From: Polyangium mundeleinium
Lineage (GTDB): Bacteria > Myxococcota_A > Polyangia > Polyangiales > Polyangiaceae
Assembly: GCF_028369105.1 (NCBI RefSeq)
Contig: NZ_JAQNDO010000001.1
Location: 372,001-436,000, forward strand
Direction of reading: 5' to 3'
DNA length: 64,000 nucleotides
In this document: positions 1 through 64,000 of the stretch, one piece after another
Numbering within the stretch: the stretch's first letter is position 1
Layout: each line of letters starts with the position of its first letter
Made by a program: the position numbers and the translations under genes
Notes under the pieces: model-generated
Told to the model about the DNA's origin: nothing
Database searches by the model: none
The model's input: the letters and a program-made list of their open reading frames with translations, nothing else

Positions 1-22
1 AGCCTCTACGTTGAGGCCCACG

Positions 23-976
23 ATGAGCGAAACCGTCCGAGGCAAGATCGACCCGGGTCTGGATCTCGAGGCCGAGATCGTGCGGCTCAAGAAGGAGCGC
101 AACGCCGTCCTGCTCGCCCACTACTACCAGGAGGGTGACATCCAGGATCTCGCGGACTTCCTCGGCGACTCGCTCCAGCTCGCCCAGCAGGCGAAGAAGA
201 CCACGGCCGACGTCATCCTCTTCGCGGGCGTGCACTTCATGGCCGAGACCGCGAAGATCCTGAACCCCGATCGTATCGTCGTCGTGCCCGACCTCGAGGC
301 CGGCTGCTCGCTCGCCGACGGCTGCCCGGTCGACCGTTTCCGCGCCTGGCGCGCGAAATACCCCGACGCCGTCTCGATCACGTACATCAACTGCACGGCC
401 GAGGTGAAGGCCGAGAGCGACTACATCTGCACCTCGTCGAACGCTGAGAAGATCGTCCGCGCGATCCCCGAGGACAAGGAGATCCTCTTCGCGCCCGACA
501 AGAACCTCGGCCGCTGGCTCGAACAGAAGACCGGCCGAAAGATGCGGCTCTGGCAGGGAAGCTGCGTGGTGCACGAGACCTTCAGCCTGCGCAAGATCAT
601 CGCCCTGCGCGAGGAGCACCCCACGGCCAAGCTCATCGCGCACCCCGAGTGCGAGGAGGCGCTCCTCCGCATGGCCGCGTTCATCGGCTCGACGACCGCG
701 CTGCTCAAGTACACGCAGACCGACGACGCGCAGGCCTACATCGTCGCGACCGAGAGCGGCATCGTGCACCAGATGCGCAAGGCCTCGCCGCACAAGACGT
801 TTTTGGAAGGGCCGCCCGAGAAGAACTGCGCCTGCAACGAGTGCCCCTTCATGCGCCTGAACACGATGGAGAAGGTCTACCTCGCGCTGCGCGACCTCGA
901 GCCCCGCATCGAGATGCCCCTCGACCTGCGCGAGCGCGCTCGGGTGCCGATCGACCGGATGCTCGCGCTCTCGTGA
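23..976 (+). CDS. nadA: quinolinate synthase NadA
   Basis: Quinolinate synthase condenses iminoaspartate with dihydroxyacetone phosphate to give quinolinate in de novo NAD synthesis. It is a cytoplasmic enzyme carrying a [4Fe-4S] cluster. The protein is full length for the family (about 317 residues) and shows the family motifs [20 protein letters not shown] near the N-terminus, the Cys-containing stretches [20 protein letters not shown] and GSCVVHE, and CNECPFM near the C-terminus, which include the candidate cluster ligands. The frame is open upstream to a TTG at 11, but the ATG at 23 places the start at the usual family position. No nadB or nadC is seen beside it; the window begins here, so partners may lie to the left. 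Its 3' neighbour is convergent. Confidence 0.95.
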
Positions 977-1004
977 GCCATCGGGCCGGCCGCTCCCTTC
1001 GAGC

Positions 1005-1430
1005 TCAAAGGTTCGTCGGGGCGTCGGGCTTGCCGGTCGCCAGCTTGCGCACGAGCGCGCGCAGCTCGGACGGGTCGTAGGGTTTTTCCAGGAGCAGGTT
1101 CTCTACGCGCGCGAAGAAGGCGCGCACGTCGCTCGTGAACGCCGCGCCCGTGAAGAACACGATCTGCCGCGCCACCTCCGGCGCCGTCACGAGCAGTCGT
1201 TCGTAGAGCTCGAACCCGTTCATCCCCGGCATCCGCACGTCGCACAGCACCACGTCGAAGCGCGCCCCCGCCTCCACCACCGCGAGCGCCTCGTGCCCGC
1301 TCGACACCGTGGTCACCTCGTGCTCGTTCGCGAGGAGCCGTCGGATCGAAGCCACGATGAACGGCTCGTCGTCGACGAGCAGCACGCGCGTCCGCCGCGC
1401 GGATCCCCCATGTTCCGCCGTCGTTCCCAT
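1005..1430 (-). CDS. stand-alone response regulator (receiver domain only)
   Basis: Single CheY-like receiver domain with no output domain. The acidic pocket is in RVLLVDDEPF, the phosphoacceptor Asp in VVLCDVRMPGMNG, the conserved Thr in VFFTGAAF and the Lys in LLLEKPYDPSEL. It is probably phosphorylated by a histidine kinase encoded elsewhere, since no kinase of that type is adjacent. The start was set at the ATG at 1430, just before the first receiver strand. An in-frame ATG at 1517 would add 29 residues of low-complexity Gly-rich sequence, and neither start has a clear Shine-Dalgarno. The deoxynucleoside kinase gene lies upstream on the same strand. Confidence 0.85.
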   Translation of the reverse strand: MGTTAEHGGSARRTRVLLVDDEPFIVASIRRLLANEHEVTTVSSGHEALAVVEAGARFDVVLCDVRMPGMNGFELYERLLVTAPEVARQIVFFTGAAFTSDVRAFFARVENLLLEKPYDPSELRALVRKLATGKPDAPTNL

Positions 1431-1614
1431 CGTCGTGCCAATGAGCCCCACGCCAACTCCAGGAATTCCAATAGGTCGCCCATCGCTGAGCATTGCGCAA
1501 GCGCCAAAAGCGAGCATGCGGCAATTTGCCGCCCAGTGCCAATGGGTTGACGCGGGGTGACGCCAACTTCGCGTAACGCAATGACCGCAATGGTGCGGCT
1601 GTCAGGCGAAATGT

Positions 1615-2265
1615 TCAGCCGAGGTGCTTCTCGATCGCGCGGATGACCTCGAGCCTGTCGAAGAGCCGCTCCACGTAGTCGAGCCGATCGGTCTCGATGA
1701 CCATCGTCGGCGAGAGGTCGTACCGTGCGTGCCATTCCTCGTAGAGCTTGTCCAGCGCAGCGAGGTAGCTCTTGGGTACTTTGCGTTCAAAGTTTCGTCC
1801 CCGCTGCCGGATGCGCCGCACGAGGGTCGGCAGAGGACACCGCAGATAGATCATCAGGTCCGGCGGGCGGATCTCCTCGCGCAGCGTCCGATAGAGGTCG
1901 TCGTACATCTGCCAGTCGCGGGCGTCGATGTAGCCGGCCTGGTGCAGGTGCGCGGCGAAGATCTCCGCGTCCTCGTAGAGCGTCCGATCCTGCACGATCG
2001 GCCGAGGATCCACGGCCGCGCGTCGCACGACGTCGCGGTGGATGTGGAAGCGCCGGACGAGGAAGAAGAGCTGCGAGCTCATCGCCCAGCGCGACATGTC
2101 CCCGTAGAAGTCGGACAGGTACGGGTTCTCCTCGTTGGGCTCGAAGAACGGCACCATTCGGAACTGCTGCTCGAGCCATTTCACGAGGCTCGATTTCCCA
2201 GCTCCCATGTTCCCAGCCACCGCGATGATCCGGGGGCGCGCGCCATCCCGCCGGCTCTCGAGCAT
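1615..2265 (-). CDS. deoxynucleoside kinase family protein
   Basis: Member of the deoxynucleoside kinase (dNK/dGK) family, which phosphorylates deoxynucleosides with ATP in nucleotide salvage. The P-loop GNMGAGKSS lies at about residues 18-26, followed by the substrate-site segment FFEPNEENPYLSDFYGD and the DRT motif in PIVQDRTLYEDAEIF. The arginine-rich lid RRIRQRGRNFE is present. Length (216 aa) matches bacterial members. The upstream outer-membrane protein gene ends only 18 bases before this start on the same strand, so the two may be cotranscribed. Substrate preference cannot be read from the sequence. Confidence 0.88.
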   Translation of the reverse strand: MLESRRDGARPRIIAVAGNMGAGKSSLVKWLEQQFRMVPFFEPNEENPYLSDFYGDMSRWAMSSQLFFLVRRFHIHRDVVRRAAVDPRPIVQDRTLYEDAEIFAAHLHQAGYIDARDWQMYDDLYRTLREEIRPPDLMIYLRCPLPTLVRRIRQRGRNFERKVPKSYLAALDKLYEEWHARYDLSPTMVIETDRLDYVERLFDRLEVIRAIEKHLG

Positions 2266-2283
2266 CTCGTCCTCCGCTTCCCC

Positions 2284-3120
2284 TCAAAGCACGAGCGAAA
2301 GCCCGAGCGTCGTCACGAAACCCCCAGCGAACCTGGGGAAAGGTCCCACCGTCACGCGGCGCCCGGAAGCGTCGATCGCTTGCCCGTCCTCGAAGGCCCG
2401 TCCTCGTTGCGCCGACGCGGGGTAAAACGCGCCCGTCGTCTCGAGCTCCACCGCGAGCCACTGGGGCACCACGTCGAACGACGCGCCGAGGCCGAGCGGA
2501 ATCTCCACGAACGACGCCGTCCGCTCGCGCACGGGAAACACGCTTCCTCCCGACGTCTCGACCGAGAACCGCCCGAGCTCGAGCCGCCCCCAGCCCGCGC
2601 CCGCCGAGACCCACGCGCGCGCCCGCGGCGAGATGCGCCACGTCGGCGCGAGCCGCAGGCCAAACGAGTACGTGTAGAACTCGACATCCCCCGGATCCCC
2701 GACGAGCCCGAGCGCGCCCGAAGGCATGTTGAAGTCGCGCTCCGCGCGCACCGCGTACAGGCTCGCGCGCAGGTACCGCGTGATGTCGACCCGCGCCCAC
2801 AGCCCCATGCCCACGGACGCCGGATACCGCACGCCCGTGTCGCCGCTCGGGATGCGATGCACGAGCGCCACACCTCCGCCGATGTCGACGTGCCGCGTGA
2901 ACGGCGGCTCCTTGATGTCGAGCGGAGGCAGCTCCTTCGGCCGTGGCGGAGGCTCGGGCGCAGCCGGCGCCGCGTCCGCGTCCGCCGCCTCTTCACTCGC
3001 GTCCGCGCCGCGCGCCGTCCCCATCACCCCGCCGAGCGCGAGGGTGAAGGCGGCTGCGGACGCGAGCGCACGTCGGCCTTTCCGCCGTCGGTCTTCGAGG
3101 CGCTTCACCCGTGCTCGCAT
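2284..3120 (-). CDS. predicted outer-membrane beta-barrel protein
   Basis: Secreted protein of unknown function. A basic N-terminus (MRARVKRLEDRRRKGRR) and a hydrophobic stretch ending TARGADA form a signal peptide. An Ala/Pro-rich linker with PPPRPKELPPLDIKEPP follows. The remaining 190 or so residues alternate short amphipathic strands rich in Gly and aromatic residues (VGMGLWARVDITRYLRASLYAV, split by turns), ending in LGLSLVL, as in small outer-membrane barrels. The ATG at 3120 was chosen because it gives a proper signal peptide; the frame extends to 3198. It is divergent from the DUF4920 lipoprotein. No enzyme motif was recognised. Confidence 0.6.
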   Translation of the reverse strand: MRARVKRLEDRRRKGRRALASAAAFTLALGGVMGTARGADASEEAADADAAPAAPEPPPRPKELPPLDIKEPPFTRHVDIGGGVALVHRIPSGDTGVRYPASVGMGLWARVDITRYLRASLYAVRAERDFNMPSGALGLVGDPGDVEFYTYSFGLRLAPTWRISPRARAWVSAGAGWGRLELGRFSVETSGGSVFPVRERTASFVEIPLGLGASFDVVPQWLAVELETTGAFYPASAQRGRAFEDGQAIDASGRRVTVGPFPRFAGGFVTTLGLSLVL

Positions 3121-3230
3121 CGCGTGCACCTTGTAGCAAAGTTCGGGCTCCTCGGTCGACCGACCACGGCTTTGGTCCGTTTCGATCCCTTCTGGCACGG
3201 TCCCGAAATCTGCGGCACACTCCGCCCGCC

Positions 3231-3764
3231 ATGCACACGTCTCGGCTCTTCGTTTCGCTCGCCGGTCTCACCCTCCTTCTCGCGGCTTGCAGCAAGTCCG
3301 AAGCACCCGCCGCGCAGGCCGATCAGCCGGCCGCCCTGCCGACGCAGGTGCCCGGACAGCCGCAGGGCGCGGTCGCGGAGAGCATCAAGCCGCTCGCGCA
3401 GAAGAAGTTCGGCCAGCCGGTGACGGAGACGAAGACGACGGCGCTCACGGACCTGACGAAGGAGCCCGCGAAGTTCGCCGAGCAGACGGTGCGCACCGAG
3501 GGCGTGGTCTCGGCGGTCTGCAAGTCGATGGGCTGCTGGATGGAGATCGCCGACACCTCGGGCAAGGCGCACATCAAGATGGCGGGCCACAGCTTCTTCG
3601 TCCCGCGCGACAGCTCGGGCCACCGCGCCGTCATTCAGGGCAAGGTCCTCACGCCCGAGGCCGACAAGGGCGTCTGCGGCGCCGACGACGGCTGCGGCCA
3701 GGGCGGCAGCGCCAAGATGGCGCAGGTGAACATCGAGGCGACGGGCATCGAGTTCATCGACTGA
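3231..3764 (+). CDS. DUF4920-like lipoprotein
   Basis: Short exported lipoprotein. The signal peptide ends in the lipobox LLAACSKSE, giving a lipidated Cys at about residue 20. After a Pro/Gln-rich linker comes a single OB-like beta domain with KEPAKFAEQTVRTEGVVSAV, CKSMGCWMEI and KMAGHSFFVP. This arrangement, with a CxxxxCW motif, is that of DUF4920 proteins, whose role is unknown. The C-terminal segment contains further Cys residues (GVCGADDGCGQGG) that could bind metal or form a disulfide. The ATG at 3231 immediately precedes the signal peptide. The GCS2-like gene starts 53 bases downstream on the same strand. Confidence 0.75.
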   Translation: MHTSRLFVSLAGLTLLLAACSKSEAPAAQADQPAALPTQVPGQPQGAVAESIKPLAQKKFGQPVTETKTTALTDLTKEPAKFAEQTVRTEGVVSAVCKSMGCWMEIADTSGKAHIKMAGHSFFVPRDSSGHRAVIQGKVLTPEADKGVCGADDGCGQGGSAKMAQVNIEATGIEFID

Positions 3765-3817
3765 ATCGCGCCTCCCCCGCTCCCGCCCGCCGCGCGTGAA
3801 CGCAAAGCTCGGAGGGC

Positions 3818-5314
3818 ATGGGCCTCCTGATCACGCGCGACGATTTCACCGAGGACGAGTTCGTCCGTTTCTCCGAGCGTCTCTCCGAGCAGCTCGACGT
3901 CCTCGGCACCCTCGCAAACCTCCCCGGCTTCGGCGAGGGGCCGGCCACGGTCGGCGCCGAGCTCGAGCTTTTCCTGGTCGACCCGGCCGGCCTCCCGTTC
4001 CCGGCGAACCGCGAGGTCCTCGCGCGCACGGTCGATCGTCGGTTCACCGTCGAGCTCGACCGGTTCAACCTCGAGTTCAACGCGAGCCCGTGCCCGCTCG
4101 CCGGCCGCCCGTTCACGGCGCTCGCGGACGAGCTCGCCGGCGCGCTCGTGGAGATCTCGCGCGCCGCGCGGGAGCAGGGCGGGCGTATCGTGCCCATCGG
4201 CATCTTGCCGACGCTGCGCCGCGAGGATCTCACCGCCGCGGAGATGACCGACGTCCCTCGTTATCGCGCCCTCGGCAAGCGCATCCGGCGCCTGCGCGGC
4301 GGACCTTTTCATGTCCGCATTCACGGCGAAGACCCGCTCGCCCTCGACACGGACGACGTCGCGATGGAGGGCGCCGGCACCTCGTTCCAGGTTCACCTTC
4401 GCGTCCCGCCCGGACGTTTCGCCAAATATTACAATGCGGCACAGATCGCCACGATCCCGGCGCTCGCGGCCTCGTGCAACTCGCCGATCCTCATCGGCCA
4501 TCGCCTCTGGGACGAGACGCGTATCGCGCTCTTTCGCCAGGCCGTCGACGATCGCCTCGACGCCCCGGCGGCCTTTCACCCGCCGTCGCGTGTGTCCTTC
4601 GGGTATGGCTGGGTCCGCGACGGGGCCGCCGAGCTCTTCGCCGAGAGCGTCCGGCTCCACGCTCCGCTCCTGCCCGTGCTCGGGAGCGAGGACCCCCGAC
4701 AAACCCTCGCCTCGGGCGGCGTCCCCGGCCTCGCCGAGCTCCGTTTGCACCACGGCACCGTCTGGCGCTGGAACCGCGCCGTCTACGACCCGGGCAGCGG
4801 CGGCCATTTCCGTATCGAATATCGCGCGTTGCCGGCCGGGCCCACCGTGGTCGACATGCTCGCGAGCGCCGCGTTCCTCCTCGGCGCCACGATCGGCCTC
4901 GCTCCGGACGTCGAGCGCCTCTTGCCCGCCTATCCGTTCGAGCTCGCGCGCCACGCGTTTCATCGAGCGGCGCAGCATGGCCTCGATGCCGTCGTTCCCT
5001 TTCCGTGCAACGAGGCCCCGTCCCCCCGCGCGACCCCGATCGTCACATTATGCGAGCGCCTCCTGCCCCTCGCCCGGAGCGGCCTCGTGGGCGCGGGCGT
5101 CCTCGAAAGCGAGGCCGACCGCTGGCTCGACGTCTTCGCGGCTCGGGTACGAGCTGGGCAAACGGGCGCGCGCTGGCAACGCGCGGCGCTCGCGGCTTTG
5201 CGGGGTCGACATTCGCAGGAGGAGGCGTTGCGGCGGATGCTCGCCCATTACGAGGAGCGCGCGGCCTCCGGCGAGCCCGTGCATGCGTGGGCGCCGGTCG
5301 ACGGAGGTGCTTAG
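3818..5314 (+). CDS. glutamate-cysteine ligase family 2 (GCS2) protein
   Basis: ATP-dependent carboxylate-amine ligase of the GCS2 family (glutamate-cysteine ligase and relatives). The N-terminal domain shows TVGAELELFLVD and LDRFNLEFNASP, which carry acidic residues used for metal and substrate binding, and QVHLRVPP follows in the middle. The C-terminal half has EYRALPAGPTVVDMLASAAF, as in relatives. It may make gamma-glutamylcysteine for glutathione, but no glutathione synthetase gene is next to it, and the family also includes enzymes with other amine acceptors. The last four bases overlap the end of the convergent gene. Length (498 aa) is usual for the family. Confidence 0.75.
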   Translation: MGLLITRDDFTEDEFVRFSERLSEQLDVLGTLANLPGFGEGPATVGAELELFLVDPAGLPFPANREVLARTVDRRFTVELDRFNLEFNASPCPLAGRPFTALADELAGALVEISRAAREQGGRIVPIGILPTLRREDLTAAEMTDVPRYRALGKRIRRLRGGPFHVRIHGEDPLALDTDDVAMEGAGTSFQVHLRVPPGRFAKYYNAAQIATIPALAASCNSPILIGHRLWDETRIALFRQAVDDRLDAPAAFHPPSRVSFGYGWVRDGAAELFAESVRLHAPLLPVLGSEDPRQTLASGGVPGLAELRLHHGTVWRWNRAVYDPGSGGHFRIEYRALPAGPTVVDMLASAAFLLGATIGLAPDVERLLPAYPFELARHAFHRAAQHGLDAVVPFPCNEAPSPRATPIVTLCERLLPLARSGLVGAGVLESEADRWLDVFAARVRAGQTGARWQRAALAALRGRHSQEEALRRMLAHYEERAASGEPVHAWAPVDGGA

Positions 5315-6243
5315 AACAAACCCATGACCGAGAGCCCCATCCGATCCTGACCCATCATCGGCACGACCGTGACCGAGCTCGGCAGGAGCGCGCGCGCGCC
5401 CTTCGCCGGTTCCACGGGCACCTCCACGGTCTCCGTCGAGAAGACGGCCATGTCGAGCGCGGGCGCGACGACGTATCCGACGACGGCCCCGATGGCGGTA
5501 TACCCGAGGGCTTCGTACCCGCTCCCCGCGCCGGCCATCAGCCCGATGAGGCCGCCTCCGAGGGGAAGACCGACGTTCAGGCCGAGGCTCGCGAAGCCCT
5601 TGCCGAGGTGCCCGTGCGCCCAGTGAACGATGGGCCCCGTGAGCACGTGCCCCGCGATGCCGACGTACGTGATCGGGGTCCCCATGCCGACGACCGACAC
5701 GAGATCACCCGCGACCACGCCAATCAAGGTCTGCCACCCATACCAGCGTTTCACCTTCTGCGTGGGGACCTCCGTGCTCCAGCCGGGCAGAGGCATCGCG
5801 TACCCGCGCCCCCAGGCCCCGTTGGGCGGAGGTTGCGGATAGGGCCCCGGCGGATACGGCGCATAAGGTCCGGGCGGATAAGGCGTGTAAGGCCCGGCGC
5901 CCGGCGGCGGGGCCGGCGGCGGCGGAAGCGAAGCCCCATTCGCAGCCGATCCCGGAGGAGGCGGCGGAGCCGGCACCCCTGGCGGCGGTGTCAGGGGGCC
6001 TGCGGGCGGCGCGGGGAAGGGATTGGCTTGCAGCGGCGGCGTGGGGGCCGCGGGCGGCGGAGGCGCCGGGGTCGACGGCGACGGCGGCGGGAGCGCGTTC
6101 GACAGCGGCGGAGCCGCGTTCGTCGCGGCCGGCGGGGGCGGAGGCGGCGGGGGCGCGGAGCCCGGTTGCTGCGCGTTCGCGCGCGTCGCGAGGGTGATCG
6201 TGGCGAGGGCGAGGGCGGGGCCGAGCCGCAGGCGTGTGCGCAT
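5311..6243 (-). CDS. Pro-rich exported or membrane protein of unknown function
   Basis: A signal peptide (MRTRLRLGPALALATITLATRA, cut here by ANA/Q) leads into about 130 residues dominated by Pro and Ala, including the near-repeats YPPGPYTPYPPGPYAPYPPG. The C-terminal half is hydrophobic and Gly-rich (WYGWQTLIGVVAGDLVSVVG, AGHVLTGPIVHWAHGHLGKG, YTAIGAVVGYVVAPALD) and likely forms two or three membrane hairpins. This architecture of Pro-rich linker plus Gly-rich membrane domain is common in myxobacterial surface proteins of unknown role. The ATG at 6243 is the only one that yields a signal peptide; the open frame extends further to 6771 only because of codon bias. No catalytic motif is visible. 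Confidence 0.6.
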   Translation of the reverse strand: MRTRLRLGPALALATITLATRANAQQPGSAPPPPPPPPAATNAAPPLSNALPPPSPSTPAPPPPAAPTPPLQANPFPAPPAGPLTPPPGVPAPPPPPGSAANGASLPPPPAPPPGAGPYTPYPPGPYAPYPPGPYPQPPPNGAWGRGYAMPLPGWSTEVPTQKVKRWYGWQTLIGVVAGDLVSVVGMGTPITYVGIAGHVLTGPIVHWAHGHLGKGFASLGLNVGLPLGGGLIGLMAGAGSGYEALGYTAIGAVVGYVVAPALDMAVFSTETVEVPVEPAKGARALLPSSVTVVPMMGQDRMGLSVMGLF

Positions 6244-6323
6244 CGGCGGCGAGGATATCAAGAAACGTGCCCCCAGCAGAAGATGGGCCACGTCGAAAAC
6301 CCGACGCGGCCCGGCGCCGCGGG

Positions 6324-8468
6324 TTACTTCGCGTCCTTGAGGGCGAGGTTCACGATCTTTTTGAACTTCGACAGCGGCTGCGCGCCCGAGAGGAGATACC
6401 CATTGATCACGAACGTCGGCGTGCCCGTGATCGAGGCGTCGTCGGCGGCCTTGAGGTCCGCGTCGATGAGCGCTTTGTGCGTCTGCCCGTCGATCGCGGC
6501 GAGGACCTTCTGCACGTCGAGCCCGAGCGCGGCGGCCGTCCGCTCGATGCCGGCGCGGTCGAGCTGCGTCTGGTCCTGGAAAAACGCGTCGTGCATCTTC
6601 CAGAAGGCGTCGTTCCCCTTTTGCTTGAATGCCTCCATGGCCGCCAGCGCGGTGGGCATCGCGTTCTTGTGGAACGGCAGCGGCTTGTTGCGCCAGACAA
6701 ACCGGATCTTGCCCGGGAAGGCCGCGTCGAGCTCGGCGAGCGTGGGCTCGACGCGCTTGCAGAACGGGCACTCGAAATCGGAGAAGATCTGCACCGTGAC
6801 CTTCGCGTTCGCCGGGCCCTTGGTGGGGTTCTCCTTCGTGAACGAGGGAATCGCCTTCACCTTCTCGAACGTCGCGGCCTTGCCGTCCTTGATGATCGTG
6901 TCGTAGAGCTTCGCCGCGGGCGTGCCCTTCTTGACGAGCGCCTCCGACTTCGTGAGCTCCTCGTCGATGAGGGCCTTGAACTTGTCGATCGGCTGCGCGC
7001 CGGCGAGGCGGCGGCCATTGATGAAGAAATGCGGCGTGCCGCTCGCCTGCACGTCGTCGGCGAGGTCCATGTCCTGCTCGATGCGGGCCTTGTGCTTCTT
7101 CTTCGCGATCGCGTCGCTCGCCTTCTTCACGTCGAGCCCGAGGTTCTTCGCGATGCCCTCGAGGTCCTCGGGCGCGAGCTTGCCGTTCGCGGCGAAGAGC
7201 AGGTCGTGCGCTTGCCAGAACGCCGCTTCGCCCTTTTGCGCGCGCGCCTCGAGCGCGAGCTCGGCCGCGGGCTCGGCGTCCTTGTGGAAGGGCAGGGGGT
7301 TATTCTTGTACACGATCCGGAGTTTGTCGCCGTAATCGCGGGCGAGCTGCTCGATCGTCGGCGTCACCCTGACGCAGAATGGGCACTGGAAATCCGTGAA
7401 CATCACGAGCGTCACGAGCGCCGTGTTTTTGCCCCGCACCGGCGAGCCGTCGACGGGCACGCGCCAGACCGTCTTCGTGTCCTCGGCCTGGCTCGGGCTC
7501 GCGCCGGGCCGGTCCTCGGGCTTCTGGTAATTTTGCGCCGAGAGCACCGCATAGACCTTCTCGGGCGCCGTCCCGCTCGCCGTCGCTTTGCGCGCGGCCG
7601 CGACCTGCTCGTCGATGACGGCGCGGAACTTGTCGATCGGCTGCGCGCCGGAGAGGTGCACGCCGTTGATGAAAAACGCGGGCGTGCCCGTCACGCCGAG
7701 CTTCTTGCCGAGCTCGATGTCCTCGTCGATCTTCTTGCCGATCTCGCCGCTCGCGAGCGTCGCGTCGACGAACTTGCGCGTGATGCCCCGCGGCAGCGAG
7801 CCGTCGATGACCTGCGGGTCGATCCGGCCGGCGAAGAGCGCGTCGTGATAGGCCCAGAACCAGGGCGAGCCCTTCAGCTTGAACACGGTCATCGCCGCCT
7901 CGGCCGCCGGGCGCGCGTTCTTGTGGAACACGAGCGGGAAGTTTTTCCAGACGATCCGGAGCTGGTCCTTGCCGTAGATCTTCCCGAGCTCCGCGAGCGT
8001 GCCCGCTGCGCGCGCGCAGAACGGACACTCGAGGTCGGAGAACGCGACGATCGTGACGAGCGCCTTGGGGCTCCCCCAGCTCGGATCCGCGGCCGTGACG
8101 GGCACCGGGCTCTTCGCGCCTTCGCCGGTGTCGGCCTCGTTTCCGCCGGTCCACGTGCCGGCCTCGGCCGGGGCCACGGTGCGCACGGGGAATCCGTTTG
8201 CGGTGTTGTCGTCTTCGGCGCCCCCGACGAGGGCCCTCTCGCCGTCGCCTTCGGCTGCGCCGTCGGCGCGGGGCGCGCCCGCGCCTTTGACCCCGCCGCG
8301 GCCTGCGGTTTCGGCGTCCTTTCCAGCAGTGGCGGCGTTCGCGCCCTGATCAGCGGGTCCCTGGGACCCGTCTCCGGGCGAGGCGGCCGGAGGCGTAGGC
8401 GCCGGGCCGCAGGCGACTGCGGCCGAGAGGGCCGTCACGAACCCGATTCGGAAGAGCTTCACGAGCAT
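6324..8468 (-). CDS. lipoprotein with three tandem DsbA-like thioredoxin domains
   Basis: A 714-residue exported protein. The signal peptide ends at the lipobox SAAVACG (Cys20), followed by a roughly 100-residue Ala/Gly/Asp linker. Three DsbA-type thioredoxin domains follow, each with a CPFC redox pair (C148/C151, C362/C365 and C567/C570), a PxxFHKxAxPAA helix and a cis-Pro loop (GTPAFFING, GTPHFFING, GTPTFVING). Each repeat is about 205 residues, so the gene seems to have arisen by internal duplication. Single-domain DsbA proteins oxidise or isomerise disulfides in the periplasm; why three are tethered here is unknown. It is divergent from the mbnP-like operon, whose first product is Cys-containing, so a functional link is possible but unproven. 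The ATG at 8468 directly precedes the signal peptide. Confidence 0.85.
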   Translation of the reverse strand: MLVKLFRIGFVTALSAAVACGPAPTPPAASPGDGSQGPADQGANAATAGKDAETAGRGGVKGAGAPRADGAAEGDGERALVGGAEDDNTANGFPVRTVAPAEAGTWTGGNEADTGEGAKSPVPVTAADPSWGSPKALVTIVAFSDLECPFCARAAGTLAELGKIYGKDQLRIVWKNFPLVFHKNARPAAEAAMTVFKLKGSPWFWAYHDALFAGRIDPQVIDGSLPRGITRKFVDATLASGEIGKKIDEDIELGKKLGVTGTPAFFINGVHLSGAQPIDKFRAVIDEQVAAARKATASGTAPEKVYAVLSAQNYQKPEDRPGASPSQAEDTKTVWRVPVDGSPVRGKNTALVTLVMFTDFQCPFCVRVTPTIEQLARDYGDKLRIVYKNNPLPFHKDAEPAAELALEARAQKGEAAFWQAHDLLFAANGKLAPEDLEGIAKNLGLDVKKASDAIAKKKHKARIEQDMDLADDVQASGTPHFFINGRRLAGAQPIDKFKALIDEELTKSEALVKKGTPAAKLYDTIIKDGKAATFEKVKAIPSFTKENPTKGPANAKVTVQIFSDFECPFCKRVEPTLAELDAAFPGKIRFVWRNKPLPFHKNAMPTALAAMEAFKQKGNDAFWKMHDAFFQDQTQLDRAGIERTAAALGLDVQKVLAAIDGQTHKALIDADLKAADDASITGTPTFVINGYLLSGAQPLSKFKKIVNLALKDAK

Positions 8469-8593
8469 GGCCGGCACCCTACAAGAAACGTGGTCACGAC
8501 GCACGCGGCTTGCGCGCGGATCCACGTGGCTTCAACATCCCCGCGAGGTTCCGTCAATGGCGCCGCGTAGCCGAAGGAAAGCCCGGAGCCGTG

Positions 8594-8609
8594 TGGCACG
8601 GGGGATGCA
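8594..8609 (+). promoter_or_regulatory. sigma-54 (-24/-12) promoter upstream of mbnP-like gene
   Basis: The sequence TGGCACGGGGGATGCA matches the sigma-54 consensus TGGCACG-N4-TTGCW at 11 of 12 fixed positions. The invariant GG (8595-8596) and GC (8607-8608) are separated by exactly 10 bases. Transcription would begin near 8620, leaving a leader of about 50 bases with a strong GGAGGTGA ribosome site before the GTG at 8672. An enhancer-binding activator would be required; none is encoded nearby. Confidence 0.6.
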
Positions 8610-8671
8610 TCAAATTGTCGCATTGCCTGGACACGGAAACGGGTTCATGGCTTTTCGGACGGAGGTGAGAC

Positions 8672-9601
8672 GTGGCTTCTGAACTTGGTACTTCGTGGGG
8701 AAGGTGGCTCATCGTGGCGCTCGGCGCGGCGCTCGTCGCAGGGTGCGGCGGAGGCGGCGGCGGATCGGGCGGCAACGGCGGATCGGGCGGCAGCGGCGGA
8801 TCGGGCGGCGGTGGATCGGGCGGCGGCGGGCCGAACCTCGTCGACGTGGAGCTCGCGTTCGAGGGGCGCGTCGGGGACGAGGTATTCGATTGCGGAAAGA
8901 CCTACACCGCAGGAAGCGCGTCTACCGAGGTGCGGATCACCGATTTTCGGCTTTACGTGCACGACGTGCGCCTCTTGCGCAAGGACGGCAGCGAGTTCCC
9001 GGTCGAGCTCACGCAGGACGGGCTGTGGCAACACGAGAACCTGGCGCTCCTCGATTTCGAGAACAAGGCCGGCGCCTGCGCGAACGGCACCAGCGAGACG
9101 AACACCACGATCAAGGGCCGGGTGCAGGCCGGGAGCTACCAAGGCATCACGTTCAAGGTCGGCGTGCCTTTCGAGCTGAACCACGGCGACGCGGCGGCGG
9201 CGCCTTCGCCGCTCAACCTGAGCGCGCTATTCTGGAACTGGAACGGCGGGTACAAGTTCCTCCGCGTGGATGCGGCGCCGACGGCGGGCGGCGGGGCGTT
9301 CAACGTGCACATCGGCAGCACGGGCTGTACGGAGGACGCGTCGGGCGCCGTCACGGCTTGCGATCGGTCGAACCGCCCGGAGGTGCGCCTCACGGACTTC
9401 GACCCGCTCGCGGGCAAGTTCGTCGTCGATTACGCGGCGCTCGTCGCGGAGAATGACCTTTCGCAAAACGCGGGCGGCGCGCCGGGCTGCATGGCGGGCT
9501 TCGACGACCCCGAATGCCTGGCCGTCATGGGTCGGCTCGGCATTCACGTGGACGACGGGTCGGTTCATCCGGACGAACAGAAGCTCTTCGTGGCGGAGTG
9601 A
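8672..9601 (+). CDS. MbnP-family copper-binding (metallo-mystery pair four-Cys) lipoprotein
   Basis: Resembles MbnP-family proteins, once called the four-Cys member of the metallo-mystery pair. The signal peptide ends at the lipobox LVAGCGGG and is followed by a Gly/Ser linker made of 18-bp repeats. The mature domain shows VELAFEGRVGDEVFDCGKTY, ITDFRLYVHDVRLL, ALLDFENKAGAC, LFWNWNGGYKFLRVD and the C-terminal Cys pair in GCMAGFDDPEC, the order expected for this family. In studied MbnP proteins a Trp is converted to kynurenine by the partner di-haem enzyme and the product binds copper. Several Trp residues are present (DGLWQHEN, FWNWN) but the modified one cannot be assigned. The GTG start has a perfect GGAGGTGA site. 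mbnH follows 4 bases later. Confidence 0.82.
   Translation: MASELGTSWGRWLIVALGAALVAGCGGGGGGSGGNGGSGGSGGSGGGGSGGGGPNLVDVELAFEGRVGDEVFDCGKTYTAGSASTEVRITDFRLYVHDVRLLRKDGSEFPVELTQDGLWQHENLALLDFENKAGACANGTSETNTTIKGRVQAGSYQGITFKVGVPFELNHGDAAAAPSPLNLSALFWNWNGGYKFLRVDAAPTAGGGAFNVHIGSTGCTEDASGAVTACDRSNRPEVRLTDFDPLAGKFVVDYAALVAENDLSQNAGGAPGCMAGFDDPECLAVMGRLGIHVDDGSVHPDEQKLFVAE
8759..8812 (+). repeat. three 18-bp repeats encoding a Gly/Ser linker
   Basis: Three consecutive copies of an 18-bp unit (8759-8776, 8777-8794, 8795-8812) that differ only in the last codon or two. They encode GGSGGN, GGSGGS and GGSGGG in the linker after the lipidated Cys of the MbnP-like protein. A degenerate fourth copy follows. 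This unit could change copy number by slippage and so alter linker length. Confidence 0.85.
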
Positions 9602-9605
9602 ATCC

Positions 9606-10814
9606 ATGAAATACCCTCCCCTCCTCCCCTTGGCCGCGCGGGGGCCTTTCGCCGCGCTTTTGCTCCTCGGCACCTTCGCCGGCTGCGGCGGGGAGGGGGA
9701 GGGGCCGCCCGAGCCCACGCCCCCGGCCCCCGCGATCTGGGATTTTGGTCTGCCCGCGGGGTATCCGAAGCCCAAGGTTCCTGCGGACAACCCGATGTCG
9801 GTGGACAAGGTCGAGCTCGGCCGGCGCCTGTTTTACGACAAACGGTTGTCCGGGAACGAGACGCAGAGCTGCGCGTCGTGCCACGACCAGAAGCTCGCGT
9901 TCACGGACGGGCGCGCAGGCGGGCTCGGATCGACGGGCGAGGTCCACCCGCGGAGCTCGATGTCGATCGTGAACGTGGGGTATCTGTCGACGCTCACCTG
10001 GGCAAACCCGTTGATCACGGAGCTCGAAGAGCAGGCGCTCCTGCCGCTCTTCGGCGAGACGCCGGTCGAGCTCGGGCTCGCGGGCAAGGAAGACGTGCTC
10101 CTCGAACGATTGCGCAAGGAGCCGGTGTACGAGGCGCTCTTTCCGAAGGCGTTTCCGGACGAGGCCGACCCCGTGCGGCTGGAGAACGTCGTCCGGGCGA
10201 TCGGCGCGTTCGAGCGCAGCGTGACCTCCTACCGTTCGGCCTGGGATCGGCACAACTACGGCGGTGATTCGAAGGCGCTGTCGGAGGCCCAGAAACGCGG
10301 CAAGGACCTGTTTTTCTCGGAGAAGCTCGAATGCTTCCATTGCCACGGCGGCTTCAATTTCTCCGACTCCGTGGTGCACGACGGGAGCACGTTCACCGAG
10401 ACGATGTTCCACAACACCGGCCTTTACAACATCGGCGGCACGGGCGCGTATCCGGAGAACAATCGAGGCGTCTACGAGGTGACCCAGGTCTCCACGGACA
10501 TGGGCCGGTTCCGCGCGCCGACGCTCCGCAACATCACGCTCACGGCGCCCTACATGCACGACGGGAGCATCGCGACGCTCGGCGAGGTGCTCGACCATTA
10601 CGCGGCCGGCGGGCGCACGATCGCGGATGGCCCGTACGCGGGCGTGGGGAGCACGAACCCGTACAAGAGTGAGCTCATCAATGGTTTTGTGTTGACCGAG
10701 GAGGAGAAGGCGGACGTGCTTGCTTTCCTCGCGTCGCTGACGGACGAGGCGCTGCTCACCGATCCGCGCTTCGCGGACCCTTGGAAGCAGGACAGCGCGG
10801 GAGGAATGCCGTGA
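9606..10814 (+). CDS. MbnH-type di-haem cytochrome c peroxidase homologue
   Basis: Exported di-haem c-type cytochrome of the CcpA/MauG superfamily, matching the MbnH partner of MbnP. The lipobox-like GTFAGCGGEG follows the signal peptide. The first haem motif is CASCH at about residue 89 in GNETQSCASCHDQKLAFTDG and the second is CFHCH in SEKLECFHCHGGFNF. Downstream, MGRFRAPTLRNITLTAPYMH and DGSIATLGEVLDHYAAGG are characteristic of the superfamily. Known MbnH enzymes use a bis-Fe(IV) state to oxidise a Trp of MbnP to kynurenine. The start is the ATG at 9606, 4 bases after mbnP; the stop overlaps the next GTG start. Confidence 0.85.
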   Translation: MKYPPLLPLAARGPFAALLLLGTFAGCGGEGEGPPEPTPPAPAIWDFGLPAGYPKPKVPADNPMSVDKVELGRRLFYDKRLSGNETQSCASCHDQKLAFTDGRAGGLGSTGEVHPRSSMSIVNVGYLSTLTWANPLITELEEQALLPLFGETPVELGLAGKEDVLLERLRKEPVYEALFPKAFPDEADPVRLENVVRAIGAFERSVTSYRSAWDRHNYGGDSKALSEAQKRGKDLFFSEKLECFHCHGGFNFSDSVVHDGSTFTETMFHNTGLYNIGGTGAYPENNRGVYEVTQVSTDMGRFRAPTLRNITLTAPYMHDGSIATLGEVLDHYAAGGRTIADGPYAGVGSTNPYKSELINGFVLTEEEKADVLAFLASLTDEALLTDPRFADPWKQDSAGGMP

Positions 10815-11437
10815 AAAGAATCGGACGAATCGTGGGAATCGTATCACTCGCCGGCGCGGTGTTCGTCGGGACGAGCGTGGGCGCGTGCGGAGGCGGGACG
10901 GAGAACCCGCCCGCGACGAACGAGCCGGACCTGACCGGCGTGGTCTACACGGGCGAGGCGACGGACGAGGCGCTCGAGGCGCTGCTCTTGGCCGCGCCGA
11001 AGACCGACGCGGCGCAGGCCGCGGTGGTGGACACACCGGCCGCGGGCGCGACGTTGCCGAAGGACGTGCCGCCGACGATCGAATGGCACGTGGGCGGGTC
11101 CTCCGCGGCGCGCGAGCCTTCGGCGGGAGAAAGGTTTGTCGGAGCCGCGAAGGCGATCGCCTCGTTTTTCGGCCCGCGCGAGGCCTGGGCACACGGGGCG
11201 CCGGTGAACGGTCGCGCGTATCTGCTCGTGTTCTCGACGCCGAAGAGCCCGGAGCTCGTTCGTGTTTTCACGACGGAGCTGTCGTACACGTTCGACGCGG
11301 CCTCGTGGACGAAACTCGCGCTCACGGGGGAGCCGGTGACGCTCGTCGTGACGAACGCGATCTTCGAGGACAACCGCGTGGCGCAGGACGGAGGGCCGTT
11401 CACAGGGGAGGCGGTGACGTTTTCGATCGGGCCGTGA
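10811..11437 (+). CDS. uncharacterised lipoprotein, third gene of the mbnPH-like operon
   Basis: Not assigned to a known family. The GTG at 10811 overlaps the mbnH stop (GTGA) and has a GGGAGGAA ribosome site, so its translation is coupled to mbnH. A basic N-terminus and hydrophobic core end at the lipobox TSVGACGGG. The mature protein contains an acidic Ala-rich segment, then PPTIEWHVGGSS and a C-terminal beta-rich domain (GRAYLLVFSTPKSPELVRVF, TLVVTNAIFEDNRV, GEAVTFSIGP) that looks like a single immunoglobulin-type sandwich. Two His residues in AWAHGAPV lie near its middle. Coupling suggests it works with the MbnP/MbnH pair in copper handling or protein modification at the outer membrane, but that is inferred from context only. 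Confidence 0.7.
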   Translation: MKRIGRIVGIVSLAGAVFVGTSVGACGGGTENPPATNEPDLTGVVYTGEATDEALEALLLAAPKTDAAQAAVVDTPAAGATLPKDVPPTIEWHVGGSSAAREPSAGERFVGAAKAIASFFGPREAWAHGAPVNGRAYLLVFSTPKSPELVRVFTTELSYTFDAASWTKLALTGEPVTLVVTNAIFEDNRVAQDGGPFTGEAVTFSIGP

Positions 11438-11446
11438 GCCGCCGCG

Positions 11447-12976
11447 TTACCGCCGCTGCCCCACCGGCCGCGGGGAAAACACCCCCCGCGGTCGCGTCTT
11501 CATCCCCGTCACCGGGAAAAAATCGTTCCCCCCGAAGAGCGGCGGGTCCTTTTCGTTGCGCTGGTAAAACAGGTTGATCTCTTTCTTGAAGAAATCGGTG
11601 TCCGGGATGACCGCGCCGAAGCGCTGCGTTTTCAGCGCCTCGCGGAGCTCGTCCCTGAGCGCGGTGCCCGGCGGGCCGCCGCCGATGCCCAGGATGTCCT
11701 GCATCGCCATTTCGTGCGCGAATGGGCGCTTGCCCGCGAGCGTCGGGAGGTGGCCGTGCGCCGGGAGCCATACGTCGCCAGGCAATGCAGCGAGCCTCTT
11801 CACGAAGGCGTGGCCCGCTTGCTCGTCGCTGCGCGAGGGCACGAGGCGGCGAGGATCGTAGATGACGCAGGCGAGCTGGAGGGCCGCGACGCCGAACGCC
11901 GCGGCGCGCAGGCGGGCCCGCAGGGCTTCCGGCGCCTGGCCGATGCTTTCGAGGGCCGTGGCGACGCCGAGACCGAAGAGAATGGCGAGCACGGAGAACG
12001 CGGGCATGAGCACGTTCGGCCAGCCACCCGCGTGCAGGCGCCCGCCCCACGAGGTCCCGAGCGCGCCGGCCGCGGCGAAAAACCAGAAGAGCCGCGCCTT
12101 GCGCGCGCCCTCGCCCGAGGCCGCGAACCAGTAGAGCGCCGCGCCGAAAGAGACGGCGAGCGGCGCGAAGAGGTCCTCGATCCAGTAATCGACCCACATC
12201 GCCGGCACGTTCGGGTGCTGCGAGGGCAAGAAGAAGACGTAATAACGGAACCAGCCGCCGTGCAGGCGATCGAGCGCGAGGATCGAGAGGCCGATCGTGC
12301 CGAAGAGCGCCACGCCAAACCCGAGCCCGCGCTTCCAGCCGTCCGCGAAGAGCGCGTACACCGCAAGAGGCGCCGCGGCCACGAGCATCGATTGTTTCGT
12401 GAGGAACGAGAGCAGGAACAAGGCGACGGCGAGGAGCCGGAAGCCGAGGCCCTCGCGGAAGCGGAGGACGTAGAGGCCGAGGAGCAAAAAGAGGAGCGCG
12501 AGCGAGTCGACCCGCGCGATATCCATGAAAGCGCTGCTCTCGCGGTACGTGCCCGCGAAGAGGCCCACCGCGAGCACGGCCGCGAGGCGGTTTTTCGTCT
12601 CGCGGTGCACGAAGAGCGCGAGGAGCGCGAAGCAGCCGAGCGAGGAGAGGAACGAGATGAGGCGCAGGGAGAAAAACCCGAGGCCCACGACCTTGCTCGC
12701 GGCCGCGGAGACGTAGAAGTAGAGCGGCGTGTAGATGAAGGGGACGAAATCGATCGTGGGGCGATCGTAGAGGCGTTTGCCCGAGAGGATGTGGCGGACG
12801 TGGTCGACGGCGCCGCCCTCCATCCATTCGAGCTCGAATGGATACCGGAGGTGCAGGACCGCGAGCACGAGATAGATGCCGACGTAGGCGACGGCGCCGA
12901 GGCCGACGAGCCAGGGGAGGACGCGGCCGAGGAAGGCGGGGAGGCGCCGCCAAAGGGGGAGGAGCCGAGCAAGCAT
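11447..12976 (-). CDS. multi-pass membrane glycosyltransferase (GT-C/ArnT-PMT fold)
   Basis: Integral membrane protein of 509 residues with about 10-12 hydrophobic helices. The first loop carries YPFELEWMEGGAVDHVRHI, the acidic motif typical of GT-C glycosyltransferases that use polyprenyl-phosphate sugars, followed by YDRPTIDFVPFIYTPLYFYV. Downstream, VDSLALLFLLLGLYVLR and SFLTKQSMLVAAAPLA are arranged as in dolichol-phosphate-mannose or ArnT-like enzymes. The C-terminal roughly 130 residues are soluble (GHGHLP, IPDTDFFKKE) and would be periplasmic. It probably adds a sugar to a cell-envelope acceptor; substrate unknown. It lies 14 bases after the carboxypeptidase gene on the same strand. 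Confidence 0.7.
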   Translation of the reverse strand: MLARLLPLWRRLPAFLGRVLPWLVGLGAVAYVGIYLVLAVLHLRYPFELEWMEGGAVDHVRHILSGKRLYDRPTIDFVPFIYTPLYFYVSAAASKVVGLGFFSLRLISFLSSLGCFALLALFVHRETKNRLAAVLAVGLFAGTYRESSAFMDIARVDSLALLFLLLGLYVLRFREGLGFRLLAVALFLLSFLTKQSMLVAAAPLAVYALFADGWKRGLGFGVALFGTIGLSILALDRLHGGWFRYYVFFLPSQHPNVPAMWVDYWIEDLFAPLAVSFGAALYWFAASGEGARKARLFWFFAAAGALGTSWGGRLHAGGWPNVLMPAFSVLAILFGLGVATALESIGQAPEALRARLRAAAFGVAALQLACVIYDPRRLVPSRSDEQAGHAFVKRLAALPGDVWLPAHGHLPTLAGKRPFAHEMAMQDILGIGGGPPGTALRDELREALKTQRFGAVIPDTDFFKKEINLFYQRNEKDPPLFGGNDFFPVTGMKTRPRGVFSPRPVGQRR

Positions 12977-12990
12977 CGAGGGGCGCTACC

Positions 12991-14109
12991 CTAGCGCAGC
13001 GCGCCCAAAGATTCGAGCACGGCCTCGAGCGAGCAGCGCCCGAGCTGGGCGGCGCGCTCGGGGCCAAAGCCGCTCGGGCCCTCCTTGAACGGCATCTCGA
13101 TCGTCATGGACAAGCAATCGAAGCGCTCGCCGACCCAGTTGTTTCCGATGCGCAGATCGCCCTTGCCCGGGTCGTCCGCCCCATAATCGAGCTCCGAGGA
13201 AAAACCGCCGTCGCGGCGCGCGAGGCTCCGCGTGAAGCGTCGTTCGAGCTCGTAGAGGCGCTCGGAGTAGCCAGGGTTTCCCGCGCAGCCGATGGCGAAC
13301 GCGACGTCGGCGTGCTCGTCGCCGTGCACGTCGAGGAAGAGGTCCACGCCGGCCTGCTCCATGACGCTGCGCACAGAGGCGACCTCGGGGCTGACCTCGG
13401 GGCTCGGCGTCTGCCATTCACGATTGAGGTCTCGCCCGGCCGCGTTCGTGCGGAAATTGCCGCGCGTGCTGCCGTCCGGGTTCACGATCGGCACGACGTA
13501 CACCACGGCCTCGTGGAGGAGCGTGTCCGTGACCGGGTCGTCCTCGGCGAGGAGCCGGACGAGCGCGCCCTCGACGAACCACGAGCCCATCGTCTCGCCC
13601 GGATGTTGCCGCCCCGCGATCCAGAGGCGGCGCTTGCCCGGTCGTTCCTCCCCGAAGACGACGAGGTGGATCGGGCGTTCCTCGACGCTCGCGCCGATCG
13701 GCAGCACGCGCGCCCGGGGCGAGCGATCGACGACCGAGAGGAGCGCCGCGAGGCGATCCAGGGGATACGCTGCAAAATACGAATAGTGGACCGTGTCGTG
13801 CTCGGGCCGGTGCTGGAGGACGAGGCGCCGTCCGTCGAAATGGGTGGGGACGCGGAACCATCGATCGAGGTCATACGATGCGAGCGCGCGGTAGCCATGG
13901 AAGGCGTCGGGGTGCATCGCCTCGCCCGCGTCGGTGATCGTGAGCTCGACGTGGCGGCCGCGCGCGCCTCGAACGCGGAAATGGAACCATTGCCGGATGC
14001 CTGCCGCGCTGTCGGCGCGCAAGGAGAGCTCGGCCTCGGCCCCGTAGTGGCCGGTGACGACAATGCTCCCGCCGCAGAGGTCCGCGTCGACGTGCATGAA
14101 ATGCATCAT
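12991..14109 (-). CDS. M14-family zinc carboxypeptidase (cytosolic carboxypeptidase type)
   Basis: Metallocarboxypeptidase of the cytosolic (CCP/Nna1-like) M14 branch. It begins with the N-terminal beta domain seen in this branch (MHVDADLCGGSIVV, then FRVRGARGRHVELTITDAGE). In the catalytic domain, GRQHPGETMGSWFVEG supplies the first zinc ligands His and Glu, and FLDVHGDE the third His. NPDGSTRGNFRTNAAGRDLN carries substrate-binding residues, and LSMTIEMPFKE contains the catalytic Glu. No signal peptide is seen, so it should be cytoplasmic. The start is uncertain: the frame opens at a GTG at 14169, and ATGs at 14109, 14106 and 14097 all precede the conserved domain without a clear ribosome site. 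Confidence 0.82.
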   Translation of the reverse strand: MMHFMHVDADLCGGSIVVTGHYGAEAELSLRADSAAGIRQWFHFRVRGARGRHVELTITDAGEAMHPDAFHGYRALASYDLDRWFRVPTHFDGRRLVLQHRPEHDTVHYSYFAAYPLDRLAALLSVVDRSPRARVLPIGASVEERPIHLVVFGEERPGKRRLWIAGRQHPGETMGSWFVEGALVRLLAEDDPVTDTLLHEAVVYVVPIVNPDGSTRGNFRTNAAGRDLNREWQTPSPEVSPEVASVRSVMEQAGVDLFLDVHGDEHADVAFAIGCAGNPGYSERLYELERRFTRSLARRDGGFSSELDYGADDPGKGDLRIGNNWVGERFDCLSMTIEMPFKEGPSGFGPERAAQLGRCSLEAVLESLGALR

Positions 14110-14228
14110 GCCACGAACAGCGAACGAGCGGGGAGCGATCGTAGGCCCGCGCGCGGGTGTGTCCCGCACGTGCCGAAGGGTCCAGCGTGCAGGGCCGTTT
14201 CGCCTATACTTCGCCGCGGAGAGGTCGA

Positions 14229-15209
14229 ATGGCCAAGAGCAGGACGGGGATCGACAGCAGCGCAGGCTCCCTGCCGGAGACGACGACGTGGGCGCGCGCC
14301 GTCGTCCTCGGGACGGGGATCCTCGGCGTGAGCCTGACGGAGCGCACGCTATCTGCGAAGGCCCTGGAAGAGTTCGCGCGCAAGGTGCTGGAGGTCATCC
14401 GCGCCATCACGCCCGCGACGCGCAAGCTCGTCGAGGTGCTCGAAGCGCGCATGGCCGAGCTCGGCATCGATCACGACTGCGACAGGCTGCGCACGGCCCG
14501 GAGCGCGCGTTTGCTTTGTGAGGCGCTGGCCAGCAAGTCGCTGCGCGAGGCGCGCGAGATCGTCGAGGCGCTCGCCTCCGCGCGCCTGGAGACGAGCTCG
14601 TCGGCCGTGCAGGCGAGCCTCGGTGCCGCGGAGGATTCGCTGGAGACGCTCGACGATCCGCTCGTGCTCGGCGTGCTCAAGCAGCTCGCGGGGCGCGAGA
14701 AGAACGACCTTTCGGCGTCCAAGTATCTGCGCGAGGCGCGCGCGATTCTGCGGCAGGACGAGATGCGGCGGTCGCTGTCGGTGGAGCTGCGCATGGTGGC
14801 GGGCGCAGCGCAGGCGTACCTCCTGAGCGGCACGCCGAGCGCCGACGGAGCGCCGCTGCACGTCCTTCCCGACGACGGCATGCTGCCGAAGAGCGCGGTG
14901 CTCGCGAGCGTCGTGGCGCCTGCCGTGGTGCGGATCGAGGCGTCGCGCGGGACGCCGCCGCCGAGCGCGACGCGGCCACGCGCGGAGAGCACGAAGCGCA
15001 AGTCGCTCACGCAGACGCTGGCGTCGGAGGGCGTCGTGCCTTTCACGCGGGTGAGCGTGGAGCGGCGAGGATCGACGCCCGACCGGAAGTCCGCGCGCGC
15101 GCTCCTGGCCGAGGCGGTGCGCGAAGCGGAGCAGAAGCTCGAAGCCTCGAAGGGGCCGGCGTTGCTCTCGCTCGTGATCACGCTCGACATCAGCGACAAG
15201 GGCGCGTGA
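14229..15209 (+). CDS. hypothetical helical protein
   Basis: No family recognised. The 326-residue protein has no signal peptide or membrane helix. Residues 40-200 are rich in Ala, Leu, Glu and Arg with helix-forming heptads (ALEEFARKVLEVIRAITP, REAREIVEALASARLETS, DSLETLDDPLVLGVLKQL). A basic low-complexity linker follows, then a short C-terminal segment (SLVITLDISDKGA) of beta character. The ATG at 14229 is preceded by GAGAGG and by a TATACT hexamer at 14205-14210 that would serve as a -10 element. It converges with miaA, ending 4 bases before its stop. Confidence 0.6.
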   Translation: MAKSRTGIDSSAGSLPETTTWARAVVLGTGILGVSLTERTLSAKALEEFARKVLEVIRAITPATRKLVEVLEARMAELGIDHDCDRLRTARSARLLCEALASKSLREAREIVEALASARLETSSSAVQASLGAAEDSLETLDDPLVLGVLKQLAGREKNDLSASKYLREARAILRQDEMRRSLSVELRMVAGAAQAYLLSGTPSADGAPLHVLPDDGMLPKSAVLASVVAPAVVRIEASRGTPPPSATRPRAESTKRKSLTQTLASEGVVPFTRVSVERRGSTPDRKSARALLAEAVREAEQKLEASKGPALLSLVITLDISDKGA

Positions 15210-15213
15210 TGGA

Positions 15214-16191
15214 TCAGGCGTCGAGCGTGACGTAGAGGACGGGCTCGTCGCGCAGCCACGTGCGCTGGCGGCGCGTGAAGACGCGTGTCGCGCGGACGAT
15301 CGTGTCTTCGAGCTCCTCACGCGGGAGCTCGCCTGCGAGGTGCGCGCGCACCTGCTTGTATCCGACCGATCCCATGGGTCGCGCCGCGGCGTGGCCCGCG
15401 TCGAGCAGCGCGCGCACCTCGTCGAGCCAGCCCGCGTCGATCCACCGCCGGACGCGCGCGCGGATGCGCTCGTCGAGCGTCTCGCGGGGCCAGGCGACGC
15501 CGACGAGGCGCGCGTCGTGGCGCTTCTCGCGGAAGCCGTGCTCGGCGAACCACTGGCTCTGCGGTTTGCCCGAGAGCTCGTGGATTTCGAGCGCGCGGCT
15601 CACGCGGACGAGGTCGTTTGGCGCGAGGCGCGCGGCGCTCTCGGGGTCGACCGCGGCGAGCATGACGTGCAGGGCCGCGCGTCCCTCGGCCTCGGCGATC
15701 GCCGCGTGCCGCGCGCGGATCGTGGAGTCGGCGGGCGGCGCGGGGGCGAGGCCGTAGACGAGCGATTTGATCCAGAGGTACGTGCCGCCGCAGACGATGG
15801 GCACGCGGCCGCGGCGCTTGACGTCCTCGATCGCGCGCTCGCCGAGATCGGCGAAGGTCTGCGCGTCGAGGGGCACGAGTGGGTCGGCGATGTCGACGAG
15901 GTGGTGCGGGGCCCGCGCGCGCTCGTCGGCCGTGGGCTTGCCCGAGCCGACGTCGTAGCCGCGGTAGATCTGCACGCTGTCGGCATTGATGATCTCGCCG
16001 CCGAAGCGCTCGGCGAGGCGGATCGCGAGCTCGGTCTTTCCGCTCGCAGTGGGGCCGACGACGACGATGAGCTCGCCCTCGCGCGGCGGCTCGATCGTGC
16101 GCCACGAGGGGGCCGTTCGAGGGGGCTCGCTCGGCGCGTCGCCCTCGTCCGGGCGATGGGCATCGACGGTTTCGCGATCGTTCGGGCGCAT
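15214..16191 (-). CDS. miaA: tRNA dimethylallyltransferase MiaA
   Basis: Transfers the dimethylallyl group from DMAPP to N6 of A37 in tRNAs reading codons that start with U. The P-loop VVGPTASGKTELAIRLA is near residue 45, followed by NADSVQIYRGYDVGSGKPT with the catalytic Asp and Thr region, HHLVDIADPL, PIVCGGTYLWIKSLVYGL and, late in the protein, GSVGYKQVRAHL and TRVFTRRQRTWLRD. All are standard MiaA blocks in the right order. The ATG at 16191 gives an N-terminal extension of about 35 residues rich in Pro, Glu and Arg before the P-loop, longer than usual, so a later start is possible. It is divergent from the PAP2 gene. Confidence 0.94.
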   Translation of the reverse strand: MRPNDRETVDAHRPDEGDAPSEPPRTAPSWRTIEPPREGELIVVVGPTASGKTELAIRLAERFGGEIINADSVQIYRGYDVGSGKPTADERARAPHHLVDIADPLVPLDAQTFADLGERAIEDVKRRGRVPIVCGGTYLWIKSLVYGLAPAPPADSTIRARHAAIAEAEGRAALHVMLAAVDPESAARLAPNDLVRVSRALEIHELSGKPQSQWFAEHGFREKRHDARLVGVAWPRETLDERIRARVRRWIDAGWLDEVRALLDAGHAAARPMGSVGYKQVRAHLAGELPREELEDTIVRATRVFTRRQRTWLRDEPVLYVTLDA

Positions 16192-16245
16192 CGTTCGGGT
16201 CCGCGAGGGGTCTTCCACGCGGGGGACTTCCTGTAGCATCTCCGG

Positions 16246-17109
16246 ATGTCCTCGATGCCGCGCTTCCTGCTTTCGTTTGCGTTCGTCACGTGTCTCGCCG
16301 CGCCGGGGGTGGCCTCGGCACAGGAGCCTCCGCCCGCTCGGCCGATGATGCGGGTGAACCTGCCGATCGATCTCACCGTGATCGGCGTGGGCGGCGCGGC
16401 GTGGATCACGACGGAGGTGCTGAAATCGAAGATCGCGCCGGCGACGTGTCGATGGTGCAGCCCGCCGGGGTTCGACGATTCGATCGCGCGCGCGCTTCGC
16501 TGGAGCAACACGAAGACGGCGGCCCGGATCAGCGATGTCGGGCTGTATGGGCTCGCGCCGCTCGCCGCGTTTGGGTTCGACGCGGCGGTCGTGTACGCGA
16601 GCGGCGGTACGCTCGCAGAGTGGGGGACGGACGTGATCGTCCTTTTGCAGTCGATGGTCGTGGCCGCGGATCTCACGCAAATCGTGAAGTTTTCCGTGGC
16701 GCGGGAGCGCCCGCTGCTCGAATACGGCTCCGTGTCTCCCGAGGATCGGGACAACCGCGACAACAACCTTTCCTTCTTTTCCGGTCACACGTCGTTCACG
16801 TTCTCCGCGGCGGTCTCGGCTGGAACGCTGGCCACGCTGAAGGGATATCGCGCGGCGCCCTGGATTTGGGCCACGGGGCTCACGATTGCCACGGCCACGG
16901 GGTATCTGCGCATGGCCGCGGACAAACATTATTTTTCGGACGTGATGGTCGGCGCGATCGTCGGATCGGCCGTCGGGTTCGTGGTGCCGTGGCTGCACCG
17001 GCCGAGCGCGAGCCTGAGCAAAGACGCAGGGGCGCGGCTCTCGGGGATGATGGCGAGCCCGCTGCCCGGCGGCGGGCCGTTCGTGGGCTTCAGCGGGATC
17101 TTGGATTAG
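16246..17109 (+). CDS. PAP2-family membrane phosphatase
   Basis: Phosphatidic acid phosphatase type 2/haloperoxidase superfamily protein, anchored in the membrane and likely acting on lipid phosphates such as undecaprenyl pyrophosphate or phosphatidate. The signal peptide ends GVASAQE. The three catalytic motifs are in order: KFSVARERP, FFSGHTSFTFS and RMAADKHYFSDVMVG, with the Arg, His and Asp of the last motif at the usual spacing. Hydrophobic helices surround them (WIWATGLTIATATGYL, AIVGSAVGFVVPWL). The last four bases overlap the end of the convergent P450 gene. Substrate is not predictable. Confidence 0.85.
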   Translation: MSSMPRFLLSFAFVTCLAAPGVASAQEPPPARPMMRVNLPIDLTVIGVGGAAWITTEVLKSKIAPATCRWCSPPGFDDSIARALRWSNTKTAARISDVGLYGLAPLAAFGFDAAVVYASGGTLAEWGTDVIVLLQSMVVAADLTQIVKFSVARERPLLEYGSVSPEDRDNRDNNLSFFSGHTSFTFSAAVSAGTLATLKGYRAAPWIWATGLTIATATGYLRMAADKHYFSDVMVGAIVGSAVGFVVPWLHRPSASLSKDAGARLSGMMASPLPGGGPFVGFSGILD

Positions 17110-18551
17110 TTCGCGGCGCGCCTCGCGCGGACGCGGAGGAGGACGGGTTTTTCGGGGCGGAGGACGGCGGTGTAATCGGGGCCGATCGGCGCGTCGCTCA
17201 CGGGCTCGAAATCGAAGCGCTGGGCAATTTGCGCGAGCAGGAGCTCGGCTTCGAGCGTGGCGAACGTCGCGCCGATGCAGACCCGCGGGCCGGCGCCGAA
17301 CGGCATGTAGGCACCGCGCGGCCGCTTTGCCTCGTTCTCCGCCGAGAAGCGCGTCGGATCGAAGCGCTCCGGATCGGGGAAGAGCGTCTCACGCCGGTGG
17401 AGCGCGTGAATCGGGACGATGATCGACGTCATCTTGGGCAGGTGGTATCCGCCGACCTCGACGTCCTCGATGGCGACACGATCGATCGCGAAGGCCGGCG
17501 GATAAAACCGCAGCGCTTCGCGGAAGACGCCGCGCGTGTACTCGAGCCGGGAAGCCGCCTCGGCGGTGGGGGTTTTTCCGGACAGGCTGTCGACCTCCTG
17601 CTTCCAGCGGCGGTACACCTCGGGATTGCGCGCGAGAAAATAGAGGCACCAGGTCGTGGACGTCGCCGTCGTCTCGTGGCCGGCGATGAACAACGTCATG
17701 GCCTCGTCCCGCACTTGGCGATCGGTCATGAACGAGCCGTCGTCCTCGTCGCGCGCCGCGAGCAGCCGCGAGAGCAGGTCGGGCCGGTCGCCGCCTTTTT
17801 GCCGGCGATCGGTGATCATGCGCTGAATGCGGTCGTCGACCGTCCGGATGGCAGCCAAAAGCTTGCGCCGCTCGGCCGTGGGCAGGGGGACGGGCTGGTG
17901 CAGGGCCTCGAGGGCCGTTTCCCGCGCGCGTTCGAGCGGCGCGGGGAGGTTTTGCGGCTGGAGAAGGAGCTGGGCCAACATCGAGCGTAGGAAGATCGAG
18001 ACGCTGGCGGTCTGCTCGCCGAGGTAGTTGAACATCGCGCGGATCGCGGCGCTGATCTCGTCGGACTCGTCGAGCGTGTCGGCGTCGAAGAGGACCTTCG
18101 CCGCGATGCCCATGGTGATCCGCGTCATCTCGCGCCCGGCGTCGAGGATCTCGCCGTCTTTCCAGTCGTCGAGGCACCGCGTGATGACGTCGTTCATCAT
18201 CGGCGCATACCCTTCGATGGCGCGCGGGTGGAAGAGCGGCGCCATGAGCTTGCGTTGCTTGCGCCACGGCTCGCCTTCGCTCGTGAAGAGGCCACGGCCG
18301 GCGAAGGGGTAGAACATCATCTTCGTGGCGAGGCTCTTTTCGAAGCTCTTTTGCTTCTCCACGAGCGCCTCGTGGGCGAGCTCGGGCGCGCAGAGGACGA
18401 CGAGCGGGAAGTTGAAGAATCGAATTTGCCCGAGGTCGCCGAGCTCGCGCGCGAGGCGCAGGAAGATCGCCGCTTGCGTGGTGCGGAACTCCGTCGCGTG
18501 CCCGGCAAACGTTTGTCCCGACAGGACGGGGATGTCTTCGACGGTCTTCAT
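17106..18551 (-). CDS. cytochrome P450
   Basis: Haem-thiolate monooxygenase of 481 residues without a membrane anchor, as in bacterial soluble P450s. It shows the I-helix oxygen-activation motif AGHETTATSTTW, the K-helix motif FREALRFYPP (ExxR), the PERF-type FDPERFDPTRFS region (written PDPERFDPTRF) and the haem-binding loop FGAGPRVCIGATFA with the Cys ligand. The start at 18551 has a strong GGAGGGA site 3 bases upstream. Substrate unknown; sequence style resembles the CYP102/CYP4-like fatty acid or terpenoid hydroxylases. A lipoprotein gene ends 38 bases upstream on the same strand. No redox partner gene is nearby. Confidence 0.93.
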   Translation of the reverse strand: MKTVEDIPVLSGQTFAGHATEFRTTQAAIFLRLARELGDLGQIRFFNFPLVVLCAPELAHEALVEKQKSFEKSLATKMMFYPFAGRGLFTSEGEPWRKQRKLMAPLFHPRAIEGYAPMMNDVITRCLDDWKDGEILDAGREMTRITMGIAAKVLFDADTLDESDEISAAIRAMFNYLGEQTASVSIFLRSMLAQLLLQPQNLPAPLERARETALEALHQPVPLPTAERRKLLAAIRTVDDRIQRMITDRRQKGGDRPDLLSRLLAARDEDDGSFMTDRQVRDEAMTLFIAGHETTATSTTWCLYFLARNPEVYRRWKQEVDSLSGKTPTAEAASRLEYTRGVFREALRFYPPAFAIDRVAIEDVEVGGYHLPKMTSIIVPIHALHRRETLFPDPERFDPTRFSAENEAKRPRGAYMPFGAGPRVCIGATFATLEAELLLAQIAQRFDFEPVSDAPIGPDYTAVLRPEKPVLLRVRARRAAN

Positions 18552-18589
18552 GGTCCCTCCTGCGGCGGTAGGAGCGCGTGCGAGGCGCG

Positions 18590-19288
18590 TCAAGGGGAGC
18601 TGCGGCCGTGCCGGACGTCGACGACGATCCGCGGAGGATCACGGAGCTCCAGCACGCGATACCGATTCTTCGATCCGACGCCGAGCACCCAGGTGAGCTG
18701 TCCCTCGAAATCACAGGTCGCTGCGAGCTCGAGCAGCACGGGCAGCTTTGGCTTTCGCTCGACGGGGCCGAGCGTCGGGAGGCCCGCGTCGCTGTGGGCC
18801 CGCGCCGGCGTCATCCGGACCTGGAGCCATCCATCGCCCGCCACCGTCACGGCCTCGCCCGTGCCGCAAAGGTGCACGGGTTTGTCGATGTACTCGACCC
18901 GGTAGCCGGGCAATGCCTGGCCCGAAAATTCGAAGGCGACACGATCGAATCCCGCGTGACGGCCGGCCCGGACCGACCGCAGCTCGACCGTATGCACCTC
19001 GGGGATCTTTTTCTCGATCGGCGCGGACGTCCCCTCGAACGCCTCGGGCGCCGTGTCCCCGGGCTCCTTCGTCCCCTGCGCGGGCGCAGCGGGCTTCGCC
19101 GAGGAAGGCGGCTCGGCGGCCTTCGCGGTCGGCTCCGCGGGCGGCTGCGCGGCCGCGGTCGGCGTCGTCGGCGCCACGGCGCTGGCGGCAGGTGTTTTCG
19201 TGCTGTCGGGCGCGGTGCTGTCGGGCGCGGCGTCACGACAGGCGAGGAGCAACGGGCTGGCGAGCAGGAACAGGAAGAGCGTACGCAT
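18590..19288 (-). CDS. AMIN-like domain lipoprotein
   Basis: Exported lipoprotein of 232 residues. The signal peptide ends at LLLACRDAA. About 75 residues of Ala/Pro/Thr linker follow, including a direct repeat APDSTAPDST. The C-terminal roughly 130 residues form a beta domain (HTVELRSVRAGRHAGFDRVA, FEFSGQALPGYRVEYIDKPV, RYRVLELRDPPRIVVDVRH) that resembles AMIN-like domains, which bind envelope polysaccharide or peptidoglycan-related partners. The ATG at 19288 directly precedes the signal peptide. The P450 gene follows on the same strand. Confidence 0.7.
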   Translation of the reverse strand: MRTLFLFLLASPLLLACRDAAPDSTAPDSTKTPAASAVAPTTPTAAAQPPAEPTAKAAEPPSSAKPAAPAQGTKEPGDTAPEAFEGTSAPIEKKIPEVHTVELRSVRAGRHAGFDRVAFEFSGQALPGYRVEYIDKPVHLCGTGEAVTVAGDGWLQVRMTPARAHSDAGLPTLGPVERKPKLPVLLELAATCDFEGQLTWVLGVGSKNRYRVLELRDPPRIVVDVRHGRSSP

Positions 19289-19491
19289 GGGGCTTGTTGC
19301 GTGTCCGTTTGGCGCAAGGGGCCTGGCCGCAAGGGCCTCGGCGCGCGCGGCGCGGACGACGTCGGCGGCCCGATTACAATGGGTGCGTCCGTACGTCAAC
19401 GCCTGCCGCAGGGCTTGACACGGTCGCGGCGGCGGGCTCATCCTGTGCGGGTGGGCAATACGCCCACAATCAGCGTTTTCCTTCGGGTTGC

Positions 19492-19953
19492 ATGACGCTA
19501 TCGAATACCGACTGGGAGGGGTTCGGGGAGCACGTCTATCGCTTCGAGGCGCCGGATATCGTGCACATCCGAAACGTCGGCGACGTCGCCCGGGAGGACA
19601 TGCAGCGTATGTTCGAGCTGGTCCGGGAGGCCCGAGCGCAGGTGGGGGGGCTGGTCTTCTGGCTGGCGGACATCACGCAGATGGGGCACGTGCGTGCCGA
19701 GGCGCGCAAGCTCGCGATCGAATCCGACACCAACAAGAACCTGCGGGGTACGGCGATCTACGGCGGCAACTTCAAGCAGCGCGCGATCGCGAACCTCGCG
19801 ATCAAGGCCGCGCGTGTGCTCAGGCCCTCGCGCATCCTGACCCCCTTCAAATTCGTCGCGACCGAGGCGGAAGCGCGGGCCTACATCGAGGCGATCCGAT
19901 GTGGAACGCAGGGCGTGACGTCGCGCGGCTCCCGTCCGCCGCCTGTGCACTGA
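19492..19953 (+). CDS. SpoIIAA/STAS-like single-domain protein
   Basis: Small 153-residue protein. The first 120 residues have the pattern of SpoIIAA-like (STAS-fold) domains: FEAPDIVHIRNVGDVAREDM, MFELVREARAQVGGLVFWLA, DITQMGHVRAEARKLAIES and TAIYGGNFKQRAIANLAIKA. Such domains often act as partners in sigma-factor or signalling switches, but no phosphoacceptor Ser can be assigned. The last 15 or so residues (TQGVTSRGSRPPPVH) are probably disordered. No Shine-Dalgarno is obvious before the ATG at 19492, and the roughly 200 bases to the divergent lipoprotein gene contain no other feature I could support. Confidence 0.6.
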   Translation: MTLSNTDWEGFGEHVYRFEAPDIVHIRNVGDVAREDMQRMFELVREARAQVGGLVFWLADITQMGHVRAEARKLAIESDTNKNLRGTAIYGGNFKQRAIANLAIKAARVLRPSRILTPFKFVATEAEARAYIEAIRCGTQGVTSRGSRPPPVH

Positions 19954-20071
19954 CGGCGCGCAGGGAAGCGTTTGTAGGGACACGACGCGTGGGCAGGCGC
20001 GGGGACGCCGGCCAGCCGGCGAGCGCCCCCGTTCGTCGTGTTGTGGAAGGAATCCCCCCTGGGGACGTGGA

Positions 20072-20308
20072 TCAGTAGCGGCGTCCGGGGCGGCCCCGAT
20101 CTTCGAGCAGGCGTGCCGGATCGGGCGCGTCCGAGGGCAACACGCTCGACGTTTGCGCGCTCCCCGAAGCGGAATGCCCCTTCGATTCCACGATCCACGA
20201 GGCAACGCCGAGAAGCACGGCGCTGAGAAGAAGAAAAGCAGCGACAGCTGCCACGATCATAGGCATGCGGATACGAACGCCGTCGAAATGATGCATCGCG
20301 AGCGTCAC
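20072..20308 (-). CDS. small single-pass membrane protein
   Basis: A 78-residue protein of unknown function. A GTG start at 20308 has a perfect AGGAGGT site five bases upstream. One membrane helix (MPMIVAAVAAFLLLSAVLLG) is followed by a polar tail rich in Ser, Asp and Arg. No conserved motif was recognised. Its support is the ribosome site and the well-formed helix; there is no similarity I can name. Confidence 0.5.
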   Translation of the reverse strand: MTLAMHHFDGVRIRMPMIVAAVAAFLLLSAVLLGVASWIVESKGHSASGSAQTSSVLPSDAPDPARLLEDRGRPGRRY

Positions 20309-20533
20309 GAGGACCTCCTGATGTGAGGGCGGATCGATACAAGTTGCCGGGGGACGCTCTCCGCGCCTTCACCCGGCCCCCCTCGATGAACCCGCCGTTG
20401 GGTCACGCCGCCCGTCGCCGAGCCGCGTGTTGTTCTTCGTTGGAACGGCGCACAGATTACCGCATGCGCGTGCGATTTCCAGGGAAATGACGGTCCAGAT
20501 CGGACAGGGAATGTCCGAGTGCGGGGATGTGGG

Positions 20534-21067
20534 CTACTGGATCCGGGGTGGGCGCGCGTCGAGGAGGAGATCCGGCAGGAGGAACACGAACATCGCGGTC
20601 CGGCGCGTGGCCGGGGTCATTCCTTCGACGCGGAAGTCCCTCTCGGTTCCGACGATGTGCCCCGCGGCGTCGAAATGCATCCTCTGCGGCGGGCGGTCCG
20701 GCGTTCGTATCGTCGCGACGCCGGCCTCGTCGAGGACGAGCGTGCCCGCGGAGATCGGGACCGTGCCGTCGGCGTTCATGGTGATGTGGAGGGTGCCGCC
20801 GAGGTCGACGAACGTCCCATCGGAATGCAGCGTCCCGAGCACCTCACCGCGCTGCACGAGCAAGCCGTTGCGGTAGAGCGTGACGAAGGGCTCGTCGCGC
20901 GCGAACACGCGGAGCTCCGCGAGCATGAGCAGGCCCTCCGGAGGGCTCTCGCAGGAAGACGCAGGCTCACACGCGGCGCGCGGCGGCGATGTCGAGGGCT
21001 GCGGCGCGGGGGTGCAGCCGCCCGCGAACGCGAGCGCGGCGAGGAGGAGACGCCGCGTGGTCTTCAC
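20534..21067 (-). CDS. small lipoprotein of unknown function
   Basis: A 177-residue exported protein. The GTG start overlaps the stop of the upstream gene (GTGA), so the two are translationally coupled. The signal peptide ends at the lipobox LAFAGGCTPAP. The mature part is rich in short beta strands (LLVQRGEVLGTLHSDGTFVD, LGGTLHITMNADGTVPISAG, HIVGTERDFRVEGMTPATRR) and ends with a hydrophobic MFVFLLPDLLLD segment. Its strands alternate like a small beta-propeller or barrel blade set. No known family assigned. The 225 bases between this gene and the next one upstream of 20534 hold nothing I could support. Confidence 0.6.
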   Translation of the reverse strand: MKTTRRLLLAALAFAGGCTPAPQPSTSPPRAACEPASSCESPPEGLLMLAELRVFARDEPFVTLYRNGLLVQRGEVLGTLHSDGTFVDLGGTLHITMNADGTVPISAGTLVLDEAGVATIRTPDRPPQRMHFDAAGHIVGTERDFRVEGMTPATRRTAMFVFLLPDLLLDARPPRIQ

Positions 21068-21513
21068 GGACAAACCACGTTCGGGATGTAATGGACGTGG
21101 TAACAACACTCGTCGTCCAGCGGCGGCAAATCGCAGACGACCTGGCGGTACGCAGGCTTGTTGCAGCAGGCCGTGGGGGTCGTCTCGGCGCAGAAGCCGG
21201 TCGCGTCCGCGAGGGTCTTGAGCAGGCCGGGGGTCGACGCCGCAGGGGGGCAGAAGTCGCCGCCGTTCATCGAGACGCACACGGCGTTGAGCTTGCCGAT
21301 ATTGGGCTCCTCGCCGCACTGCAGGCCGTCGTCGCCGCCCGCGCCGTCGCCGCCGGTGCCCGAGGCGCCCGCGCCGCCCGTGCCGCCGGTCTCGCCTCCG
21401 GCATCGACGACGACCTTGGCGCCGCACGCCGCGCCGAACAGGGTGAGGGCCGCGAGCACGGCGGCGCGGACGAGGGGATGGGCGGCGAGGAAGTGGAATC
21501 GTCGTTCGAGCAT
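21064..21513 (-). CDS. Cys-rich small lipoprotein
   Basis: A 149-residue exported protein with lipobox LFGAACGAK, a Gly/Thr/Ala linker (GGETGGTGGAGASGTGGDGA) and a compact C-terminal domain of about 80 residues holding eight Cys residues (QCGEEP, VCVSMNGGDFCPP, GFCAET, ACCNKPAY, VCDLPP, ECCYHVHY, VVCP). The pattern, with two CC pairs, suggests several disulfides in the envelope. This arrangement of lipobox, Gly/Thr linker and Cys-rich domain recurs in myxobacterial lipoproteins of unknown role. It is the upstream partner of the lipoprotein gene at 20534-21067. Confidence 0.65.
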   Translation of the reverse strand: MLERRFHFLAAHPLVRAAVLAALTLFGAACGAKVVVDAGGETGGTGGAGASGTGGDGAGGDDGLQCGEEPNIGKLNAVCVSMNGGDFCPPAASTPGLLKTLADATGFCAETTPTACCNKPAYRQVVCDLPPLDDECCYHVHYIPNVVCP

Positions 21514-21567
21514 GGTGAGGTCTCCCGGCTGTGCGTCGCGGATAGAAGCGTTACTGTACCCACCGTC

Positions 21568-21595
21568 CTGACAAGTCCAGCGCTCCGTGTAGGAT
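21568..21595 (+). promoter_or_regulatory. candidate sigma-70-type promoter for the kinase gene
   Basis: CTGACA (21568-21573) and TAGGAT (21590-21595) are separated by 16 bases and lie 49 bases before the kinase start at 21644. They match the housekeeping consensus at 5 of 6 and 4 of 6 positions. A transcript would begin near 21602. Confidence 0.4.
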
Positions 21596-21643
21596 GGCTC
21601 TCGTGGCCTTGCCTTGGCTGTGTGGCCTGCGGAGGATCGGGGG

Positions 21644-22513
21644 ATGTTTCAGGTGAACGAGGTGATCGACGGGCAGTACCGGATCCTGCGCCGGATTGGC
21701 GAAGGCGGACATGGGACCGTCTACGAGGCCGAGGATCTCGACATCGGCGCGCCCGTGGCCGTCAAGTTCCTGCGCCCCGAGGTCGCGGACACGCCCGAGT
21801 TCGCCACGCGCATGCGCAGGGAGGCGCGCGCGATGGGCGCCCTGTCGGGGACGAGCGCGGTGCAGATCTTCGCGCTGAACCGCACGAAGTCGGGGCAGAT
21901 GTACATCGTGATGGAGCTGCTCCGCGGCAAGGATTTCGAGCGCTTCCTCGCCGACCACGAGCGCGAGGTGGGGAGGCTCTCGCGATCGAAGCTCTTCGAG
22001 CTGATCTCGCCGATCGTGGACACGCTCGACGTCGCGCACCAGCGGGGAATCGTGCATCGCGACATCAAGCCGGCGAACATCTTCGTGCTGGAATCGACGG
22101 CGCGAGGGCCGGTGCGGTTGCTCGATTTTGGTCTGGTGAAGGTGCTCTCGGTGTTGACGCCGCTCACGCAGGAAGGGCTCGTCGTGGGGTCGCCGTCGTA
22201 CATCGCGCCCGAAGGCTGGCAGGGCAGGCCCGATCGGGTCACGCCTGCGGCCGACGTGTACGCGATCGGCGCCGTGATCTTCCGCGCGCTCGCGGGCCAG
22301 GTGCCGTTCCCCGCGGATACGCTCATCGACGTGGTGAAAATGAGCACGCGCGGCAAACGGCCGAGCTTGCACGCGCTCCGGCCGGATTTGCCGGCGGCGA
22401 TCGATACGTGGGTGGAGCGCGCGCTCGCGATCGAGCCGGAGCATCGCTTTCCGACGGTGAAGGCGCTGTGGCTTTCGCTCGTCGGGATGCTCGGGCCCGG
22501 GGGTTCGCGCTGA
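21644..22513 (+). CDS. Hanks-type Ser/Thr protein kinase
   Basis: Cytoplasmic Ser/Thr protein kinase of 289 residues that is almost only a kinase domain. The Gly-rich loop is IGEGGHGTVYE, the ATP Lys is in VAVKFLRPE, the catalytic loop is IVHRDIKPANIF, the magnesium loop LDFGLVK and the APE region SPSYIAPEGW, then DVYAIGAVIFRALAGQVPFP. All catalytic residues are present, so activity is expected. There is no membrane helix or sensor domain. The ATG at 21644 follows a GGAGGATCGGGGG stretch. It converges with the phytase-like lipoprotein gene. Target unknown. Confidence 0.9.
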   Translation: MFQVNEVIDGQYRILRRIGEGGHGTVYEAEDLDIGAPVAVKFLRPEVADTPEFATRMRREARAMGALSGTSAVQIFALNRTKSGQMYIVMELLRGKDFERFLADHEREVGRLSRSKLFELISPIVDTLDVAHQRGIVHRDIKPANIFVLESTARGPVRLLDFGLVKVLSVLTPLTQEGLVVGSPSYIAPEGWQGRPDRVTPAADVYAIGAVIFRALAGQVPFPADTLIDVVKMSTRGKRPSLHALRPDLPAAIDTWVERALAIEPEHRFPTVKALWLSLVGMLGPGGSR

Positions 22514-22524
22514 CAAACGATGCT

Positions 22525-23454
22525 TTACGGCGATGCGGGCAGCGTCACTTCGAGGAGCTCGTTCGGCCCGGAGATCTTTTCGCCATATTGATTGTCCACG
22601 ATGAGCAGCGCGTGGGTCTCATCCTTCCAGACGATTCCCTCGAAATTGCGCGTGCCCTCGTTCGAATACGGCGCGAGGTCCACGAGGACGCGGGGCTCGA
22701 TCGGGGCCGCAGTCCCCGGGCCTTTCGCAGGGAGCGTGAACGAGAGGATGCGCGAAACCGCGAAATGGCGCTCGATCGCCAGCACCTCGATTCGATCGTC
22801 CCCCCGGGCACGGCAATCGAGGCCGGAGATTTTTCCTTTTTCGTCCTTCGTGCTCGTGAGTGACAGGCGAAAGACCGCCCGGTCCCCCGTCGTCGGATCG
22901 ATCCGCTCGATCGGCGCATGGCGCGCCTTGCCTTCGCCGTTCATCGCGTCCTCGATCGCCGCGACGATTTGCCCCGACGCGGCGCACAGGCCCTCGAGTC
23001 CATGCCCCTCGTCGCACGACGCGTTCCACGCCGAGAGCGGGACGTCGAGCGTACGCGTCACGCGCGCCGCGTCGCCCTCGCGCGTGGCGAGCAGGATGCG
23101 GTCCGCGCCCGTCTTCGAGCAGCCGCCCTCGGTGCCGATCGCGAACGAGTCCCCCGAGAGCCACGCGAGCGACTCGAAATCGAGGCCCTCGGGCACGCCG
23201 CTCACCGCCGTCTTGCGGACCACGGCGCCGTCCGGCGAGAGCTCGATCAAGAGCGGTTGTCTCTCCGTCATCGTGAAGAGCGCGCCGGACGGGCCGACCG
23301 CGAGCGACGAGAGGCCCACCACGTCGGTCCCGGTCACCAGGATCTGCCGCGGCGTCCCGCCGTCTCCGGCCGGGACGGGCGAGGAGCGCGACGGCTGGCA
23401 CGCGAGCGGGAGCAAGAGAGCCGCGAAAAGGAGGCACGAAAAACGAGGGCGCAC
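22525..23454 (-). CDS. esterase-like activity of phytase family lipoprotein
   Basis: Secreted lipoprotein with a beta-propeller-like fold, resembling the esterase-like activity of phytase / SdiA-regulated group. The GTG start gives the signal peptide ending LLLPLACQPSR. Repeated strands with Gly and Asp turns follow: VGLSSLAVGPSGALFTMTER, GVPEGLDFESLAWLSGDSFA, HGLEGLCAASGQIVAAIEDA, and RNFEGIVWKDETHALLIVDN near the C-terminus, which is characteristic of this family. Its substrate is unknown. No other gene in the neighbourhood suggests a pathway. Confidence 0.7.
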   Translation of the reverse strand: MRPRFSCLLFAALLLPLACQPSRSSPVPAGDGGTPRQILVTGTDVVGLSSLAVGPSGALFTMTERQPLLIELSPDGAVVRKTAVSGVPEGLDFESLAWLSGDSFAIGTEGGCSKTGADRILLATREGDAARVTRTLDVPLSAWNASCDEGHGLEGLCAASGQIVAAIEDAMNGEGKARHAPIERIDPTTGDRAVFRLSLTSTKDEKGKISGLDCRARGDDRIEVLAIERHFAVSRILSFTLPAKGPGTAAPIEPRVLVDLAPYSNEGTRNFEGIVWKDETHALLIVDNQYGEKISGPNELLEVTLPASP

Positions 23455-23525
23455 GCGGCGATGATATCCGAACGAGCGCGCGGTCGATGCGCGTCCCCCA
23501 TCCTCGGCTACGATGGCCCGGCCCG

Positions 23526-24191
23526 ATGACCCTCGACCTCGGTGTGCTCATCTCCGGCCGCGGCTCTAACCTCCAGGCGATCCTCGACGCGATCGCCGCG
23601 GGGAAGCTCGACGCGCGCGTCCGCCTGGTGATCTCGAACCGCCCCGGCGCGCCGGGCCTCGATCGCGCACGGGAAGCCGGCGTGCCGACGGCCGTGATCA
23701 GCCACAAGGATCACCCGGACCGAGCGTCGTTCGACGCCGCGCTCGTGGACGCGTTGCGGCAAGCAGGCGCGTCGTGGGTGGTGCTCGCGGGCTTCATGCG
23801 GATCGTGACGAGCGTGCTGCTCGACGCGTTTCCAGGCCGCGTGATCAACATCCACCCGTCGCTCCTGCCTGCGTTCCCGGGCGTCTCCGCGCAGGCGCAG
23901 GCGCTCGCGCACGGCGTGCGGATCACGGGCTGCACGGTGCACCTCGTCGACGCCGGGACGGACACGGGGCCGATCCTCGCGCAAGCCGCGGTGCCGGTGC
24001 TGCCGGACGACACGGAGGAGCGTTTGTCCGAGCGGATCCTCGCGCGCGAGCACGCGCTGCTCGTGTACGTGCTCGCCGCGATCGCCGCGGGAAACCTCAC
24101 GGTGCATCCGCCGACCACGGTCGCATCGAGGGCGCGCGTCGAGCTTGTGGGTGTCCCCGGCGCGCTCGGGGTCGAGACGACGAACGATTGA
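23526..24191 (+). CDS. purN: phosphoribosylglycinamide formyltransferase PurN
   Basis: Transfers the formyl group of 10-formyl-THF to glycinamide ribonucleotide, the third step of purine synthesis. The protein has LGVLISGRGSNLQAILDAIA at the N-terminus (phosphate-binding loop), VVLAGFMRIVTSVLLDAFPG, the active-site segment NIHPSLLPAFPGVSAQAQAL with catalytic Asn and His, and VDAGTDTGPILAQAAVPV with the essential Asp. Length (221 aa) fits the family. The ATG at 23526 places the domain start correctly; the frame extends to 23487. The FAD oxidoreductase gene begins 13 bases downstream and may be cotranscribed. Confidence 0.95.
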   Translation: MTLDLGVLISGRGSNLQAILDAIAAGKLDARVRLVISNRPGAPGLDRAREAGVPTAVISHKDHPDRASFDAALVDALRQAGASWVVLAGFMRIVTSVLLDAFPGRVINIHPSLLPAFPGVSAQAQALAHGVRITGCTVHLVDAGTDTGPILAQAAVPVLPDDTEERLSERILAREHALLVYVLAAIAAGNLTVHPPTTVASRARVELVGVPGALGVETTND

Positions 24192-24204
24192 GGGAGAGCG
24201 CGTC

Positions 24205-25800
24205 GTGACCTCGAAGCATTTCGACGTCGTCGTCCTCGGCCGATCGCTCGGCGCCCTGGTGACGGCCGCGCTGCTCGCGCGGCGTGACTTCACGGTGCTC
24301 GTGCTCGGCCAGGGCGGGAGGCCCGCGAGCTACAAGCTCGGCGAACGCACGCTGCGCAGGCGCGCATTCACCATGCTCGCGGCGAGCTCGCCCGCGTGGA
24401 CGCGCGTGCTCGTGGAGCTCGCGCAGTCGCAGACGTGGAAGCGGCGCGTGGTGTCGGCGAGCCCCATGATGCAGGTGCTCGCGCCGCGGCGCAGGCTCGA
24501 CATCCCGCCCGACCTCGTGCTCTTCGGCCGCGAGATCGATCGCGAGATGCCCGAGGTGCGCCGCGTGGTGGACGACCTCTACGCCGAGCTCGCCCGCGTG
24601 AACGGGGCCGCGGACGAGGCTTTCGAGAGGGACGCGGTCTGGCCGCCAGGCACGTTCTGGGAGCGGCGCGAGACGGGGCGTTATGCCGCGATGTTGCCCT
24701 ACGTGCGCGCCGAGCCGGACGCGGACCTCTTGGTCGAGCTGCCGCGCGGGCATTTCTTTCGGCAGGTCGTGACGTCGTCGGTCTCGTTCGCGACCGATCT
24801 CGCCTCGTTGCCGCCGCCGTTCGCGGTCGCTCGCCTGCACGGCGCGTGGACGCGTGGCCTCTACACGCTCCCCGGCGGCGAGGACGAGCTCGAACAGTTC
24901 CTCGTCGATCGCATCGTGGCGCACGGCGGCCGTTGCATGCTCTCCGCGCGCGCGCGGGCCTTGCACCTCCGGCGTGGCGCGGCCGCGGGTGTGGTCGTCG
25001 ACGGCGACGAGGGGCCGACGGGCGCGAGCTTCGTGATCACCGACCTCGATGGCGAAGGCCTCGCGGCGCTCTCCGGGGGCGAGGGCATCCACAAGCGCGC
25101 CCAGCGCGAGTGGCCGCGGATCACGTCGTCGGTCGGCAGGTTCGTCGTGTCGCTCGTGGTGCGTGACGAAGGTTTGCCCGCGCCGCTCGGCGTGGAGAGC
25201 TTCGTGTTGCCCGGCGATCGTCCCGCGTTGCGGAGCACGGCGCGCACGGCCGCGGCGGCGGGCCCGCGTTCGAGCGCGCCGCCGGCCGCGTTGCGCCCCG
25301 TGATGCACCTGGAGCGGCACGTGATGCCCGGCGTGCGCGGAGAGTCGCTGCTCGTCGCGGAAGTACTCCTGCCCGATCGGAGCCCAATTCCGGTCCTCGG
25401 CATGCGCGAAGTGGTGTTGTCGACGCTCGCGGCGGAGCTTCCGTTTCTCGAACGTCACCTGCGCGTGGTCGATTCGGTGCACGATGGCCTGCCGGTCTGG
25501 GTGTACGAAGACGGCCGATTCCGCCCGCTGGATCGGACCTCGCTCACGGGCGCGTCGACCGCGCCGGAGCCCATGGTCCGGCAGCTCGACGTGGATCCGC
25601 CGGGGTATCTCGGGCTCGGCGGCGAGCCGATTCGCGGGCCGATCGAGCGCACCTTGCTCGTGGGTCGCAGCGTGTTGCCCGGCCTCGGGCAAGAGGGACA
25701 GCTCCTCGCGGCGTGGGGCGCGGCACGGCTCGTCACGCGGACCGACCGCCGCAAGGAGAAGATGCGCCGCGACATGTGGAGCAAGGTAGAGATCGGCTAG
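24205..25800 (+). CDS. FAD/NAD(P)-binding oxidoreductase, phytoene-desaturase-like
   Basis: A 531-residue flavoprotein with an N-terminal dinucleotide-binding loop (FDVVVLGRSLGALVTAALLA) and a following acidic strand (FTVLVLGQGG). The overall organisation, with a C-terminal FAD-contacting segment GPIERTLLVGRSVLPGLGQE, is that of amine oxidase/phytoene desaturase proteins. The loop reads GRSLGA rather than the strict GxGxxG. A basic TDRRKEKMRRDMWSKVEIG tail ends the protein. Substrate unknown; no carotenoid or isoprenoid gene is adjacent. The GTG at 24205 follows GAGGGAGAG. A string of four hairpins begins right after the stop. Confidence 0.7.
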   Translation: MTSKHFDVVVLGRSLGALVTAALLARRDFTVLVLGQGGRPASYKLGERTLRRRAFTMLAASSPAWTRVLVELAQSQTWKRRVVSASPMMQVLAPRRRLDIPPDLVLFGREIDREMPEVRRVVDDLYAELARVNGAADEAFERDAVWPPGTFWERRETGRYAAMLPYVRAEPDADLLVELPRGHFFRQVVTSSVSFATDLASLPPPFAVARLHGAWTRGLYTLPGGEDELEQFLVDRIVAHGGRCMLSARARALHLRRGAAAGVVVDGDEGPTGASFVITDLDGEGLAALSGGEGIHKRAQREWPRITSSVGRFVVSLVVRDEGLPAPLGVESFVLPGDRPALRSTARTAAAAGPRSSAPPAALRPVMHLERHVMPGVRGESLLVAEVLLPDRSPIPVLGMREVVLSTLAAELPFLERHLRVVDSVHDGLPVWVYEDGRFRPLDRTSLTGASTAPEPMVRQLDVDPPGYLGLGGEPIRGPIERTLLVGRSVLPGLGQEGQLLAAWGAARLVTRTDRRKEKMRRDMWSKVEIG

Positions 25801-25906
25801 CGCATCGAACCATTCGATGCGCGGAAGATCGCGAAGCGATCTTCCCTCGGGGGGTGAATCGGCCGGGCTTCGCCTGGCCGAGAGGGGGACGCGAGGTGTC
25901 CCCCTC
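25801..25906. terminator. array of four consecutive stem-loops
   Basis: Four hairpins follow one another within 106 bases: 25801-25821 (9-bp stem CGCATCGAA, 3-base loop), 25823-25845 (perfect 10-bp stem GGAAGATCGC, loop GAA), 25860-25880 (9-bp stem with one G-T wobble, loop TTC) and 25882-25906 (perfect 9-bp stem GAGGGGGAC, 7-base loop). The first starts at the base after the oxidoreductase stop. No U-tract is present, so this may be a Rho-dependent or multi-hairpin terminator, an mRNA-stabilising element or a REP-like repeat. Confidence 0.7.
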
Positions 25907-25973
25907 GTGACAGAGCGTGATCCTCCTCGCCCCGTCACCGCATAATTGCGGAACCAGCCCAAGGGAGGATAAC

Positions 25974-27149
25974 GTGGTCGCGCGGAGGAGAGAGAGCGGC
26001 AAGATGACCATGCGCGCACCCCGATACGGTCTGGCGACGACGCTCGCGTTTGCGACGTGGATGTCCGTCGGCGCGGCCCAGGCCTCCGAGCCAGGGCCCG
26101 ACACGCTTCCGATCCACATCATTTCGGTCCAAACGATGGACGCCGACGACCAGGCGGAGGCGCTCACGAAGGCGCTGCGGAACGCGGTCCGCGCGACGCC
26201 GGGTTGGTCGCAGGGCGAAGGGGACTATTCGCTCGAAGTGCTCACGCTCTCGCTGAAGTGTCCGGATCCGCCGGACGCGGGGTGTCAGTCGCGCATCGCC
26301 GATCAGATCCGCGCCGACCGGTACGTGTGGGGCAAGCTCGACAAAGGCAAAGGCGGCAACGTCGTCGGCGAGCTGCATTTCTGGGTGCGCGGCAAGGGCA
26401 CAACGGACCACAAGGTCGAATACACCGCGAACCTGACCGAGTCGCAGGACGAGGCGCTGCGGAAGATCGCCACCGAGGCGCTCAACAAGCTGACGGACGG
26501 CCCGCCCAAGGGCGAGGTGAAGGTCAAGGCCGGCAGCGTGGCCGGGCAGGTCTTCGTGGACGGTCAGCCCCTCGGCGCGCTCGCGAACGGCGAGGGCACG
26601 TTCTTCGTCCCCTCGGGCACGCATAACCTCGTGGTCAAAGCGGCCGGGTACGCCGACATGTCGACCGAGATCACGGTCAAGCCGAACTCGCCGACGGACG
26701 TGGTCGTCGCGCCCGTCGCCGCCGGCGACACGTCGCCGACGAACTGGAAGCGCATCGGCGGCTTTGCTGCGATCGGCGCGGGCGTCGCGTTCGGCGCGGT
26801 CGGGATCTACGGCACCGTGACCGTGAACGGGGTCAACAAGGATCCGGTGTACGACAAGAACCAGGCGCTCTACGACCAGCAGACGAACATCTGCGAGCTC
26901 GCGCGGGGCAACCAGCCGACCGTCTCCGGCTTCGACGGGCCCGCCGTGGATAGCCTCTGCTCGAGGGGCGAAACGGGCCAGCTCCTGCAGCTCGTGTTCT
27001 ACCCGCTCGCGGCCATCGCGGCTGGCGCAGGCGTGTTTCTCATCGCGACGAGTGGTACGGCCTCGAAGGAAAAACCCACGACGGGCTTCATGGTCCTGCC
27101 CCGCGTCGATCGGACCGGCGGCAAGCTCGACGTCGGCTTCCGCTTCTGA
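25974..27149 (+). CDS. exported PEGA-like protein with C-terminal membrane helices
   Basis: A 391-residue protein. The signal peptide ends SVGAAQASEP. The N-terminal domain (IHIISVQTMDADDQAEALTK, then LKCPDPPDAGCQSRIADQIR) looks like the periplasmic sensing domains attached to myxobacterial PEGA proteins. Residues near 190-250 contain a PEGA-type beta hairpin (GQVFVDGQPLGALANGEGTF, VPSGTHNLVVKAAGYADMST). Two membrane helices follow (GFAAIGAGVAFGAVGIYG and LVFYPLAAIAAGAGVFLIAT) around a loop with two Cys. The GTG at 25974 has GGGAGGATAAC in front, better than the ATG at 26004. A CATAAT hexamer at 25941-25946 may be its -10 element. Function unknown. Confidence 0.7.
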   Translation: MVARRRESGKMTMRAPRYGLATTLAFATWMSVGAAQASEPGPDTLPIHIISVQTMDADDQAEALTKALRNAVRATPGWSQGEGDYSLEVLTLSLKCPDPPDAGCQSRIADQIRADRYVWGKLDKGKGGNVVGELHFWVRGKGTTDHKVEYTANLTESQDEALRKIATEALNKLTDGPPKGEVKVKAGSVAGQVFVDGQPLGALANGEGTFFVPSGTHNLVVKAAGYADMSTEITVKPNSPTDVVVAPVAAGDTSPTNWKRIGGFAAIGAGVAFGAVGIYGTVTVNGVNKDPVYDKNQALYDQQTNICELARGNQPTVSGFDGPAVDSLCSRGETGQLLQLVFYPLAAIAAGAGVFLIATSGTASKEKPTTGFMVLPRVDRTGGKLDVGFRF

Positions 27150-27177
27150 CCACAAACCTCTCTCCACCTCTCCTCCC

Positions 27178-27759
27178 ATGCGCGTGATCGGCGGCTCGCT
27201 CGGCGGACGCAGGCTCGTCGCCCCGTCGGGGCACGCCACGCGGCCAACGAGCGACCGCGTGCGCGAGGCGCTCTTCAACGTGCTCGGCGACGTCTCCGGC
27301 GCGGCCGTGCTCGACCTCTACGCAGGGACGGGCGCGCTCGGGATCGAGGCGATTTCGCGGGGCGCCTCGCGCGTGGTGTTCGTCGAGAATGGCCGCCCCG
27401 CGCTCGCCGCGCTCCGGCAAAACCTCACGTCGCTCGGGATCGAGGGGGCGTCGCGGGTGATCACGCAGCCGGTGACGCGCGCCCTCGCGTCGCTCGCGCC
27501 GTTCGGCCCCTTCGAGCTCATCCTGCTCGATCCGCCGTACGCCGCCCTCGCGGAGGCGGCGCGCGTGCTCGACGCGCTCGCCGCCGAGACGTCGAACCTC
27601 GCTGCCCCCGGGGCCCGCGTCGTGCTCGAACACGCGAGCCGCGACGCCCCGCCCGAGCCAGCGCGCCTCGTCCGTGACGAGACGCGGATCTACGGAGATA
27701 CGGCGATCTCCTTGTACACGCGCGCGGAGGACGTTCCCTCCGGGGCCGCAGATGGGTAA
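27178..27759 (+). CDS. rsmD: 16S rRNA (guanine-966-N2)-methyltransferase RsmD
   Basis: SAM-dependent methyltransferase that modifies G966 of 16S rRNA during ribosome assembly. The protein (193 aa) starts MRVIGGSLGGRRLVAP and has RPTSDRVREALFNVLGD, the SAM-binding loop VLDLYAGTGALGIEAISRGA, and the catalytic FELILLDPPYAALAEA with the DPPY signature. All of these blocks are typical of RsmD. The start at 27178 gives the conserved N-terminus. It follows the PEGA-like gene by 28 bases and is followed by a small lipoprotein gene. Confidence 0.95.
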   Translation: MRVIGGSLGGRRLVAPSGHATRPTSDRVREALFNVLGDVSGAAVLDLYAGTGALGIEAISRGASRVVFVENGRPALAALRQNLTSLGIEGASRVITQPVTRALASLAPFGPFELILLDPPYAALAEAARVLDALAAETSNLAAPGARVVLEHASRDAPPEPARLVRDETRIYGDTAISLYTRAEDVPSGAADG

Positions 27760-27825
27760 GGTACAGGGAGGCATCGCTTCGCGAGAGAGCGCACGCAGCG
27801 CGCTCGAGCGCACCCCTTTCCAGCC

Positions 27826-28167
27826 ATGAGCACGACCTCGATGAAACCCCTCACTTCCCCGAAAGGCGTCGGTAAGACCTCTCCGCTGCTCGCGGCGATC
27901 GTCGTGGCGCTCATGTGCGGCGCCGCGGCGTGCGCGTCCGAGGAGGGCACGACGCCCACGTGCAACCAGGACCTCAGCGAGAACGGGCACATCGACGTCG
28001 ACAACGGCTGCAACCCGTTCGCCACCTGCGTCGTCAACGGCAAGGTCTCGCCCCCTGGTGAGTGCTGCAAGGACCTCCAGGGCTTCGAGCTCCAAGCCTG
28101 CCTCTACGGCTACGGCGCCGGGCCCGAGCCGACCGGAGGCTCCGGCGGCAGCGGCGGCGGCAACTAG
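27826..28167 (+). CDS. small Cys-rich lipoprotein
   Basis: A 113-residue exported protein of unknown function. A long basic N-terminus leads into the hydrophobic segment LLAAIVVALMCGAAACASEE with the lipobox GAAAC. The mature part holds six Cys residues (TCNQD, NGCNPFATCVV, ECCKDL, ACLYGY) and a Gly/Ser tail (GGSGGSGGGN). The order of a Cys-rich domain and a Gly/Ser tail resembles other small lipoproteins in this window. It lies 15 bases before truA on the same strand. Confidence 0.6.
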   Translation: MSTTSMKPLTSPKGVGKTSPLLAAIVVALMCGAAACASEEGTTPTCNQDLSENGHIDVDNGCNPFATCVVNGKVSPPGECCKDLQGFELQACLYGYGAGPEPTGGSGGSGGGN

Positions 28168-28182
28168 CCACGCGACCCTTCC

Positions 28183-29016
28183 ATGAACGAGCCCGCTGAC
28201 GAGAGGGGCGAGACCCCCCTTCCCGACGGCATTCTTCTCACCGTCGCCTACGACGGCCGGACCTTCTCGGGCTTCGCCCACCAGCCCGATCGCCGCACGA
28301 TCGCAGGCGAGCTGCTCGCCGCGGTCCGCGCTCTCGACCCGACGATCCGCGAGATCCGCGGGTCGAGCCGCACCGACGCGGGCGTGCACGCCTTCGGCCA
28401 GCGCGTCGCGTTTGATCCGTCGCGCGTGGTCCCGCCGCGAGGATGGGTGCTCGGCACGGCGAGGCATCTGCCGAAGGAGATCGCGGTGCGCCGCGCGTCG
28501 CTCGTGCCGCGCGGGTTCACGCCGCGGTTCGCGAGCCAGGGCAAGCGATATCGATATCTGCTCCTGCGCGACCTCGTGCGGGATCCGTTCTTCGAAGGGC
28601 GCGTGTGGCGCGTGGACCAGCTTCGTGACGACGCCGCGATCACGCGCGCCGCGGCCGAGGCGAGCCTCGCTGTCGGCACGCACGACTTCGCCGCGTTTCG
28701 ATCCGCCGCGGATCCGCGGGAGAATACGGTGCGAACGCTGCGGCGCGTGTCGGTGGAGGTCGACCGGGACGATCCCCGCCTCGTCCGGATCGAGGTCGAG
28801 GGCGATGCGTTCATGCACAACATGGTGCGTATCCTCGTCGGGACCTTCGTGGACGTCGCGCGGGAGCGGCTCGCGCCGGGCGCCGTGTCGCGCGCGCTCG
28901 CCTCGAAACGCCGGGACGACGCGGGCATCACCGCGCCTCCGGATGGGCTGTACCTGGTCTCGGTGACGCTCGCCGACGAGGGGCGGGAAGCGTGGCCGAG
29001 CGTGACGGGGGCGTAG
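28183..29016 (+). CDS. truA: tRNA pseudouridine synthase TruA
   Basis: Converts uridines 38-40 of the tRNA anticodon stem-loop to pseudouridine. The protein (277 aa) has LLTVAYDGRTFSGFAHQPDR, the catalytic loop REIRGSSRTDAGVHAFGQRV with the nucleophilic Asp (about residue 65), YRYLLLRDLVRDPFFEGRVW and the C-terminal EGDAFMHNMVRILVGTFVDV. All are standard TruA blocks. The ATG at 28183 gives a short Glu-rich leader before the first strand. Both neighbours are RNA-modification or envelope genes without an obvious pathway link. Confidence 0.95.
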   Translation: MNEPADERGETPLPDGILLTVAYDGRTFSGFAHQPDRRTIAGELLAAVRALDPTIREIRGSSRTDAGVHAFGQRVAFDPSRVVPPRGWVLGTARHLPKEIAVRRASLVPRGFTPRFASQGKRYRYLLLRDLVRDPFFEGRVWRVDQLRDDAAITRAAAEASLAVGTHDFAAFRSAADPRENTVRTLRRVSVEVDRDDPRLVRIEVEGDAFMHNMVRILVGTFVDVARERLAPGAVSRALASKRRDDAGITAPPDGLYLVSVTLADEGREAWPSVTGA

Positions 29017-29088
29017 GCGCGCGTCTTCCGCGTGCTTTCGTGGCCCCGAGAGATCCATAATCGAACCCCTGTCTTCGTCGGAGGAACG

Positions 29089-30468
29089 ATGCGCCCTCGC
29101 TGCATGCTCGCCTCGATGCTGGTCATGGCCGGGCTCGGCTCGGCCTCTGCGGTCGCTTCCGCGCAGGTCCCGCGCCCGAAGGCCCCGTCGCCGCCGCCTG
29201 CGCTCCCCGCGCCCGCGCGAGGTTTGCCCTCGGCGGCCGAGGTGCGCGCGCTCGGCGATACGTTCGTCGCGGTCGCCGAGAAGACGAGCCCGGCCGTCGT
29301 GCAGATCGACGTGACGGTCGGAAGCGGCGAGAGCTCCGCGGGCCGCTGGTTCCGCGCCGACGCGACGACGCGCGGCATGGGCTCGGGCGTGATCTTCTCG
29401 GCCGACGGCGCGATCCTCACGAACAACCACGTCATCGAGGACGCGCGCGCCATCAACGTGCGCCTCAAGGACGGCCGCACCTTGCCCGCGCGCGTGGCCG
29501 GCCGCGACCCCGCGACCGACCTCGCCGTGCTCCGGGTCGACGCGACGAACCTGCCCGTCGCGACGTTCGCGGACAGCGATGCCGCGCGCGTGGGCGAGTG
29601 GGTCGTGGCGATCGGATCGCCCTTTGGCCTCGGCCACACCGTGACCACCGGCGTGCTCAGCGCGAAGGGACGCGGCGGCGTGGGGATGAACGCGATCGAG
29701 GACTATCTGCAGACGGACGCGAGCATCAACCCGGGCAACTCCGGCGGGCCGCTCGTGAACCTCGACGGTCAGGTGCTCGGCATCAACACGATGATCGTGA
29801 GCAAGGGCCAGGGCATCGGCCTCGCCGTACCTTCGAACATCGCGCGGCGCGTGGCCACGCAGATCCTGAAGACGGGGCGCGTGATGCGCGCCTGGATCGG
29901 CATCGGGATCCAGGACCTCACGCCGCAGCTCGCGGCCGAGATTCCGAGCGCGCCGACCTCGGGGGCGCTCGTCAACACCGTGGTGGCCGGCGGGCCTGCG
30001 CAGAAGGCGCACCTCGAGCCGGGCGACATCGTCACGAAGATCGGCGCGCGCTCGATCGCCGACGCGCAGGACGTGATCCGCGAGCTCTTCCTGCATGACG
30101 ACGGCGAGGTGCTGGCGATGGAGGTCATCCGCGGCGGCAAGCGCTACCAGACGAAGGTGACGCTCGAAGCGAAGAGCGAGACGTCGCCGCCGGCCTTGCC
30201 GGTCGAGCGCAAGGTGTCGAGCCCGCAGGGGCTCGGGATCACGCTGCGGGACGTGGAGGGCGACGGCGGTAGCTCGCTCGCGCAGATCGTGGCCGTGTCG
30301 GCGGATTCGCCGGCGGATCGGGCGGGGCTCAAGCGCGGCGACGTGGTGCTGGAGGCAGACTTCGCGCGGTTGCCGTCGTCGGCCGACGTGCAGAAAGCGG
30401 CGCAGGACGGGCGGCTCTTGCTGCGGATTCGTCGCGACAAGGCGACGTTTTACACGGCGGTTCGTTAG
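29089..30468 (+). CDS. HtrA/DegP-type serine protease
   Basis: Periplasmic trypsin-like protease with chaperone function toward misfolded envelope proteins. The signal peptide ends AVASAQVP, then a Pro-rich linker. The catalytic triad is His114 in TNNHVIED, Asp144 in PATDLAVL and Ser218 in NPGNSGGPLVN. Two PDZ domains follow, one at about residues 270-370 (IGIGIQDLTPQLAAEIPSAP, KAHLEPGDIVTKIGARSIAD) and a shorter C-terminal one (GDGGSSLAQIVAVSADSPAD, RAGLKRGDVVLEADFARLPS). The ATG at 29089 has GGAGGAACG before it. A CATAAT hexamer at 29056-29061 may be the -10 element. A hairpin lies directly after the stop. Confidence 0.95.
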   Translation: MRPRCMLASMLVMAGLGSASAVASAQVPRPKAPSPPPALPAPARGLPSAAEVRALGDTFVAVAEKTSPAVVQIDVTVGSGESSAGRWFRADATTRGMGSGVIFSADGAILTNNHVIEDARAINVRLKDGRTLPARVAGRDPATDLAVLRVDATNLPVATFADSDAARVGEWVVAIGSPFGLGHTVTTGVLSAKGRGGVGMNAIEDYLQTDASINPGNSGGPLVNLDGQVLGINTMIVSKGQGIGLAVPSNIARRVATQILKTGRVMRAWIGIGIQDLTPQLAAEIPSAPTSGALVNTVVAGGPAQKAHLEPGDIVTKIGARSIADAQDVIRELFLHDDGEVLAMEVIRGGKRYQTKVTLEAKSETSPPALPVERKVSSPQGLGITLRDVEGDGGSSLAQIVAVSADSPADRAGLKRGDVVLEADFARLPSSADVQKAAQDGRLLLRIRRDKATFYTAVR

Positions 30469-30476
30469 GTCCGCGC

Positions 30477-30503
30477 GGGCAGCGTTCTCAGAGATCGCTG
30501 CCC
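30477..30503. terminator. bidirectional hairpin between convergent genes
   Basis: GGGCAGCG (30477-30484) and CGCTGCCC (30496-30503) form a perfect 8-bp stem with an 11-base loop. The loop and right arm overlap the last codons of the convergent Ser/Thr kinase gene. It lies 8 bases after the htrA stop and probably stops transcription from both sides. No U-tract follows. Confidence 0.6.
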
Positions 30504-32077
30504 ATCTTGCGGCCGCCCGTCGACGTCGCCGTCGTCGTCGGCGTGGGCGGCTTCTTGCCGGTCCCGGTCCCCGTGCCCGTGCCGACCGGCGCCGTGCTGC
30601 TCGTGCGCGCGCCCGTCGGCAGCGGCCCACCGACGCCGATCGGTGGTGTCGCCGTGCCGACCGCCGCCGTGTTCGTATCGGCCGGCGTCGGCGCCTCCTC
30701 CGTCGCTGCGGCCGTGGGCGTCGGCGCGAGCGTCGGCGCGGGCGTCGGCATCGGCGGCGGCTGCGTCGCCGCGGCTTGTGTGGTCACGGCCGGCGGCGTT
30801 CCTGCGGCCGGTTTGTCGAGTACGAACTTCCAGACGATGAGCCCGCTCGCCGCGACGAGCAACGTGCCGAGCAGGCCGATCGCGACCATGGCGCCGTTGC
30901 CGCTCTTCGGGGGCGCGCCGACGACCGTGAGCCCGGCATGCGACATGCCGAGGTTCGGGTGCGACATCCCGAGGCTCGTCCCGGGGATGGGCTGCTGGCC
31001 CATGACCATCGGGTTCTGCTGGCTCATGCGCGGGTCAAACCCCGCGGGCAAACCGAGCTGGCCCGTGCCGACGAGCGGGTTCTGCTGGCTCATGCGCGGA
31101 TCGAACCCCGCGGGCAAACCGAGCGGCCCCGTGCCGACGAGCGGGTTCTGCTGGCTCATGCGCGGATCGAACATGCCCGGCTGGATCGTGGGGATGCGGC
31201 CTGCGCTGAGCTCGGGGCCCGCCGGGTTCGCCATCATCCACTGCGCGACGGTCGCCTGGAACTCGCGCGCCGTCTGGAAGCGGACGTTCGCGTCGCGGAT
31301 CATGGCCTTCGCGATGATCGCCGCGAAGTTCGGATCGAGGTTCGGCACGACGAGCTCGGCGGGATCGGGCGACTCGAGCGCGATCTTGAAGACGAGCTCG
31401 TTGAACGTCTGCGCCTGGAAGGGCAGGCGACCCGTGATCGCCTGGTACATGACCACGCCGACCGAGTAGAGATCGCTGCGCGCGTCGATCTTGCCGCCCC
31501 GCGCCTGCTCCGGCGACATGTAGTAGGGCGTGCCCATGACCGCGCCGGTCTTGGTCATGCTCATGTCGGTGTCGAGCGCGGAGAACTTCGATACGCCGAA
31601 GTCGAGGATCTTGACGAAGTCGCGCTGGTTCTTGTTGTTGATCAGGTAGACGTTGTCGGGCTTGAGATCGCGGTGGACGATCCCCGCGTCGTGCGCGGCC
31701 GCGAGCCCTTCGAGCATGCCGTGGATGAGCGGCGCGAGCTCCTGCGGCGTGAGGCGCTTTCGCTTCTTGATGCGATCGCCGAGGCTCTGGCCGTCGAGGA
31801 ACTCCATGACCATGAAGCGCTCGCCGGTCGGCAGGTTGCCGAGGTCGAGCACCTCGACGATGTGCTCGGAGCCGATGCGGCCCGCGGCTTGCGCCTCGCG
31901 CTCGAAGCGCTGGACGACGTCCTCCTTGCCCGAGACGGACGCGTGCAGGACCTTGATCGCCACGCGGCGATGGATGCGCTCGTTCTCGCCCTCGTACACC
32001 GCGCCCATGCCGCCCTGCCCGAGGAGGCGGACGATGCGGTATTTGCCTTCGATGGTGTTGCCGGGCTGAAGCGTCAT
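30488..32077 (-). CDS. transmembrane Ser/Thr protein kinase with tandem-repeat linker
   Basis: Intact Hanks-type kinase followed by a low-complexity linker, one membrane helix and a Pro/Thr-rich tail. Catalytic residues are all present: LLGQGGMGAVYEG loop, Lys42 in VAIKVL, Glu61 in REAQAAG, Asp137 in IVHRDLKPDN, Asp159 in KILDFGV and YYMSPEQARGG. Residues about 300-375 contain 2.5 copies of a 22-residue repeat beginning FDPRMSQQNP. The helix is MVAIGLLGTLLVAASGLIVW (about 400-420). The outside tail is rich in Thr and Pro. The next gene upstream is a paralogue with the catalytic residues lost. Target unknown. Confidence 0.92.
   Translation of the reverse strand: MTLQPGNTIEGKYRIVRLLGQGGMGAVYEGENERIHRRVAIKVLHASVSGKEDVVQRFEREAQAAGRIGSEHIVEVLDLGNLPTGERFMVMEFLDGQSLGDRIKKRKRLTPQELAPLIHGMLEGLAAAHDAGIVHRDLKPDNVYLINNKNQRDFVKILDFGVSKFSALDTDMSMTKTGAVMGTPYYMSPEQARGGKIDARSDLYSVGVVMYQAITGRLPFQAQTFNELVFKIALESPDPAELVVPNLDPNFAAIIAKAMIRDANVRFQTAREFQATVAQWMMANPAGPELSAGRIPTIQPGMFDPRMSQQNPLVGTGPLGLPAGFDPRMSQQNPLVGTGQLGLPAGFDPRMSQQNPMVMGQQPIPGTSLGMSHPNLGMSHAGLTVVGAPPKSGNGAMVAIGLLGTLLVAASGLIVWKFVLDKPAAGTPPAVTTQAAATQPPPMPTPAPTLAPTPTAAATEEAPTPADTNTAAVGTATPPIGVGGPLPTGARTSSTAPVGTGTGTGTGKKPPTPTTTATSTGGRKMGSDL
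31011..31172 (-). repeat. 66-bp tandem repeat inside kinase linker
   Basis: Two full copies (31011-31076 and 31077-31142) and about half of a third (to 31172) of a 66-bp unit. They encode copies of a 22-residue block beginning FDPRMSQQNPLVGTG in the linker before the membrane helix. Copies one and two differ by only a few bases, so the repeat expanded recently or is kept alike by recombination. Confidence 0.85.
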
Positions 32078-32218
32078 CGGCTGCCCTATCGGGTCGGGAA
32101 GAAGATCCGGAACCAGTTCCGGAGCGCGCGTGGGCGTTGCATCATACCGCGCGGAAGGCGCATGGAGTCGAGTTCTCGACGGTCCGGCCGAGGGCCTCGA
32201 ACGATCCCCGAGGCGCGC

Positions 32219-33694
32219 TCACAGGTCGTCCGAAATGCGGCGCTTGCCCGTACCTTTCGTGGGGGACGTGCGCGTGGTCCCTGTGCCTTTCGTGTTCGGG
32301 GCAGGCGTCTGCGGCGGCGTGATCACCCGCGTGGACCCCTCCACCGCCTCTGAGGTCTCGATCGGCTCCACCGTGACCGCGGGGAGCACGGCCGAAGGCA
32401 CGGGCGCTGCGGAGGCCGAGACGGCGGCCGGAGGCGTGGCCGCCTCGGTCGGATCCTGCGTGAAGCGCACGATCAGCATGATGATCGCGCCGAGGACGAA
32501 CACGATCACGAACGCCGCGCCGCCGACGATCGGGGCGAGCGCTCGCGACGGACGACCCGCTTGCGGCTGCGGTCGGGCGGGGACGCCGGTGATCGAGGAA
32601 GGCAGGACGGGCAGCCCCACGGGCGCCGGGCTGGACATCGGCGGGTGCCCCATGGACATGGGGGCCGGATGGCGTTGGCTCGGCGGCGGCGGCGGGTTCG
32701 GCGGGGCCGGGCGCGCGGGGAAGTGCGGCTTGCGGTCCATGATGACCGTGCCGTGGTCCGCGATCATCAGGTCGTCGTCGTCGTCCCCGGGGGCGCTCAT
32801 GGAGGGCGATGGCGGGCGCGGAGAGTGCGGTGCAAAAGGCACCTCAGGGACGGCGCCGAGGCCACGTCGAGCCCGGAACGTGGCGAGCGCTTGCGCGAGG
32901 TCTTGGTCGCGTTGATACCGGACCCTCGGGTCGCGCGCCATGGCCTTGTGCACGATCGTCGCGAGCTCGGGGTCGACGTCCGGCGCGAGCTTCTCCAAAG
33001 GTGCAGGGTCCTGCATCACAATGCTGAAAAGAAGTTCATCTTCGGCGCTCGTGGCGAAGGGCGCCTGCCCGGCGAGGCACTCGTAGAGGATCACACCGAG
33101 CGCGTAGATGTCGGCGCGCGCGTCGATTTCGTTCGTGGTGCGGATCTGTTCAGGGGCGGTGTACGGCGTGGCATGGTCGGGCGGCTGCTTCTCCGCGATG
33201 TGAGCGACGCCGACGTCCAGGAGCTTGACGTGCTCGATGCGGGGCTCGTGTCCGCGCGCGAGGAAGACGCTCTCCGGTTCGAGGGCGCGGTGCACGACGG
33301 AGACGGCGTGCACGGCGGCGAGGCCGCGCGTGCTCTCGATACCGATGCGGCTCGTCTCGTCGGCGTCGAGCCGGCCGCGCTCGCGCATGCGCTGGCGCAA
33401 CGTCACGCCTTCGCGCGACTCCTTCACGAGGACACGCGCGCCGCCGGCGAGCTCGATGTCGTCGAGGATCTTGTCGACGTGGAGGGACGGCGCGCCGTTC
33501 GCGGCTTGTGCGTCGTGTGCGAACGCTGCGAGGGCGGCGGGGCGCGCGCGTGGCGACGGCGCGAGCTCCTCGACCGTGACGCGCCGATGGATCTCGACGT
33601 TTTCCCCTTCGTACACGGGGCCGTGTTTGCCTTCGCCGAGCACACGAAGGACGCGGTACCTGCCGCCGTAGATCTGGCCGATCTGAAGAGCCAT
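32219..33694 (-). CDS. transmembrane pseudokinase (degenerate Ser/Thr kinase)
   Basis: Same architecture as the kinase encoded next to it: kinase-like domain, Asp/Pro-rich linker, membrane helix (IVGGAAFVIVFVLGAIIMLI) and Thr-rich tail. The two align without gaps through the first 42 residues. Here the ATP-binding Lys42 is Glu (VTVEEL), the helix-C Glu61 is Asp (FAHDAQAAN), the catalytic Asp137 is Ala (VVHRALEPESVF) and DFG reads DVG. The Gly-rich loop (GEGKHGPVYEG) and APE (TPYTAPEQIR) remain. Phosphotransfer is therefore unlikely; it may bind or regulate its active neighbour. Both genes run in the same direction, 141 bases apart. Confidence 0.88.
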   Translation of the reverse strand: MALQIGQIYGGRYRVLRVLGEGKHGPVYEGENVEIHRRVTVEELAPSPRARPAALAAFAHDAQAANGAPSLHVDKILDDIELAGGARVLVKESREGVTLRQRMRERGRLDADETSRIGIESTRGLAAVHAVSVVHRALEPESVFLARGHEPRIEHVKLLDVGVAHIAEKQPPDHATPYTAPEQIRTTNEIDARADIYALGVILYECLAGQAPFATSAEDELLFSIVMQDPAPLEKLAPDVDPELATIVHKAMARDPRVRYQRDQDLAQALATFRARRGLGAVPEVPFAPHSPRPPSPSMSAPGDDDDDLMIADHGTVIMDRKPHFPARPAPPNPPPPPSQRHPAPMSMGHPPMSSPAPVGLPVLPSSITGVPARPQPQAGRPSRALAPIVGGAAFVIVFVLGAIIMLIVRFTQDPTEAATPPAAVSASAAPVPSAVLPAVTVEPIETSEAVEGSTRVITPPQTPAPNTKGTGTTRTSPTKGTGKRRISDDL

Positions 33695-33862
33695 GGTCCG
33701 GCGCCGTAACCCCCTGAAAAGACGAAATGTAAGCTACCACGGCGACGGATTCCTGCGCTTGCAAAGCGCGAACCCCTATGATTTCCCTCAGAATTGTGGA
33801 GACCCTGGTAAGTCCTGTGCTCACCCCTGGACGAGCGGCCAGGGCCGGAGTACGGCCGGACA

Positions 33863-35065
33863 GTGCTCGCAGGACTTGATCGGCTCCCTCGCCTCCCTTC
33901 GGTCACCTCCCGCCTGAACCGCACGCGTTTCGGCGTGCTCGCGCATCCGGCCAGCGTGGATCGGGGCATCGAGCACATCGGTGACGTGCTTGCGCGTATC
34001 GGCGCCAAGCCCGCGCTCTTCTTTGGGCCAGAGCACGGCTACGGAGGAGAAGCGCAGGACATGGTCGATGTGCCGCACGCGCGCGACAAGCGCACGGGCG
34101 CGCCGATCATCAGCCTCTACGGCGACCGCTTCGAGGACCTCTCGCCGCGGCCCGAGCATCTCGCGTCGATCGACGTGTTGCTCATCGATCTCGCCGACGT
34201 CGGCGCGCGGTACTACACGTTCGTCTGGACCGCGCTGCTCGCGACGCGCGCGGCGGCGAAGGCCGGCGTGCCGGTGATCCTGCTCGATCGGCCGAACCCG
34301 ATCACGGGCTCGCGCCGCATGGTCGAAGGCCGCTCGCAAGCGCCGGGCTTCCTGTCGTTCGTCGGCCTCGAGCCGATCCCGGTCCGGCACTCGCTCACGA
34401 TCGGCGAGGCCGTGGCGCTCTTCGCGCGGCGCGAGGGCATCCCGCTCGGCGACGCGGTCTCGATCGTGACGGTCGAAGGCTGGGATCGCGAGAAGTACGC
34501 GGACGCCTGGGACCGGCCGTTCGTGATGCCCTCGCCGAACATGCCGACGTGCTGCACGGCGATCGTGTACCCGGGCGGCTGCTTGCTCGAAGGGACGAAC
34601 CTCTCCGAGGGGCGCGGCACGACGCAGCCCTTCGAGATCGTCGGCGCGCCGTGGATCGACGGGCATCAGCTCGCGCAGGGGCTCCGGGCGACAGGCCTGC
34701 AAGGGTTCGTCGCGCGGCCTCTCACGTTCCGGCCGACGTTCCAGAAGCACGCCGGGCAGATCTGCGGCGGCGTGCAGATCCACGTCGCCGATCGTATGAC
34801 GTTCCGCCCCGTCGCCACGTACACCGCGCTCGTCGCCCTGGCGCGCCGGCAGAACCCGCAGAGCTTCGCGTTCCGAACGGAGCGGTACGAGTACATCGAC
34901 ACGATCCCCGCGTTCGATCTGCTCACGGGATCGGATCAGGCGCGGCGCGCGATCGAAGCGGGCGAGGACGCGCGCTCGATCGCCGAGTACGTGTCGACGC
35001 CGGATCCGACCTGGCCGGACGTGATGGCCGAGGCGAGCGCGGCCCTGCAAGAAGCGGCAATCTGA
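33863..35065 (+). CDS. NamZ-type (DUF1343) exo-beta-N-acetylmuramidase
   Basis: A 400-residue protein matching the NamZ/DUF1343 family (GH171), which removes terminal N-acetylmuramic acid during peptidoglycan recycling. Family blocks: TRFGVLAHPASVDRGIEHIG, ALFFGPEHGYGGEAQDMVD, SLYGDRFEDLSPRPEHLASI, LLIDLADVGARYYTFVWTAL, VPVILLDRPNPITGSRRMVE, and VMPSPNMPTCCTAIVYPGG with LLEGTNLSEGRGTTQPFEIV. Relatives can be cytoplasmic or exported; no signal peptide is seen here. The GTG at 33863 gives the family N-terminus but lacks a strong ribosome site. It is divergent from the pseudokinase gene. Confidence 0.88.
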   Translation: MLAGLDRLPRLPSVTSRLNRTRFGVLAHPASVDRGIEHIGDVLARIGAKPALFFGPEHGYGGEAQDMVDVPHARDKRTGAPIISLYGDRFEDLSPRPEHLASIDVLLIDLADVGARYYTFVWTALLATRAAAKAGVPVILLDRPNPITGSRRMVEGRSQAPGFLSFVGLEPIPVRHSLTIGEAVALFARREGIPLGDAVSIVTVEGWDREKYADAWDRPFVMPSPNMPTCCTAIVYPGGCLLEGTNLSEGRGTTQPFEIVGAPWIDGHQLAQGLRATGLQGFVARPLTFRPTFQKHAGQICGGVQIHVADRMTFRPVATYTALVALARRQNPQSFAFRTERYEYIDTIPAFDLLTGSDQARRAIEAGEDARSIAEYVSTPDPTWPDVMAEASAALQEAAI

Positions 35066-35147
35066 GCACGAACCGCGGCCGGAGCGCGCCTACCTGCGGG
35101 CGAGTTCCGGCGCTACGCTGGGGCGTCGGCCGAGGAGGCCCACCTGC

Positions 35148-35786
35148 ATGATCACCGAGCCGGTCACGAAGGCGCTCGCAGGGTTCGACGAAGGGATTCG
35201 GAGAGACGCCGCCGCGTTCCTCCAGGCGTTCTGCAAGGATCTGTGCATCGACGTGTCGATCTTCTCCGCGGAGGATCTGATCACGGCCGTCGAGGAGGCG
35301 ACGAACGCCGCATCGGGGCGCGCGTCGTCGCCGATGTTCACGGAGCGGCTGCGCGGCATGCTGCTCGGGTATCTGCACGAGCGGATGGTCGAGCTCTCCC
35401 GCGACGGCGTGCTGCTCCCGACGGGCCTCGACGGCGCGCGCTTCGCGGCGCTCCTGAACGAGCTCGAGCGGACCTTCGGCGCGCTGCCCGCGCCCGAGAT
35501 GAGCGTGTACGTCTACGGGGTCATCGACAACCGCACCGGTCGGATGTTCGAGGTGGAGCTGCCGGGTCGAAAGGTGCAGCCGGAGACGACGCTCGATCCG
35601 AGCGACGGTCCGCTCGGGCAGCACAAGGACGCGATCGCGACGCTGCGCGAGGCGATCGACGCGGGCCAGATCGGCGTGAACGAGGCGAGCTCGGGATCGC
35701 AGAAGCGCGTGCCGCTCGCGGCGTTTGCCCGCGTGCTGGAGATCGATGCGATCCTCGAAGTGATCGGTCCGATGGCGGTGCGCTGA
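35148..35786 (+). CDS. hypothetical protein
   Basis: No family recognised. The 212-residue protein has no signal peptide or membrane helix. The first half is helical (VTKALAGFDEGIRRDAAAFL, FSAEDLITAVEEATNAASGR); the centre has beta strands with MSVYVYGVIDNRTGRMFEVE; the C-terminal part, DAIATLREAIDAGQIGVNEA, is helical again. Start chosen at the ATG at 35148 after a GAGGAGG ribosome site. It ends 4 bases before the convergent GNAT gene. Confidence 0.6.
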   Translation: MITEPVTKALAGFDEGIRRDAAAFLQAFCKDLCIDVSIFSAEDLITAVEEATNAASGRASSPMFTERLRGMLLGYLHERMVELSRDGVLLPTGLDGARFAALLNELERTFGALPAPEMSVYVYGVIDNRTGRMFEVELPGRKVQPETTLDPSDGPLGQHKDAIATLREAIDAGQIGVNEASSGSQKRVPLAAFARVLEIDAILEVIGPMAVR

Positions 35787-35790
35787 GGGT

Positions 35791-36759
35791 TCAGAGCACG
35801 CGATCGAGGTCGCCGTCACCCCAGGTGTGGTACCAGCGGCTCGCGTCGAACACGGCCGGATCCATGCCCTCGCAGGCGTGGACCTGGAAGGGTTTGCCCT
35901 CGCGCGGGAAGAACCCGGCGCGCGCGAGGCTCCGCGTGTGCGGGCCGCGGTCGTTGAGCTGCGTCACGAGCGAGTCCGCGCCCGACGCGGAGGCGATGAT
36001 CGTGAGCGCGTCGCCGAAATCGCCCGGATGCGCGAAGAGATCCACGAGGGCGACGCGGCGGCCCGCGCGCTCGAGCACGCAGAGGCCGAGCGGTTTGTCC
36101 CGGCGCAGGACGACGTAGGCGCGCTGCGCGCGGGCGGGGCTGTCGACGAAGCGCCACGCGTAGTGGGCGGCGTCGCGCACGGGCGTGACGACCTTGCCGT
36201 CGACGGCGCGCTCGAAGATCTGATCGACCCGGCGGTCGCGCCCCTCGATCGGCGCGAGGCGCGCGCCGGGGATGACGAAGCGGCCGAGGGGGCCGAGGAG
36301 GCTCTGCAAGACACGCGGGCGCGAGAAGCGGCGGACGTGACAAACCACACGCGCGCCGGCACGCTCGAGGGCGCGGAGGTTGTGCGGCTCGGGCGGGCCG
36401 AACATGATCTCGACGCCCTCGGCGCGCATGCATTCGAGCGAGGCGCGGTGCATCGCGGTGGCGATGCCGCGACGGCGGGCCGAGGGGCGCACGTAGCCGT
36501 CGCCTCCGACCGAGCCGAGGCGCGTGCGGCCGGCGATGAGCATGCGGCGCGGGAAGGCCGAGGTGATCCCGAGCGGCTCACCGGTCCGTTCGTCGCGGGC
36601 GATGACCGTCACGGCGCGGCCGTGCGGGTTCTGCTCGTAGAGCCAGGTGTACCTGCGCGCGACGTCCGACCCGGGCAGGTGCTCCGAGAGCAAATGCTGC
36701 ACGAAGTCGCGATGTCGCGCGGCGGCGCGTTCGATGAGGAATCCAGGAGAAGTCGTCAC
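35791..36759 (-). CDS. GNAT-family N-acetyltransferase
   Basis: A 322-residue protein with a GNAT fold. The acetyl-CoA-binding motif is SVGGDGYVRPSARRRGIATA, where the pyrophosphate loop reads RRRGIA, in the N-terminal half. The C-terminal half (DRRVDQIFERAVDGKVVTPV, HYAWRFVDSPARAQRAYVVL) is a second, less conserved domain, as in two-domain GNAT proteins. No signal peptide. The substrate is not predictable. The ATG at 36759 is the first in frame. Confidence 0.78.
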   Translation of the reverse strand: MTTSPGFLIERAAARHRDFVQHLLSEHLPGSDVARRYTWLYEQNPHGRAVTVIARDERTGEPLGITSAFPRRMLIAGRTRLGSVGGDGYVRPSARRRGIATAMHRASLECMRAEGVEIMFGPPEPHNLRALERAGARVVCHVRRFSRPRVLQSLLGPLGRFVIPGARLAPIEGRDRRVDQIFERAVDGKVVTPVRDAAHYAWRFVDSPARAQRAYVVLRRDKPLGLCVLERAGRRVALVDLFAHPGDFGDALTIIASASGADSLVTQLNDRGPHTRSLARAGFFPREGKPFQVHACEGMDPAVFDASRWYHTWGDGDLDRVL

Positions 36760-36760
36760 G

Positions 36761-36789
36761 CCCGGGCGTCGTGCAAGGCACGCGCCGGG
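36761..36789. terminator. imperfect hairpin after acyl-CoA dehydrogenase gene
   Basis: CCCGGGCGTCGTGC and GCACGCGCCGGG pair over 12 positions with two bulged bases and the loop AAG. The hairpin lies 19 bases beyond the stop of the dehydrogenase gene (minus strand) and in front of the GNAT gene, so it may end the first transcript. Confidence 0.4.
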
Positions 36790-36807
36790 ATCGCTCGACC
36801 GCCCGCG

Positions 36808-38535
36808 CTAGAGCACGTCGAATGGATACGCGCCGTCGATGTAGGCGCGCCCGGCGATCGCCTTGCGCAGCTCGTCGTCGTTGCGCGCGAAGTCCGAGAC
36901 GTTCTGCCGCAGGCGCTTGTGGGCCATGTTCAGGTAGAGCGAGCAGAGATCGATCTCGCGCCGCGCCCCGTCCTCGCCGCGCCGCTCGATCGCGCGCGTC
37001 GTGCGGGTGAGGCACGCGGCCACGGCGAAGAGATCCATCACCATGTCGGCGATGCGGAGCTGCGTGAACTGCATCTCGGCGATGTCGCGGCCGTGCTTGC
37101 GCAGCACGTTCTCCGCCTGCACGGCGAGCTCCGAGACGTACTCCTCGAAGATCACGGCTTCGCGTCCGAGCAGCGGGTGCACGCGGGTCATGCGCTCGCG
37201 GCCGAGCGCGGCGCGCGCCTTGCGGAGCGCGAAATCGCTGAGCAACCCGAAGCCCTTGATGGGCTCGCGCATCGCCTTCACGACCTCGGCGAGCGCCTTA
37301 CCCGGCGCGGCCATGCCCGAGAGCGCGATGAAGCAACGGAGGATCTCGTTCGTGCCCTCGAAGATGAGGTTCACCCGTGAATCACGCAGGATCCGCTCGT
37401 ACGGATAGTCCTGCATGTAGCCGATGCCCGCCGCGATCTGGAGCGTCTCGTTGACCACGCTCCAGAGCGTCTCGGAGCCCTTCACCTTGCAGATCGCGCT
37501 CTCCAGCGAGTAGTCGGCGATCTTCGAGTCGACGAGGCCGGCCGTGAGGTACGTCATCGATTCGAGCGCGTACGTCTCGGCGAGCATGCGCGCGATCTTG
37601 TCCTTGATGAGGCCGAAGTCGCCGATGTTGCGGCCGAAGGCGCGGCGCTCCTCGACGCGCGCGATCGCCAGGCGGAGCAGCGTCTTGCACACGCCGACGC
37701 AGCCTGAGGAGAGGCCGAGCCGCCCCGAGTTCAGGACCTCCATCGCGACCTTGAAGCCCTTGCCCACGTCGCCGACCACGTTCTCGCGGGGCACGCGCAC
37801 GTTCTCCAGGAAGATCTCGGTCGTGGAGGAGCCGCGGATGCCGAGCTTGTGCTCGTTCGGCCCGTTCGTGACGCCCATGCCGCGCTCGACGATGAAGGCG
37901 GTGATCTTCGGCTTCGAGCCCTCTTCGAGCGCGCTCGTGCGGGCGAAGACGGTGAAGACATCCGCGAAGCCGCCGTTCGTGATCCAGATCTTCGAGCCGT
38001 TCAGCAGGTACGCCGCGCCGCCGTCGACCGCCTCCGCGCGGGTCTTGATCGCGGCCGCGTCGGAGCCCGCGGACGGCTCGGTGAGCGCGAAGGCCGCGAC
38101 CGACTCGCCGGTCGCGAGCTGCGGCAGATACCGCCGCTTTTGCTCGTGCGTGCCGAAGAGCAGGAGCGACTTGTAGCCGATCGACTGGTGCGCCCCGAGC
38201 GTGACCGCGATCGAGGCATCCATGCCGCCGATCTCCTGCATCACGCGCGCGTAGGCCGCGGTGGAGAGGCCGATGCCGCCGTACTCGGTGGGGATCTGCA
38301 GGCCGAAGAGGCCGAGCGAGCGGAGGCCGTCCATGACCGCCGGCGGGATCTCGTGGTCGCGGTCGATCTTGGCGCTGTCCACGTTCGCCGCGAAGAACCG
38401 GCGGACGCTGTCGAGGATGATCGACGTGCTCTGCCGCTCCTCGGAGGTCATCTCCGGGTACGGGAAGATCATGTCCTCGGCGATCACGCCGTGGAAGAGC
38501 GCCTTGGTGAAGCTTTGCTCGATCAGCGGGGGCAC
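36808..38535 (-). CDS. acyl-CoA dehydrogenase, very-long-chain type
   Basis: FAD-dependent dehydrogenase of fatty acyl-CoA (575 aa), resembling the ACADVL/ACAD9 group by its extra C-terminal roughly 170 residues. Blocks: GLFGLQIPTEYGGIGLSTAA, AFALTEPSAGSDAAAIKTRA, LNGSKIWITNGGFADVFTVF, KLGIRGSSTTEIFLENVRVP, and ERILRDSRVNLIFEGTNEIL, which contains the catalytic Glu of the FEGT motif. The C-terminal extension is helical and Arg-rich. The GTG at 38535 was used since upstream is closed, with only weak ribosome-binding support. No other beta-oxidation gene is nearby. Confidence 0.9.
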   Translation of the reverse strand: MPPLIEQSFTKALFHGVIAEDMIFPYPEMTSEERQSTSIILDSVRRFFAANVDSAKIDRDHEIPPAVMDGLRSLGLFGLQIPTEYGGIGLSTAAYARVMQEIGGMDASIAVTLGAHQSIGYKSLLLFGTHEQKRRYLPQLATGESVAAFALTEPSAGSDAAAIKTRAEAVDGGAAYLLNGSKIWITNGGFADVFTVFARTSALEEGSKPKITAFIVERGMGVTNGPNEHKLGIRGSSTTEIFLENVRVPRENVVGDVGKGFKVAMEVLNSGRLGLSSGCVGVCKTLLRLAIARVEERRAFGRNIGDFGLIKDKIARMLAETYALESMTYLTAGLVDSKIADYSLESAICKVKGSETLWSVVNETLQIAAGIGYMQDYPYERILRDSRVNLIFEGTNEILRCFIALSGMAAPGKALAEVVKAMREPIKGFGLLSDFALRKARAALGRERMTRVHPLLGREAVIFEEYVSELAVQAENVLRKHGRDIAEMQFTQLRIADMVMDLFAVAACLTRTTRAIERRGEDGARREIDLCSLYLNMAHKRLRQNVSDFARNDDELRKAIAGRAYIDGAYPFDVL

Positions 38536-38575
38536 TTGCTCGTTGTAGCAAGTTTTCCCGCGAGGATCGCGGTCG

Positions 38576-40357
38576 TCAGCTCGCGGATTCTTCGGTCGTC
38601 GCGGGCTTACCCTCGCCCTTCGCCTCGCCGGATTTCGGGCCTTCCTTCGAGCTCTTCGGCTCGGGAAGCTCGGCGGGCGAGTGGACGACGGGGGTCGTGT
38701 TCGCGGGGGGCGCGCCGTGCACGATGGGCGTCTTCTCCGCCTCCTGCTTCGCGCTGTCGCGTTGCCACGGGTACTTGATGCGGCCGTGGTAGAGGTTCAC
38801 GAGCGTCGTCGCCATGCGCGTCGTGATGATGCGCAGGTCTTCCAGGGTGAGGCCCGACTCGTCGAGCTGGCCGCTCGACAGCTTCGTGAAGATGACGCGC
38901 TGGATCATCTCCTCGAACTTCTTCTGCTCGGGCGGCCAGATCGTGCGGCTCGCGGCCTCGATCGAGTCGACGAGCATGAGGATCGCCGTCTCCTTCGTCT
39001 GCGGCTTCATGCCCGGGTAGCGGAAGTACTCCTGCGTGAGGCCACGCGGGTTTCCTTGCTCCTTGCACTTGTGCCAGAAGAACTCGACGACCTGCGTGCC
39101 GTGGTGCGTGTAGGCGAACTCGACGACGGGCTCGGGGATGCGGCCGTCGCGCAGGATCTTCGTGCCCATCACGACGTGCGCCATGATCGCGTCGGCCGAG
39201 ACCTCGGGGTCGAGGTCCTCGTGCGGCGACTTCTCGCCGTGCGCGAGGTTCTCGACGAAATACTTGGGCTGCACGGTCTTGCCAAGGTCGTGGTAGTACG
39301 CGCCGACGCGCGTGAGCAGCGCGTCCGCGCCGATCGCGCTCGACGCGGCCTCCGCGAGGTTCGCCATCGCGCGCGCGTGCTCCCAGCTCCCCGGCGCCTC
39401 CGCGGCCATCTTCCGCAGGAGCGGTTGTTCGAGGTCGGTGAGATCGATCAGCTTTTCGCGGGACACATGGCCCATCGCGCGCTCGGCCGGATCACGCAGC
39501 GAGCGCGCCAGGATGCCCGCGAGCATGCCGCCGCCGATGCAACCGAGCACGTTCGAGCTCGTGCCGCGGAAGATGTCGGCGAGCACGTTGAAGCGCCCCT
39601 CGTAGACCACGGTGAGCGCGATGAACACGACCGCGCCCGAGATGCCGGCGAGCGTGCCGGCGACGACCATCTGCCGCGCGTGCTTGCGATCGAAGAAGAA
39701 GAGCGTGGCCGCGACGCCGCGCACGAGCAGCACCGACAAGAGGACGTTGTCGAAGCGCAGGAGCGAGGCGGCGACGAAGGCGACGGCGAGATCCACGAGG
39801 AAGGCCGTGCGCCGGTCGAACGCGTGCGCGACCCAGAGCGGCAGCGCCGCCATCGGCACCCAGAACTCCGGGAGCGCCGTGAACAGGAGCATGCCCTTGG
39901 CGAGCGCGACGCTGCCCGCCATGAGGCTGAGGAGCCCGATCTGCGCGCGCAAAAGCCGCACGCGGTTCTGCCCGAAGCGCCGCAGGTACGCGGTGAGCAT
40001 GAGGCAGACGATGAAGTGGATGACGAACACCGAGACGAGGCGCGCCGCCGCCGGGGGCCTGCGCGTCGATTCGTAGGCGAAGGCGGCGCGGTGCTCGTCG
40101 TTGTCCTCGTGGAGGAGGGTGCCGCGCGGCACGACAACGCGGGCGTGCTCGTACGCCAGCCGGCCCGAACGAGCGTCGCGGACGATCCGCGGGCCGTAGG
40201 GAATCCGCAGCGTGACCGGCGCCGTCTGTCCGAGGCGCGGCGCCATGGAGGGCAGGTACAGTTCGAAGGTGCCGATGGCCGTGAACAGTGCGGCGAAAAT
40301 CAGGCTCAGCACCAGGCCGGCCGTCGCCCCTGCTCGAACACGCGTGGCTAGCATCAT
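38576..40357 (-). CDS. 7TM-HD phosphodiesterase (PgpH type, probably c-di-AMP)
   Basis: Membrane protein of 593 residues. After one membrane helix (AGLVLSLIFAALFTAIGTFE) comes a short extracytoplasmic domain, then about seven membrane segments and a cytoplasmic HD domain: WEHARAMANLAEAASS, VGAYYHDLGKTVQPKYFVEN (the HD pair) and FAYTHHGTQVVEFFWHK with further His. This is the 7TMR-HD layout of PgpH, which hydrolyses c-di-AMP in other bacteria. The gene faces a folP-cdaA-cdaR operon that encodes c-di-AMP synthesis, which supports that role here. The C-terminal 60 residues are Pro/Glu/Lys-rich. The ATG at 40357 is the first that yields the N-terminal helix; a second ATG follows at once. Confidence 0.85.
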   Translation of the reverse strand: MMLATRVRAGATAGLVLSLIFAALFTAIGTFELYLPSMAPRLGQTAPVTLRIPYGPRIVRDARSGRLAYEHARVVVPRGTLLHEDNDEHRAAFAYESTRRPPAAARLVSVFVIHFIVCLMLTAYLRRFGQNRVRLLRAQIGLLSLMAGSVALAKGMLLFTALPEFWVPMAALPLWVAHAFDRRTAFLVDLAVAFVAASLLRFDNVLLSVLLVRGVAATLFFFDRKHARQMVVAGTLAGISGAVVFIALTVVYEGRFNVLADIFRGTSSNVLGCIGGGMLAGILARSLRDPAERAMGHVSREKLIDLTDLEQPLLRKMAAEAPGSWEHARAMANLAEAASSAIGADALLTRVGAYYHDLGKTVQPKYFVENLAHGEKSPHEDLDPEVSADAIMAHVVMGTKILRDGRIPEPVVEFAYTHHGTQVVEFFWHKCKEQGNPRGLTQEYFRYPGMKPQTKETAILMLVDSIEAASRTIWPPEQKKFEEMIQRVIFTKLSSGQLDESGLTLEDLRIITTRMATTLVNLYHGRIKYPWQRDSAKQEAEKTPIVHGAPPANTTPVVHSPAELPEPKSSKEGPKSGEAKGEGKPATTEESAS

Positions 40358-40595
40358 TCGCTCGGGCCGCGGCGTGGCCTCGGCCGAATGCGGCCCGAGA
40401 CGCCTCGGACACGCGGATCGGCCGACCGTAGCAGGCATTTCGCCGCGCGTCAGGGGGATCGCATGGGCCGCGCCACCCGAAGAACGCACACCGACCGGCC
40501 ACGTCCGGACGCCCGCAGGAACGACCTCGGGAAAGTCCAAGGATTTCGCTGACGGATCGTGAGGTTTTTGCCGCACACGGTCGAAGATTGCCGGC

Positions 40596-40611
40596 CGGCT
40601 CGGAACTTGCT
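40596..40611 (+). promoter_or_regulatory. possible sigma-54 element upstream of folP (weak)
   Basis: CGGCTCGGAACTTGCT has the invariant GG (40597-40598) and GC (40609-40610) separated by 10 bases and matches the -24/-12 consensus at 10 of 12 positions. Transcription would begin at the folP ATG itself, leaving almost no leader, which argues against use unless folP is leaderless. The 265 bases between this gene pair (40358-40622) hold no other feature I could support. Confidence 0.25.
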
Positions 40612-40622
40612 ACGCACACACA

Positions 40623-41495
40623 ATGTCGTCCCCGCTCCGCGCGCTTCTTTCGAGCCGACGGGGCGCGCTCGTCATGGGGGTTTGTAATCGCACCCCGGAC
40701 TCTTTCTCGGATGGGGGACGATTCCTGGATGATGCGGCAGCCGTTGCGCATGTGCGGGGGCTCGTGATCGAAGGAGCGCACATCCTCGACATCGGCGCCG
40801 AGTCGACGCGGCCGGGGTCTTCCCCGATCGACGCCGCCGAGCAGATCCGGCGCATCGGTGGGCTCATCCGCGCGAGCGTGGAGCTCGGCGCGGTGGTCTC
40901 GATCGACACGACCTTGCCCGACGTCGCCGCGTGGGCCCTCGGCGAGGGCGCGCGCATCGTGAACACGGTCTCGCTCGAACCGGCGGCCGAGCTCGGCGCG
41001 CTTTGCGCACATGTCGGTGCCTCGCTCGTCCTCATGCATTGCCGCGGCTCGATGACCGACATGCGCGGCTTCTCGATGTACGACGACGCCGCCTACGGGG
41101 ACGTCGTCGCAGACGTCGCGCGCGAGTGGACCGAAGCGGCCGAGCGGGCGCTCGCGAAGGGTTTGCCGCGCGAGGACCTCGTGCTCGATCCGGGGCTCGG
41201 GTTCGCGAAGAACGTGCGTCACTCGATCGAGCTTTGCGCGCGGCTCGACGAGCTCGCAAAGCTCGGCTTTCCGGTGCTCGTGGGGCCGAGCCGGAAATCG
41301 TTCGTCGCGCGCGCGGCGAACCCAGACGCGAGCGTGATCGCGCCGCCGGAAGATCGGCTCGGCGGGACGATCGCCGCGGTGCTCGCGTGCGTGGCGCGCG
41401 GCGCGGCGATCGTACGGGTGCACGATGTGAAGGCGGTGGTGCAAGCGCTCGCGGTCGCGAAGGCGATCGACGCGCGCCGAGGAGGGGACGCCTGA
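40623..41495 (+). CDS. folP: dihydropteroate synthase FolP
   Basis: Condenses 6-hydroxymethyl-7,8-dihydropterin pyrophosphate with p-aminobenzoate in folate synthesis. The protein (290 aa) has ALVMGVCNRTPDSFSDGGRF, HILDIGAESTRPGSSPIDAA, AVVSIDTTLPDVAAWALGEG, LVLMHCRGSMTDMRGFSMYD, LVLDPGLGFAKNVRHSIELC and VLVGPSRKSFVARA, all standard DHPS blocks. The cdaA gene starts 4 bases after the stop, so folP is the first gene of the folP-cdaA-cdaR operon. folP beside cdaA is a known arrangement in other bacteria too. Confidence 0.95.
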   Translation: MSSPLRALLSSRRGALVMGVCNRTPDSFSDGGRFLDDAAAVAHVRGLVIEGAHILDIGAESTRPGSSPIDAAEQIRRIGGLIRASVELGAVVSIDTTLPDVAAWALGEGARIVNTVSLEPAAELGALCAHVGASLVLMHCRGSMTDMRGFSMYDDAAYGDVVADVAREWTEAAERALAKGLPREDLVLDPGLGFAKNVRHSIELCARLDELAKLGFPVLVGPSRKSFVARAANPDASVIAPPEDRLGGTIAAVLACVARGAAIVRVHDVKAVVQALAVAKAIDARRGGDA

Positions 41496-41498
41496 GCC

Positions 41499-42818
41499 AT
41501 GCTCGACGGCCTGCTTCGCCTCTTCGCCCCGCGCCCGTTCCTGCAGATCCTGCGGGACTTCATCGACATCTTCATCGTCGCGTACGTCATCTACCGCGCG
41601 CTCCTCGTGATGCGCGGGACGCGCGCGATGCAGATGGGCCTCGGGCTCGGCATCGTCTTTCTGCTCTACCTCGCGGCGAAGACGTTCGAGCTCGTCACGC
41701 TCCTGCACCTGCTCTCGTGGCTGCTCTCGTCGATCATCCTGATCGTCGTCGTCGTCTTCCAGAACGACATCCGCCGCGCGCTGATCCGCATGGGTTCGAA
41801 GGCGTGGCTCGCCGGAGGGCGCGAGCAGCAGTCGCGCGTCATCGACGAGGTCGTGGCGGCGGCGACGGAGCTCGCGCGCCATCGCATGGGCGCGATCATC
41901 GCCTTCGAGCAGGACGCGAACGTGCTCGAGTTCTGCAAGAGCGAGGGCATCGTCCTCGACTCGATCGTGACGCGTGAGCTGCTCGTCAGCATGTTCGTCC
42001 CCGAGTCGGTGAACAAGCTGCACGACGGCGCAGTCTTGATCCGTGATCTCAAGATCGCCCGCGCCGGCGTGTTCTTCCCGATGCCCGAGACGAAGGTGCT
42101 CGACGCGAGCCTCGGCTCCCGCCACCGCGCCGCGCTCGGCATCACGGAGGAGACCGACGCGGTCGTCGTCGTGGTGAGCGAGGAGCGCGGGACGATCAGC
42201 TTCTGCTTCAGCGGCAACATCGTCTCGAACCTCGACGGCCAGTCGCTCCGGCACGCGCTGCTCGGCCTCTTCGGGCGCTCGTCGCGCAAGAAGCAGAAGG
42301 CCGCCGCTGCGCGCAAGCCCCCGGCCCCGCCGACGCAGGCCCCGCCGCAGCCCTCGCGCACGCCGGCGATCCCGCCGCCCGCGCCGCCCGTGCGTCCGTC
42401 GATCCCTACGCCCCCTTCGGTCGGCGCGACGCCGATGCCCGGCGCTTCGGGCGCGCCCGCGTCGCGCATGCCGCAGAGCAGCGCGGCCATGCCGATGCGC
42501 CCGGCCACGACCACGGAGATGCCACCGGCCTCGGTCGCGGCGCCGACCTTGCGGCCGAACACGTTCGTGCCCACGTCGACCGTGCCGCCGCCGCCGCCGT
42601 CCTCGGACCCCGCGCCCCCGGCCGCGGCTGCGGCCACGATGCCGCCGCCCGGCGTGGTCCCTGCGGCGCCGCAGGCCACGACACCTCCGAGCACGCCTCC
42701 GAGTACGCCCCCCGGTCCGCCTTCGAGCGCGCCGCCGGGCACGCAGCCGACGACCGCGCGCGCGGGCGCTGGCGGGGGCGAGGGCGCCGGCAGCCCCACC
42801 CATGGTGACGACTCATGA
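41499..42818 (+). CDS. cdaA: diadenylate cyclase CdaA with Pro-rich tail
   Basis: Membrane diadenylate cyclase that makes c-di-AMP from two ATP. Three N-terminal membrane helices (IFIVAYVIYRALLVM, GLGLGIVFLLYLAAK, LLHLLSWLLSSIILIVVVVF) precede the DAC domain, with the active-site motifs DGA at 176-178 (NKLHDGAVLIRDLK) and RHR at 208-210 (GSRHRAALGITEETDA). The family is usually about 270 residues; here it ends near 262 and continues with about 175 residues of Pro/Ala/Thr that looks disordered. folP lies upstream and cdaR downstream, with an ATGA overlap with the latter. Confidence 0.94.
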   Translation: MLDGLLRLFAPRPFLQILRDFIDIFIVAYVIYRALLVMRGTRAMQMGLGLGIVFLLYLAAKTFELVTLLHLLSWLLSSIILIVVVVFQNDIRRALIRMGSKAWLAGGREQQSRVIDEVVAAATELARHRMGAIIAFEQDANVLEFCKSEGIVLDSIVTRELLVSMFVPESVNKLHDGAVLIRDLKIARAGVFFPMPETKVLDASLGSRHRAALGITEETDAVVVVVSEERGTISFCFSGNIVSNLDGQSLRHALLGLFGRSSRKKQKAAAARKPPAPPTQAPPQPSRTPAIPPPAPPVRPSIPTPPSVGATPMPGASGAPASRMPQSSAAMPMRPATTTEMPPASVAAPTLRPNTFVPTSTVPPPPPSSDPAPPAAAAATMPPPGVVPAAPQATTPPSTPPSTPPGPPSSAPPGTQPTTARAGAGGGEGAGSPTHGDDS

Positions 42819-43759
42819 CGGCCAAGGACGGGCTTCGCGAAAACATCCGCGCGGCGTTGCTCGACAACATCGGGCTGAAGATCCTGTCGCTCCTCTGCGC
42901 GCTCGGGATCTACGCGTTCATCCACGGCGCCGAGAACGCGCAGCGCACGTTCTCGGTCAGCGTCGTGACGATCATGCCGCCGGACAGCGCGAACCGGCAG
43001 CTCATGACGCAGATCCCGAACGAGGTGAAGGTCACGCTGCGCGGCTCGCGCACGCAGCTCGACGACCTGCGCAGCGACGATCTCGGCACGCTCCAGCTCA
43101 ACCTGCGCAGCGGGCGCGAGACGAACCTCGACCTCAAGCCGAGCATGTTCCGCGTGCCCACGGGCGTGCAGATCGAAGAGGTCCAGCCGCCCTCGATCGA
43201 GCTGCGCTGGGACGACGTCGTCGAGCGCGAGATCCCGGTGCAGATCGCGCGCACGGGTGATCCGGCGCCGACGTTCGCGGTGAAGGGCGTGATCGGCTCC
43301 GAGCCGAAGGTCGCGCGGGCGCGGGGCGCTCGCTCGATCGTGGACGTCATGCAGTACGCGCGCGCGGCGCCGTTCGACGTGACGGGCTTGACCGAGGGCG
43401 TCTACCGCCGGCCGCTCCCGCTCGACAAGCCGCCGAAGCTCGTGAGCTACGACGTCGAGAGCGTGATCGCGACGGTCGAGATCGCGCGCGAGCTCGCGAA
43501 GAAGGAGTTCGCGAACCTGCGCGTGGAGGTCGTGGGCCTGCCGCGCGCCGTGACGACGCCGCCCACGGTGAAGGTGCGCCTCGTCGGATCGAACGAGGAC
43601 GTGAACGCCGTCTCGCCCGAGTCGCTCGTGCCGCGTGTCGAGCCGAAGAGCTCCGGCGCGGATGTGAGCAAGCCGGGCAGCGTGTACCTCGACGTGCTGC
43701 TCGAGGTGCCGCACGTGAAGGTCGTGGTCGATCCGCCGAAGGTGCTCGTGAAGTGGTGA
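42815..43759 (+). CDS. cdaR: CdaR/YbbR-domain regulator of CdaA
   Basis: Exported membrane protein of 314 residues with an N-terminal helix (NIGLKILSLLCALGIYAFIH) and extracytoplasmic YbbR-type repeats. The first repeat shows FSVSVVTIMPPDSANRQLMT, IPNEVKVTLRGSRTQLDDLR and later repeats have VQIARTGDPAPTFAVKGVIG and RVEVVGLPRAVTTPPTVKVR (one residue differs at the start). YbbR/CdaR proteins bind CdaA at the membrane and modulate its activity. The start overlaps the cdaA stop by ATGA, so translation is coupled. A terminator-like hairpin lies 17 bases beyond the stop. Confidence 0.9.
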   Translation: MTAKDGLRENIRAALLDNIGLKILSLLCALGIYAFIHGAENAQRTFSVSVVTIMPPDSANRQLMTQIPNEVKVTLRGSRTQLDDLRSDDLGTLQLNLRSGRETNLDLKPSMFRVPTGVQIEEVQPPSIELRWDDVVEREIPVQIARTGDPAPTFAVKGVIGSEPKVARARGARSIVDVMQYARAAPFDVTGLTEGVYRRPLPLDKPPKLVSYDVESVIATVEIARELAKKEFANLRVEVVGLPRAVTTPPTVKVRLVGSNEDVNAVSPESLVPRVEPKSSGADVSKPGSVYLDVLLEVPHVKVVVDPPKVLVKW

Positions 43760-43775
43760 AGGTTCGTCCCGAGGC

Positions 43776-43810
43776 GGGCTCGCTGCGCGACCCCGCAGAG
43801 CAGCGAGCCC
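43776..43810. terminator. strong bidirectional hairpin
   Basis: GGGCTCGCTGC (43776-43786) and GCAGCGAGCCC (43800-43810) form a perfect 11-bp stem with a 13-base loop. It sits between the convergent cdaR (ends 43759) and BMP-family (ends 43820) genes and probably terminates both. Confidence 0.7.
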
Positions 43811-43819
43811 TTCGCTGCT

Positions 43820-44869
43820 CTAGCGCTCGGGGATCTTGATCTCCCCGCGGATCACGCGCTGCGCGAGCGCCTCGACCTTCTGCTTCGTGTCCTCCGGGAT
43901 GCCCGCGGCGTGGGGCCCTTCGTCGACGTACCCGACGGCGCCCTCGGCGAGGCCGAACGTGCGCAGCCCGGCCTGGAAGCGGCCCTCGGCCACGTCGCGG
44001 ATCGTGTCGAAGACGGCGACGTCGCCGCGCTTGATCATGCTCGTCAGCACGGTGCCGGGCATCTCGTCGTGTTGATCGGCGTCGACGCCGATCGCCTTCA
44101 CGCCCATGTCGCGCGACGCCTCGAAGACGCCGTGCCCCGTCGTCCCCGCCGCGTGGTAGACGATGTCCGCGCCCGCGGCGATCTCGCTGTTCGCGAGCGC
44201 CTTGCCCTTCACCGGATCGCGGAACGCCTCGGGGGTCGTGCCCGCGAACGCTGCGTGCACCTCGCAGCGCGGACAAACCTCGTGCACGCCCGCGCGGTAG
44301 CCCGCCTCGAACTTGCGAATGAGCGGGATGTCCATGCCGCCGACGAACCCCACGTGGCCCGTCTTCGACATGAGCCCCGCGACCGCGCCGACGAGGAACG
44401 AGCCTTCTTCTTCGCGGAAACGAAGCCCCGAGACGTTCGGCGGCATCGCGCCTTCCATCGGCGGCGCGTAGTCGATGCAGGCGAAGCGCGTGCTCGGGAA
44501 ATCACGCGCCACCACGTTCACGTCGGTCGAGAAGATGAACCCCACGCCGATCACGAGGTCGAAGCCGCGCGCCCCGAAGAGGCGCATCGCCGCCTCGCGA
44601 TCCTCCGAGCCGCTCGGCTCGAGCACCTCCGTCGTCACGCCGAGCTCGCGCGCCGCGCGTGACAGCCCCTCGTAGGCCGCGTCGTTGAAGCTCTTGTCGC
44701 CGCGTCCGCCGACGTCGAACACGAGGCCCACGCGCACGTTCGCGTGCGGGCCCTCCGGCCGCGGCTCCTCCGCGCGCGCCGGAAGGAGCGTCGACGCGGC
44801 CGCCGCGAGCGACACGACGAGCGTGACCACGGTCAGCCGTGATGCGGCAGGGGGGCTCCTTTCGGCCAT
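43820..44869 (-). CDS. BMP-family (Med/PnrA-like) substrate-binding protein
   Basis: Periplasmic binding protein of the BMP (basic membrane protein) family, whose relatives bind nucleosides or similar ligands for ABC transport. Signal peptide ends STLLPARAEEP. Family blocks: VRVGLVFDVGGRGDKSFNDA, YEGLSRAARELGVTTEVLEP, VIGVGFIFSTDVNVVARDFP, GSFLVGAVAGLMSKTGHVGF, VGGMDIPLIRKFEAGYRAGV and ADIVYHAAGTTGHGVFEASR. No ATPase or permease genes follow in this window, so the transporter would be encoded elsewhere or the protein acts as a sensor. Confidence 0.85.
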   Translation of the reverse strand: MAERSPPAASRLTVVTLVVSLAAAASTLLPARAEEPRPEGPHANVRVGLVFDVGGRGDKSFNDAAYEGLSRAARELGVTTEVLEPSGSEDREAAMRLFGARGFDLVIGVGFIFSTDVNVVARDFPSTRFACIDYAPPMEGAMPPNVSGLRFREEEGSFLVGAVAGLMSKTGHVGFVGGMDIPLIRKFEAGYRAGVHEVCPRCEVHAAFAGTTPEAFRDPVKGKALANSEIAAGADIVYHAAGTTGHGVFEASRDMGVKAIGVDADQHDEMPGTVLTSMIKRGDVAVFDTIRDVAEGRFQAGLRTFGLAEGAVGYVDEGPHAAGIPEDTKQKVEALAQRVIRGEIKIPER

Positions 44870-44943
44870 GAAACGAGGCTAGCGCAGACGCTCCCTCGAT
44901 GGAGCGGCGGAGCTTCGTGCCCGCGGTATAGTTCGCATCCTCG

Positions 44944-45621
44944 ATGCGCCCGGCCGTCCTCCTCGTCCTCGCCGCGCTCGCGTTTGCGGTGCCCGCCGGC
45001 GCACAGACCGATGCGAAGCCTGCGCTGCTCGATCGCGTGGTCGTCCGCTGGCATGCGCCCGAGACGGGCGGCGTCGCGCGTCCGCAGTTCGTCTACGAGC
45101 GCGAGCTCGCGTTCGAAGCGCGCATCGAGGCGATGGCCGATCCGGATCCGGATCCCGCGCCGTTCACGGATCGCCACGTCCGCGCGGCGCTCGATCGCCA
45201 CATCGCCGAGACGCTCCTCGCAAGCTTGCCCGTCCTGCCTGCGCCCGACGCGACCGAGATCGCGAGCCGCGCCGAGTCCGCCCGCGCGGTGCTCGAGCAA
45301 CGCGTGAAGGGGCGCGACAAGCTCATCGCCGCGGCCAAGGCCGAGGGGATCGGCTCGGACGAGATCGACGCGCTCCTGCGCCGCCACGCCCGCGCGAGCA
45401 TTTACCTCGACCGCATGGTCGCGCCGATGCTCGCGCCGAGCGACCCGGAGCTCCGAGCGCTCTTGCGCACGGGCACGACGCCGTTCACGGGTCGTCCGTA
45501 CGAACAGGTCTCCGTCGCGCTCGGTCGGTGGGTCGTGGCGCAGCGGCTCGGCGAGGCGATCGCGAGTTACTTCCAGACCGCGCGCTCTCGCGTGACGGTC
45601 ACGATCGTTCGCTCGCGCTAG
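44944..45621 (+). CDS. exported protein resembling a SurA-like N-terminal domain
   Basis: A 225-residue exported protein, signal peptide ending VPAGAQTD. The mature protein has a helical pattern (PFTDRHVRAALDRHIAETLL, RAESARAVLEQRVKGRDKLI) and a C-terminal segment (LRALLRTGTTPFTGRPYEQV, ALGRWVVAQRLGEAIASYFQ) similar to the N-domain and C-helix of SurA-type chaperones, with no parvulin PPIase domain between them. The match is by pattern only. A TATAGT hexamer at 44927-44932 would be a -10 element with a very short leader. It is divergent from the BMP gene. Confidence 0.55.
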   Translation: MRPAVLLVLAALAFAVPAGAQTDAKPALLDRVVVRWHAPETGGVARPQFVYERELAFEARIEAMADPDPDPAPFTDRHVRAALDRHIAETLLASLPVLPAPDATEIASRAESARAVLEQRVKGRDKLIAAAKAEGIGSDEIDALLRRHARASIYLDRMVAPMLAPSDPELRALLRTGTTPFTGRPYEQVSVALGRWVVAQRLGEAIASYFQTARSRVTVTIVRSR

Positions 45622-45629
45622 CGCGCGTG

Positions 45630-46439
45630 TCAGGACGAAGCGGAGCGCGCTTCGCCGCCGACGATCTCTTGCGAGGCGGGAGCGGGCTCCTCCTCGGTGT
45701 GCGCGTGGCTGCCCTCGTAGTGATGGGCGAACGAGCGCGCGGCGCGGCGTGCCTTCAGGAACTCTGCGAAGGCCGTGAGCGTGTCGAGGTCCCGCGGGCC
45801 GAGCGCATCGGCGATGTCGCGTAGGTTCTTGCGCAGCGTCTCCACGCTCTTGCCACGGCGCAGCTCGCGCGGCGGTTCTTCGCGGAGCTCGCGCGTGCTC
45901 GGGACGGGCGGGGCGACGGGGGCGTCCGCAGGTTGGCCTTCCGCGCCCGTGCGCGAGGGCGGCTGCTCGGGCACCCACACGGGACGCGCGATCGGGTTCA
46001 GCGCGTGCGCGTTCAACCACGCTTCCATGAAGATGCGGAGCCGCTCGCTGCGGAACGAGAACCAGCGCTCGCGCTCCGGGCCGTAGCTCATCAGCACGTC
46101 CTTGAAGCGGCGGAAGGCGCCTTTTCCGTCGATCGCTTGCGTCAGCTTTCCCTGCAGCTCCGGGTCCTCCACCATCGGGATGAAGCGCTCCATCCAGCGG
46201 TACTGCTCGCGGGAGCTCACCGGATCGATGCGGAGGTAGTTCGGATCGGCCGCGATGCGCGCGTGCATCTGTGGGTCTGCGACTCCGTCGACGACGCGCA
46301 GGACGTCACCCGTCACGAGGTGAAGGTAAGAGTGGACCTCGGGCGCGTTGTTCTCGAACGCGTCCTCCAGCGCCTCCCAATCGATCGGGATGTCCCGGTA
46401 GACCACCCCCGAGGTGGAAGGATTTTCAGGCTTCGGCAT
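45630..46439 (-). CDS. UPF0158-family protein
   Basis: Protein of unknown function with a UPF0158-like N-terminal domain: DIPIDWEALEDAFENNAPEV, HSYLHLVTGDVLRVVDG and RWMERFIPMVEDPELQGKLT. The C-terminal half is a Pro-rich linker and a helical segment with LRKNLRDIADALGPRDLDTL and many Arg residues, ending in a Ser/Glu/Ala-rich tail. The start at 46439 follows GAGGAGGAA; the open frame extends to an ATG at 46532 that lacks a ribosome site, although the GAGGAGG could also be coding. No neighbouring gene suggests a role. Confidence 0.6.
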   Translation of the reverse strand: MPKPENPSTSGVVYRDIPIDWEALEDAFENNAPEVHSYLHLVTGDVLRVVDGVADPQMHARIAADPNYLRIDPVSSREQYRWMERFIPMVEDPELQGKLTQAIDGKGAFRRFKDVLMSYGPERERWFSFRSERLRIFMEAWLNAHALNPIARPVWVPEQPPSRTGAEGQPADAPVAPPVPSTRELREEPPRELRRGKSVETLRKNLRDIADALGPRDLDTLTAFAEFLKARRAARSFAHHYEGSHAHTEEEPAPASQEIVGGEARSASS

Positions 46440-46798
46440 TTCCTCCTCATCGAGCGACACGACCCGACGTGTGGCGGGCCGGCCGGGCCTCTGCAGGGGA
46501 ACCAAGTGAGAACGGGAGCTCTCCGTTGACATAGAATTTTACGCTCTGTGAGGTCGCTTTGGGGTGAACTCTCGCAACATAGTGCCTGTTCCCCAGGCCG
46601 GAAGCTCGGCCATCTCCGTGCGATGGGCGCCGCCGCGACGGATTCGTCCAAGGCGTCGGGTGTGCCGGCTTGCCAAGCGTCCCACGTCTGGCATCCGAAA
46701 ACAGCGAAGTAGCAGGTTCGCGCCGGAAATGCTCGTCCAGCGAACGGCCGAGCGTGTCTGGCCGGAGTTCGTCTGTCCCGGGCGGCGGATCCCGCGCC
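46440..46798. other. gap between UPF0158 gene and glpK with no gene recognised
   Basis: About 360 bases. On the minus strand a TAAAAT hexamer near 46538-46543 could be a -10 element for the UPF0158 gene. The first 93 bases may be coding if that gene starts at 46532. No RNA gene, terminator hairpin or convincing reading frame was found in the rest; the open frames here are antisense to glpK codon bias. Confidence 0.5.
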
Positions 46799-48310
46799 TC
46801 AAGCGCGCGACGACCGGGCGCGGGCGACGGCGTCGGCCCAGCGGGCGAGGTGGGCATTTCGTTCCTCCTGGGGCATTCCGACCTCGAACGTCCGCTCGAC
46901 CCGGGACATACGGGCGGCATCCCGCATGCCGCTGAAGAGGCCGGCGCCGACGCCGGCGAGCATGGCGGCGCCCCGGGCGGTCGATTCGAGCTCGATCGGG
47001 CGCTCGATCGTGAGGGCCGCGGTGTCGGCCTGGTATTGCATGAGGAGATCGTTGTTCGCGGCGCCGCCGTCGACACGCATGCGGCCGAGGGGCTTGCCGA
47101 GGTCGTCGCACATGGCGCGGAGCAGGTCCGTCACTTCGAGCGCGATGCCTTCGAGCGTGGCGCGCGCGAGGTGCGCCTTCGTCGTGCCGCGCGTGATGCC
47201 GTGGATGAGGCCGCGCGCGTCCGGATCCCAGTACGGCGCGCCGAGGCCCGAAAGCGCGGGCACGAACGTCACGCCCTCGCTCGACGGGACGCTCGCGGCG
47301 AGCGGCTCGATCTCGGCCGCGCTCCGGATGATGCCGAGGCCGTCGCGGAGCCACTGCACGGCCGCGCCTGCGATGAACGCGCTGCCTTCGAGGGCGAAGA
47401 CGACCTCGCTGCCGACCTTCCAGCCCACCGTCGTGAGCAACCCGAAGCGGCTCGCGATCGGCTGCGCGCCGATGTTGACGAGGACGAAGGCGCCCGTGCC
47501 GTACGTGCATTTCGCGTCGCCCGTATCGAAGCAGGCCTGGCCGAAGAGCGCGGCTTGTTGATCGCCCGCGATGCCCGTGATCGGCACGCCGTCGGGCAGG
47601 TGCGGAAAGCCCAGCGTCTTCGCGATGAGCCCGGCCGAGTCGACGATCTTCGGAAGCACCGAGCGCGGGGCGCGGAAGAGCTCGAGCATCGCGTCGTCCC
47701 AATCGAGCGTCGCGAGGCTCATGAGCAGCGTGCGCGAGGCGTTCGTCACGTCGGTCGCGTGCACGGGCGAGCCGCCCATCGCGCCGCCGGACAGGCGCCA
47801 GACGAGGTAGCTGTCGACGGTGCCGAACGCGAGCTCGCCACGCTCGGCGCGCTCGCGGGCGCCCTCGACGTTGTCGAGCAGCCACGTGAGCTTCGTGCCG
47901 CTGAAGTACGGATCGAGCACGAGGCCGGTCGTGCGTTTCACGGCGGGCTCGTGGCCACCTTCGCGCAAACGCGCGCACGCGTCCGCGGTACGTCGGTCTT
48001 GCCAGACGATCGCGCGGTGGATCGGCTTGTCGGTCGCGCGTTGCCAGACGAGCGTGGTCTCGCGCTGGTTCGTGATACCCACGGCGGCGATGCGATCGCC
48101 TTTGACGCCGGCCGAGCCGAGCGCGGCCTCGACCGATTCGAGCACGCTTTGCCAGATGTCTTCGGGCTCGTGCTCGACGAGGCCGGGGCGCGGGAAGTGC
48201 TGTGGGAACTCGCGCGTCGCGCGCCCGCGCGTCGTCCCTGCTGTGTCGAGCACGAGGGCGGTCGTCCCGGTCGTCCCTTGGTCGATCGCGAGCAGAAGGT
48301 CGGCGGCCAT
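46799..48310 (-). CDS. glpK: glycerol kinase GlpK
   Basis: Phosphorylates glycerol with ATP to glycerol-3-phosphate. A FGGY-family kinase of 503 residues: LLLAIDQGTTGTTALVLD at the N-terminus, ITNQRETTLVWQRATDKPIH, IVWQDRRTADACARLREGGH, ITGIAGDQQAALFGQACFDT, AKCTYGTGAFVLVNIGAQPI, VTFVPALSGLGAPYWDPDAR and RVDGGAANNDLLMQYQADTA. These are all GlpK blocks. The ATG at 48310 gives the right N-terminus. No glpF or glpD is adjacent. It is divergent from the FHA-GAF-cyclase gene. Confidence 0.95.
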   Translation of the reverse strand: MAADLLLAIDQGTTGTTALVLDTAGTTRGRATREFPQHFPRPGLVEHEPEDIWQSVLESVEAALGSAGVKGDRIAAVGITNQRETTLVWQRATDKPIHRAIVWQDRRTADACARLREGGHEPAVKRTTGLVLDPYFSGTKLTWLLDNVEGARERAERGELAFGTVDSYLVWRLSGGAMGGSPVHATDVTNASRTLLMSLATLDWDDAMLELFRAPRSVLPKIVDSAGLIAKTLGFPHLPDGVPITGIAGDQQAALFGQACFDTGDAKCTYGTGAFVLVNIGAQPIASRFGLLTTVGWKVGSEVVFALEGSAFIAGAAVQWLRDGLGIIRSAAEIEPLAASVPSSEGVTFVPALSGLGAPYWDPDARGLIHGITRGTTKAHLARATLEGIALEVTDLLRAMCDDLGKPLGRMRVDGGAANNDLLMQYQADTAALTIERPIELESTARGAAMLAGVGAGLFSGMRDAARMSRVERTFEVGMPQEERNAHLARWADAVARARSSRA

Positions 48311-48485
48311 GGTTTCGGGCCTAGCCCGGCGGCCGCGCTGGGGGAAGGACGATCGGCGCGTCGAACCTCTCGCTTAATTCCACGAGAAGGAATACACTTC
48401 TGCCCGTACCCGTTCGGCGGCCGTCTGCATTCGTGCGGGCAGGGCCTCCCGTGGTTCTCGGAATGCAAGCGCAACGGCTCACCTG

Positions 48486-50483
48486 ATGGCTCGACTGATC
48501 CTGCAGACCGCCGAAGGGCAGCAGGCCATCGAGCTGCGGCCCGTGAACTCGTTGGGGCGCCACCCCAACAACTCGATCCAGCTGCTCGACAAGATTGTCT
48601 CCAAGGAGCACTGCATCATCGAGCTCCGCGGAGCGCAGTTTTACCTGCGTGATCTGGGCAGCCTGAACGGGACGTTCGTCAACAACGAACGCGTTCGCGG
48701 CGAGGCACCGCTGAAGCACGGCGACGAGATCGCCCTCGGATCGACGCGTGGCCGCTTCGATGACACGCCGTCGCCGGTCGCAGGCGCGGCCGGGGGACTG
48801 CCGCCCGCGCCGCCTCCGCAGCCGCAGCCGCAAGCGTGGGCCGCGACGCCGCAGCCCGCGCCCGTCGCGCCTTCCCCGCTTGCACAGTCCGCGCACGTCC
48901 TTCCCGCGTTGCCCGCTGCTGCGCAGGCGAACCGGCCACCGCAGGGCGCCTTCGCGCCGCCGCCGATGCCGCCGCGTCCGCCGCCGCAAGCCGGTCCCGT
49001 CGCGCCGAACCTGCCGCCGCGTCCGCAGGGGCCTGGGCTCCCCGCGCCGAACCCCGCGCTCGGCATCCCGAGCGCGAACCCCAACATGACGATGATGGGG
49101 AAGGGCTCGGGCGCGCACACGTTCATCACGGGCCCGCACTCGTACGTCGCGCAGGGCACGCGCATCGATCTGAACGATCAAGCGCGCCAGATCGGCACGC
49201 AGATCGCCGCGGTCGAAAAGGGGTTTTTGCCCTTCGACCGCCTCGCGAGTGATCTCAACCAGCTCCGCGCCGACTACGAGCGGCTGCGCCTGTCGCACGA
49301 GCTCGCGCGCGACATCGCCTCCGAGCGCGACACGTCGAAGCTGCTCGACAAGATCCTCGCGAGCATCATCAAGTTCATCAAGGCCGACCGCGGGGTGATG
49401 TTCCTCCGCGACGACAACAACGGCGAGCTCATGCCGCGCGCCTCGCAGCGGCGCGACGGCACCACGGCGCCGATCAGCGTCTCGTCGACGATCCTGAACC
49501 ACGTGGTCAAGGAGCGCGCGGCCGTCCTCACGCACGACGCGGCCATGGACTTCGCGGCCTCCAAGGGCAAGAGCATGATCCTGAACCGGATCAGCTCGGC
49601 CATCGTCGTGCCGCTCGTCGCGCCGAACAACACGCAGGACGTGCTCGGCGTGCTCTGGCTCGACTCGGAGACGCTCGCGCAGTTCCAGCCGAAGGACCTC
49701 GAGCTCGTGGTCGCCGTGGCCCACCAGGCCTCGATGTTCATCGAGATCAACATCCTCGGAAAGAAGATCGAGAACGAGATCATCGCCCGCGAGCGCTTCT
49801 CGCGGCTGCTCTCGCCGAACATCGCCGAGCGCGTGATGAGCGGCCAGCTCGAGGTGCGCCTCGGCGGTCAGCGCGTCGATGAGTGCACGGTCTTCAACAG
49901 CGACATCCGCGGCTTCACCGCGATGAGCGAGAACACCCCGCCCGAAGAGCTCGTCGACATGCTGAACGAGTACTTCGAGCTCATGGTGGACACGATCTTC
50001 AAGTACGAGGGCACGCTCGACAAGTTCATGGGCGACGGGATCATGGCCATCTGGGGCGCGCCCGTGATCCACCCCGACGACGCGATCCGCAGCGTGCATT
50101 GCGCGCTGGAGATGGGCGAGGTGCTCGGCGACTTCAATCGGAGGCGCCTCGAGCGCGACCTCGCGCCGCTCGCGATCGGCATCGGCATTCACACGGGCCC
50201 GCTCGTCGCGGGCTACATCGGCAGCTCGAAGGCGCTCTCGTACACGGTCATCGGCGACACGGCGAACACCTCGGCGCGGCTTTGCTCGGTCGCGCTGGCG
50301 GGACAGATCGTGGTCAGCGAGATGACCCACGACAGGCTCGTGGGGCGCTTCGAGACGGAGGAGTTGCCCTCGGCGAAGGTGAAGGGCAAGGAGAAGCCGC
50401 TGCGCGTGTTCAACGTGATCCGGGCGGCGACGTCGGTGCAGGTCCCCGCGAACATCCTCGCGGAGCCGACGATCTCGGAGTGA
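48486..50483 (+). CDS. FHA-GAF-adenylate cyclase
   Basis: Class III cyclase with an N-terminal FHA domain (about residues 1-95; LGRHPNNSIQLLDKIVSKEH and DLGSLNGTFVNN), which binds phosphothreonine, then a Pro-rich linker (95-205), a GAF domain (about 270-420; DRGVMFLRDDNNGELMPRAS, VVPLVAPNNTQDVLGVLWLD) and a cyclase domain (about 440-640). Metal ligands are Asp473 (FNSDIRGF) and Asp517 (FMGDGIMA). Lys513 and Thr587 are the purine-site residues typical of adenylate rather than guanylate cyclases, and Asn594 with Arg598 are the transition-state residues. It has no membrane helix. It can make cAMP when a phosphoprotein, perhaps a Ser/Thr kinase, binds the FHA domain. Confidence 0.9.
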   Translation: MARLILQTAEGQQAIELRPVNSLGRHPNNSIQLLDKIVSKEHCIIELRGAQFYLRDLGSLNGTFVNNERVRGEAPLKHGDEIALGSTRGRFDDTPSPVAGAAGGLPPAPPPQPQPQAWAATPQPAPVAPSPLAQSAHVLPALPAAAQANRPPQGAFAPPPMPPRPPPQAGPVAPNLPPRPQGPGLPAPNPALGIPSANPNMTMMGKGSGAHTFITGPHSYVAQGTRIDLNDQARQIGTQIAAVEKGFLPFDRLASDLNQLRADYERLRLSHELARDIASERDTSKLLDKILASIIKFIKADRGVMFLRDDNNGELMPRASQRRDGTTAPISVSSTILNHVVKERAAVLTHDAAMDFAASKGKSMILNRISSAIVVPLVAPNNTQDVLGVLWLDSETLAQFQPKDLELVVAVAHQASMFIEINILGKKIENEIIARERFSRLLSPNIAERVMSGQLEVRLGGQRVDECTVFNSDIRGFTAMSENTPPEELVDMLNEYFELMVDTIFKYEGTLDKFMGDGIMAIWGAPVIHPDDAIRSVHCALEMGEVLGDFNRRRLERDLAPLAIGIGIHTGPLVAGYIGSSKALSYTVIGDTANTSARLCSVALAGQIVVSEMTHDRLVGRFETEELPSAKVKGKEKPLRVFNVIRAATSVQVPANILAEPTISE

Positions 50484-50495
50484 CCTCAACCTGCC

Positions 50496-51443
50496 ATGTT
50501 CGTGCTGCCATTCGAGAAGCCGGTCGCGGATTTGGTCGAGAAGGTGAGGGCCCTGCGCGCGCTCGCCGCTTCCGATCGCAGGTTCGAACCCGAGCTCCTG
50601 CGCCTCGAAGAGAAGACGTCGCGGCTCGCGCGCGAGATCTTCGCGGACCTCACGCCGATCCAGAAGGTCCAGCTCTCGCGCCATGCGAACCGGCCCTACA
50701 CGCTCGATTACGTGAAGCGGCTCTTCACCGGATGGGTTGAGCTCAAAGGAGATCGGCGCTTCGCCGAAGATCAGGCGATCGTCGCGGGGCTCGCGTCGTA
50801 CCACGGCCGCAGCGTCGTCGTGGTCGGCCACCAGAAGGGCCGCGGCACGAAGGAGAACGTGAAGCGCAACTTCGGCATGCCCCACCCCGAGGGCTACCGG
50901 AAGGCGATTCGCATGTACGAGCTCGCCGACAAGTTCGGCCTGCCCGTGCTCACGTTCATCGACACGCCCGGCGCGTATCCCGGCATCGGCGCCGAGGAGC
51001 GCGGGCAGAGCGAGGCCATCGGCGCGGCGCTCGCGGCCATGGCGAGGGCGCGCGTGCCGATCCTGGCGACGATCATCGGCGAAGGCGGGTCGGGCGGCGC
51101 GCTCGCGCTTGGCGTGGCGAACCGCGTGCTCGTGATGGAGTTCGGTTGTTACTCGGTCATCTCGCCCGAGGGGTGCGCGGCGATCCTGTGGAACGACGGC
51201 ACGCGCGCGGACGAGGCCGCGGCGCAGCTCAAGATCACGGCGCCGGAGCTCTTGCAGCTCGGCGTGGTCGACGCCGTCGTGGAGGAGCCGACGGGCGGCG
51301 CGCACCAGGACCACGAGGAGGCGGCGCGTCGGCTCGACGAGGCCTTGTGGCCGACGCTCATCTCGCTCGACGGCCTCTCGGGGGACGAGCTCGTCGACGA
51401 TCGGTATCGTCGCTTCCGCGCGCTCGGCTCTTTCCTCGCCTGA
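50496..51443 (+). CDS. accA: acetyl-CoA carboxylase carboxyltransferase alpha subunit AccA
   Basis: Alpha subunit of acetyl-CoA carboxylase carboxyltransferase, first committed step of fatty acid synthesis. The protein (315 aa) starts with a coiled segment and shows GDRRFAEDQAIVAGLASYHG, QKGRGTKENVKRNFGMPHPE, LTFIDTPGAYPGIGAEERGQ, ATIIGEGGSGGALALGVANR and YSVISPEGCAAILWNDGTRA, all AccA blocks. It begins 12 bases after the cyclase stop, so the two may be cotranscribed. No accD is nearby. Confidence 0.94.
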   Translation: MFVLPFEKPVADLVEKVRALRALAASDRRFEPELLRLEEKTSRLAREIFADLTPIQKVQLSRHANRPYTLDYVKRLFTGWVELKGDRRFAEDQAIVAGLASYHGRSVVVVGHQKGRGTKENVKRNFGMPHPEGYRKAIRMYELADKFGLPVLTFIDTPGAYPGIGAEERGQSEAIGAALAAMARARVPILATIIGEGGSGGALALGVANRVLVMEFGCYSVISPEGCAAILWNDGTRADEAAAQLKITAPELLQLGVVDAVVEEPTGGAHQDHEEAARRLDEALWPTLISLDGLSGDELVDDRYRRFRALGSFLA

Positions 51444-51503
51444 CCTTTCCCGCACGGCGGGCCGGCGCTATACGCCGCGGATGTGCATCAACAGGGAGCG
51501 GTC

Positions 51504-52478
51504 GTGACCGTACCCGTCGCCCTCGTCGGCTGCGGCGCGTGGGGCGAGAACCTGCTCCGTGTGCTTTGCGAGAGCCCGCGGGCCGATCTCGTCGCGGTCG
51601 CCGAGACGAGCGCGGCGCGGCGCGAGCTCGCGCGCGTGAAGGCGCCCTCCGCGGCGATCGTCGAGAGCCTGGAAGAGGCGATCGGGCTCGGCGCGCGCGC
51701 CGTGGTGATCGCGACGCCGCCGCGCTCGCATGCTTCGCTCGTGCTCACGGCGCTCGACGCGGGGCTCGACGTGCTCGTCGAGAAGCCGCTCGCGCTCTCG
51801 GCCGCGGACGCCGAGCGTTGCGCCTTGCGCGCGGCCTCGCTCGGGCGCGTGGCGATGGTGGGCCACCTCTTGCGGTATCACCCGGCCGTCGAGCGGCTCG
51901 TCGCGCTGGTGCACGAGGGCGCGCTCGGCACGGTCCGGCACCTTGCGGCCTCGCGCCTCTCCATTCGTGGGGATCGATCGGTGCCGGCGCTCTGGTCGCT
52001 CGGCCCGCATGATCTCTCGATCGTGCACGCGATCGAGCCGCTCCGGATCGAGTCGCTCGAAGCGACGAGCGGACCGGAGGGCGATCCGGTCGTGCTCGGC
52101 TTGCGGCTCGCGACCGGGTTTGACGCGCGGATCGAGCTCTCGCGCGTGCATGCGACGAAGGAGCGGCGGATCGTGGTCGTGGGCTCGTCCTCCGTGGCGA
52201 TGCTCGACGACGTGCGGGCGCCGGATCGCATTTTTCTCTCCCGTTCACCGGTGAGCAGCGACGGGCTTTTCGAAGGGCCGACCGAGGAGATCCGCGTCCC
52301 GTGGCGTGAGCCGATGGCCGTGGAGATCGATCACTTCCTGCGTTGTGTGGAGGAGCGCCGCGCGCCGCGCACGCCGTTCGAGGAGGGCGTGGTCGTCGTG
52401 CGCGCGCTCGGGCAGGCCGAGCGGGTGCTCGGCGAGGCGGGCCTCAGGCCGGCTTCGCTTCGAGCCGAAGGATCGTGA
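51504..52478 (+). CDS. Gfo/Idh/MocA-family oxidoreductase
   Basis: NAD(P)-dependent oxidoreductase (324 aa). N-terminal Rossmann fold VPVALVGCGAWGENLLRVLC, then VVIATPPRSHASLVLTALDA and the conserved LDVLVEKPLALSAADAERCA (EKP motif). The C-terminal domain has MVGHLLRYHPAVERLVALVH and SLGPHDLSIVHAIEPLRI, where the His-containing segment is typical of catalytic residues. Such enzymes often act on sugar derivatives. The GTG at 51504 has GGGAG before it; an earlier GTG at 51483 lacks support. The last 35 bases overlap the convergent phosphoesterase gene. Confidence 0.85.
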   Translation: MTVPVALVGCGAWGENLLRVLCESPRADLVAVAETSAARRELARVKAPSAAIVESLEEAIGLGARAVVIATPPRSHASLVLTALDAGLDVLVEKPLALSAADAERCALRAASLGRVAMVGHLLRYHPAVERLVALVHEGALGTVRHLAASRLSIRGDRSVPALWSLGPHDLSIVHAIEPLRIESLEATSGPEGDPVVLGLRLATGFDARIELSRVHATKERRIVVVGSSSVAMLDDVRAPDRIFLSRSPVSSDGLFEGPTEEIRVPWREPMAVEIDHFLRCVEERRAPRTPFEEGVVVVRALGQAERVLGEAGLRPASLRAEGS

Positions 52479-53592
52479 TCTCCGGCGCCGCGCCGAGCCG
52501 CACCGGCGGCCCCGTCGTACCGAGCCCCGGGCTCACGTAGAGCCACGCGTCGCCCTCGCGATAAAGGTCCGCGTGATAGCGATACACGCGGGCCGACAGA
52601 TTGTACCGCGTCGAAAGAAATGGCACGGCGACCTGGCCCCAGTGCGTGTGGCCCGAGAGCACGAGCGAGGCGCCCCGCGCGGACAGATCCGGGAAGAGCT
52701 GCGGATCGTGGGCCAGCACCAAGAGCGGCGCGCCGTGATCGTGGCCGTCGAGCGCGCGGCGCACGTTCGCGCGGCGCGACCATGTGTCGTCGACGCCTGC
52801 GATCATGAGGCGCTCGCCGTCCCGCTCGATCGCCTTGCGTTCGTTCCGCAGCACGGCGATGCCGGCCTCGCGCAGCTTCCCCACGAGCGCCTCGCCGTCG
52901 CCGAAATAGTCGTGGTTGCCCATCACGGCGAGCACCCCGTCGCGGCTCTTCAACGAGCTCGCGAGTTCGGCAACCTCGCCGTGGAACGTGTTGCCGCTCG
53001 TGACGTAGTCGCCCGTGAGCGCGACGAGGTCGACGTCGAGCGTGCGGACGGTCTCCGCCCAGCGATCGGCGTGCTCGCGGGGGCAGAGCGCGCCGATGTG
53101 CAGGTCCGACAGGTGCGCGATGCGGTAGCCGTCGAAGGCGGGCGCGAGGCCGCGGATGGGCACGTCGATCGTGCGCACGCGGACCCAGCGGCGCCGCACG
53201 AGCACGCCCCAGCCGGCGAGCGCGAGCCCGAGCGCGTACGCGACGATCGCGAGCGAGCCCGACGTGGGCACGTGCGTCGCCGGCACGACGAAGCTCGCCA
53301 GCATCGCGAGGGCCAGGCTGACGAGCCACACCGGCAGCGCGGCCACGAGGGCGCACCAGTGCACGTAGTACGGCTCCTCGATGAGCAGGCGGCGCAGGCG
53401 TGGGACCGGACGATCGGCCGACGCGAGCTGGATTCGTCCTCGAAACGCAAAAGCGAGCAGCGCGCAGAGCACGAGCGTCAGGAGCCAAGGCGTTGGCGCA
53501 TCGAGGCGCGCGAGGATCGCGTGTGTGGCCATGGCGAACGTCACGTGCAGCGCGATCGTCACGGCAAAGAGGACAGTCCAAAACCTTCGCAT
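52444..53592 (-). CDS. membrane-anchored metallophosphoesterase
   Basis: Calcineurin-like phosphoesterase (382 aa) with an N-terminal membrane part of three to four helices (MRRFWTVLFAVTIALHVTFA, HWCALVAALPVWLVSLALAM, LAIVAYALGLALAGWGVLV) and a C-terminal metal-dependent domain. Metal motifs: YRIAHLSDLHIGALC (DxH), LVALTGDYVTSGNTF (GDxx), VLAVMGNHDYFG (GNHD), LLVLAHDPQLFP and LVLSGHTHWGQV (GHxH). This layout resembles the YaeI/YkuE group, which act on UDP-lipids or related compounds. Substrate not assigned. Confidence 0.9.
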   Translation of the reverse strand: MRRFWTVLFAVTIALHVTFAMATHAILARLDAPTPWLLTLVLCALLAFAFRGRIQLASADRPVPRLRRLLIEEPYYVHWCALVAALPVWLVSLALAMLASFVVPATHVPTSGSLAIVAYALGLALAGWGVLVRRRWVRVRTIDVPIRGLAPAFDGYRIAHLSDLHIGALCPREHADRWAETVRTLDVDLVALTGDYVTSGNTFHGEVAELASSLKSRDGVLAVMGNHDYFGDGEALVGKLREAGIAVLRNERKAIERDGERLMIAGVDDTWSRRANVRRALDGHDHGAPLLVLAHDPQLFPDLSARGASLVLSGHTHWGQVAVPFLSTRYNLSARVYRYHADLYREGDAWLYVSPGLGTTGPPVRLGAAPEITILRLEAKPA

Positions 53593-53683
53593 GACCCTCG
53601 GGGGCGCCAGGAAAATGGCTGCTTTACGTCGCCCGAAGCTTCATGCTAGCGCGCGAGTCCCAAGATCACAGGGAGCGAGCACG

Positions 53684-54022
53684 ATGAGCGGCGATCCGAG
53701 GATCGAACCCACGATGGTCAAAGCCCCGCATGGGGCGCGGACCATGGAGATCGAGTGGGCCGACGGGCACAAGAGCGTGCTTCCGCACGAGATCTTGCGC
53801 GGGTACTGTCCTTGCGCGGTCTGCCAGGGGCACGGCGGCACCATCCACTTCGTGCCGGGCGGCGACCTCTCCCTCCGGGACATCCAGCAGGTCGGCAACT
53901 ACGCCTTGCAGTTCACCTGGGGCGACCAGCACGACACGGGGATCTACTCCTTCCGTTACCTCCGTTCGCTCTGTCAGTGCGACGCGTGCAAGCCCACGTT
54001 CAGCCCGGGATCAGTGCCGTGA
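53684..54022 (+). CDS. DUF971-family protein
   Basis: A 112-residue protein of the DUF971 (gamma-butyrobetaine hydroxylase-like N-terminal) family. Blocks: TMEIEWADGHKSVLPHEILR, GYCPCAVCQGHGGTIHFVPG and NYALQFTWGDQHDTGIYSFR, with CQCDACKP near the end. The Cys pairs probably bind a metal; relatives include proteins linked to Fe-S cluster metabolism. The ATG at 53684 follows GGGAGCGAGC. It overlaps the GTG start of engB by GTGA. Confidence 0.88.
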   Translation: MSGDPRIEPTMVKAPHGARTMEIEWADGHKSVLPHEILRGYCPCAVCQGHGGTIHFVPGGDLSLRDIQQVGNYALQFTWGDQHDTGIYSFRYLRSLCQCDACKPTFSPGSVP

Positions 54023-54768
54023 ACCAAAAGACGAAGCCGGCGAAGAAGACACCCGCCGCAGGACCCAAGCCCAAGGCCGCGCCGGCCGACGGCAAAAAGA
54101 AGGCGCTCGATCCGAAGCAGATCGTGCATGCCGATTTCCTCGCCGCGGCCGCGCCGGGTTCGTCGCTCCCTGCGCCGACGATGGCCGAGATCGCCTTCGC
54201 GGGTCGATCGAACGTGGGCAAGTCGAGCCTCATCAACACGCTCGTCGAGCGCAAGGGCCTCGTGCGCACGGGGGCCACGCCCGGCGTCACGCGGCAGATC
54301 AACCTCTTCGAGGCGCGCGCGCGGGACGGCGCGACCTTCCACCTCATCGACCTGCCCGGCTACGGCTATGCCAAACGGTCGAAGGCCGAACGGACGGCGT
54401 GGGGGGACCTCATCGAGGGGTACCTGCGCGGCCGCATCACGCTCGCGGCCCTCGTCATCCTGGTCGACGCGCGTCGCGGCCTGGAGGAGGACGACCTCGA
54501 GCTCATCCAGTTCGTGGAGGAGGCGCGTGACGTCCAGCGTCGGCCGGTGGAGATCGTCATCGTCGCCACGAAGGCCGACAAGATCGGGCGTTCGGCGAGC
54601 CGAAGCGCGGTGGCGGCGATCGCGAAGAGCACCGGGCGCAAGGTGATCGGTTTCTCCTCGGTCACGGGCGAGGGCCGCGCGGAGCTGTGGGCGCTCCTGC
54701 GCAAGGTCACGCTCGGCACGCCCGAGGCGACGCCCGTCGTGAAGGACCAGGAGCCGGAGCCTGCTTGA
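54019..54768 (+). CDS. engB: ribosome biogenesis GTPase EngB (YsxC/YihA)
   Basis: Circularly regular TrmE-Era-type GTPase needed for large-subunit assembly. After a 45-residue Lys/Ala/Pro-rich leader come G1 AFAGRSNVGKSSLINTLV, the G2 region TGATPGVTRQINLF, G3 LIDLPGYGYAKRSKAE, G4 VIVATKADKIGR and G5 FSSVTGEGRAELW. The leader is longer than in most EngB proteins. The GTG start overlaps the DUF971 stop (GTGA), so translation is coupled. Confidence 0.94.
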   Translation: MNQKTKPAKKTPAAGPKPKAAPADGKKKALDPKQIVHADFLAAAAPGSSLPAPTMAEIAFAGRSNVGKSSLINTLVERKGLVRTGATPGVTRQINLFEARARDGATFHLIDLPGYGYAKRSKAERTAWGDLIEGYLRGRITLAALVILVDARRGLEEDDLELIQFVEEARDVQRRPVEIVIVATKADKIGRSASRSAVAAIAKSTGRKVIGFSSVTGEGRAELWALLRKVTLGTPEATPVVKDQEPEPA

Positions 54769-54908
54769 CGGCGCGCGTGTGCGTCCTGATCCACCCGTAC
54801 GCGGCGTGCCCGCCCTTGGGAAGCGTGCCCAGCAGCACGGGAGCGTACGGCGATGCGCACCGTAAATCGGTTGACGTTCGGCCTGTGTGCTCCTTTCGTT
54901 AGGTGGCG

Positions 54909-55526
54909 ATGACGGCGGGTGGGCGCCAGAGCCGGGCGGAGCGTGACGCGCTGGACGCGCGCGCCATGCGTCGCATCTGTGATGGGGACGACGACGCCAT
55001 CGCGGAGATCTACGATCGTCACGCGAGCGTCGCGTACGGCCTCGCGCTCAAGATTGTGCGGGACGCGCTCGAAGCCGAGGACGTCGTGCACGACGCGTTC
55101 GTCGCGATCGTCGAGCGCGCCGATCAGTACCGCGCCGAGCGAGGCACCGTGGTCGCTTGGCTCGTCACCACGGTGCGAAACCTCGCCCTCGATCGCGCGC
55201 GGCGACGCACGCGGCGGGCGCAGATCACGGACGAAGAGCTGCGGCACGAGCCGAGCGAGCCTGTGATCGATCCTGAGTCGCGCTCGGTCCTCGACCTCGA
55301 ACGCCGCGCGGTGCGGGCTGCGCTCGGCGGTTTGCCCGCGGCGCAACGCGCGACCCTGGAGACGGCGTTTTTCGAAGGGCTCAGTTATCCCGAGATCGCC
55401 GAGCGGGACGGCGTGCCGCTCGGCACCGTGAAATCCCGCGCGGCGCGCGCTCTCTCGGCGCTACGCGTGGCCCTCGAAGGGCCGCTCGAAATGCAAGGCG
55501 TGGGCAGCGGCGGCGAGGACGAGTAA
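54909..55526 (+). CDS. ECF-type RNA polymerase sigma factor
   Basis: Sigma-70 family factor of the ECF type (205 aa) with region 2 (AIAEIYDRHASVAYGLALKI and AEDVVHDAFVAIVERADQYR) and region 4 (LGGLPAAQRATLETAFFEGL, SYPEIAERDGVPLGTVKSRA). It would bind core RNA polymerase and a cognate promoter. The ATG at 54909 follows AGGTGG; a GTG at 54903 is also in frame. A TTGACG hexamer at 54871 lies upstream, but no matching -10 is clear. No anti-sigma factor gene follows; the next gene is a convergent PAS-STAS protein. Confidence 0.9.
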   Translation: MTAGGRQSRAERDALDARAMRRICDGDDDAIAEIYDRHASVAYGLALKIVRDALEAEDVVHDAFVAIVERADQYRAERGTVVAWLVTTVRNLALDRARRRTRRAQITDEELRHEPSEPVIDPESRSVLDLERRAVRAALGGLPAAQRATLETAFFEGLSYPEIAERDGVPLGTVKSRAARALSALRVALEGPLEMQGVGSGGEDE

Positions 55527-55527
55527 G

Positions 55528-56400
55528 TCAGCGCCTTCTCTGCATCCCCAGCGCAAACGTGATCCCCCGGGCCAGCGTGCTCAACGTCCGCACGCCGTGC
55601 AGCTCGAGCTCCACCATCGTGCGGGCCACCTCGGGCCGCACGCCCGTCAGCAGCACCTCCGCGCCGAGCAGCCGTGCTCCGCGCACCGCCTCGCAGAGCA
55701 GACGCATCACGGCCTGATCGGCCGCGCGCAGGCCCGTCAGGTCGATGATCGCGAACGTCGCGGCGCGCGTGGACACGGCGGCGAGCAGCGCGTCGACGAT
55801 CCTCGCGGCGCGGCGTTTGTCCACCGAGCCGATGAGCGGCATCACGAGCACGCCCTCGGCCACGGGCAGGAGCGGCGTTTCGAGCTCTTCCAGCATCGAC
55901 TCCTGCGCCCGGATGATCTCCTCCTGCATCCGTGCGCGCTCCGACTCGGCCACCTTGCGCATCGTGACGTCGCGGTCCACGCCGCGATACCCGCAGAGGG
56001 TGCCGGCCTCGTCGAAGAGCGGCACGCCGCTCGTCTCCAGCACCACGCGCCGCCCGTCCTTGTGCACGTTGACGTTTTCAACGTCCTTGAACGGCGCGCG
56101 CGCCGCCACGAGCGAGCCGAAGAGGGCGCGCAGGCGGGGCACCTCCTCGGCCGGCATGAAATCGAACGGCGTCTTTCCGAGCGCTTCCTCCGGCTCGAAG
56201 CCCAGAAAATCGCGGATTCGCGGGCTCACGAAGGTGTAGACCCCGCTCGCGTCGATCTCCCAGACCCAGTCGTTCGTCACCTCGACCAGCATCTCCAGGC
56301 GGCGCTGGTCCTCGCGCAGGCGCCGGTTCTCCTTGCGTAGCCTGGCGAGCTCGCTCGCCGCCTCGTCGCCCCGGGATGTGACGTTGGTGTCCGTCAGCAT
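55528..56400 (-). CDS. PAS-STAS protein (RsbR-like)
   Basis: A 290-residue soluble signalling protein. An N-terminal coiled segment (SELARLRKENRRLREDQRRL) leads into a PAS domain (EVTNDWVWEIDASGVYTFVS, FLGFEPEEALGKTPFDFMPA, VPLFDEAGTLCGYRGVDRDV), then a linker and a C-terminal STAS domain (PLIGSVDKRRAARIVDALLA, FAIIDLTGLRAADQAVMRLL, GAEVLLTGVRPEVARTMVEL). This is the RsbR layout, where Thr/Ser residues in the STAS domain are phosphorylated by RsbT. No rsbS or rsbT is adjacent. It converges with the sigma factor gene with a 1-base gap, which may be only coincidence. Confidence 0.85.
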   Translation of the reverse strand: MLTDTNVTSRGDEAASELARLRKENRRLREDQRRLEMLVEVTNDWVWEIDASGVYTFVSPRIRDFLGFEPEEALGKTPFDFMPAEEVPRLRALFGSLVAARAPFKDVENVNVHKDGRRVVLETSGVPLFDEAGTLCGYRGVDRDVTMRKVAESERARMQEEIIRAQESMLEELETPLLPVAEGVLVMPLIGSVDKRRAARIVDALLAAVSTRAATFAIIDLTGLRAADQAVMRLLCEAVRGARLLGAEVLLTGVRPEVARTMVELELHGVRTLSTLARGITFALGMQRRR

Positions 56401-56525
56401 CCGTGGATCGTGACACGCCCGCCCGCTTCTCGCCCCGACGGTGCCCTGCTCTTTCCCGCTCGATTGCGGGGCCTGACGAACGGGGCTGGCGCCTTGCGAC
56501 GCGCGCGACATTCTCCCGGACAGCC

Positions 56526-59500
56526 ATGCCCGCGTATGCCGGTCCGCTCACGCCCGTCGAGGCGCCCCTCGTGCCGCTCGGCCTCGTGCCGCTCGTGCCT
56601 CTGCTCGCCGCGATCGTCGTGGCCCTCTTCGGCGCGCGGATGGGGCGACGCCGTGCGACGCACCTCGGCCTCGGCGCGACGCTCCTCGCGCTCGGGCTCG
56701 CCCTCGCCGACGCCGCGCGCCTCGCCTCGCTCGAACCTGCGCGCCGCGCGCTCTTCGACGTGGCCTTCCGCCTCGTGCGTATCGGCTCGCTCGACGCGAA
56801 CGCCTCGTTTTCCCTCGACCCGCTCGGCGCGGGCTTCCTCCTCACGGCGCTCCTCGTCGTCACGATCGTGCACGTCGCCGCGTGGAAGCGCCTCGACGAC
56901 GATCGCGCGGCGATTCGGTTCACCGCGACCGCTTCGCTCTTTTCGTCCGGCCTCTCGCTCGTCGCGCTCGCGGCCGATGCGATCGTGTGGCTCTTCGGCT
57001 GGGGCGCCGTCGTCCTCGCGACGGGCCTCTTCGTGGTGCAGGGCAAGAGCTCGCAGCCTGCCGCGTCCGCGGGCATGCGCGCGGGCGTCGTGGCGAGCCT
57101 CAGCGGCGCTGCGATCGTCTCCGGCCTCGTCTTCCTGTTCTGGGGTCTCGGCGGCGCGTGGCTCGACGAGGGCCGTTTCCTCGCGGATTCCCGCGCGCGC
57201 TTCGTCCCGGTGTATGCCGAGGGGCGGATTCCTGCCGAAGCGACGCTCGCCGAGGACGTCGAACGCCCGCGGGGCGAGCGTGACGTGAAGATCGTCGCCG
57301 AGCGCGCGGAGAAGCGCGGATTCCTCACGCTCACGAGCCACCCGGGCGCGCGTGTGTACGTCGGCGTCTCCGACCGCGCGCAGCTCGCGCAGAATCCCGT
57401 TCCCTTTGCGGTCGCACCCTTCGTGCGCCGGGAAATCGCGGCGGGCCCGCATTCGATCGTCATCGCGCCGGGCGGCGGCGCCACGGTCACGGGGGATGGC
57501 TTCGAGGTCGCCTGGATCGAGGGCCTCGTCGTCCCCGAGGGCGAGGAGGTTCGCATCACGCCGCTCGGCCCCACGGTCGCGTTTCGCGAGATCCACGATC
57601 AGCTCGTGATCCGCGACGAGGCGGGGCGCCAGAGCGTCACGCGCTCGCTCCTCGGCAAGCTCGGCGCAGGCTCGATTGGCCTCGTCACCCTCGCGTGCCT
57701 CCTGCTCTTTGCTGGCGCGGCTGCGACGAGCGCGACCTTTCCCTTCTCCGCCTGGCTTCCGAGCGCTGCGGCGTCTCTCTCGCCCCCTGCGCTCGCGCTC
57801 GTCCTCGGCCTCGCGCTCGCGCCTGGGCCGCTCCTCCTCGTGCGCCTCTCCGATCTCTTCACGTTGAGCCCCATGGCCGCCGGCGTCGTCACCATCTTCG
57901 GCGCGTTCTCGGCCGTGCTCGCGGCGCTTCGTGCCGCGCTCGAACCACGAAACCCCCATCGCCTCGTGTACGGCACGCTCGCCGCCACGGCCCTCGCCTT
58001 CGTCGCGGTGGGCCTCGACGAGCCTGCTTTCGCCGTCGTCCTTCTCTCCCTCCATGCGCTCGTGCGCGCGGCGACGTGCTTGCGAACGACCGAGCGCGCC
58101 GAGACGCGACCTGCGAAGACGCTCGCCTTCCCCGGCGCGCGTCTCCTCCTCGAAGGCACCGGCACGAAGCGCGGCGAGGCCCTCTTCGAGGTGGCCAACA
58201 CGATCGCGCGGGGCGCCTCGAAGCTCGTCTCCGCGATCGACGACCTCGTCCTCGGCCTGCCCGCGCGCCTCTTCGAGCGCCTCTTCTCCCTCTTCGCCGC
58301 GCTCGTCATCCTCGGCCTCGCCGCTCCGGCCTTCGCGGACGAGCCTGCGGGCCGCGCCGTCCTTCGCCCCGAGTTCGGCGGCGATCACGTCGAGCTCACC
58401 CTCGCGCCCGACGGCGAGCACATGACGGGCGCGTTTTTCCTCCGCAACGAAGGCCCCGGCCCGCTCGAGCTCTCGCGTGTCGACGTCCGCACCTCGGCGA
58501 ACGATCCACGCCTCCCGCCCGGCATCACCGTCGCCGTCGAAGGCCCGCACGCCTCCACGCGTATTCCGCCGGGCCAGGAGCGCCGCGTCACCATCCGCTG
58601 GCGGTACGAATCCGCTCGCGCCCGCGAGCTCTACGGCCAGGTCCTCGTCGAATCGAACGCCCGCGCCGGCGACGGCGCCGAACCTGGCCGCCCCCTCGCC
58701 CTCGCCATCCACGCCGAACGACCGCTCGGCCTCGGCTTCCTTGGCCGCACGCCGCTCTCCGTCGTCGTCTTTTTCCCTCTCCTCGGCACGCTCCTCGCGC
58801 TCCTCCTCCGCGTCACGCGCCGCGACAGCCCACGCCTCCTCGCCGCGACGAGCGCCCTCGTCCACGGCTCGCTCCTCGTCTTCGTCGCCTGGCTCTGCGT
58901 CCGGTTCGACCGCGCCTTCAGCCGCGCCGACGGCAACGACGGCTTCCAGCTCATCGAACGCGGCCGCCTCTTCCCTTCGCTCGGCGTCGAATACTTCCTC
59001 GGCGTCGACGGCATCTCCCTCGCGCTCGTCGCGGCGGCCGTCCTCCTCGCCTTCGTCGCCTCGATCGCCAGCGCCAGCTTGCGCGACCGCGCGGCCACCT
59101 ACCACGCCCTCGCCGGCGTCTTCCTCACGGCCTCGCTCGGCGTCCTCGTCTCGCTCGACCTCTTCCTGTTCTGCGCCTTCTGGCTCCTCGCCCTCCTCCC
59201 CACGAGCCTCCTCGTCGCGCGCCGCGGCGGCTCTGGCCCGCGCCGCGCCGCGGCCCGTGTCCTCGTCTCGTCCCTGATCGGCGCCGCGCTCCTCTGCGCT
59301 GCGTCCTGGTTCCTCTGGCAACACGCAGACCCCACGTACCTCGCGACCGGCGAATCCGTCCGCCGCTCCGCCGCAATCCCGGAGCTCGCGCGTGTGGCCT
59401 GGGTCGAAAAGGGCCTCGCGATGGGCGGGTTTTCGGCCGTGAAGGTCCTCTGGACCGCGCTCTTCGCCGCCTTTGCGCTCCGCATGTCTGCGTTCCCGTT

Positions 59501-60362
59501 CCCCGGGTACCTCGCGGACATGCATACCGAGACCGACGCGCCGACGAGCGTGCTTCTCTCGGGCGCGCTGCTCTCGACGGGCGTGTACGGCATTCTGCGC
59601 CTCAACGTGGGCGTCTTGCCGGACGGCATGCGCTGGGCGGCGACGACGATCTCGATCCTCGGCGCGGCGGGCATCCTGGTCTCCGCGCTCGCGGCGATCG
59701 CGCAGGACGACCTCAAGCGGTTCTTGGCGCGCATTGCCGGTGCACACGGCGGGATCACGCTCCTCGGGATTGGATCGCTCACGCCGCAGGGATTCGAGGC
59801 GAGCGTCGTGGTGGCGGCGACGCACGGCGTGATCCTCGGCCTGCTCTTCGTGCTCGTGTCGGTCCTGGAATCGCGCGTCCAGACACGGGACCTCGGGCGA
59901 TTCGGCGGCCTCTCGCGGGAGATGCCGCTCTTCGCGACGCTCTTTGGCCTCGGCATGCTCGCGTCCCTCGGATTGCCGCTGCTCGCGGGCTTTTGGGGAC
60001 CGCTGCTCGCGCTTTGGGGCGCGTTCGCCCGGGAGCGGGCGGTGGGCGCCTTCGGGGCGATCGGAATCGTGACGCTCGCGGCGGTGCACATCTTCGCGAT
60101 GGGGCACCTTCTCTTTGGCGAGGCCCGCGAGGAGTGGCCGACGAGCAAGTACCTGGAGCCGTTCGGCGGCAAGTTCCCCGCGATGTACAGGCGTGAGCTC
60201 GCGGCGGCGCTGCCGCTCGCGATTGGATTGGTGCTGCTCGGCGTGGCGCCGCGGCCGCTCCTTGGCATGGTGGATCAGGCGTGCCTCGGAATGCACAGGC
60301 TCGTGGATCGACCCGGGCCTCTGCAGATTGCGTCGACGGAGCAGCCCCGTGGGCTCGTCTGA
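56526..60362 (+). CDS. NuoL-like/NuoM-like fusion membrane protein lacking proton-channel residues
   Basis: A 1278-residue protein unlike a normal complex I subunit. Residues 1-530 form a NuoL/Mrp-type antiporter fold in which the TM5 Glu is Gly (FGWGAVV, residue 160) and the TM7 Lys is Thr (ATSATFPFSAWLPSA, about 401), with a PEGA-like loop at about 265-350. At 585-605 lies FSLFAALVILGLAAPAFADE, like a signal peptide with an AxA site, followed by a beta-sandwich (about 610-735). Residues 740-1278 are NuoM-like (VEYFLGVDGISLALV; DLKRFLARIAGAHGGITLLG), yet the TM5 Glu is Leu887, the TM7 Lys Arg986 and the TM8 Lys Ser1017. It is therefore unlikely to pump protons in the usual way. No other nuo gene is nearby. 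hsdM begins 3 bases after the stop. Confidence 0.82.
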   Translation: MPAYAGPLTPVEAPLVPLGLVPLVPLLAAIVVALFGARMGRRRATHLGLGATLLALGLALADAARLASLEPARRALFDVAFRLVRIGSLDANASFSLDPLGAGFLLTALLVVTIVHVAAWKRLDDDRAAIRFTATASLFSSGLSLVALAADAIVWLFGWGAVVLATGLFVVQGKSSQPAASAGMRAGVVASLSGAAIVSGLVFLFWGLGGAWLDEGRFLADSRARFVPVYAEGRIPAEATLAEDVERPRGERDVKIVAERAEKRGFLTLTSHPGARVYVGVSDRAQLAQNPVPFAVAPFVRREIAAGPHSIVIAPGGGATVTGDGFEVAWIEGLVVPEGEEVRITPLGPTVAFREIHDQLVIRDEAGRQSVTRSLLGKLGAGSIGLVTLACLLLFAGAAATSATFPFSAWLPSAAASLSPPALALVLGLALAPGPLLLVRLSDLFTLSPMAAGVVTIFGAFSAVLAALRAALEPRNPHRLVYGTLAATALAFVAVGLDEPAFAVVLLSLHALVRAATCLRTTERAETRPAKTLAFPGARLLLEGTGTKRGEALFEVANTIARGASKLVSAIDDLVLGLPARLFERLFSLFAALVILGLAAPAFADEPAGRAVLRPEFGGDHVELTLAPDGEHMTGAFFLRNEGPGPLELSRVDVRTSANDPRLPPGITVAVEGPHASTRIPPGQERRVTIRWRYESARARELYGQVLVESNARAGDGAEPGRPLALAIHAERPLGLGFLGRTPLSVVVFFPLLGTLLALLLRVTRRDSPRLLAATSALVHGSLLVFVAWLCVRFDRAFSRADGNDGFQLIERGRLFPSLGVEYFLGVDGISLALVAAAVLLAFVASIASASLRDRAATYHALAGVFLTASLGVLVSLDLFLFCAFWLLALLPTSLLVARRGGSGPRRAAARVLVSSLIGAALLCAASWFLWQHADPTYLATGESVRRSAAIPELARVAWVEKGLAMGGFSAVKVLWTALFAAFALRMSAFPFPGYLADMHTETDAPTSVLLSGALLSTGVYGILRLNVGVLPDGMRWAATTISILGAAGILVSALAAIAQDDLKRFLARIAGAHGGITLLGIGSLTPQGFEASVVVAATHGVILGLLFVLVSVLESRVQTRDLGRFGGLSREMPLFATLFGLGMLASLGLPLLAGFWGPLLALWGAFARERAVGAFGAIGIVTLAAVHIFAMGHLLFGEAREEWPTSKYLEPFGGKFPAMYRRELAAALPLAIGLVLLGVAPRPLLGMVDQACLGMHRLVDRPGPLQIASTEQPRGLV

Positions 60363-60365
60363 GCG

Positions 60366-61938
<1,573 letters not shown>

Positions 61939-61946
<8 letters not shown>

Positions 61947-62625
61947 GCCGTATTTGATCTGCCCGAAAAGCTGGCGCCGGAGCACGCTGGAGCCGGACGG
62001 GGAGTTGATCGCGCGCGTCGACAGCGGCGGGACCCCGAGCACGTCCGTCGACGCCTACTGGGACGGCGACCTCCCCTGGCTCACGCCGAAAGAAATCACG
62101 AGCCTGGAGGACGGCGTCTTCGTCTCGCGCACGGAGCGCTCGATCACGCAGCTCGGCCTGGAAAACTCCTCGGCGAAGCTCTTGCCCCCGGGGACCGTGA
62201 TGCTGAGCAAACGCGCGCCCGTCGGGGCCGTCGCCGTGAACGCCGTCCCGATGGCCACGAACCAGGGGTTTTTGAACTTTCGCTGCGGCCCGGCCTTACG
62301 ACCGCTTTACCTCGCGTATTGGCTGCGCGCGAACCGGCCTTACCTCGACAAGGTCGCGAATGGCTCGACGTACCCGGAGCTTTACCAGAGCGACCTCTTC
62401 GAATTCGAGCTCGCCGTGCCCCCGCTTTCCGTCCAGGATCGTATCATCGAGGTCCTGAGCGCCCTCCAATTCGCTTCGCTCCTCGGCCTCCCGCTCGAAC
62501 AATCCGTCACGCGCCCCGAGGCGATGGTCGCGCTCCAGGAGCAAAACCGACGCCTTTCGAGCATCCGCGACGCGCTCCTCCCGCTGCTCCTCTCGGGCGC
62601 GCTCGACGTATCCAAGAAAGCGTGA
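61939..62625 (+). CDS. hsdS: half-size HsdS specificity subunit (one TRD)
   Basis: DNA specificity subunit of the type I system, only 228 residues where standard HsdS has about 400 and two target-recognition domains. It has one TRD (about residues 10-165; [60 protein letters not shown]) and one conserved helix ([20 protein letters not shown]). Half-subunits are known to pair as dimers and to recognise palindromic sites. The GTG start overlaps hsdM by 8 bases. The gene could be whole as it stands: there is no frameshift remnant of a second TRD, as the next gene is unrelated. Confidence 0.88.
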
Positions 62626-62638
62626 CGATCGCGCGCCC

Positions 62639-62661
62639 CATGGCCTTATTCTGAGGCCATG
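62639..62661. promoter_or_regulatory. dyad covering the start codon of the next gene
   Basis: CATGGCCT (62639-62646) and AGGCCATG (62654-62661) form a perfect 8-bp stem with the loop TATTCTG. The right arm ends on the first ATG of the downstream lipoprotein gene, and the loop contains TATTCT, which could be a -10 element. It could be an operator or an RNA hairpin that hides the start, or a terminator for hsdS (stop 13 bases before). Confidence 0.55.
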
Positions 62662-63471
62662 ATGCAGCACCTTCTTTTCTTGCTTGCCCTCCTCGTCACC
62701 CTCCCCGCGTGCAGCCCCGCCATCGCGCCGCGCACGGGCGACACCACGCCGGCCGGCCAGTTCGGCTGGTCCGTGCACGCCACGCTCTGGAACTTCGGCA
62801 CGGGCCACTTCGAGCGCGGTAACGCCGAGGACGAATCCGTCTCCACCGGCGGCGCGGACATTTACCCCGAGACCGAGACGTTCCCCTGGTTCATGAGCGC
62901 CGGCTTCAGCGTATACGACGTCAGCCTTCGTTATGGCGTCAATCGTTGGTTCGAGCTCGGCGCCTCCCTCGGCTTCCAGCGCCTCGGCGGCGAAGCGCGT
63001 TTTGCCGTCCTCGATGAAGACAACGGCGACCCTGTCTCCATGGCCCTCGGCGCCGGCGGGTATTACTCGGCGATCGGCCATGGCCCCTGGGGCCGCGCCG
63101 GCTTCGACCTGAGCATTCGCCTCGGCCGCGTGGCGCCGCTCTTCAACCTCTACGTGAGCCACGGGGCCACGTACAACAGCGCCTACCTCGATTTGCCCGG
63201 CGACGACGATTGCCCCGAGGAGGCGCCCTGGCAACCCTGCGGCCAGCTTCAAGGCGTCCTGTGGAACGAGACGCGGCTGAGCGCGGCCCTGGGGGTCGCG
63301 TTTGCGGTGGGCAAGGAGGAAGGCAAGCAGGGAGCGTTCACCTTCGGGCTCGTGCCGCACCTGGTGCTCCATTCGTTCGGCGAGGAACGAGCTTTGGGGA
63401 CCTGGGGCGAGGATCTACGTCACGACGCGGGGTTGCATATCGTGATTGGAGGGCAGGGGCCGGGGTGGTGA
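62659..63471 (+). CDS. lipoprotein with a barrel-like fold, unknown function
   Basis: A 270-residue exported protein. Signal peptide with lipobox LLVTLPACSPA. The mature part is dense in short amphipathic strands with Gly and aromatic residues (GQFGWSVHATLWNFGTGHFE, PWFMSAGFSVYDVSLRYGVN, RWFELGASLGFQRLGGEARF, RLSAALGVAFAVGKEEGKQG), as in small outer-membrane barrels. A Cys pair (DDCPEEAPWQPCGQL) may form a disulfide in a loop. Two ATGs (62659, 62662) are possible starts. No known family assigned. Confidence 0.65.
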   Translation: MMQHLLFLLALLVTLPACSPAIAPRTGDTTPAGQFGWSVHATLWNFGTGHFERGNAEDESVSTGGADIYPETETFPWFMSAGFSVYDVSLRYGVNRWFELGASLGFQRLGGEARFAVLDEDNGDPVSMALGAGGYYSAIGHGPWGRAGFDLSIRLGRVAPLFNLYVSHGATYNSAYLDLPGDDDCPEEAPWQPCGQLQGVLWNETRLSAALGVAFAVGKEEGKQGAFTFGLVPHLVLHSFGEERALGTWGEDLRHDAGLHIVIGGQGPGW

Positions 63472-63491
63472 ACGTCCCGGCCGCGTGGGCC

Positions 63492-63647
63492 CTACCTTCG
63501 ATACCGACCCCGCGTGATCCGCCAATACACGAGACTCGCCACCTGCCGCGGGCTCATCCCCTCGACGCGCAGGCGCAGGAAGCGCGCGAGGCGCAAGACC
63601 CCGCCGGGGTTCAATCGTGCTGCCTTTCGTAGGGTGCCACGGCGCAT
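63492..63647 (-). CDS. possible small basic protein (51 aa)
   Basis: A short open frame on the minus strand, starting MRRGTLRKAARLNPGGVLR and containing FLRLRVEGMSPRQVASLVYW, strongly basic and helical. GGGAG lies just two bases before the ATG, a short spacing. A hairpin of 10 bp with one mismatch (63629-63638 with 63648-63657) spans the ribosome site and start, so the frame may instead be a shadow of a terminator for the gene to the right. Codon third positions are less G/C-biased than in clear genes here. Confidence 0.35.
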   Translation of the reverse strand: MRRGTLRKAARLNPGGVLRLARFLRLRVEGMSPRQVASLVYWRITRGRYRR

Positions 63648-63677
63648 GGCTCCCTACAGATAGCAGCAACGACGCCC

Positions 63678-64000
63678 TCAGTCCTCGTCGCCTTCGTCCT
63701 CGCCCTCCTCGTCCTCCTCCAACCCCTCCTCCACCGCGGCGAACAGCGCCGCGTGCCGCAGGATCTCGATCGCGCCTTCGATGGCAGACTTCGGCGACGC
63801 GAGGGACAAATCGTCGTAGGCGAAGCGGTATCCATCGACGATGCCGTCCTCCGAAAGGAGAACGAACCGGTCGGCCCCTTTGGGCTGCGCGAGGAGGACG
63901 GCGAACGGAGCTGACGGCGGGCTCGTCTCTCCGAAAAAGCCACGCTGCGCCGCGCTGTCGCGGATCTCGTCGATCGACAGGAAGCGGAACGTCCCCCACG
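63678..64000 (-). CDS. partial protein with acidic C-terminus, runs off the window
   Basis: The 5' end lies beyond the right edge; about 107 codons are visible. The readable part includes RFLSIDEIRDSAAQRGFFGE and ADRFVLLSEDGIVDGYRFAY, then SPKSAIEGAIEILRHAALFA, and ends in a very acidic tail (VEEGLEEDEEGEDEGDED). No family recognised. Acidic tails like this are common in soluble cytoplasmic proteins of this lineage. Confidence 0.6.
   Translation of the reverse strand, partial: WGTFRFLSIDEIRDSAAQRGFFGETSPPSAPFAVLLAQPKGADRFVLLSEDGIVDGYRFAYDDLSLASPKSAIEGAIEILRHAALFAAVEEGLEEDEEGEDEGDED

Follow-up and report, generated by a model that had tools for sequence, protein, structure and literature searches.

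Complex I (NDH-1) is usually viewed as a pump that is either kept or lost. NuoL-like proteins can also be put to non-respiratory use, as where they pair with DabA in other bacteria. Sections of two papers (PMC9271201, PMC3046159) describe the importance, in the antiporter-like subunits of complex I, of the Glu in TM5, the Lys in TM7, the Lys or His in TM8 and the Lys or Glu in TM12. The gene of the soil myxobacterium Polyangium mundeleinium described here, in a window of 64,000 nucleotides (the whole stretch of DNA that was analysed), resembles NuoL and NuoM of NDH-1 in its membership of family PF00361, its L-then-M order, its NuoM core motifs and its orthologous locus in relatives, but differs in that the pump Glu and Lys are lost from both halves, the L half is truncated, the two are fused, domains are added and no second nuoD exists. 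Its presumed partner likewise resembles NuoH of complex I, matching NADHdh (PF00146) along almost the full length of the model, but it has a PDZ domain and is predicted to be a lipoprotein, and its degenerate form has largely lost the quinone-site residues. MrpA and MrpD, subunits of a Na+/H+ antiporter, share the antiporter fold, and solved Mrp chains match the fusion less strongly than NuoM, the source of the best matches; no mrp genes were found among the nine flanking frames scanned. An Mrp-like cluster was seen by eye elsewhere in the genome (L064).

The gene encodes 1278 amino acids without an internal stop, from a start common to all six Polyangium copies (Table 1). Pfam Proton_antipo_M (PF00361) matched the protein at 6e-49 in two stretches and Proton_antipo_N at 4e-4, under the family cut-off, while, among solved structures, a NuoM chain matched residues 744-1252 (3e-42) and NuoL chains matched residues 385-518 approximately. 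Together with the alignment to the E. coli K-12 subunits, these matches show homology to NuoL and NuoM, as in members of complex I, and bear out the earlier note, which had read the protein as two such halves in one chain. Alignment and hydropathy, judged by eye, place the end of the NuoL half close to E. coli NuoL residue 350, after roughly TM11, with TM12-16, the helix of K399 and the lateral helix missing, about one third of the NuoL fold. The junction seems to keep a piece resembling the C-terminal end of canonical NuoL.

Table 1. Features of the fused gene, with positions in the window.
Feature	Position	Strand	Basis
Fused NuoL-NuoM protein, 1278 aa	56526..60362	+	Translation, Pfam, solved chains, E. 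coli alignment; intact orthologues in G001-G005
NuoL-like half, residues 1-520, ~11 TM helices (estimate)	56526..58085	+	Alignment and hydropathy by eye
Gly160, at NuoL TM5 Glu144	57003..57005	+	E. coli alignment
Insert between TM6 and TM7 of NuoL half, residues 213-372, predicted periplasmic	57162..57641	+	Alignment
Thr401, at NuoL TM7 Lys229	57726..57728	+	E. coli alignment
Junction, residues 521-585	58086..58280	+	By eye from aligned sequences
Hydrophobic segment 586-604, equivalent to signal-like start of separate NuoM genes	58281..58337	+	Sequence comparison with separate NuoM
Beta-rich domain ahead of NuoM half, predicted periplasmic	58353..58751	+	AlphaFold2, Foldseek, Pfam
NuoM-like half, residues 743-1250	58752..60275	+	Pfam, solved NuoM chain, alignment
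Leu887, at NuoM Glu144	59184..59186	+	E. coli alignment, residue tally
Arg986, at NuoM Lys234	59481..59483	+	E. coli alignment, residue tally
Ser1017, at NuoM Lys265	59574..59576	+	E. coli alignment, residue tally
Pro1159, at NuoM Glu407 (TM12)	60000..60002	+	Solved chain match, E. coli alignment, residue tally

Pump residues were mapped by alignment to E. coli K-12 NuoL and NuoM. The earlier note had reported the replacement of E144, K234 and K265 in the NuoM half and of E144 and K229 in the NuoL half, and the alignment agrees at each of these positions, with the charge at NuoM K234 preserved by Arg986. Beyond these, NuoM E407 has become Pro1159, NuoM K173 is replaced by Arg, and D178 and H254 of NuoL are lost; H322 and H348 of NuoM are retained. 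The set of Glu, Lys and His residues expected in antiporter-like subunits of a functional complex I is thus not present in the fusion, which supports the statement that it cannot be a normal pump. Both the loss of pump residues and descent from complex I genes are well supported.

In four relatives (G008, G023, G034 and G036) nuoL-nuoM sits in the place of the fusion, and of the flanking genes tested five are held in common with the fusion locus in G023 and in G036, three in G034 and in G008. The copies are degenerate in G036 and canonical in G008, G023 and G034, where separate nuoL-nuoM-nuoN genes carry every tested residue and the genomes also have second copies of NuoH and NuoD. These genes are those of a second complex I, whose NuoH carries a PDZ domain and is predicted to be a lipoprotein. 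Among the loci seen, the fusion was nowhere found beside a full nuo operon, and it is the unfused orthologues of these three genomes that carry the pump residues. Many relatives show this kind of residue loss in nuoL-nuoM pairs that are not fused.

Tallies of tested residues were bimodal, with no rows between the two classes. Canonical rows held 9/9 residues in NuoH (4 rows with E. coli), 8/8 in NuoL (13 rows) and 7/7 in NuoM (15 rows), as against 0-5/9 (30 rows), 0-3/8 (22 rows) and 0-4/7 (24 rows) in degenerate ones. Left out of these tallies were near-copies (L057-L060, L101, L120-L123, L126-L129, L166), loci of the first complex or of other antiporters (L062, L064, L115, L125, L130-L134, L137, L138, L140, L142-L145), the contig-split rows L067 and L068 along with L135 and L136, and frames under score or length limits; NuoM of L057-L060, L135 and L136, checked separately, is degenerate. 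In a tree, a branch with support 78/82 sets the degenerate NuoM rows apart, as a single origin of the losses would, but two origins were not rejected (p-AU 0.35).

These data bear on whether the fusion might be a passive or gated ion channel, whose antiporter folds would keep a water path without pumping and so tune membrane potential or pH. Pfam and the solved chain indicate that the NuoM fold is kept, as are the positions of Arg986, H322 and H348 in Polyangium. However, 10 of the 24 degenerate NuoM rows hold 0/7 tested residues and the Polyangium NuoL half is without that third of its fold, and we consider a channel unlikely, though the best placed of the alternatives.

Out of sight of the earlier note was the likely partner, a degenerate PDZ-NuoH that is encoded elsewhere in the same genome and is present in all six Polyangium genomes. 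This presumed partner (L100) holds 3/9 tested quinone-site residues, compared with 9/9 in canonical rows. All 14 of the PDZ-NuoH proteins aligned have matches at E<=1 to both a PDZ family and NADHdh, and the lipobox Cys is invariant in all 14 NuoH rows while the quinone-site residues vary; in some NuoH copies the PDZ domain is still recognisable and the membrane part hardly so. In a survey of 144 genomes of the order Polyangiales, which are not phylogenetically independent, at least 90 had PDZ-NuoH among the matches listed (to about E 4e-40) and at least 40 had Ig-type NuoM among the matches listed (to about E 3e-100), with all of these 40 falling within the 90. At most 50 of the 90 are thus without Ig-type NuoM among the matches listed, an upper bound, and G006 and G022 have copies (L135, L136) weaker than those matches. 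For 15 of the 90 the N-terminal match alone was listed, and most of the 11 loci examined showed weak further NuoH matches.

Thirteen genomes encode H, L and M as separate adjacent genes in this order; G050 has H followed by another L-M fusion and G146 has H followed by a long M gene, perhaps a fusion as well. By contig coordinates about 11.5 Mb separate H from LM in Polyangium, and the two are adjacent only in relatives, so it is from the gene order of relatives that we infer a shared complex in which H and LM would bind each other. Genes identified by eye as atp lie near H or H-L-M in nine loci; a link to ATP synthase was considered and dropped, as these genes are mostly in convergent orientation where the loci were viewed, and the block has the look of inherited synteny.

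The 1278-codon frame is intact in all six Polyangium genomes examined, and dN/dS values of 0.22-0.37 for LM and 0.08-0.33 for PDZ-NuoH indicate that the fusion is kept under purifying selection and is not broken. LM identity is 76-94%, compared with 95-99% for canonical NuoL, NuoM and NuoN of the same genomes, and this faster change also fits weakened constraint. It would agree with a slowly decaying leftover of little function, as would the truncated NuoL half and the missing second NuoD. The intact frame, the low dN/dS (for H down to 0.08) and the wide retention across the order speak against decay; moreover, stops were flagged in some distant matches, but the NuoM frames of G006, G035, G135 and G147 proved uninterrupted when read per locus. 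We therefore regard decay as unlikely too, and place it below a channel.

The earlier statement that no other complex I gene is near holds for the nine flanking frames scanned, so that the fusion, with H elsewhere, has no nuo genes beside it; about 300 kb separate it from the closest NuoD and NuoH found in the genome. Polyangium (G000) has a single NuoD, located inside the canonical first complex I operon, so that, as judged by NuoD, the fusion is without the quinone arm of its own that a functional complex I would have. One NuoD each was found in G000-G005, G011, G015, G036 and G050. The nuoH of the canonical nuo set (L063, L115) was read in two frames. The presence of that set, together with the strong NuoM homology, might suggest that the fusion serves the canonical complex I, or some unknown redox partner, as an accessory or alternative L/M block. 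Yet the set has its own NuoL, NuoM and NuoN with all tested residues, and the remnant H, L and M are without most quinone and pump residues, which makes this improbable. That the fusion plays the part of DabB in an inorganic carbon transporter, as might be suggested by the NuoL-like fold that DabB of the DabA-DabB transporter shares with it and by a DabA cluster in the genome (L062), is highly improbable: that DabA belongs to a separate cluster, which has antiporter-like genes of its own, and no DabA (PF10070) occurs among the flanking frames scanned.

Each half of the fusion has an added domain whose predicted periplasmic placement follows from topology reasoning. The NuoL insert is shared with the canonical NuoL of the second complex and had no Pfam match at E<=1. 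By eye it appeared PEGA-like, and the NuoH N-terminus TIG-like; both identities were dropped as without Pfam support. The beta-rich domain before the NuoM half is probably Ig-like. AlphaFold2 modelled it alone with a mean pLDDT of 65, the best Foldseek E was 7e-3 (adaptin-ear/GAE and Ig-like folds) with no match at E<=0.001, and Pfam DUF1573/HYDIN scored far under cut-off. AlphaFold2 of fusion residues 1-1200, with an alignment of 7 rows, gave a pLDDT of 36 and was unusable.

We posit, with a probability of about 0.5, that the fusion is a remnant of the nuoL-nuoM of the second complex I and serves as a non-pumping membrane scaffold kept for its envelope-facing domains. The ancestor would have been a second complex I such as still carries all tested residues in some Polyangiaceae, with extra domains in the form of the NuoH lipoprotein signal and PDZ, the NuoL insert and the NuoM Ig-like domain. 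NuoH, NuoL and NuoM survive in Polyangium and in many of its relatives, but without the residues for quinone and proton pumping, and Polyangium is also without the second NuoD. Most probably H, L and M form a scaffold, with the added domains, which would face the periplasm, doing the work. The repurposing proposed earlier stands in so far as the pump residues are lost, the gene is kept and a scaffold is reasonable; the fusion itself is not the key, as unfused relatives have the same losses. More tentatively, and rather doubtfully, the Polyangiales may possess a widespread 'pseudo-complex I', an H-L-M membrane body without redox or pumping chemistry that would work as an envelope machine through its outer-face lipoprotein, PDZ and Ig-like domains.

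No description of a myxobacterial NuoL/NuoM fusion or of PDZ-NuoH was found by title or abstract in the open-access literature with limited terms, and the main text of PMC12361115 contains neither 'Myxococc' nor 'Polyang'. The conserved fused remnant and its similarly crippled relatives suggest that an energy machine was turned to another job in the cell envelope. If true, this would add a new one to the fates known for respiratory complexes. Membrane-arm parts that outlive the pump and quinone residues would also constitute a natural experiment separating structural from pumping parts, and direct comparison is possible, as related genera carry canonical and degenerate forms at one and the same locus.

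Alignment of LM, the fused NuoL-NuoM protein, to NuoL and NuoM of E. coli K-12 bears out the pump-position replacements listed in the earlier note, namely Leu887, Arg986 and Ser1017 for E144, K234 and K265 of NuoM, and Gly160 and about Thr401 for the corresponding Glu and Lys of NuoL. The same alignment shows NuoM E407 replaced by Pro1159 and K173 by Arg, and NuoL D178 and H254 are also gone; NuoM H322 and H348 are still present, and Arg986 is a conservative replacement of Lys234. The roles of E144, K234/K229, K265, K399 and E407 are described in two papers (PMC9271201; PMC3046159). Read by eye, the NuoL half of LM stops near E. coli NuoL residue 350, about eleven helices in, so that it has neither the K399 helix nor the lateral helix. 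Given how NuoL and NuoM usually sit in the membrane, the insert in the NuoL half and the beta-rich domain are both predicted to be periplasmic.

Features of LM and of associated loci (window positions unless a locus code or LM is named; C1, contig of the window genome)
Feature	Position	Strand	Basis
LM, 1278 residues, NuoL-like and NuoM-like half	56526-60362	+	translation, Pfam and solved-chain matches
NuoL-half insert, TM6-TM7	LM residues 213-372
Beta-rich domain preceding the NuoM half	LM residues about 610-742
hsdM, then hsdS	60366-62625		N6_Mtase; Methylase_S
589-aa protein and trypsin-like protease	L100:5839-8780		PF13365 (protease)
DabA gene amid four antiporter-like NuoL/M genes	L062:8182-18857 (C1 about 9.816-9.827 Mb)		PF10070, E 3e-248 (DabA)
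Canonical nuoH split over two frames	L115:11386-12455 (C1 about 128.4-129.5 kb)

Many other family members encode the two halves as separate adjacent genes, and canonical pairs, with all tested residues kept, are followed by nuoN. The window has flanking genes, some named by eye, in common with G023 (glpK, cyclase, accA, oxidoreductase, GTPase), G036 (cyclase, accA, oxidoreductase, phosphatase, GTPase), G034 (accA, phosphatase, GTPase) and G008 (phosphatase, GTPase, sigma factor). The NuoL-NuoM copies of G008, G023 and G034 keep every tested residue; those of G036 are degenerate, with tested residues lost. The shared flanks and these canonical copies indicate that canonical nuoL-nuoM genes gave rise to LM at this locus. 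The canonical form is marked as a complex I by nuoI and nuoK directly upstream of L-M in G019, G020, G021 and G027, with nuoJ confirmed in G021 and G027. In the window, hsdM begins 3 nt past the LM stop; it follows LM in five of the six Polyangium genomes (exception G001, L055), and an hsdR was not seen in any of the scanned frames.

In the NuoM tree, Polyangium and G036 group together (96/95). Adjacent to this group are nine canonical copies and a branch holding 21 further degenerate ones. The degenerate copies lie on one side of a branch with support 78/82, and two origins were not rejected by a tree test. The NuoH tree has the same outline, its base being poorly supported.

The presumed partner of LM is a second, degenerate NuoH of the window genome G000 (C1, about 11.946 Mb), also present in all five congeners. 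It combines a lipoprotein-type signal at its start with PDZ (E 1.7e-8) and NuoH (E 1.1e-39) domains; G010, G023 and G027 have the same architecture with 9/9 tested NuoH residues. All 14 aligned PDZ-NuoH members match a PDZ family (E<=1) and share an invariant lipobox Cys. Among the matches listed from 140 genomes of the phylum, only those of Polyangiales start within the first 30 model positions; that of same-class genome G187 starts at position 192, and those of the remaining genomes not belonging to the order from about position 210 onward. The lipoprotein-PDZ form therefore looks specific to Polyangiales. The most divergent copies retain a recognisable PDZ region, but their membrane part is barely discernible. 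Very degenerate copies with several hydrophobic segments occur in other families of the order (L188, L189, L190, L191, L192, L196); the two scanned, L188 and L191, contain PDZ and lack an NADHdh match at E<=0.01. The 589-aa protein and the trypsin-like protease are encoded downstream of the Polyangium degenerate NuoH (L100), and genes similar to this pair also follow NuoH in G036 (L104) and canonical G023 (L112). The canonical nuoH of the window genome, a single 600-aa frame in the five congeners, is possibly split by an assembly error, and the DabA locus of the window genome resembles an enlarged inorganic-carbon-transporter cluster.

At least 90 of the 144 genomes of the order match the N-terminal part of PDZ-NuoH (of those listed, 75 over most of the protein and 15 over the N-terminal part), and at least 40 have an Ig-type NuoM, with an added, probably Ig-like domain. 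All 40 listed fall within the 90 (Fisher 1e-10, uncorrected for kinship). Thirteen genomes carry H, L and M as separate genes side by side, in this order (L049, L054, L066, L124, L168-L172, L174-L176, L178; L124 and L166 are one contig, counted once). H precedes a fused LM in G050 (L048) and, in G146 (L177), a frame of 1022 aa with a clear M part and an unclear L part; both genomes lie on NuoM-tree branches other than that of Polyangium. Residue tallies form two groups, canonical and degenerate, with none intermediate. ATP synthase genes (atpG, atpA and others, by eye) adjoin H or H-L-M at L049, L056, L065, L105, L124, L169, L172, L173 and L183, several of which have a manC-like gene on the opposite side.

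Across the set of 59 genomes, the nine with canonical L-M-N (G008, G010, G019, G020, G021, G023, G027, G028, G034) have a second NuoD, of one E-value class and located apart from the other nuoH types. NuoD is single in G000-G005, G007, G011, G015, G022, G024, G030, G032, G033, G036, G050 and G055. Further NuoD genes in some of the other degenerate-H genomes share a contig with a NuoH in G025, G031, G035, G043 and G056, the exception being G018; by this criterion, applied without a tree, we read all but that of G018 as another complex.

The fusion is present in all five other Polyangium genomes at 77-94% identity (P. fumosum DSM 14668, 94%; three further strains, 86-89%; these four are G002-G005), and its frame is intact in 6/6. 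Pairwise dN/dS from simple counting, rough owing to high-GC codon bias, was 0.22-0.37 for LM, 0.08-0.33 for degenerate H and 0.06-0.45 for canonical NuoL/M/N from these genomes, compared, among neighbouring genes, with 0.12-0.18 for AccA (three pairs), 0.17-0.21 for HsdM and 0.35-0.50 for a PAS-STAS protein. LM diverges faster than canonical NuoL/M/N (protein identity 76-94% versus 95-99%). Constraint on LM is real but weaker, which could fit a scaffold as well as slow decay. Decay of LM is possible; the six intact frames and the wide retention favour a function. That function may be accessory to the first complex I, whose canonical NuoL, M and N (L063) are encoded elsewhere in the genome, or LM may serve as a passive channel, which the earlier note had proposed beside a scaffold.

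We found no description of this fusion or of PDZ-NuoH in the open-access literature searched, including a term search of PMC12361115. Degenerate H-L-M copies keep their membrane body and added domains and have lost both quinone site and proton path; Polyangium has lost the second NuoD as well. As the simplest reading, we posit that the added domains would do the work, and that the H-L-M body would anchor and arrange them.
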